A stretch of 22,095 nucleotides of DNA from a virus. Numbering within the stretch: position 1 is the stretch's first letter; every line of letters begins with the position of its first letter. The DNA is taken from positions 1 to 22,095 of the IMG/VR virus record IMGVR_UViG_3300030090_002627, one strand, 5' to 3'. The translations under genes were made by a program, and so were the position numbers. Shown here one piece after another: positions 1 through 22,095 of the stretch. The notes below the pieces were generated by a model. The model saw nothing but the letters and a program-made list of their open reading frames with translations, did no database searches and was not told where the DNA came from.

Positions 1-72
1 CAAACATTTATAACAAATAAATATTTTTGTTACGATTGTTTTTTTACTTGTACAAAAATTGCTCAAACCTAA

Positions 73-148
73 AACACCCCTGACCTGTGAAAAAAAGAAC
101 AGGTAAACCCCAAATAGTCCATGTTTTTACCCTTTATTTTGGGGTGTT
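73..148. repeat. Cluster of inverted repeats with competing pairings
   Basis: Three overlapping inverted repeats lie upstream of the promoter. ACCTGT (83-88) pairs with ACAGGT (99-104) across a 10-base A-rich loop. GGGGTGTT (141-148) is the exact complement of AACACCCC (73-80). The overlapping TTTGGGGT (138-145) is the exact complement of ACCCCAAA (107-114). The last two pairings use the same bases, so they exclude each other. No T-tract follows any of the stems, so a simple terminator is not clear. The cluster could be the end of an upstream transcript, an operator or a replication-related site. The pairings are seen directly; the role is unknown. Confidence 0.45.
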
Positions 149-153
149 ATGTA

Positions 154-181
154 TTGACAATGGACTGCATTAGTATATAAT
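154..181 (+). promoter_or_regulatory. Sigma70-type promoter of the GHKL ATPase gene
   Basis: A perfect TTGACA (-35, 154-159) and a perfect TATAAT (-10, 176-181) are separated by 16 bases, one short of the optimal 17. Transcription would start near 187-189 and leave a leader of about 50 bases before the ATG at 238. Such a consensus match suggests strong reading by the host housekeeping polymerase, possibly early in infection. It is the only clear promoter of this kind in the window. Confidence 0.8.
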
Positions 182-186
182 TGGTT

Positions 187-236
187 GTAGAGATTTTAAT
201 TTTTTAATCTCAAAACAAACAATCTACGGAGGTAGA
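187..236 (+). promoter_or_regulatory. Structured leader with the ribosome binding site in a hairpin loop
   Basis: The leader holds GAGATT (190-195), complementary to AATCTC (206-211). It also holds GTAGA (187-191), TCTAC (223-227) and GTAGA (232-236), so the middle TCTAC can pair with either flanking GTAGA. In the downstream pairing, the loop is GGAG (228-231), the core of the ribosome binding site GGAGG (228-232), which sits 5 bases before the ATG. The stems are only 5-6 bp, so they would be weak. The complementarity is seen directly; a role in controlling translation is inferred. Confidence 0.35.
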
Positions 237-237
237 A

Positions 238-1440
238 ATGACTAAGAAAGTCGTAAATAAAAACAAGTCAGCATTTGAGGTTGACATCAAAGGTCTTAGA
301 GAACTCTTTGGTTCTGTTCCTGCATGGAGACACACAGTTGAATTAGTAACCAATGTATTCGATGAATTTTTAGGATATGTTGAAGGTGCTGATTCTCCAA
401 GTTCTTGTATTGTAGAACTTACAAAAGATGGCAACAGGCCTGCACAACTTAAGGTTCAAGATGATGGTGGTGGCTTCAAAGACCCAACCGACATCTACAC
501 ACTCTTTAGGACTACTGAAAAGAGAAACGACCCTACTGTTGCAGGCAGGTTTAATGCAGGTGAGAAACAACTTATTGCTGTTTCAAAGGAAGCTGTGATT
601 AAGACCAGGAATTACACCGTTACTTTTAAAGATGGAGTGAGGAATACTACCAAGCACAAAGATCCTAACTATCACAAAGGCACAACAGTTGAAGCTGTGC
701 TGCCTATGGTTAAAGGAGACTTTGAAACTGCTGTGGAAATGCTGAGTAATGTTATACCGCCAGAAGGCATAAGTTATGTCGTCAATGGTGAGATTATTCC
801 AAGACCTCAGTCAAAGCACAGTGTTGAAGTAACAATGCCAACTCCAGTCTTGCAGGAGATTGATGGAATTAACGCCATGAAAAACCTACAAAGGAAAACA
901 AAGGTAGAAATCTTTGAAGCAGCGACACCATGGCTTTATGAACTAGGTATTCCAGTGATGACTCTTGAAGATACTCAATTCAAGTATTCTTTGAATGTTC
1001 ATCAAAAGATACCTTTGTCCATGAGCAGAGACTTGGTGGCTAGAAACTACATCATGAAATTGATTGGTCTAGTCAACGAAGCATCTGCATTGGATGGTGT
1101 AATGCTTGTTGATGAGGAAGACCAAGGTGCTAATTTTGAGAAAGAAAGTATGTCCTACATCAAGGATGTAACTGCTCTTTCCAAGATTCACAACACTGTT
1201 AGACCTAACTCGTTGTTGTGGTCTCAAAACATCAGTGCAAATATAAAAGCACAAGAAGATGGAATGGACATTACACAACGAGGAACTTACGACCAAGCAA
1301 CTTTAAAAAGATTGACTGATAATAATATTACTCAATCAACTAATGTTGCGTATGGAAACTATACGCCTACGATGCCACAACCTATGATTGAACCGAATGT
1401 GGTGCAGTCATGCCCAGAGTGTGGTTTCAGACTTAACTAA
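238..1440 (+). CDS. GHKL-fold ATPase with C-terminal CxxC motif
   Basis: This 400-aa protein shows the Bergerat ATP-binding fold shared by Hsp90, gyrase B, MutL and histidine kinases. The N-box is ELVTNVFDE (E35, N39, D42), the G1 box is DDGGGF (75-80), and a G2-like glycine segment GRFNAGEK (103-110) and GTT (148-150) follow. No histidine-phosphorylation domain or topoisomerase domain is visible after it. The C-terminus ends with CPECGF (392-397), a single zinc-knuckle-like CxxC. The start is set by GGAGG five bases upstream and by the strong promoter. It is the only plus-strand gene here and converges with the late operon, so it probably belongs to another expression class. T4 rIIA is a phage GHKL-type protein, but kinship with it is only a guess. 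The ATPase fold is well supported; the substrate and role are unknown. Confidence 0.8.
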   Translation: MTKKVVNKNKSAFEVDIKGLRELFGSVPAWRHTVELVTNVFDEFLGYVEGADSPSSCIVELTKDGNRPAQLKVQDDGGGFKDPTDIYTLFRTTEKRNDPTVAGRFNAGEKQLIAVSKEAVIKTRNYTVTFKDGVRNTTKHKDPNYHKGTTVEAVLPMVKGDFETAVEMLSNVIPPEGISYVVNGEIIPRPQSKHSVEVTMPTPVLQEIDGINAMKNLQRKTKVEIFEAATPWLYELGIPVMTLEDTQFKYSLNVHQKIPLSMSRDLVARNYIMKLIGLVNEASALDGVMLVDEEDQGANFEKESMSYIKDVTALSKIHNTVRPNSLLWSQNISANIKAQEDGMDITQRGTYDQATLKRLTDNNITQSTNVAYGNYTPTMPQPMIEPNVVQSCPECGFRLN

Positions 1441-1453
1441 ATAACTAAGTCTT

Positions 1454-1476
1454 GGGCCTGGACTATAACTAGGCCC
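1454..1476. terminator. Hairpin between convergent genes
   Basis: GGGCCT (1454-1459) pairs with AGGCCC (1471-1476) across 11 bases. Two further inner pairs (G-T, then G-C) are possible. It lies between the stop of the GHKL gene (1440) and the stop of the zinc-ribbon gene, and its right arm touches that second stop codon. GC-rich arms at a convergent junction suggest a two-way terminator, but no long T-tract follows on either strand, so intrinsic termination would be weak. Confidence 0.5.
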
Positions 1477-1631
1477 TACATCCTAAAATCAAATTGATAA
1501 AACTTCTTTCGTTCTATTGTCTTCTCTTTGCATACTGGACACCTTTGGATTCTTTCTTCGTAGTTAGTGATAACCTCAAAGGTATCTTGGCTGCACTTAT
1601 CGTTTTTACAGATGTAGTCGTAGAGTGGCAT
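1476..1631 (-). CDS. Small FmdB-type zinc-ribbon protein
   Basis: This 51-aa protein begins MPLYDYIC, the hallmark opening of FmdB/CxxC_CXXC zinc-ribbon regulators, which usually open MPxYEYxC. The four likely zinc ligands are C8, C13, C31 and C34. The first pair is spaced CX4C rather than the usual CX2C, while the second is a normal CPVC. The frame stays open upstream to 1685, but the start chosen here matches the family and shares one base with the stop of the upstream gene (TAATG). It is the last gene of the minus-strand operon. The zinc-ribbon assignment is fairly secure; whether it binds DNA, RNA or protein is unknown. Confidence 0.75.
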   Translation of the reverse strand: MPLYDYICKNDKCSQDTFEVITNYEERIQRCPVCKEKTIERKKFYQFDFRM

Positions 1632-2902
1632 TACTGAGTTGCAGGTTCGGTTAGTAAGACTTCGATGTTGTCTGACACTTCCCAAAGAGTTGCGTTTGTT
1701 GTTGTAGCAACTACAAATTCTTTAGTAGCAAAGTTTTGATCATGGCCAAATGTTCCGTACTGTATAGTTAATAAGCCCAAGTTTAAATTCTTAAGTTCGC
1801 AAGTTCCACCTTTCGTAACAATGTTAGAAAGAATTAGTTTGTTTACTTTAGGTGTTGTTGTTGCAGTATCAGTATCAAGCCACAGTCGGTCAAATCTAGA
1901 TCCAGTCGTAATTAATTCCTTAGCCATATCGTAACCACCTGATATTCTTAAATCACGCTGAGTACCTGCTGTTTGAGCAATAGACTGACCATCACTTATA
2001 TTATCGTTGATCACTATCTTGTGTGCCTTGACATTGGATACAGTTAAAGATTTGCAAGTTACTCTATCAAACATCAGTTCTCCTATGTCTATTCCGACTG
2101 TCTTTCCGTCAATCAATAAGGCTTCTGTCTTACCACTAGGAAGTGTTGAATTAGTGTAATTATTTATAGACACATCTGTTATTGAGATTGTTTCAACTGC
2201 CGTATTGCCTACTACAATTCTAAGTGTATTATCTGAGGGATTATCTTTTCTCCATGCCATTCTTTTTTCTAGTTCTTCATCAGGCAGTTCTCCTGGTGCT
2301 GAATAAATACCAGCATCACCATTAGAGAAACTTCTCTGTTCAATAACCTCTGCCACCCCAACTGCTGCTCCAGAAGCTGTACCTATTCCTAGTAGAGCTA
2401 TGGCAAGCTGCGGGGATAGTCCGAAGGATCTTAACAGAGAATATGGTGATTTCAAAACATTGAAAAATCTTCTCCACTTAGCGGACTCACTATTTAAATA
2501 TTCAATCTTTTCAAATAACCAATCCCTAAACTCTACAAGTTCTCTGTAAAGTGTTACTGGAGAATATAATAAAGCCCTAGGAGTAGCCTTAATTCCCTCA
2601 TACAACGACTTTAAGCTACGAATATGTATTGCGTATCCAAATAAAATTAAACTCGCTGATACAGCAATTCCGTACCAATAGTATGACTGTAGAAGTTCTA
2701 GGTACTCAACACCAATCGTATAACCAACAATCCCAAAAGGTGTTTTTATGGGAGTAATTGACCACCACAAATTAACTGGATTAGAAAGCGTAACTGCAAG
2801 ACCAATAGATCCTAAAGCTACAGTAATCATAGTTATTGTGGCTAATATATAACTGCCAATTTTTCTAAATGGTACATTAACTTTTAATTTTGGAATCTTC
2901 AT
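1631..2902 (-). CDS. Membrane-anchored protein with beta-solenoid-like C-terminal half
   Basis: This 423-aa protein was not recognised as a named family. Three hydrophobic stretches (about residues 16-40, 75-94 and 163-186) look like membrane spans, with a basic, amphipathic stretch between the second and third. Residues 190-423 are soluble and contain repeated short hydrophobic strands such as SLTVSNVKAHKIVI and KLILSNIV, suggesting a beta-helix or beta-solenoid. A GTG at 2944 in frame would add 14 residues but has no ribosome binding site. The ATG at 2902 overlaps the stop of the 33-aa gene as ATGA and has AGGAG 13 bases upstream. The gene follows two tiny membrane-protein genes, so it may act at the cell envelope in lysis, exclusion or late assembly. 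That role is inference only. Confidence 0.7.
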   Translation of the reverse strand: MKIPKLKVNVPFRKIGSYILATITMITVALGSIGLAVTLSNPVNLWWSITPIKTPFGIVGYTIGVEYLELLQSYYWYGIAVSASLILFGYAIHIRSLKSLYEGIKATPRALLYSPVTLYRELVEFRDWLFEKIEYLNSESAKWRRFFNVLKSPYSLLRSFGLSPQLAIALLGIGTASGAAVGVAEVIEQRSFSNGDAGIYSAPGELPDEELEKRMAWRKDNPSDNTLRIVVGNTAVETISITDVSINNYTNSTLPSGKTEALLIDGKTVGIDIGELMFDRVTCKSLTVSNVKAHKIVINDNISDGQSIAQTAGTQRDLRISGGYDMAKELITTGSRFDRLWLDTDTATTTPKVNKLILSNIVTKGGTCELKNLNLGLLTIQYGTFGHDQNFATKEFVVATTTNATLWEVSDNIEVLLTEPATQ

Positions 2903-3000
2903 CTTGCGTTCAATTCTCCTATAATTATCATTCCTGCTAAACACAGGCCAAGCAAAACACTTGAGGTTATTAATTTTTTTTTCGCTTTCTTTTTACTCAC
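2899..3000 (-). CDS. 33-aa single-span membrane peptide (holin-like size)
   Basis: This very short gene starts with GTG. Its product has a strongly basic N-terminus (MSKKKAKKK), one hydrophobic span (about residues 10-27) and a short tail ending GELNAR. Both ends support it as real: the GTG overlaps the stop of the 51-aa gene as GTGA, and its stop overlaps the ATG of the 423-aa gene as ATGA. Those junctions match the coupling seen through the whole operon. A run of nine A's codes for KKK. Size and topology would suit a pinholin-like or antiholin-like peptide or a phage membrane accessory peptide, but no family was recognised. Confidence 0.6.
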   Translation of the reverse strand: MSKKKAKKKLITSSVLLGLCLAGMIIIGELNAR

Positions 3001-3152
3001 TCTTCTGATTCTAACACTTTAAATCCCAATCCTATAATTCCTCCTACACATCCTGTAGCAATTTCATTATATTCATAAAAAATTCCTAGGCATGACAATA
3101 TACCTAGAACAATGATTGCTAAAAATATCTGTGGTCTTAGTTTTCCCATCAT
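2997..3152 (-). CDS. 51-aa two-span membrane protein, holin candidate
   Basis: The product opens MMGKLRPQIFLAIIV and has two hydrophobic segments, about residues 9-26 and 31-46, the second containing GCVGGIIGLGF. It ends in the acidic tail LESEE. Two membrane spans, a basic start and a length of about 50 residues fit small class II holins, and similar short proteins recur near tail genes in marine phages, from memory rather than a search. The first ATG (3152) overlaps the stop of the 41-aa gene as ATGA, and the second ATG follows directly at 3149. The gene overlaps the next one by four bases. No endolysin is visible beside it, so the lysis role remains unproven. Confidence 0.65.
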   Translation of the reverse strand: MMGKLRPQIFLAIIVLGILSCLGIFYEYNEIATGCVGGIIGLGFKVLESEE

Positions 3153-3274
3153 TTCTTTTTCTTCTTTCTAAGTTTCTTGAAGTCTGCACCTGTAATCTTG
3201 TTTCTTGGAGGTGCAACTCTAGCTATCTTCATCTGTGCTTTACTGTATTTCTTTTTACCTTTTGGTTTTGGCAT
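3149..3274 (-). CDS. 41-aa lysine-rich protein
   Basis: The product begins MPKPKGKKKYSKAQMKIARV and ends with five lysines. More than one third of its residues are lysine or arginine. GAGG lies five bases before the ATG. The stop overlaps the ATG of the two-span membrane gene (ATGA). The central APPRNKITGADFKKL segment is not low-complexity and looks conserved in kind with short proteins in other marine phages. Function is unknown; nucleic-acid binding is the simplest guess for such a charge, but nothing in the sequence proves it. Confidence 0.7.
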   Translation of the reverse strand: MPKPKGKKKYSKAQMKIARVAPPRNKITGADFKKLRKKKKK

Positions 3275-3280
3275 AGTTCC

Positions 3281-3556
3281 TCACTTTTTCTTTTTATGTT
3301 TCTTTGCAAAGTTTCTAGCAGATTCTTTACTACGAAATCCCCAAGCTCTAAGTGCAAGAGCTAACCTGGTAGGTCTACCTTTCTTGTCTTTCATAGGCCC
3401 TGCCATACCACCAAATCGTGCAGCAAAACTAACTCTCCTTGGTGATGTACCTTTCTTTAGTGGTCTCTTGAGGTTTGACCCCTCAGTCCTTTTAAAAAAT
3501 GCACGACCTGCTGCATTAAGACCACCTTTAGGATTTTGAAACTTCTTTCTTGGCAT
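3281..3556 (-). CDS. Small basic phage protein, DUF6321-like
   Basis: This 91-aa protein carries the pattern GGLNAAGRAFFKRTEGSNLK, followed by RRVSFAARFGGMAGPMKD and GRPTRLALALRAWGF. From memory this matches the phage family DUF6321. The last 18 residues are basic and end KKHKKKK. Its ATG shares one base with the stop of the preceding gene (TAATG), and an AGG arginine codon near the end of that gene supplies the likely ribosome binding site. Family members are usually reported beside phage structural genes, and their function is unknown. The family number could be confirmed by a profile search. Confidence 0.75.
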   Translation of the reverse strand: MPRKKFQNPKGGLNAAGRAFFKRTEGSNLKRPLKKGTSPRRVSFAARFGGMAGPMKDKKGRPTRLALALRAWGFRSKESARNFAKKHKKKK

Positions 3557-3807
3557 TATTTCTTCTTCCTCTTAGTTGTAGTTTTTTTCTTTTTACCACC
3601 TCTAAGAAGATCTGAATCAGCTTTTCTTGCACCACCTTTACCGCTTACGAAAGACTTTACTCTTCCCATAGCCCACTGGTGAGCTGAAACCTTTGGTCTA
3701 CTACCAGATGAATAGTATGCACCAAGTCCTCTTTTATATACCTTATCAAGAGTAGACTTAGAGAATCTGCTTGCACCTGATATGCTTTTATATCTTCCTG
3801 CTGCCAT
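3556..3807 (-). CDS. Small basic phage protein, DUF5824-like
   Basis: The 83-aa product contains DKVYKRGLGAYYSSGSRP (about residues 21-38), then HQWAMGRVKSFVSGKGGARK, and ends in a lysine/arginine tail KKKKTTTKRKKK. The core resembles a small domain found in many phage and some giant-virus proteins, recalled as DUF5824. Both ends are coupled to neighbours by one-base TAATG overlaps. The conserved GAYYSSGSRP motif and aromatic residues suggest a folded domain rather than only a charged peptide. Function is unknown, and the family number is given from memory. Confidence 0.7.
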   Translation of the reverse strand: MAAGRYKSISGASRFSKSTLDKVYKRGLGAYYSSGSRPKVSAHQWAMGRVKSFVSGKGGARKADSDLLRGGKKKKTTTKRKKK

Positions 3808-4013
3808 TATCCTCTACTCCTTTGTTTACTTATTTTGTCCATCATGGCCTTAGTAAGTTTGCCTTGTCGGTAGAGTCTTGCAGTTCTTTTGATCTCCGCT
3901 TCTCTAGCCTTAGGGTTCTTTGCACCCCTAACATACTTCTTTGGCACACCTCCCTTTGTCTTGGGAACTGATGCGAACTTTCGTTTTTTCTTTTTTTTAG
4001 TTTTACTTGCCAT
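3807..4013 (-). CDS. 68-aa lysine/arginine-rich protein (MASK start, type 1)
   Basis: The product starts MASKTKKKKKRKF, then VPKTKGGVPKKYVRGAKNP and a predicted helix of AREAEIKRTARLYRQGKL, ending SKQRSRG. It is strongly basic throughout. The start overlaps the end of the preceding gene by 11 bases in another frame, and the stop shares a base with the next start. The segment GGVPKKYVRGAKNPKAREAEI looks well structured and familiar from marine phage genomes, but I cannot name a function. It may bind DNA, RNA or acidic host surfaces. Confidence 0.7.
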   Translation of the reverse strand: MASKTKKKKKRKFASVPKTKGGVPKKYVRGAKNPKAREAEIKRTARLYRQGKLTKAMMDKISKQRSRG

Positions 4014-4224
4014 TACCTTTTAGTATACCTAATCCATTTTTTCCTGCTAATGTAAGCCACTCTTGAGGAGTAACCTTTCCATCTTCCAGTATATCTGCGA
4101 ATAGGTTTCCTATTCTTACAAGCTCTTCTTTCTCATCTACATTTTTAAGTGTAGCTAAGAAGAACTTTACGATATTCTTGTATGGTTGTGGCATCAAAGG
4201 TAACAAGGATGTAAATAGTTTCAT
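4003..4224 (-). CDS. 73-aa helical protein of unknown function
   Basis: Unlike its neighbours this product is not lysine-rich. It begins MKLFTSLLPLMPQPYKNIV, continues with an amphipathic helix FFLATLKNVDEKEELVRIG, and has DGKVTPQEWLTLAGKNGLG near the end. The DGKVTPQEW segment recalls an EF-hand-like or helix-turn-helix-like turn, but a full calcium loop is not evident. The start overlaps the stop of the preceding gene as ATGA. The end overlaps the next gene by 11 bases. No family was recognised. Confidence 0.65.
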   Translation of the reverse strand: MKLFTSLLPLMPQPYKNIVKFFLATLKNVDEKEELVRIGNLFADILEDGKVTPQEWLTLAGKNGLGILKGNGK

Positions 4225-4421
4225 CTTCCTACTGCTTTCTGCGATTGTTTATGGGCTGCTGTAAACGAAGTACCCTTAGACATTCTTTTCTTCATGTCTC
4301 TAAGATGCTTTGCTGTGTGGTGTTTGCCATGTTTTTTCATAGCAGTCTGTTGCCTGGGAGTAAGGCCCGTTAGACTAACACCTTTGACAGTAATACTTTT
4401 TTTCTTAGCTTTACTTGCCAT
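4221..4421 (-). CDS. 66-aa basic helical protein (MASK start, type 2)
   Basis: The product begins MASKAKKKSITVKGVSL, then TGLTPRQQTAMKKHGKHH, and continues with basic helices to SFTAAHKQSQKAVGR. The TGLTPRQQxAMxxHxxHHT stretch occurs in many small phage proteins (from memory) and is rich in histidine and lysine. The ATG follows directly after the stop of the nested 27-aa gene (TAAATG) and overlaps the end of the coiled-coil gene by 11 bases. The end overlaps the next start as ATGA. Its first 12 coding bases are identical to those of the gene at 4013. Function is unknown. Confidence 0.7.
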   Translation of the reverse strand: MASKAKKKSITVKGVSLTGLTPRQQTAMKKHGKHHTAKHLRDMKKRMSKGTSFTAAHKQSQKAVGR

Positions 4422-4614
4422 TTACTTCTTTTTCTTTTTTCTCATTCCGTTTTTCTTCTTCTTCATTCCCTTTCCCATTTTCTTTTTGGTTGTGTGGTAA
4501 GGCATTTTTTAGCTCCTTATTTTCTCTATCTAAATCCAAGACTTTCAGTTCTAACTCTGCTATTCTTTGATTTCTAGTTTGTATTAATGTTAATAAATCT
4601 TGTTCGGTATTCAT
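4411..4614 (-). CDS. 67-aa coiled-coil protein with overprinted tail
   Basis: The first 38 residues form a likely coiled coil (LLTLIQTRNQRIAELELKVL and onward, with heptad leucines). The tail after about residue 40 is a low-complexity mix of Glu, Lys and Asn. That tail is exactly the region also read in another frame by the 27-aa gene, so its composition may be a by-product of coding for lysines in the other frame. AAAGGAG lies just upstream of the ATG. The stop falls 11 bases inside the next gene. It could be a small spanin-like, chaperone-like or scaffold-like helix, but no signal sequence or lipobox is present and the function is unknown. Confidence 0.6.
   Translation of the reverse strand: MNTEQDLLTLIQTRNQRIAELELKVLDLDRENKELKNALPHNQKENGKGNEEEEKRNEKKEKEVNGK
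4422..4505 (-). CDS. 27-aa lysine-rich gene nested in another frame
   Basis: The product is MPYHTTKKKMGKG followed by MKKKKNGMRKKKKK. It lies wholly inside the 3' part of the coiled-coil gene (4411-4614) in a different reading frame. It has one of the best ribosome binding sites of the region, AAGGAG seven bases before the ATG. Its TAA stop abuts the next ATG (TAAATG), so it fits the coupled chain. The MPYHT start is familiar from tiny basic proteins in marine phages, from memory. Because it is so short, proof of expression would need ribosome profiling or mass spectrometry. Confidence 0.55.
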   Translation of the reverse strand: MPYHTTKKKMGKGMKKKKNGMRKKKKK

Positions 4615-4624
4615 TTATCTCCTT

Positions 4625-5017
4625 TTATAGTGATTCTCCCAACAAGTCTATAATAGTTTGGTCTGCATAGGAAAGTGCTGATAATCTTTTAGCCCTTGCT
4701 ATTGCAAAACCTATTTTTCCTACATTATTAAATTTCCAACCTGCAATCCAAGATTTTTCTTGGTCTGTATAATCACTAGCACTATCGTATGTAACATTTA
4801 AAGTGCTTTGTAAAACAGATGGATTAACACTTACTAATTGATAATTTGTAATATTTACCATCGCTCTTAAATTTTCTACATCAGTATCAACAAGGGTTGA
4901 TTGAAAGTATCCATTTGACCAATTATAAATATCATTGTTATATCTTGAATCACTTAAATTATTTAACACAGCGACTTGTGCATCTGTAAAACCATCTGTA
5001 TCTTTCCATGTAGCCAT
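4625..5017 (-). CDS. 130-aa protein of unknown function next to the tail fibre
   Basis: The protein starts MATWKDTDGFTDAQVAVLNN and is mostly polar, with YNWSNGYFQ and KSWIAGWKFNNVGKIG motifs and a hydrophobic C-terminal helix ADQTIIDLLGESL. It has no signal peptide or membrane span. GGAGATATT precedes the ATG. It lies just after the tail-fibre gene in the operon, a place where short-tailed phages often keep fibre chaperones or small tail parts. That position is the only clue to its role. Confidence 0.65.
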   Translation of the reverse strand: MATWKDTDGFTDAQVAVLNNLSDSRYNNDIYNWSNGYFQSTLVDTDVENLRAMVNITNYQLVSVNPSVLQSTLNVTYDSASDYTDQEKSWIAGWKFNNVGKIGFAIARAKRLSALSYADQTIIDLLGESL

Positions 5018-5025
5018 AATATCTC

Positions 5026-7494
5026 CTATGTAACGCTTATTTTATATAAATCAAATTGCCCTGCCATACCTTCAGTAGGATTATTTGAACCATGCAGGTT
5101 TGTACCTAAAGCACCATCAGAGTCAGGATAGTATTTTGATGTATGTATACCGAAACCAAATAATTCTTGTGCTTCATCCATGTGAAGTTCAAAACTAAAT
5201 TGTTTAAAGTATCCTGCCATATCCATATAACCACCATGACATGAAATAGAAGTTACTCTATCTCTATTTGTTGTTTGGCTAGTTCCAGTTGTATGCCTAG
5301 CATTAAATATATCTATAACTGCATGATAAGCTGGAAAGTCATCACCTTGAATCACACCAGCATTAGTATCAGTTGCAACTATCATTGACCATTCATCACC
5401 AGAAGCACCAGTGCTATTTCCTGTTCCTAAATTAGTTTCTGTAGACACACCACCTGAACCAACACTTCTACCATGATATCTAACAGTTGAACCTTCAGTT
5501 GTTCCTGTATCTGTATACAATCTTAGATATGGAAATGGAGTACCACTTTGGTTGTATTGACCCATCTGGAGATATATTCTGTAGTTTGCATTTTCTTCTG
5601 TAAATACATTTGAAAATGCATGTGTCATAGTGCTACTTGCACCAAAGTTAGTGCTAGATACAAGGGAATAAGCACCACCACTACCTCCACCAGCGTAAGT
5701 CTTTACATCTGATGCAGGAATGGTTTTCATTGTTCCACCATCATTTACAACGAATCCATCAGCATCTACAACTGTAATAGAACCACCAACTGATGTACCA
5801 CCATCAAGTAAGTTAAGTTCTGCTGCTGTTGATGTAACTGCTGTTCCATTGATTGCTAACTTGTCAGTTACTATATTAAATGTTCCATTGTCTTCTACTC
5901 TTGCTACTTCAGTACCATCTCTTTGTTGGAAGATAATATCTTTTTCGTCAACAACTGGTTTTATAATTACATCACTAGCTGAGTTAGTTATCTTTAATAC
6001 TTCTGTACCACCAGATTGGAAACTAAAATCATTACCTGCTGCATCAAATGTTATATCTGCACCAGAATCTAATGTAATTGGATTAGCGGCTATTGTTAGT
6101 CCAGTTGTGCCATCATGTGTAAATGTAACATCATTACCTGCACCCATGTTTATAACAGATGAATCTGTATTTAAGAATAAATCATTACCAACTTGTACAT
6201 CTGCATTAAACAATGCTTTACCAGCATCACTACCATCTAGTGTAAGGAATGTAGTATCTGCACTACCATCAGTACCTTTAAATATAATGTCAGTGTCATT
6301 ACCTTGTGCATCAATAGTAATGTCACCTGCTGATGTAGCTAGTGTAGATGCTGAATCTCCTACTGCTATATCGTCTAATGCTGTTGCTGCACTTGGAGAG
6401 CTATTTGTTACTGTTATGCCACCATCAGAATTTGAAATGCTTATACCAGTACCTGCTGTAAGAGTTGCTACTGCTGGGCCACTTGTACCACCAATAAGAA
6501 GTTGTCCATTTGTAGACATCGCTGCTGCTGCAACTGTGTCTGTGCCAGAATCTTGTGTAATTAATACAGCTTTGTCTGCTAAAGATGTTGCGTTTGTACC
6601 ACCTTTACTTACAGGAACTGTATCACTAAGAGTTGAACCTGCTGCTGTCACAGTTATTGCTGCTGAACCATCAAAGTCAACACCATTAATTGCTCTAGCT
6701 GTTGCTAGTATTGTTGCTGATGCAGCATTACCAGTTAAAATCTTGGTTGACAAAGTGTCTAGTCCTACTCTTTTAAGGACTCCACCATCTGAATATAATA
6801 ATTCATCTGCATCTGCTAAACCTGAAGTAATTTCTGTTTGACCTGAAATAATATTGTCGTTTAACATTCCTGACTCAACAGCATCTGCTTGTATTGTTGA
6901 AGAACCTGTAACATTTCCTGCACCTGTAAATGATGCAGATGTCCATACGACATCACCTGTCATACCAATAGTTCTACCTGTAGCCAAAGCTGTTGCTGTA
7001 TCTGCGTTACCAGTTACATCTCCTGTAACATCTCCTGTTAGAGGACCTGCAAAAGCATCGGAGGTTACTGTGCCATCAAAGAAAGCATCTTTAAATTCTA
7101 ATGAGCTTGTTCCTAAATCAACATCGTTGTCTGTTACTGGTGCTAGAGCTCCGTCTATTAACTTAATTTGGTCAGCACCTGCTGCTCTAAAAATAATATT
7201 ATTGTCAGTTGCAAAGTCAATGTCATTGTCTGCATCTCTACCAATTACTAATGATGTGTTTAATATTGATGTAGCACCTGTAATTGCTGCTGTCCAGGCT
7301 GGCTTACCACTACTTACTTCTAGTACCTGTCCTGAACTTCCTATTCCAAGTCTTTTTATGACTGTAGAAGAATCAGCATAAGGTATGTCTCCTGTAGCTT
7401 GGCTATCAAATATGTGTCCTGTTCCGTCAGTATGCTCGTACTCGGTCTGAGTCATCTGACTTCCTACCGATTTATGTTGAAACTCATTACTCAT
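5026..7494 (-). CDS. Tail fibre / receptor-binding protein
   Basis: This 822-aa protein is rich in Gly, Thr, Ser, Asp and Ala and contains the classic fibre motif GDVTGDVTGNADTATALATG (about residues 154-173) and a second copy of the style GNAASATILATARAINGVDF. The middle has repeated beta-strand segments such as DITFDAAGNDFSF and DIIFK, typical of a trimeric shaft. From about residue 600 a Gly-rich linker leads to a compositionally different C-terminal domain (SSTNFGASSTMTHAF onward, with HARHTTG-like and YKISV strands), the likely receptor-contact tip. Its ATG overlaps the end of the preceding gene (ATGA). It would sit on the tail or head-tail joint and choose the host. Confidence in the fibre call is high; the receptor is unknown. 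Confidence 0.88.
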   Translation of the reverse strand: MSNEFQHKSVGSQMTQTEYEHTDGTGHIFDSQATGDIPYADSSTVIKRLGIGSSGQVLEVSSGKPAWTAAITGATSILNTSLVIGRDADNDIDFATDNNIIFRAAGADQIKLIDGALAPVTDNDVDLGTSSLEFKDAFFDGTVTSDAFAGPLTGDVTGDVTGNADTATALATGRTIGMTGDVVWTSASFTGAGNVTGSSTIQADAVESGMLNDNIISGQTEITSGLADADELLYSDGGVLKRVGLDTLSTKILTGNAASATILATARAINGVDFDGSAAITVTAAGSTLSDTVPVSKGGTNATSLADKAVLITQDSGTDTVAAAAMSTNGQLLIGGTSGPAVATLTAGTGISISNSDGGITVTNSSPSAATALDDIAVGDSASTLATSAGDITIDAQGNDTDIIFKGTDGSADTTFLTLDGSDAGKALFNADVQVGNDLFLNTDSSVINMGAGNDVTFTHDGTTGLTIAANPITLDSGADITFDAAGNDFSFQSGGTEVLKITNSASDVIIKPVVDEKDIIFQQRDGTEVARVEDNGTFNIVTDKLAINGTAVTSTAAELNLLDGGTSVGGSITVVDADGFVVNDGGTMKTIPASDVKTYAGGGSGGAYSLVSSTNFGASSTMTHAFSNVFTEENANYRIYLQMGQYNQSGTPFPYLRLYTDTGTTEGSTVRYHGRSVGSGGVSTETNLGTGNSTGASGDEWSMIVATDTNAGVIQGDDFPAYHAVIDIFNARHTTGTSQTTNRDRVTSISCHGGYMDMAGYFKQFSFELHMDEAQELFGFGIHTSKYYPDSDGALGTNLHGSNNPTEGMAGQFDLYKISVT

Positions 7495-9986
7495 GTTGTT
7501 TTGACCTCCGTCATTTCTAATGTTATCAATCTTGTTTGATCTGGTGCAACCCCTCTTGTTGCATACACCCTGGAGGATGTCATAGCATCCTGATACTTAA
7601 GATTTACAAAATGTGATGATCCGTCTGGATCTTGTAGTTTTATAAAAGGCTCTTTTCTTAAAGTTTCTAATGTAGAAACATCTGTTGATAATACAGAACT
7701 AGACCTTACTCTTCTTAGTTGCATTGACCTTTTATCTGATAATTTAATAACTGCTGTCCATCTTCTGTAATCGATTGGATTCCATGCAGCGTGAAATACA
7801 AGTGAGTTTATTCTTGGTGATACCGCAATATCATCTGTTGTAAATACAAGCTTAAATCTAATTCTGTCAAAGTTAATCAATGCAGATGCAAAATCACCTA
7901 CAAGAGTTTGGCCTGTAGATGTAATTGTTCCGTCTCCAAATGTATTCCAACCTATATTGTCATTGTCCGTGTCATCGTCTACTTTATAAAATACTTGTAC
8001 ATTTTTACTTGCTGACAAGTTTGAGCCTGTAAGTGTTAGCTTTATCGCTGATTTATTTATGTCAGGATAGTTAAAGTTTACATAAGGTGTATAAAAATCC
8101 CCAGTAAGTCTGTGTTCAATTACAGAGTTAAGTGCAGGGTTTTCGTTTCTTATTGGCATCCTAATTCTAAAAGCTCTAGGCTCTCTATTATTACTGCTAT
8201 CAGTAGAATCATCGTTAATAAGATTACCAAGTACAAATAGGCTTGTTCTTTCCGAACCTTTGAATTTACCCATAGCGTTTATATCTGATACATCAAAACT
8301 TGCAATAGTATGAGGTACATCTTCTGATCGACTACCAGGTTCTTCTTGTTGTGTTCTTACAGATAGAAGTTTGACTGTTCTTGATAGGTTGGCTCCTGAG
8401 AAAGAATAAGGGAAAGTGTACGGGAAACCTGAACTCTCAGATGCTAAATCATCTGCTAGTGCGACAAAGAGGTTATTTCTATCTTGCGTTAGAGCTGTTA
8501 CTCTTCCACCGAATCCTCTGAACGCAGGAGCCTTAAATATATACGATAGATCTGTAAATACATAAGATCCATCAAAGTTTCCAACATCAATTCTAAAAAA
8601 TGCTTGGTCACCACCACCAGCAAATATTGCACCCGATCTACCTTGTGCAGATTTAAAGTTTGAATCGTCTGGAAAAAGGTTTGCTTCTGGTTGTAAATCA
8701 AGAAACTTGTTTGCACTTCTTGAATACTGAAAGAGACCATCTTCTCTTCCTACATACAACCTGTCATTAGCTGAAAATAAATTTGTAATGTCTCTATCTG
8801 AGTCACCACATTTGATTTCACTGCCAAAATTAGCAGTGTCTGATGGATCTGTTGATACGGATATTTGGTTTGCTCTGCTCTTAAATAGAGCTAAATCACC
8901 ACTGGCATTACGAGCTCTTGCAAAAAACTCAGCAAGTCTTCCGTTCCCACTGTTTGTAGAGGGATTTGACCATGTAGTGCCATCGGTGCTTCTTAAATAG
9001 TTTGCACTTGTACCTCTACCTGCATATAAAGCACCATCAAAACTTATTAAGTCTGTGATTGCGAAAGATCCGTCTACATATACTGCGTTCCATAATTCAT
9101 CTGTGTCATCCCATTTATAGATTGCTCTACCACAAGCTGCGTAAATATTACTGCTAAACTCTTGTGGTTCTGTCCATGTTGTGCCACCTTCTGGAAAAAA
9201 TGCTAAATCATCAATGGCAAAAACATCTCCACTTGTAGACAAAGTTATTCTTACTTTTAGACTTGATGCACTTCCGTTAACAGTTATGTTGGTTTGAGAT
9301 GCAGCAAAAGCTGATGTGCTTGTTATTTCATCACCTGATGCAGTAGCAGCAGAGTCTACAATCTGTATCTTTGCATTACCTGAACCAGATATTCTTCGTA
9401 AATATACATGAGCAAAAACTTTTTTACTTTGAAATAATGTCGGACTGTTTATAGTTTGCTCTATGTATCCACCATTTGCAGTCGCTGTTATCTGACCACC
9501 TCGGTTACCATTTTTTACATAAGTTGTTTGAGATGTAAGGGTAGCATTGTTAGTTGCATAATCTGTTAAATCAAAAGAACTATCACTTGCAACCTGTTCA
9601 AATCTTCCGTTTCTTATCAATATGTCAGTTTCATCTTGCAGGTATCCAAGTACAAGTTCACCTCTAAACATACCAAGAACACCATCTGAGTATCCGTACC
9701 TTGCTCTTGCCCTGTTTGCTTCTGTTGCAGTTCCGAACCTAGATATTGTTGATGCACCAAATCCTCTATGCCAAGAGTCTTGATCAAGAACCAATCCTAT
9801 GTCAGGAGATTGCTGCTGGTAGTTTGCTGAGTCGCTTACCTGTCTTGGAGGTGCAGGTGACACATGATCTATTCTCCATCCTCCAGGCACATTCGGTGCA
9901 TCTCTATATAGTTTGAGCCCTACTTTATTAGTAGAACCATCTGTTTTGCTTAATACAATATCTGAACTATACGGAGCTGTTGACAT
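7491..9986 (-). CDS. Tail (nozzle-like) protein with beta-propeller and carbohydrate-binding-like insert
   Basis: This 831-aa protein starts MSTAPYSSDIVLS with GGAGG six bases upstream. After about 120 residues, a jelly-roll-like segment (about 122-266) begins DILIRNGRFEQ and ends DVFAIDDLAFFPEGG, the usual frame of family 4/9-type carbohydrate-binding modules. Residues of about 268-530 contain repeats such as AIYKWDDTDELWN, LYAGRGTS and LYVGREDGLFQYS, typical of propeller blades. The C-terminal 250 residues are beta-rich. T7-like podoviruses have a tail nozzle (gp12) of similar length with a propeller, and this gene follows the adaptor-like gene as gp12 follows gp11, so a nozzle is likely. 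Homology by sequence is not evident. Confidence 0.65.
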   Translation of the reverse strand: MSTAPYSSDIVLSKTDGSTNKVGLKLYRDAPNVPGGWRIDHVSPAPPRQVSDSANYQQQSPDIGLVLDQDSWHRGFGASTISRFGTATEANRARARYGYSDGVLGMFRGELVLGYLQDETDILIRNGRFEQVASDSSFDLTDYATNNATLTSQTTYVKNGNRGGQITATANGGYIEQTINSPTLFQSKKVFAHVYLRRISGSGNAKIQIVDSAATASGDEITSTSAFAASQTNITVNGSASSLKVRITLSTSGDVFAIDDLAFFPEGGTTWTEPQEFSSNIYAACGRAIYKWDDTDELWNAVYVDGSFAITDLISFDGALYAGRGTSANYLRSTDGTTWSNPSTNSGNGRLAEFFARARNASGDLALFKSRANQISVSTDPSDTANFGSEIKCGDSDRDITNLFSANDRLYVGREDGLFQYSRSANKFLDLQPEANLFPDDSNFKSAQGRSGAIFAGGGDQAFFRIDVGNFDGSYVFTDLSYIFKAPAFRGFGGRVTALTQDRNNLFVALADDLASESSGFPYTFPYSFSGANLSRTVKLLSVRTQQEEPGSRSEDVPHTIASFDVSDINAMGKFKGSERTSLFVLGNLINDDSTDSSNNREPRAFRIRMPIRNENPALNSVIEHRLTGDFYTPYVNFNYPDINKSAIKLTLTGSNLSASKNVQVFYKVDDDTDNDNIGWNTFGDGTITSTGQTLVGDFASALINFDRIRFKLVFTTDDIAVSPRINSLVFHAAWNPIDYRRWTAVIKLSDKRSMQLRRVRSSSVLSTDVSTLETLRKEPFIKLQDPDGSSHFVNLKYQDAMTSSRVYATRGVAPDQTRLITLEMTEVKTT

Positions 9987-11323
9987 TAGTAACCTCCGTT
10001 AAGACTGCTTACAACACCTTTCTTCAAAGCTAAAGGTGCCATACCACCATGACCTTGGTTTACAAGGTTCTGAAAGTGTGTCTGTCTTCTCTGTGCAGCA
10101 TTTAAATCTGCTATGTCTAGTTGATCTATGTCTTGTTGAAACCACAATGCTGCTGCTTGATTTATTAATAATCTTGCTTGTTGTTGGTCTATTTCCATTG
10201 TGTCTGAGCCAGAGGACACGGAAGAAAGCAAACCCATTCCTCTGACATGCAGACTTCTATCACTATTAGAGATAGAACTTTTTATAACTATGGTGTCGCC
10301 TTCTTCTCTCCAGTCAAGCAAAGGAGCTCCAAGTAAACTAGGTACTTCACTTTGTCCTGCTGTTGCTACCATTTCGTCTGCATAGAAAACGAAAGCATCA
10401 GAGTCACTTGTTACATGAAGACCAACTTTTATACTTGTGTCTAAGTCTTTTGCATCTAGTGTGTGGGTAAGTCTTTCCCATCCACCTCCAGAGTGGGTAG
10501 TTCCTGTTGATATGGAATCTGAATCAATCTGTATTGCAGCAGATATTCTGCTTGCAGTTTTAGAATATACCCATATACCTACATTTATTTCTTCACCTTT
10601 GTAATTAGTTCCGCTAGGTACTGTAAGTAAAGCTGTGTTAACCGCACTTGCCTGTACTTGAAACTGTGCTGAATTAGAGCCCGCAAACACCATGTAGTTA
10701 TCTGGTGATGTAGTTTCTTGTTCTTGAGTAATACTTGTAAAGTTTGAGTTTACCCAGTCAGCAGGTGTAGTTGAGTCTGTCCATGTTTCAAAGTCACAGT
10801 TTAGTGTGTTTACAATATTGTTTCCGTAACTTTGAGCATCTATTCTTGACTCTTCATATATCTGTCTTACATATCCTGGTGCAATAGATGAAGGCCTTGC
10901 ATACTTGTTCTGTGTGTCTGCCAGGCATAAAGTTCTGTCGTTTATTTCTTTGTATAGTCTTGGAAATACATTGAACCTTGCATCATTAAGAGAATCTCTT
11001 AGTTGATCAGGGTCATATCTGTAAATCTCAAATGTAGCCTGTGTGCTGCTATCTGATGTCAAAGCAGTACCTGATACAGTGATTGTGCCAGAACTCGCTG
11101 TATAGTCCGTTACACGCCTTACAGTGTCATCATTGTTAGCACTTGTTATCTTTATAAATGTGTCATTTAGTGCATCATCATTGTTAAAACCAGAATCAGT
11201 AAGTTCCGTAGATACTACTGATGTGTTTGCTGCAATAGCAGTCGTAGTAGTAAAAGAACCAATAAAGGCTCCAATAGCTCTACCAAACTGTGGTAATAAA
11301 TTATCAAGTGTTGTTGTTGCCAC
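9986..11323 (-). CDS. Adaptor/neck-like structural protein with carbohydrate-binding-like insert
   Basis: The 445-aa product begins MATTTLDNLLPQFGRAIG. It has a beta region to about residue 100, then helices around DPDQLRDSLNDARFNVFPRL (104-123), an insert (about 172-322) resembling a carbohydrate-binding jelly roll (NCDFETWTDS to FVFYADEMVA), and a helical C-terminus with ALWFQQDIDQLDIADLNAAQ. The flanking helical parts suit a head-tail adaptor, and the position before the nozzle-like gene agrees. It starts with GTG, whose G is also the last base of the preceding TAG stop. The role is inferred from architecture and order, not from clear family identity. Confidence 0.6.
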   Translation of the reverse strand: MATTTLDNLLPQFGRAIGAFIGSFTTTTAIAANTSVVSTELTDSGFNNDDALNDTFIKITSANNDDTVRRVTDYTASSGTITVSGTALTSDSSTQATFEIYRYDPDQLRDSLNDARFNVFPRLYKEINDRTLCLADTQNKYARPSSIAPGYVRQIYEESRIDAQSYGNNIVNTLNCDFETWTDSTTPADWVNSNFTSITQEQETTSPDNYMVFAGSNSAQFQVQASAVNTALLTVPSGTNYKGEEINVGIWVYSKTASRISAAIQIDSDSISTGTTHSGGGWERLTHTLDAKDLDTSIKVGLHVTSDSDAFVFYADEMVATAGQSEVPSLLGAPLLDWREEGDTIVIKSSISNSDRSLHVRGMGLLSSVSSGSDTMEIDQQQARLLINQAAALWFQQDIDQLDIADLNAAQRRQTHFQNLVNQGHGGMAPLALKKGVVSSLNGGY

Positions 11324-11781
11324 TATACAGGTATCTCCGATGTGCGACCATCACGATCCACTCTTATCTTGAGAGGTCTAGTAAGGCCACTTTGTTCTGT
11401 TTTCATAAATAGATAATCGGTTGCAATATGCTGACCAGTGTTATCTACAATCTTAAACTGCTGCATTACAGGCATTCTGCTTGCCATTTTATTTACAGCC
11501 ATCTTAAGTTTATGTTCTTCTACAGAAGATCCGTTATCTTCTTCTCTCTGTTTCCGAACTTCCTCATAAACCCTTTCTCCTGCTTTGGTGTCTCCAGAAT
11601 GTTTGTTTGCTAAGTCACCTGCAATCTGTGCGTGTGACTCAACATCTCCATATCCAATCTTACCTTCAGGGATTACCATCTTCATTTTTTTACCATCTTT
11701 TTCAACAGTATGTTCTGAGACGGCAATCTCAGGTTTATCTCTAAAAATATTATTATTGTTAGACTTAGTATACTTTCCCAT
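11323..11781 (-). CDS. 152-aa structural-region protein of unknown function
   Basis: The protein starts MGKYTKSNNNNIFRDKP and is charged throughout. KKMKMVIPEGKIGYGDVESH precedes a helical section SGDTKAGERVYEEVRKQREE, and the C-terminus is beta-like (QQFKIVDNTGQHIATDYLF). It has no signal peptide or membrane span. It is joined to both neighbours by one-base overlaps, and no ribosome binding site precedes its ATG, so its translation probably depends on the gene before it. Position between decoration-like and adaptor-like genes suggests a minor head or neck part. Confidence 0.65.
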   Translation of the reverse strand: MGKYTKSNNNNIFRDKPEIAVSEHTVEKDGKKMKMVIPEGKIGYGDVESHAQIAGDLANKHSGDTKAGERVYEEVRKQREEDNGSSVEEHKLKMAVNKMASRMPVMQQFKIVDNTGQHIATDYLFMKTEQSGLTRPLKIRVDRDGRTSEIPV

Positions 11782-12083
11782 TATTTACTAATTCTAATGC
11801 CGTGAAGACCACTGCTGTCTACACCATAAGCTACATTGACAACTGCACTTGTGCTTGTGTCTCTGATTAACTGTATTTGGTCTAAAGTGTCTTCTCCGTA
11901 AATTTCTAAAAATTCTCCGTTTGATACGAGAACTCCATTTGTTCCTGTTGGTGCTGTACCATCGTGCCTTACTCTGATTGCTGCTGTTTCAATACTCATA
12001 ACTGCATAGTTCGTACCATCTGGAACAGTCAAAGATACTGCTGTACCTGCAACTGTTTTATTGACTTCGCTTCCTAATGCCAT
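11781..12083 (-). CDS. Small beta-rich virion protein, decoration-like
   Basis: The 100-aa product is almost all beta: VAGTAVSLTVPDGTNYAVMS, then IETAAIRVRHDGTAPTGTNG and IQLIRDTSTSAVVNVAYG. The pattern 'xxAAIRxRxDGTxPT' is common in small phage proteins found beside capsid genes (from memory). GAGGAGAAAAT lies directly before the ATG. The hairpin at 12100-12148 lies just upstream, so expression may be tuned there. A capsid-decoration or head-surface role is likely but not certain. Confidence 0.6.
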   Translation of the reverse strand: MALGSEVNKTVAGTAVSLTVPDGTNYAVMSIETAAIRVRHDGTAPTGTNGVLVSNGEFLEIYGEDTLDQIQLIRDTSTSAVVNVAYGVDSSGLHGIRISK

Positions 12084-12099
12084 ATTTTCTCCTCATGCA

Positions 12100-12148
12100 G
12101 TGAGGGTCAAGGGAATTAAATTTCCGTAACTTTAACTCAGACCCTCAC
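12100..12148 (-). promoter_or_regulatory. Long hairpin in the gap between two small virion genes
   Basis: GTGAGGGTC (12100-12108) and GACCCTCAC (12140-12148) are a perfect 9-bp inverted repeat with a 31-base interval. A short inner pairing GGAA/TTCC is possible within it. Read on the minus strand, the hairpin is followed by the ribosome binding site GAGGAG and not by a T-tract, so it does not look like an intrinsic terminator. It may be an RNA-processing site, an mRNA-stability element or a partial terminator. It occupies the 81-base gap 12084-12164, which holds no gene. Confidence 0.6.
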
Positions 12149-12164
12149 CACAACTATTCATTTA

Positions 12165-12554
12165 TTATGCGTCAGATCCAGCTATGCCGATCCATCCGTT
12201 AGTCGCACCAGTCCAGTAGCAGACTGCTGTTTCATTTTGGGTTGGAGTCATAATTGTACCTGTAGTAGATGAACCATTCCATCCTCTCACAGTGATTACT
12301 TCTGCTGCATCAGCAGTGTTGCTGATTACAAAGAATCCACCTTGAGTGTCTGCGTATCTGTCTGTACCTGCATCACCCGTACCTTCAGAGTTGATGTCTG
12401 TAGTAAGAGTTCTCATGTCAGGCAGATCTACATTTCTTGCAGAACCTCCTGGGTCTAAGAATTGAAATTTAGCATCTGTAACGGCTAAGCTCTTAGCTCC
12501 AGATAGAGTCTCTGCATTGGATGATTCATACTTGTTACCCATAGTGTTACTCAT
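12165..12554 (-). CDS. Capsid decoration/head-fibre-like protein
   Basis: This 129-aa protein starts MSNTMGNKYESSNAETL. Then FLDPGGSARNVDLPD leads to GGFFVISNTADAAEVITVRG and a final NETAVCYWTGATNGWIGIAG. The order LDPGG...R.v.LP, then F.v.N.ad.aE.itV, then ...C.g..W is the shape of a beta domain common in marine phage decoration proteins, from memory. GGAG lies nine bases before the chosen ATG; a second ATG four codons on is possible. It overlaps the end of the preceding gene by eight bases. It probably binds the outside of the capsid. Confidence 0.65.
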   Translation of the reverse strand: MSNTMGNKYESSNAETLSGAKSLAVTDAKFQFLDPGGSARNVDLPDMRTLTTDINSEGTGDAGTDRYADTQGGFFVISNTADAAEVITVRGWNGSSTTGTIMTPTQNETAVCYWTGATNGWIGIAGSDA

Positions 12555-12945
12555 CTTTTAGGTCTCCTATTTTATTTTCAAGTTTTTTATCAAGTGTTGG
12601 TTTCTCCGTTTCCATCTTGGGGAGCTGCTCTTTCTTCTGCGATCTCTGAGGTGCTTCAACCTTTTTAGGGAGCTCCATCAGTCCGCCTTTCTCAAGATAC
12701 CCAACGATGCTCTCTGGAAACATCCTGACTTTGGTTTTGTCCATCCTAACAAGATTACCTTTAAGGTCTCTTGTAGGCAGGTATATGTAAGCCATGGTAG
12801 GATCGTTCTCTGTCCACTCAGGAGTTGGCAACTCGTCTAACTTCTGCTCTTTCAGATAATTCTTAAGAGTTTCGTTCCACTTGTTGTCAAATTTGATTTC
12901 TTTAACAATCGTATTCCATCTGTCTAATTGAACTGTAGTAGTCAT
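12547..12945 (-). CDS. 132-aa protein of unknown function in the head block
   Basis: The first 90 residues look folded (WNTIVKEIKFDNKWNETLKN, then TMAYIYLPTRDLKGNLVRMD and MFPESIVGYLEKGGLMELP). The last 40 residues are a Lys/Glu-rich tail with KKVEAPQRSQKKEQLPKMET. The ATG overlaps the preceding stop (ATGA). The gene sits just after a small basic protein and before the decoration-like gene, suggesting a minor virion or head-completion part. No family was recognised. Confidence 0.65.
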   Translation of the reverse strand: MTTTVQLDRWNTIVKEIKFDNKWNETLKNYLKEQKLDELPTPEWTENDPTMAYIYLPTRDLKGNLVRMDKTKVRMFPESIVGYLEKGGLMELPKKVEAPQRSQKKEQLPKMETEKPTLDKKLENKIGDLKDE

Positions 12946-13262
12946 TTCTTTCTACCTCTCCTACCTCTTCTGCGTTTCCCAGCTTTAACTTGACCCAAAG
13001 GAGCAACCCTTTCAGTCAAACTGGAAGACGGAGAACCAATTATTTCTTTTTCTGTTTTGACAAATGCTGGTATCCATTTGCCAGTGAAAACTAAATTTTC
13101 ACCACTGAGCTTTGATTGTCTTTTCATCTTAGATAAGTAGTGACCAACCCTGTCGGTTTTTACCTTGAAGGGATCTCCACTTATAGAATCAAAGATAGTT
13201 GTGTATAGATGATCGTCATTATTCTCAATCTTCTTTACATAATAATCTTGCTCAGTAGTCAT
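12942..13262 (-). CDS. 106-aa protein with arginine/lysine tail, behind the capsid gene
   Basis: The product starts MTTEQDYYVKKIENNDDHLY, with beta-like stretches YTTIFDSISGDPFKVKTDRV and ENLVFTGKWIPAFVKTEKEI. It ends in a very basic tail KAGKRRRGRRGRKK. GGAG lies five bases before the ATG. It is the first gene after the capsid gene. The basic tail could touch the packaged DNA or the capsid interior, but this is a guess from charge and position. Confidence 0.65.
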   Translation of the reverse strand: MTTEQDYYVKKIENNDDHLYTTIFDSISGDPFKVKTDRVGHYLSKMKRQSKLSGENLVFTGKWIPAFVKTEKEIIGSPSSSLTERVAPLGQVKAGKRRRGRRGRKK

Positions 13263-13270
13263 TCAGTCTC

Positions 13271-14167
13271 CTATAGTGCGTCTGCCGCACCTAGCATTTC
13301 AACACCCCAAGGGTCAGCTACTTCAGCTTCTCCCCATTCACCAACCATTACCATTTCTGTACCTCTTAATGAAGCATCTCTTTCTTCTTCAGCTTCCATT
13401 TCGTGAGCCATAGCCAAAGCTAAAGCCTGTGGAACGAAGATAGCACCCTTAGCGTCTCCAGAGCTGTCTCTTCCAATTACACCTGATTGGTATACTGGAA
13501 CACCGAAAGCTCTTTCGTTACCTCGGAAGTAGTTCTGAATAACTTCTGCTGTAATTCCTTCTGGAATTGGTTGAGCAGCCATACCTGAACCACCTGCTTG
13601 GATAGATGATACTTCTTGTACAAATCTTCTGATGTGTTCTGGGTGCATTACTGCATTTGGTGTACCAGGAGCCATACCAAAAGATGAGTTGTTGTCAGTT
13701 TTTAAGAAAGATACTGCACCTGCAATATCTCTGTAAGTTAAGTTACTTCCTGCACTTCCGATAGAGTTTGAAAAACCATCGAATAGAGTGATAAGGTCGT
13801 CTTCAAGTAATCTACCTAAAGCTCCACCTTGTACATCTCCAACATGAGAAAGTATGTCTTCGTTATTTTGTCTAGTTAGTCTGTCAGATACGAATGTAAG
13901 TATTCCGTGTTCAGAAGAAGTTATGCTAGTCACTGTTACAGATAATTGTTGAGGAGTTGTTATGTCCACACCTTCTGATAAAGCTGCTGCATCGTTTCTA
14001 CCCCAGATAGGGATGTTAACTTGTTTAGAACCTTGAGGAATATCATACCTAGACACCAACTGGTTTGTAGGACCAGCAGGTTCAATGTTAGCAATCGCTG
14101 CTGCGATCACAATGCTAGATTGATCTGATAGACTAGAACTTGACGATAAAGTCAATCCTGTTGCCAT
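13271..14167 (-). CDS. Major capsid protein
   Basis: The 298-aa product has a Ser-rich N-terminal arm, then QLVSRYDIPQGSKQVNIPIW and VDITTPQQLSVTVTSITSSE. Helical RQNNEDILSHVGDVQGGALG and LLEDDLITLFDGFS follow, then MHPEHIRRFVQEV and the C-terminal PVYQSGVIGRDSSGDAKGAI and VGEWGEAEVADPWGVEM. This order of an arm, an early beta section, a spine-like helix and a closing beta section suits HK97-fold capsid proteins. AAGGA precedes the ATG. It follows directly after the scaffold-like gene, the standard order. No head-protease gene is visible nearby. The capsid role is well supported; the exact family was not identified. Confidence 0.82.
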   Translation of the reverse strand: MATGLTLSSSSSLSDQSSIVIAAAIANIEPAGPTNQLVSRYDIPQGSKQVNIPIWGRNDAAALSEGVDITTPQQLSVTVTSITSSEHGILTFVSDRLTRQNNEDILSHVGDVQGGALGRLLEDDLITLFDGFSNSIGSAGSNLTYRDIAGAVSFLKTDNNSSFGMAPGTPNAVMHPEHIRRFVQEVSSIQAGGSGMAAQPIPEGITAEVIQNYFRGNERAFGVPVYQSGVIGRDSSGDAKGAIFVPQALALAMAHEMEAEEERDASLRGTEMVMVGEWGEAEVADPWGVEMLGAADAL

Positions 14168-14180
14168 TATTTATCCTTCT

Positions 14181-14987
14181 TTATAGGTTTGCGTAACCTT
14201 TATTTTTTATTTCACTTTTTGCTGCACGATACTGTGTAGCATCTATTTGGCCTGAAGCCATCATTTGAGATAAATCGGATAAAGTTGAAACTCTGCTACT
14301 TCCAGCTTTCGGAGCAGAGCTCGTACTCGGTGGTGGCTGAGTCTGAGGAGCAGGCTCTTGTTGTGTTGCTTGATTAGCAGGTTGTTGTGGTTTCGCCATT
14401 TCGTCTATATTTTTTTGAGCAAGTCTTATTAACTGTGCTGTAGACATATTTTGATTCCACCCTTTCCAAACCTTTTCATCAGTCTCTGCTATGTTTAAAC
14501 CAGAGTCTTGAATCATCTGTCTGGTTGTTTCTGCAAGAACTTCTTGTTGTGGAGACATCTTAGCTTCTTGCACTTGTGGTGCAGGTTCTACCTGTTTCTC
14601 TTCTAACTTAGCCTTGTAGTATTCAACCTGTTGTTCTGGATCAAGCTGTTCAACCTGAGCTTTCTCAACATTCTCAGTAAATTTAATAACAGGCTCCAAT
14701 CTTTTATCGATCATCTCCTGTATCTCTTTCTGTTGACCTGCCGTGTAATTTGCAAATCTACCTTGAAAAGAATTAAGTGCTTCTCTACTGGCTTCGGCTG
14801 CTGCCTTTGCTGTCATTTCCGCTATCTTATCAGGTGTAAGAGATTCTTCTGCTTTGACTTCCTGTTCTTGCCCTTGAGCTTCTACTGGTGTCGTTGCAGC
14901 ATTATTTACTTGTTCAGCTATCTGCTGTTCTTCTGCCGTAACAGTTTCTTCTTGTTCTGAAGCCGTAACTTCTTTTTCGTCTGCCAT
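14181..14987 (-). CDS. Scaffolding protein
   Basis: The 268-aa product is rich in Glu, Gln and Ala, with no membrane span, long predicted helices (AAAEASREALNSFQGRFANY, then QQKEIQEMIDKRLEPVIKF), a Pro/Gln linker near 200-225 and a C-terminal helical part DATQYRAAKSEIKNKGYANL. An acidic, extended helical body with a small basic helix at the end is typical of phage scaffolds, whose ends bind the coat protein during head assembly. GGAG lies nine bases before the ATG. The gene directly precedes the capsid gene, which supports the call. The 63-base gap in front carries a hairpin. Confidence 0.8.
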   Translation of the reverse strand: MADEKEVTASEQEETVTAEEQQIAEQVNNAATTPVEAQGQEQEVKAEESLTPDKIAEMTAKAAAEASREALNSFQGRFANYTAGQQKEIQEMIDKRLEPVIKFTENVEKAQVEQLDPEQQVEYYKAKLEEKQVEPAPQVQEAKMSPQQEVLAETTRQMIQDSGLNIAETDEKVWKGWNQNMSTAQLIRLAQKNIDEMAKPQQPANQATQQEPAPQTQPPPSTSSAPKAGSSRVSTLSDLSQMMASGQIDATQYRAAKSEIKNKGYANL

Positions 14988-15050
14988 GAGCCGTAACTCC
15001 TTCTACTATCGGACTTTTTGTCCGTAGGACATTTTATATAAAAATAACAC
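14988..15050 (-). promoter_or_regulatory. Gap with two competing hairpins before the scaffold gene
   Basis: CGGAC (15010-15014) pairs with GTCCG (15020-15024), and TGTCC (15019-15023) pairs with GGACA (15027-15031). The two hairpins share bases, so only one can form at a time. No T-tract follows on the minus strand. A possible weak promoter, TTGACG (15070-15065) plus TATTTT (15046-15041) with an 18-base spacer, overlaps the end of the preceding gene. The ribosome binding site of the scaffold gene lies downstream. The repeats are clear; the promoter is doubtful. Confidence 0.4.
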
Positions 15051-18000
15051 CTAAACTAAAGTTTCGTCAACTCCAAATTTTCTTATTCCGTTTTGATAAA
15101 CATCTGGAGCTATGTGCCCTGTAGTTTCCCATATAGCTTCACGGCCTTTGTTGTCACGACTTAGAAGTGTGTCTGTATAACCCCATCTGTACAAGAATCC
15201 ATCAAGTCCAGGGTTTTGCTTTCTTAATTCTTTTTTTACATTAGATATTCTTTTTTGGAGTTTTTTAACAAGGCTTGCGTTTTCATTTTCTCTTAGAAAG
15301 GTTACTCTTTGCGATTCAGTAAGTGCTTGGTAATCATTCAGCACAGCTTCTGCAAAGGCTGGATCATCTTCTCTTTCAATTACTGCCTGTTCGCTTGCTT
15401 GCCAATAAAACTCAAATTGGTTTCTTGCATTGTAAAACTCTGCTTCATAAGGCAAAAGTGATTTACCTGACCTCAAAAAAGTTTGTGCATAATCATACAT
15501 CTCTGTTCCGTACAAATTGATAAACTCTGCTTCAGCGATTTCTTTTGCTCTGTAATCGTAACCCTCAGGCTTATCAAAGGCTTCATTGTTCAAAACAGTT
15601 TCAATGTAAATCTCTGCTATTTGATCCTCTATCTGTGCATTGTCATTAAATTTTTCACCTATGTCTGTAAAATATTCTTGTACTTTAGCAAGATCACCGC
15701 CTGGCTCAAGCCTAGCATAAAAATCTTTATATCTTGTTCTTCTCTCTGCATTTAGTTTCTTCCATTTGTCGCTGTCTCTTAGGTCTCTAATACTTATCAA
15801 ACCATTTTGTACAGCAGCAGAAACTTCAGCAAAGTCTTTTTGGTACTCGTTTCTTATTCTTTCTCTTTCATCGTAGTAAATTTCTTGTTGGGCATAAAGA
15901 TCATCACTATTTTTATCTGATATTTCTCTTGCAAGTTTTGTGTATTCAACTATGTTTTCATCTTGGTTTATTGTGTCTTTTTCAACTTTGTTTAGTTGTT
16001 CGTAAAGTCTTCCGTATTTATCAAAAGCAAGAGTATCTCTTCTGCTTCTTCTTCTATCCCAGACACTCTGAGGTCTTGCGTTAAGTCCTGAAAACTCACC
16101 AAGAGTTCCTGCAATACCAGTTCTGTAAGGATCACCTAGGGTAAGATTCTCTAACCAAAACGGCATGAACTGTGTGCCAAGGTGTTTAGATACATCACCT
16201 GCATCTTCAAACTCTTGACCAAGAAAGTTTGTGCCTGTCCACATATCTCTGATAACACCTGTAACTGGTGATCCCCTTCCTTGCAAATAATCAACTGCAT
16301 TACCAAGCACACCTTCTTCGTAAATACTTTCATCTGTAATTGCACTGTCACCAATCTTTACAGCAGCTTTTGTAAAACTTCTCCAGAAAGATCCAAATCC
16401 AATTCTGTCGTCACCTATTTTTACAGTTAAGAAACTTCCACTTCTTGGATCAAGATCAGCTTCCTGACCTAATGCTTCTGCCATAGCAATATATGTTCCT
16501 AAACCAAATGCAGCAGTACCAATAAGTGCCTGTCTTGCAGCCTGTCCTTGTACGCCACCTCTTGCAGCATCTGCCAATAGAGAAAAACTTGCTCTTGTAT
16601 ATCGTGGTGAGAAAAATAAAAAGGCTCTTTCTATTGCCTGCTGACTGGGTCTTATACCTGCTTCTGTTGGGTTCAGTGCACCTGTAGATTTATTTAAAAA
16701 ATTTGTAAGACCTCTTAATCCGCCATCTGCTTTGTTAGCAGTTTGATACATAGCTTCAAAACCTTTTAGTCTAAGAACATCTGATGCGTGAGTATATGAG
16801 TCTTCAAACCTTCTAAGTGTTTGATTTGTAAGTGCCTTTCTACCTTCTGCAAGTATTCTGCCTTTGTCTCCTGTAAATATTGAATTATCAAGACCTGCAT
16901 AAATATCAGTTGCTTTTCTACCTAATGCACCGCCATTATCTACATAGGCCTGAAGTAAAGTTTTTGTAACTGGCACACCATCTTCAATAATTGTTATTTG
17001 CTTTTGGGCTGCTTCTTTCATAAATGTTTCCATAGATTCTTTTTGAAACAGTACCTTAAAACCTTGTTTCGTAGATGCACCCCATGCTTTGTAAAGATTA
17101 CCAGCTTCTTTAACTCCACCAGTAAGTAATTTTGATGTAGCAAGCCCAAGTATAGGTAAACCTTGTAGTAATGAAAAACCAAAGTCAAACCCAGTTCTTC
17201 CAACTCTCATGATGTCACCTAAGTTACCAAGTGCACCACCAATAGATTTAAATTTCTGTGCAGGCTCTGTAACCTCAAGAGCTGCTATTCTTCCTAGGAA
17301 ATCTTGATCGGCAACATCGAAGAAATAGTTTTTTCCGAAATCTAACTGTTCCATTTTTTCTATTTGTTTAATAATTTTTGGAATAGAATCATCATCAAGG
17401 TTGTCAATAAATTTTGTCATCCCTGCAAGTCTAAGTGTTTCTTGCAGTTTAGCTTTTTTATTCGTAGGTTTTTTTAATTCTTGCCTTAATTGTTTTAAAA
17501 CTCTTGCTCTTTGAGTTGTCTTCATAGCAAAACCTGTTACTTTTTTTTCAAGAACTTTAGTTGCTAATTCTTTTTCTACTATTGAATCATCTATAAGTTT
17601 AAAAGCAGCTCTTGTATACGCTTCAATAACTCCGTCAACACTGTTACCAACTTTGATTTCGCCTTTATCTACAAGGTCTCTTACCTGAGTATCAAACTCT
17701 GCATCGTCAAATATTTTTCTTCTCTTGCCTATATTTTTAGGGATTGCAGATCCTGATTGTTTTATGATTGCATCTTGTCTTGCTTCATCCATCCCCTGGA
17801 ATACAAGTTGTCTTGGAAAGTAAGATCTTCTCCTTACTGTTCCATCTTCGGTTAGAAATTTTTGTGACAGTTTTGCAAACTCTACACCTGCATCAGTCAT
17901 TTCTTCTGCAATCTCGTCAATGTGTTTGTAAACATTTCTCATGTATAAAAGCTGTGAGTCAGATAAGCCTTCATAAGCAGTAAACTTTCTTAAATCATCT

Positions 18001-19229
18001 GGTGCTAAATTGAGCCACCCAAGATTATCTGTATCTGTTCTACCTTGTTTTTTAAAATATGTAACAGCAAAATCATCAAGACTTTCACCTTCTTTTACAA
18101 CAGGAAAGGCTCTTTCAAATACATTACCAATAAATGTTTTACCTTCAGTGTTTTTAAATGGTGAGTTAACAGCAGTCTGTTTATTTTTCGTAAACTCTTC
18201 TGTAATACCTGCAAGGTTTATCTTAGTGCCTGTTGCATCTTCTGCTACACCTGACTTTTTCAAAGTTACTTCCATCATACCTGCATCATCAACTTGAAAT
18301 AATTTTTCAACGCCAGTTTTCCTTGATAAGAAAGATTTAGACCCAATAGTGCTTTTTACAGCTACAGGAACCAATGCACCCATAGCAGCAGCAACTCTGC
18401 TCTCAGCGTTACCTCTAAGTATATTTATCTTACCTGCTAATCTTTGAATCGGATCAGAAACATCAAGAGTGAAGTTTGTACCTCTTACAGCAGAGGTAAA
18501 CTTTTCTGCAAACCCACCTACGAAAGGTACTTTTTTTAGATTTTCTGTTATCTTGCCTAAACCTTGTGAACTAAGAGTTTCTTCTACATTCTTGTCAATA
18601 CTGTTTATTGTTTCTCGTTTTGTAGATATTCTTTTCTTTGCTACTTTAGTCGCTGCCGTATCTGCAACAGCTTTACCACCTTTAAAAACCTTACTTACTG
18701 TTCCTATACCTAGATATGTAAGAGGGTCAAACATTACCTCTGATGTAAACGCTGCACCTCTTCTAAACTCTTTATTTGCTTTTGCTTCGTTGTAAGCCTG
18801 TCTTGTACTGGATAAAAAACTGTTACCTTGTTTTTGCAACTCTCTTCTTCTTTGAGATATGGTTTCATAAACAGGCTTTTCTGTTCCTATGCCACCTTTT
18901 TGTCTTTGTGTTTCAGGGCTGGACTCAATTAGTTTTCTAAGAAATCGGTTACGAGTAAGTGCTTGAACTGCAAATGCACTACCAACATCACCAGTAAAAC
19001 TAATCGCTGATAAAGTTTTATCAAGCAAACCTTGTGGCTTTTCAGGCTCAACAACAAGTGGTGTTACATTTCTTTTCTGCTCTAAGCTCTGTACACCAGC
19101 TTGACCTAAAGGTGTAGTTGGCTCTTGAAACTGCGGAGTCTCAGCAATCTCTTGTGCTCTTTTTGCTGTCTCTCTAGTTTCTCTAGCTCTTAGCAGTGAT
19201 TGAAATCTTGGATCAAAAGGACTTACCAT
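15051..19229 (-). CDS. Very large (1392-aa) probable virion/internal protein
   Basis: The N-terminal 100 residues are disordered and charged, while the rest is mostly helical with many Lys/Glu stretches. An amphipathic to hydrophobic segment at about residues 890-910 (AARQALIGTAAFGLGTYIAM) is followed by DPRSGSFLTVKIGDDRIGFG and SFWRSFTKA (about 922-948). The pattern 'DPRsgxFlxvkiG' followed by an aromatic-rich helix recalls large polyvalent or internal virion proteins of marine podoviruses, from memory. GGAG precedes the ATG. The gene lies between the 777-aa gene and the scaffold. A protein ejected into the host or placed inside the capsid is likely, but no enzyme motif such as a lytic transglycosylase or polymerase was found by eye. 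Confidence 0.6.
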   Translation of the reverse strand: MVSPFDPRFQSLLRARETRETAKRAQEIAETPQFQEPTTPLGQAGVQSLEQKRNVTPLVVEPEKPQGLLDKTLSAISFTGDVGSAFAVQALTRNRFLRKLIESSPETQRQKGGIGTEKPVYETISQRRRELQKQGNSFLSSTRQAYNEAKANKEFRRGAAFTSEVMFDPLTYLGIGTVSKVFKGGKAVADTAATKVAKKRISTKRETINSIDKNVEETLSSQGLGKITENLKKVPFVGGFAEKFTSAVRGTNFTLDVSDPIQRLAGKINILRGNAESRVAAAMGALVPVAVKSTIGSKSFLSRKTGVEKLFQVDDAGMMEVTLKKSGVAEDATGTKINLAGITEEFTKNKQTAVNSPFKNTEGKTFIGNVFERAFPVVKEGESLDDFAVTYFKKQGRTDTDNLGWLNLAPDDLRKFTAYEGLSDSQLLYMRNVYKHIDEIAEEMTDAGVEFAKLSQKFLTEDGTVRRRSYFPRQLVFQGMDEARQDAIIKQSGSAIPKNIGKRRKIFDDAEFDTQVRDLVDKGEIKVGNSVDGVIEAYTRAAFKLIDDSIVEKELATKVLEKKVTGFAMKTTQRARVLKQLRQELKKPTNKKAKLQETLRLAGMTKFIDNLDDDSIPKIIKQIEKMEQLDFGKNYFFDVADQDFLGRIAALEVTEPAQKFKSIGGALGNLGDIMRVGRTGFDFGFSLLQGLPILGLATSKLLTGGVKEAGNLYKAWGASTKQGFKVLFQKESMETFMKEAAQKQITIIEDGVPVTKTLLQAYVDNGGALGRKATDIYAGLDNSIFTGDKGRILAEGRKALTNQTLRRFEDSYTHASDVLRLKGFEAMYQTANKADGGLRGLTNFLNKSTGALNPTEAGIRPSQQAIERAFLFFSPRYTRASFSLLADAARGGVQGQAARQALIGTAAFGLGTYIAMAEALGQEADLDPRSGSFLTVKIGDDRIGFGSFWRSFTKAAVKIGDSAITDESIYEEGVLGNAVDYLQGRGSPVTGVIRDMWTGTNFLGQEFEDAGDVSKHLGTQFMPFWLENLTLGDPYRTGIAGTLGEFSGLNARPQSVWDRRRSRRDTLAFDKYGRLYEQLNKVEKDTINQDENIVEYTKLAREISDKNSDDLYAQQEIYYDERERIRNEYQKDFAEVSAAVQNGLISIRDLRDSDKWKKLNAERRTRYKDFYARLEPGGDLAKVQEYFTDIGEKFNDNAQIEDQIAEIYIETVLNNEAFDKPEGYDYRAKEIAEAEFINLYGTEMYDYAQTFLRSGKSLLPYEAEFYNARNQFEFYWQASEQAVIEREDDPAFAEAVLNDYQALTESQRVTFLRENENASLVKKLQKRISNVKKELRKQNPGLDGFLYRWGYTDTLLSRDNKGREAIWETTGHIAPDVYQNGIRKFGVDETLV

Positions 19230-19236
19230 TTCTCTC

Positions 19237-21570
19237 CTATCTAAATAATGCTGATGGTGCTAAGTAACCTTGCAAAGGACTTCCTGCTTGTCCAGGAGTG
19301 TTTCCTAGTGCTATATCCTGAAGTTGATTAGGTGTTATGCCTTGAGCAGCAGCTTCACCTTGTGCTCTTGCAAGTTCAATGTCAGTAAGTCTATTAAGTC
19401 TGTCCTCGGTAATACCAGAAAAATCCCTTACATTAAAAGGGTTTGCTTCTTGTCTTCTAAGATCACCTTCTATTGTTCTTCCACCAACAGGCACAAAGTT
19501 TGGATCAAATACTGTTCCACTTGGATTTGTAATATTAAATGGTGTTGCACTTGCTTGCTGTGGTGTCATAGCACCAGTTTGCATAGCAGTCTGAGGTAGT
19601 GGCACAGATCCTGGCAACTGACCTCTAAGAAGAGGAGAGCCACCTGAAGCTACTATTGCAGCTAACTGTGCAGGGTTTGAATATAAATCTGCAATATTCC
19701 TAAATGTTTGTGGTGCTTGATTTATTCTTGCAAGCTGTAACTCTGCTTCTCTTTGTCTTTCAAGCACTTCAAGTTCTTGTTGTCTTGCTCTTCTTGCTTC
19801 TTCTTCTTGTCTTTGCAGAAGTTGTTGTGGTGTAAATCCTTGCACAAATCTTTGACCACCACCTTCAAGGGGTTGACCACTAGCATCCAAAGGTGTGTAA
19901 AAACCACCTAATAATCCACCAGATTGCCTTAGTGCTTCTTGAGTAAGTTCTTGTTGACCAAGAGGTGTTAATACTTCTCTAAACTGCCCTGTTGGTTCTC
20001 CCTCTGCATCAAAGACTCTTTCTTGCACCAATCTACCACCAGATGCCTGTATTGATCTAGTTTCTCTTTCAAGATCTTCTAACTGCTCAAGTGACAACGA
20101 ACCAGTTGGTCCTCCAAATAAACCACCAGATGCACTTACTTGTGCCTGTAATATATCATCTGCTGAACCCTGTAAATCAGTCAATGCTCTTACTCTTTCA
20201 GCGTACTGTGCAAGTAAAAGTTCAACAGCAGGGTTTGGCACAACTCTTGTTGAAGTTGCAGGTATCATATTTCCATCTTCATCTGGAATTGATGTTGTTT
20301 CAGTAACCCTTATAAATAAATTGTTTGGATCTAATATTTCAGGTGGAAAACCAGGAAAGTCATCTGGAGTTATGTTTCGTCTGTTACCATCTGCATCTAC
20401 TGGTAAATTAATACCTAAAGCTGGTGATGTTGCTAAAAAGTTTGATAAAGCATCATTTACATCAAAATCAAGAAACTCTCCAGGCACATCTTCGATTCTT
20501 GCAATAGGAGTTCCAGCAGCTCTATCTGAATCAAGAACATTCTGTGTACCGTCTCCTGCTAATGCTAAAGGTGTTTCTGCACCAGGTGTTTCTGTTTCAG
20601 GTGTTTCTGTTTCAGGTGTTTGATCAATACCTGGGCCTTCTGTTTGTGCTTGACCAGTTCTTGGATCAATTATTTGTTCACCTTGAGGTATACCTCTTAA
20701 GTTATATGTAAAAAACGGCTGGTCATCATCTCCTGCGTTGTCTTCTCTAAATTGCAAACCACTAAGTGCTAAAGTATTTTTAAACCAATCAGGAATGTTT
20801 GCACTATCAGAGTTAGCATTTCTTGCATACGCTTCTCGTATATCATTTACAACTAATCCTGTTTTTGTGCCTGTAACAATCAAATCGTTTGGTTGCAGTG
20901 AAGTTATATTTGGATTCCTATTGTAAGCATCCTCGGTAATTGGAGTTTCTGATCTTTCTGGTGAAAAACTATTTACTTCATTACCATCAACTAGCATGAA
21001 AACATCTTCTACAATCGACCTACCATCTCTTTCGTATGAGTATTGGTAATGTCTATATGTTGTGCCACCAGGGGATTCTTTTTGGTCAATCAGTCTTCTT
21101 GTCATTTGACCAGTAAAACGATCAATCCTATCAAAAATTGGATTATTTACCTGCCTTGTTTGTTCAAGATATTCACGCACATTTGGATCTTTTTCAATTT
21201 TCTCTTCTTGTTCAAGTCTGTCTCGCTCTTCTCTTTCTCTCCTAAGCTCTTCTTGCCTTCGCTCTTCTTCAAGTCTTTGTTGTTCAAGTCTTTGTCTTTC
21301 AAGTCTTTGTTGTTCTGATAATCCAGGATCTAGGTTTGGTAGCTCACTAAAAATATTGTAAGAAAAAGATCCTCTACCTAAAGGTCCATCTCCTGCTGGT
21401 AAAGGGTTACCTTGGGCATCAAGAGGTTGAACTCCTGTCACACTAACACCAAATCTTGCAGCACTTTGATTTGCTTGAGCTAAAGCATCTTGTGCATTAT
21501 CTGCTTCAATAGTTAAATCTTGACCTAGTGGGTATATTGGTTCTGAAAGTCTTATTCTAAATTGTGCCAT
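19237..21570 (-). CDS. 777-aa coiled-coil, repeat-containing probable virion protein
   Basis: A small folded N-terminal region (MAQFRIRLSEPIYPLGQDL, about 1-50) is followed by a long Gln/Glu/Arg coiled coil (about residues 84-133). A beta/loop-rich part follows, then an Asp/Thr/Pro-rich region with TPETETPETETP-type repeats, a second coiled coil (QEEEARRARQQELEVLERQR, about 590-610) and a Gln/Pro-rich C-terminus. The ATG has AGGA seven bases upstream. It is followed after seven bases by the 1392-aa gene, suggesting that the two act together. No enzyme motif was seen. It may be an internal or ejection protein, or a portal-associated protein. Confidence 0.55.
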   Translation of the reverse strand: MAQFRIRLSEPIYPLGQDLTIEADNAQDALAQANQSAARFGVSVTGVQPLDAQGNPLPAGDGPLGRGSFSYNIFSELPNLDPGLSEQQRLERQRLEQQRLEEERRQEELRREREERDRLEQEEKIEKDPNVREYLEQTRQVNNPIFDRIDRFTGQMTRRLIDQKESPGGTTYRHYQYSYERDGRSIVEDVFMLVDGNEVNSFSPERSETPITEDAYNRNPNITSLQPNDLIVTGTKTGLVVNDIREAYARNANSDSANIPDWFKNTLALSGLQFREDNAGDDDQPFFTYNLRGIPQGEQIIDPRTGQAQTEGPGIDQTPETETPETETPGAETPLALAGDGTQNVLDSDRAAGTPIARIEDVPGEFLDFDVNDALSNFLATSPALGINLPVDADGNRRNITPDDFPGFPPEILDPNNLFIRVTETTSIPDEDGNMIPATSTRVVPNPAVELLLAQYAERVRALTDLQGSADDILQAQVSASGGLFGGPTGSLSLEQLEDLERETRSIQASGGRLVQERVFDAEGEPTGQFREVLTPLGQQELTQEALRQSGGLLGGFYTPLDASGQPLEGGGQRFVQGFTPQQLLQRQEEEARRARQQELEVLERQREAELQLARINQAPQTFRNIADLYSNPAQLAAIVASGGSPLLRGQLPGSVPLPQTAMQTGAMTPQQASATPFNITNPSGTVFDPNFVPVGGRTIEGDLRRQEANPFNVRDFSGITEDRLNRLTDIELARAQGEAAAQGITPNQLQDIALGNTPGQAGSPLQGYLAPSALFR
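20570..20621. repeat. 15-bp tandem repeat (ETPxx) in the 777-aa gene
   Basis: The unit GGTGTTTCTGTTTCA occurs exactly at 20585-20599 and 20600-20614, with a diverged copy at 20570-20584 and a partial one at 20615-20621. It encodes repeating Glu-Thr-Pro blocks. The unit is a multiple of three, so copy-number change keeps the frame. Confidence 0.85.
21270..21314. repeat. 15-bp tandem repeat (coiled-coil RLExQ) in the 777-aa gene
   Basis: The unit CAAGTCTTTGTTGTT occurs at 21270-21284 and 21300-21314, with a closely similar copy (CAAGTCTTTGTCTTT) between them. It encodes the repeating RLEQQ/RLERQ units of the coiled coil and keeps the frame. Confidence 0.85.
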
Positions 21571-21572
21571 GT

Positions 21573-21755
21573 TTATATCCTAAATGGGTTGTTGTTCATA
21601 TTCAAGGGGTTTTGCTTTCTTTTAGTTTTTTCTTTTGGCATTTCAGGTTTCACAACATCCTTGAATGAAATATTTGCTTGCTCTAAAAATTTGCCAACCA
21701 TTGTGTCAAATTCTCCAAAAGCTAAATCTATCTGTGTGTTTTTCTTCTTTGCCAT
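21573..21755 (-). CDS. 60-aa protein of unknown function
   Basis: The product starts MAKKKNTQIDLAFGEFDTMV, with a short helix KFLEQANISFKDVV and a basic, Asn-rich tail ending MNNNPFRI. GGAG lies five bases before the ATG, which shares a base with the stop of the preceding gene (TAATG). It sits two bases before the 777-aa gene. No family was recognised. Confidence 0.6.
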   Translation of the reverse strand: MAKKKNTQIDLAFGEFDTMVGKFLEQANISFKDVVKPEMPKEKTKRKQNPLNMNNNPFRI

Positions 21756-22095
21756 TATACTCCTAGTCCTGGTGGTAGATCTCTACCTTGTACTCTTCTG
21801 TTACCTGTACGAGGTGATGCTATCTGTCTACCCACTAAATCTTGTTCTCTTAAACTACCTGGAACTACAGGTCTTATATTCGTCTCTACTCTTGCCCTTT
21901 CTGTTGCAGGAGATCTTTGAGGTTGGTTAGTTGCACTAAAGTTACCAGGGTTTGGTAATTGTGTTTGTCCTTGAGTGTTAAGTATATTCTGTGCAATCTG
22001 TTCTGCTTCTTGTCCAGTTGCTGCACCACTAGCTTCAACTAATTGTTGGAGTATTGGTACTCTTCTAGCCGCTTCACCTTGCAATACTTGCTGTA
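21755..22095 (-). CDS. 3' end of an unidentified gene (possibly portal)
   Basis: The frame is open from the window edge to a TAA at 21755, giving the last 113 or so residues of a larger protein. Visible are a helix ARRVPILQQLVEASGAATGQ, continuing as EAEQIAQNILNTQGQ, and a disordered Pro/Arg/Asn-rich tail ending RDLPPGLGV. Position ahead of the 60-aa gene and the large virion proteins, in front of scaffold and capsid, would suit the portal gene, whose C-terminus is often a helix plus disordered tail. Too little is present to be sure. Confidence 0.55.
   Translation of the reverse strand, partial: QQVLQGEAARRVPILQQLVEASGAATGQEAEQIAQNILNTQGQTQLPNPGNFSATNQPQRSPATERARVETNIRPVVPGSLREQDLVGRQIASPRTGNRRVQGRDLPPGLGV

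Follow-up and report, generated by a model that had tools for sequence, protein, structure and literature searches.

How a 27-codon lysine-rich reading frame comes to lie wholly inside another gene of a virus, and which of the two genes was there before the other, is the question raised by the locus described here. The window, by which we mean the whole stretch of 22,095 nucleotides analysed (positions 1 to 22,095 of the 30,393-base IMG/VR record IMGVR_UViG_3300030090_002627), belongs to a virus whose capsid protein is ~30% identical to the capsids of the pelagiphages HTVC026P, HTVC111P, HTVC112P and HTVC202P. An earlier note, made from the letters of the window, had taken the small gene to be overprinted on the tail of a coiled-coil gene. 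The comparison with relatives does not support that direction, since the peptide family extends well beyond the coiled-coil gene and has stand-alone members; we conclude, with a probability of roughly 0.8 for the joint claim and leaving function aside, that the peptide gene is real, is conserved, and has been overrun by the coiled-coil gene. The features concerned are as follows.

4411..4614, minus strand: 67-aa coiled-coil gene MNTEQDLLTLIQTRNQRIAELELKVLDLDRENKELKNALPHNQKENGKGNEEEEKRNEKKEKEVNGK, which encloses the peptide frame and whose tail lies over the peptide from residue 37
4619..4624, minus strand: Shine-Dalgarno AAGGAG of the coiled-coil gene, by reading of the sequence
4422..4505, minus strand: 27-aa lysine-rich peptide gene MPYHTTKKKMGKGMKKKKNGMRKKKKK, an ATG frame whose N-terminal motif and position are matched in other phages
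4513..4518, minus strand: Shine-Dalgarno AAGGAG of the peptide gene, 7 bases from its ATG and within the coiled-coil codons N-K-E-L
4221..4421, minus strand: 66-aa basic KHHTAKH...SFTxAHK gene, which in the phages read is the commonest gene downstream of the peptide
3556..3807, minus strand: basic DUF5824 protein, also of this block of small genes (Pfam PF19141, E 3.7e-12)
3281..3556, minus strand: basic DUF6321 protein, also of this block of small genes (Pfam PF19846, E 4.9e-24)

The layout given in the earlier note is borne out by the sequence: the ATG at 4505 opens a 27-codon frame inside 4411-4614 in another frame, both frames have a ribosome binding site, the peptide TAA (4424-4422) abuts the ATG (4421) of the gene at 4221..4421, and the tail of the enclosing gene does turn to Glu/Lys/Asn where the second frame begins. 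The coiled-coil frame ends 11 nt past the peptide stop, covering the first 11 bases of the downstream gene. The peptide would be started from its own Shine-Dalgarno sequence, itself spelled by coiled-coil codons, with the TAA-ATG junction as the probable means of coupling to the next gene. The surrounding region (2899-4614) holds a run of about eight small genes, mostly very basic and including the DUF6321 and DUF5824 proteins, several of which abut or overlap by 1-11 nt; these two proteins are, like the peptide, small and basic, and unlike it they are longer and have Pfam models.

The coiled-coil gene was found in 19 contigs, window included, and a wider scan for its relatives added 0 contigs. 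In all 19 a lysine-rich peptide lies under it, the overlap being 53-90 nt long and in one fixed phase (+1), and the overlapped peptides are of the types MPYHTT, MPGTMK, MPGMKK, MPGKMM and MPMGK; position and composition are the grounds for relating MPYHT to the MPG and MPMGK types. The peptide is fully nested in the window and in L002, L006, L046, L048, L058 and L221. In the same phase, such a peptide also lies partly under other upstream genes: an unrelated gene with a tail reading ..NALSHNKEEEKK overlaps it by 38 nt in L064, L071 and L072, and shorter overlaps occur in L008 (14 nt) and L010-L017 (8 nt). The peptide Shine-Dalgarno sequence retains its core, GGAG (GAGGAA in one), in all overlapped relatives, and the coiled-coil residues that spell it vary (KEL, QGE, KGA, EEL, QEV, EGA, EGE and KGE). 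Start and ribosome binding site are separate for the two frames of the overlapping pair and are conserved in relatives; both frames are probably translated. A slippery A_AAA_AAG heptamer is present in the peptide frame of 8 of 13 overlapped peptides, at varying places, and absent in the other 5; a programmed -1 frameshift product was rejected because the heptamer is not conserved.

Peptides of the form MPYHT[T/G]...KKKK are an unannotated, widespread family of marine phages that standard annotation has missed. Defined here by an N-terminal MPYHT and a lysine-rich remainder, with an overall length of ~18-50 aa, the family was found in more than 100 IMG/VR contigs by searches with the downstream gene and with DNA patterns, and a scan for MPYHTG matched at least 120 stretches. 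The window peptide has the motif, the lysine-rich remainder and a basic small gene directly downstream; in the phages read in detail a KHHTxKH...SFTxAHK gene is usually next after the peptide. Because the peptide is short and of low complexity, ordinary homology statistics are unsuitable for it. No model matched it in Pfam or PHROGs, Rfam gave no match, and tblastn against cultured phages returned no matches, probably owing to the low-complexity filter and the short query. Four genome-contig matches to MPYHTTKK were rejected as family members, not being lysine-rich peptides. No publication on this peptide or gene arrangement turned up in our literature searches.

Two cultured phages, to which the downstream gene and the capsid protein led, carry free-standing members in unannotated gaps of their records. 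In HTVC111P the peptide MPYHTGHGSKKKKKKKKNKMAKRKR (28828-28905, Shine-Dalgarno AGGAG) lies between the annotated lysozyme gp56 and gp57, and in HTVC026P the peptide gene occupies 30023-30106. Both resemble the window peptide in their MPYHT start, lysine-rich remainder and downstream basic small genes, and in HTVC111P the gene downstream of the peptide is a homologue of window 4221-4421; unlike it, they stand alone or overlap by 1 nt and lie outside any coiled-coil gene. Further stand-alone peptides occur in L061-L063, L066, L068 and L069. In another class of phages, represented by 75 distinct upstream sequences, the peptide follows a terminase-like gene where read (L094 and L138); a similar set of basic genes adjoins the terminase in both, and in L138 the peptide shares its block with a DUF6321-like and a KHH-type gene.

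Several further small-gene arrangements were seen in these contigs. By eye, relatives of three other basic genes of the window (a KxxAxVAPPRxKITGADFKKL type, a KHH-type and a DUF6321-like gene) are grouped at L138:1791-2332 (offsets 540-1081 from the peptide ATG), between the terminase-like gene and a long ORF, a grouping that suggests a co-inherited module. Directly 3' of the terminase-like gene (L094:1352-1432, L138:1251-1331 and similar contigs) lies a near-invariant 26-aa ORF, MPYHTGMKKKKKKKKGGKKR..CSCK, which has no Shine-Dalgarno sequence and has a recurring CCTAATTCTTACT ahead of its ATG. A second recurring basic motif, LTAKQKKLPMALQKAI(L/M)KK, either lies immediately 5' of the MPYHT peptide or is joined to the C-terminus of that peptide (HTVC026P, here L075, at 9932-10024; also L059, L070, L083 and L105).

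The comparison of synonymous constraint in homologues that the earlier note had proposed separates the two frames. Across six pairs of overlaps, which are only approximately independent and give small numbers, 35 differences fall 3/7/25 at peptide codon positions 1/2/3 (chi-square p 8e-6); 24 of the 35 are silent in the peptide, where 22% would be expected (p 5e-9), and 7 of the 35 are silent in the coiled-coil tail, where 26% would be expected (p 0.56). As read from these alignments, selection on the peptide frame within the overlap is shown, and the identity of the tail residues, with synonymous differences as frequent as expected, is not detectably constrained. That the coiled-coil gene is also coding is indicated by the part of it that is not overlapped, where 26 of 49 differences are synonymous and 23 are not. 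AlphaFold2 predicts a helix at residues 3-38 of its product with high pLDDT and a poorly defined tail (pLDDT 50-64).

The composition of the tail follows mainly from the phase. In the fixed phase of the overlap, the first base of each peptide codon is the second base of a coiled-coil codon, so that each coiled-coil codon consists of the third base of one peptide codon and the first two bases of its successor. Read in this way AAR-AAR gives AAA or GAA (Lys or Glu), and since runs of AAA and AAG are stop-free in that phase, a coiled-coil gene that enters them runs through and gains an E/K/N tail. ATG-A closes the other phase immediately, and this explains why a single phase is observed; in simulations the chance of that other phase staying open was 0 for every MPYHTT and MPG type under the coiled-coil gene. 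The use of AAG and AAA is about equal in the overlapped peptides, the other basic genes of the window and the stand-alone peptides, so the E/K/N composition is a by-product and reflects mainly the out-of-phase reading of lysine codons. We also rejected a preference for AAG as a means to an acidic coiled-coil tail, since AAG/AAA use is no different from that of basic genes that are not overlapped.

A weaker signal concerns the openness of the tail. Over the overlapped peptides the coiled-coil frame stays open for 53-95, compared with mostly 20-65 in 30 stand-alone peptides (p 5e-4; the controls exclude the window and the overlapped loci), only 2 of which have that frame open beyond the peptide stop. 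At non-stop sites, T at peptide position 3 (base 1 of the coiled-coil codon) occurs in 4 of 38 collapsed cases as against 98 of 225 in stand-alone peptides (p 5e-5). Because of shared ancestry both p-values are nominal only; together the comparisons suggest that the tail is maintained open and without T-first codons, and so still matters. Of the proposal that overlapping coding constrains the tail, the part concerning its residues and composition is not supported, the former not being detectably constrained and the latter being mainly mechanical, and a part concerning an open tail that avoids T-first codons survives on this weaker signal.

These observations can be set against the other ways of reading the locus. 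One would be that only the coiled-coil gene is real and that A-rich DNA yields the 27-aa frame by chance. A closed, shifted ATG frame of at least 27 codons indeed arises in 32% of random synonymous recodings of the 67-aa coiled-coil protein, and in 9.8% it comes with an SD-like core; frames of this length being so common, the window alone is weak evidence and the relatives decide. There the Shine-Dalgarno sequence, start, motif and peptide-frame substitution pattern are conserved and stand-alone homologues contradict the idea directly, which makes it very improbable; conservation in relatives, at the level of sequence, lifts the frame beyond chance. The version of the earlier note, a new 27-aa gene overprinted in the tail of an older coiled-coil gene and constraining that tail, agrees with two open frames that each have an SD site and with the avoidance of T-first codons even where they are not stops. 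We consider it distinctly unlikely, as the MPYHT peptide has a much broader distribution than the coiled-coil gene and for the most part occurs apart from it, and the synonymous excess lies in the peptide frame and not in the coiled-coil tail. Every coiled-coil homologue found overlaps a peptide, so the order of events is unreadable from the coiled-coil side; from the other side, a wide and mostly free-standing peptide and a narrowly distributed coiled-coil gene indicate that the peptide is likely the older. The most likely direction is therefore that the coiled-coil gene was extended over a peptide gene already in place.

Within this overrun of an older peptide gene, a sub-question compatible with it is whether, both genes being real, the coiled-coil tail over the peptide is a passive read-through and has no role of its own. 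The residues without detectable conservation, the unbiased AAG/AAA use and the low-confidence predicted fold speak for a passive tail, and the unusually long open frame and avoidance of T-first codons against it; we hold the passive tail to be possible, if somewhat doubtful. A different idea is that the pair is an embedded spanin pair of the Rz/Rz1 type. As in lambda Rz/Rz1, a small gene lies wholly or partly within a larger coiled-coil gene in another frame, and in HTVC111P a lysozyme adjoins the stand-alone peptide. Unlike Rz/Rz1, the window pair has no membrane anchor or lipoprotein: the peptide is poly-basic and lacks the signal sequence, lipobox and cysteine of spanins (PMC6139136), no cysteine being present in it or in the ten other overlapped relatives counted, and the coiled-coil N-terminus MNTEQDLLTLIQTRNQRIAELEL, by direct reading, has no hydrophobic stretch. 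A spanin pair is, accordingly, the least probable of the readings and can be set aside almost entirely.

With 14 Lys and Arg residues and no Asp or Glu among its 27 aa (4505..4422, minus strand), and with its place in a block of basic small genes near tail, lysis or terminase genes, the peptide might tentatively be supposed to bind nucleic acid, in packaging or in the virion. Comparison of individual contigs shows abrupt shifts of identity at the peptide ATG: L002 and L016 are 94% identical before it and 53%/55% after it, whereas the window and L002 go from 44% to 88%/97%, and L046 and L058 from 51% to 99%/97%. These shifts imply that the peptide and the genes downstream of it travel together as a block, the N-terminal coiled-coil half staying constant, and that each exchange also swaps the coiled-coil tail. 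It is conceivable, though rather unlikely, that the overlap serves functional dual coding, in which the coiled-coil protein and the peptide would be partners, the tail would be selected for openness and hydrophilicity, and peptide and tail would be swapped as a cassette at the peptide start; if so, one crossover would re-specify both proteins.

For spanins, an embedding route by loss of a stop codon and extension past the downstream gene has been proposed, and their genes occur in separated, overlapped and embedded arrangements, although all three were not found there within one spanin family (PMC6139136). The MPYHT family differs in that a single motif family shows all three, and its separate, partly overlapped and fully nested members therefore form a natural series for the origin of overlapping genes. 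The series illustrates how an upstream gene can run over a small gene whose codons chance to be stop-free in one phase, and it shows that a charged low-complexity tail can stem from the codons of a neighbour and need not be evidence on the protein that carries it. For marine phages, two cultured SAR11 phages among them, the peptide also adds an unannotated and widespread family of small genes.
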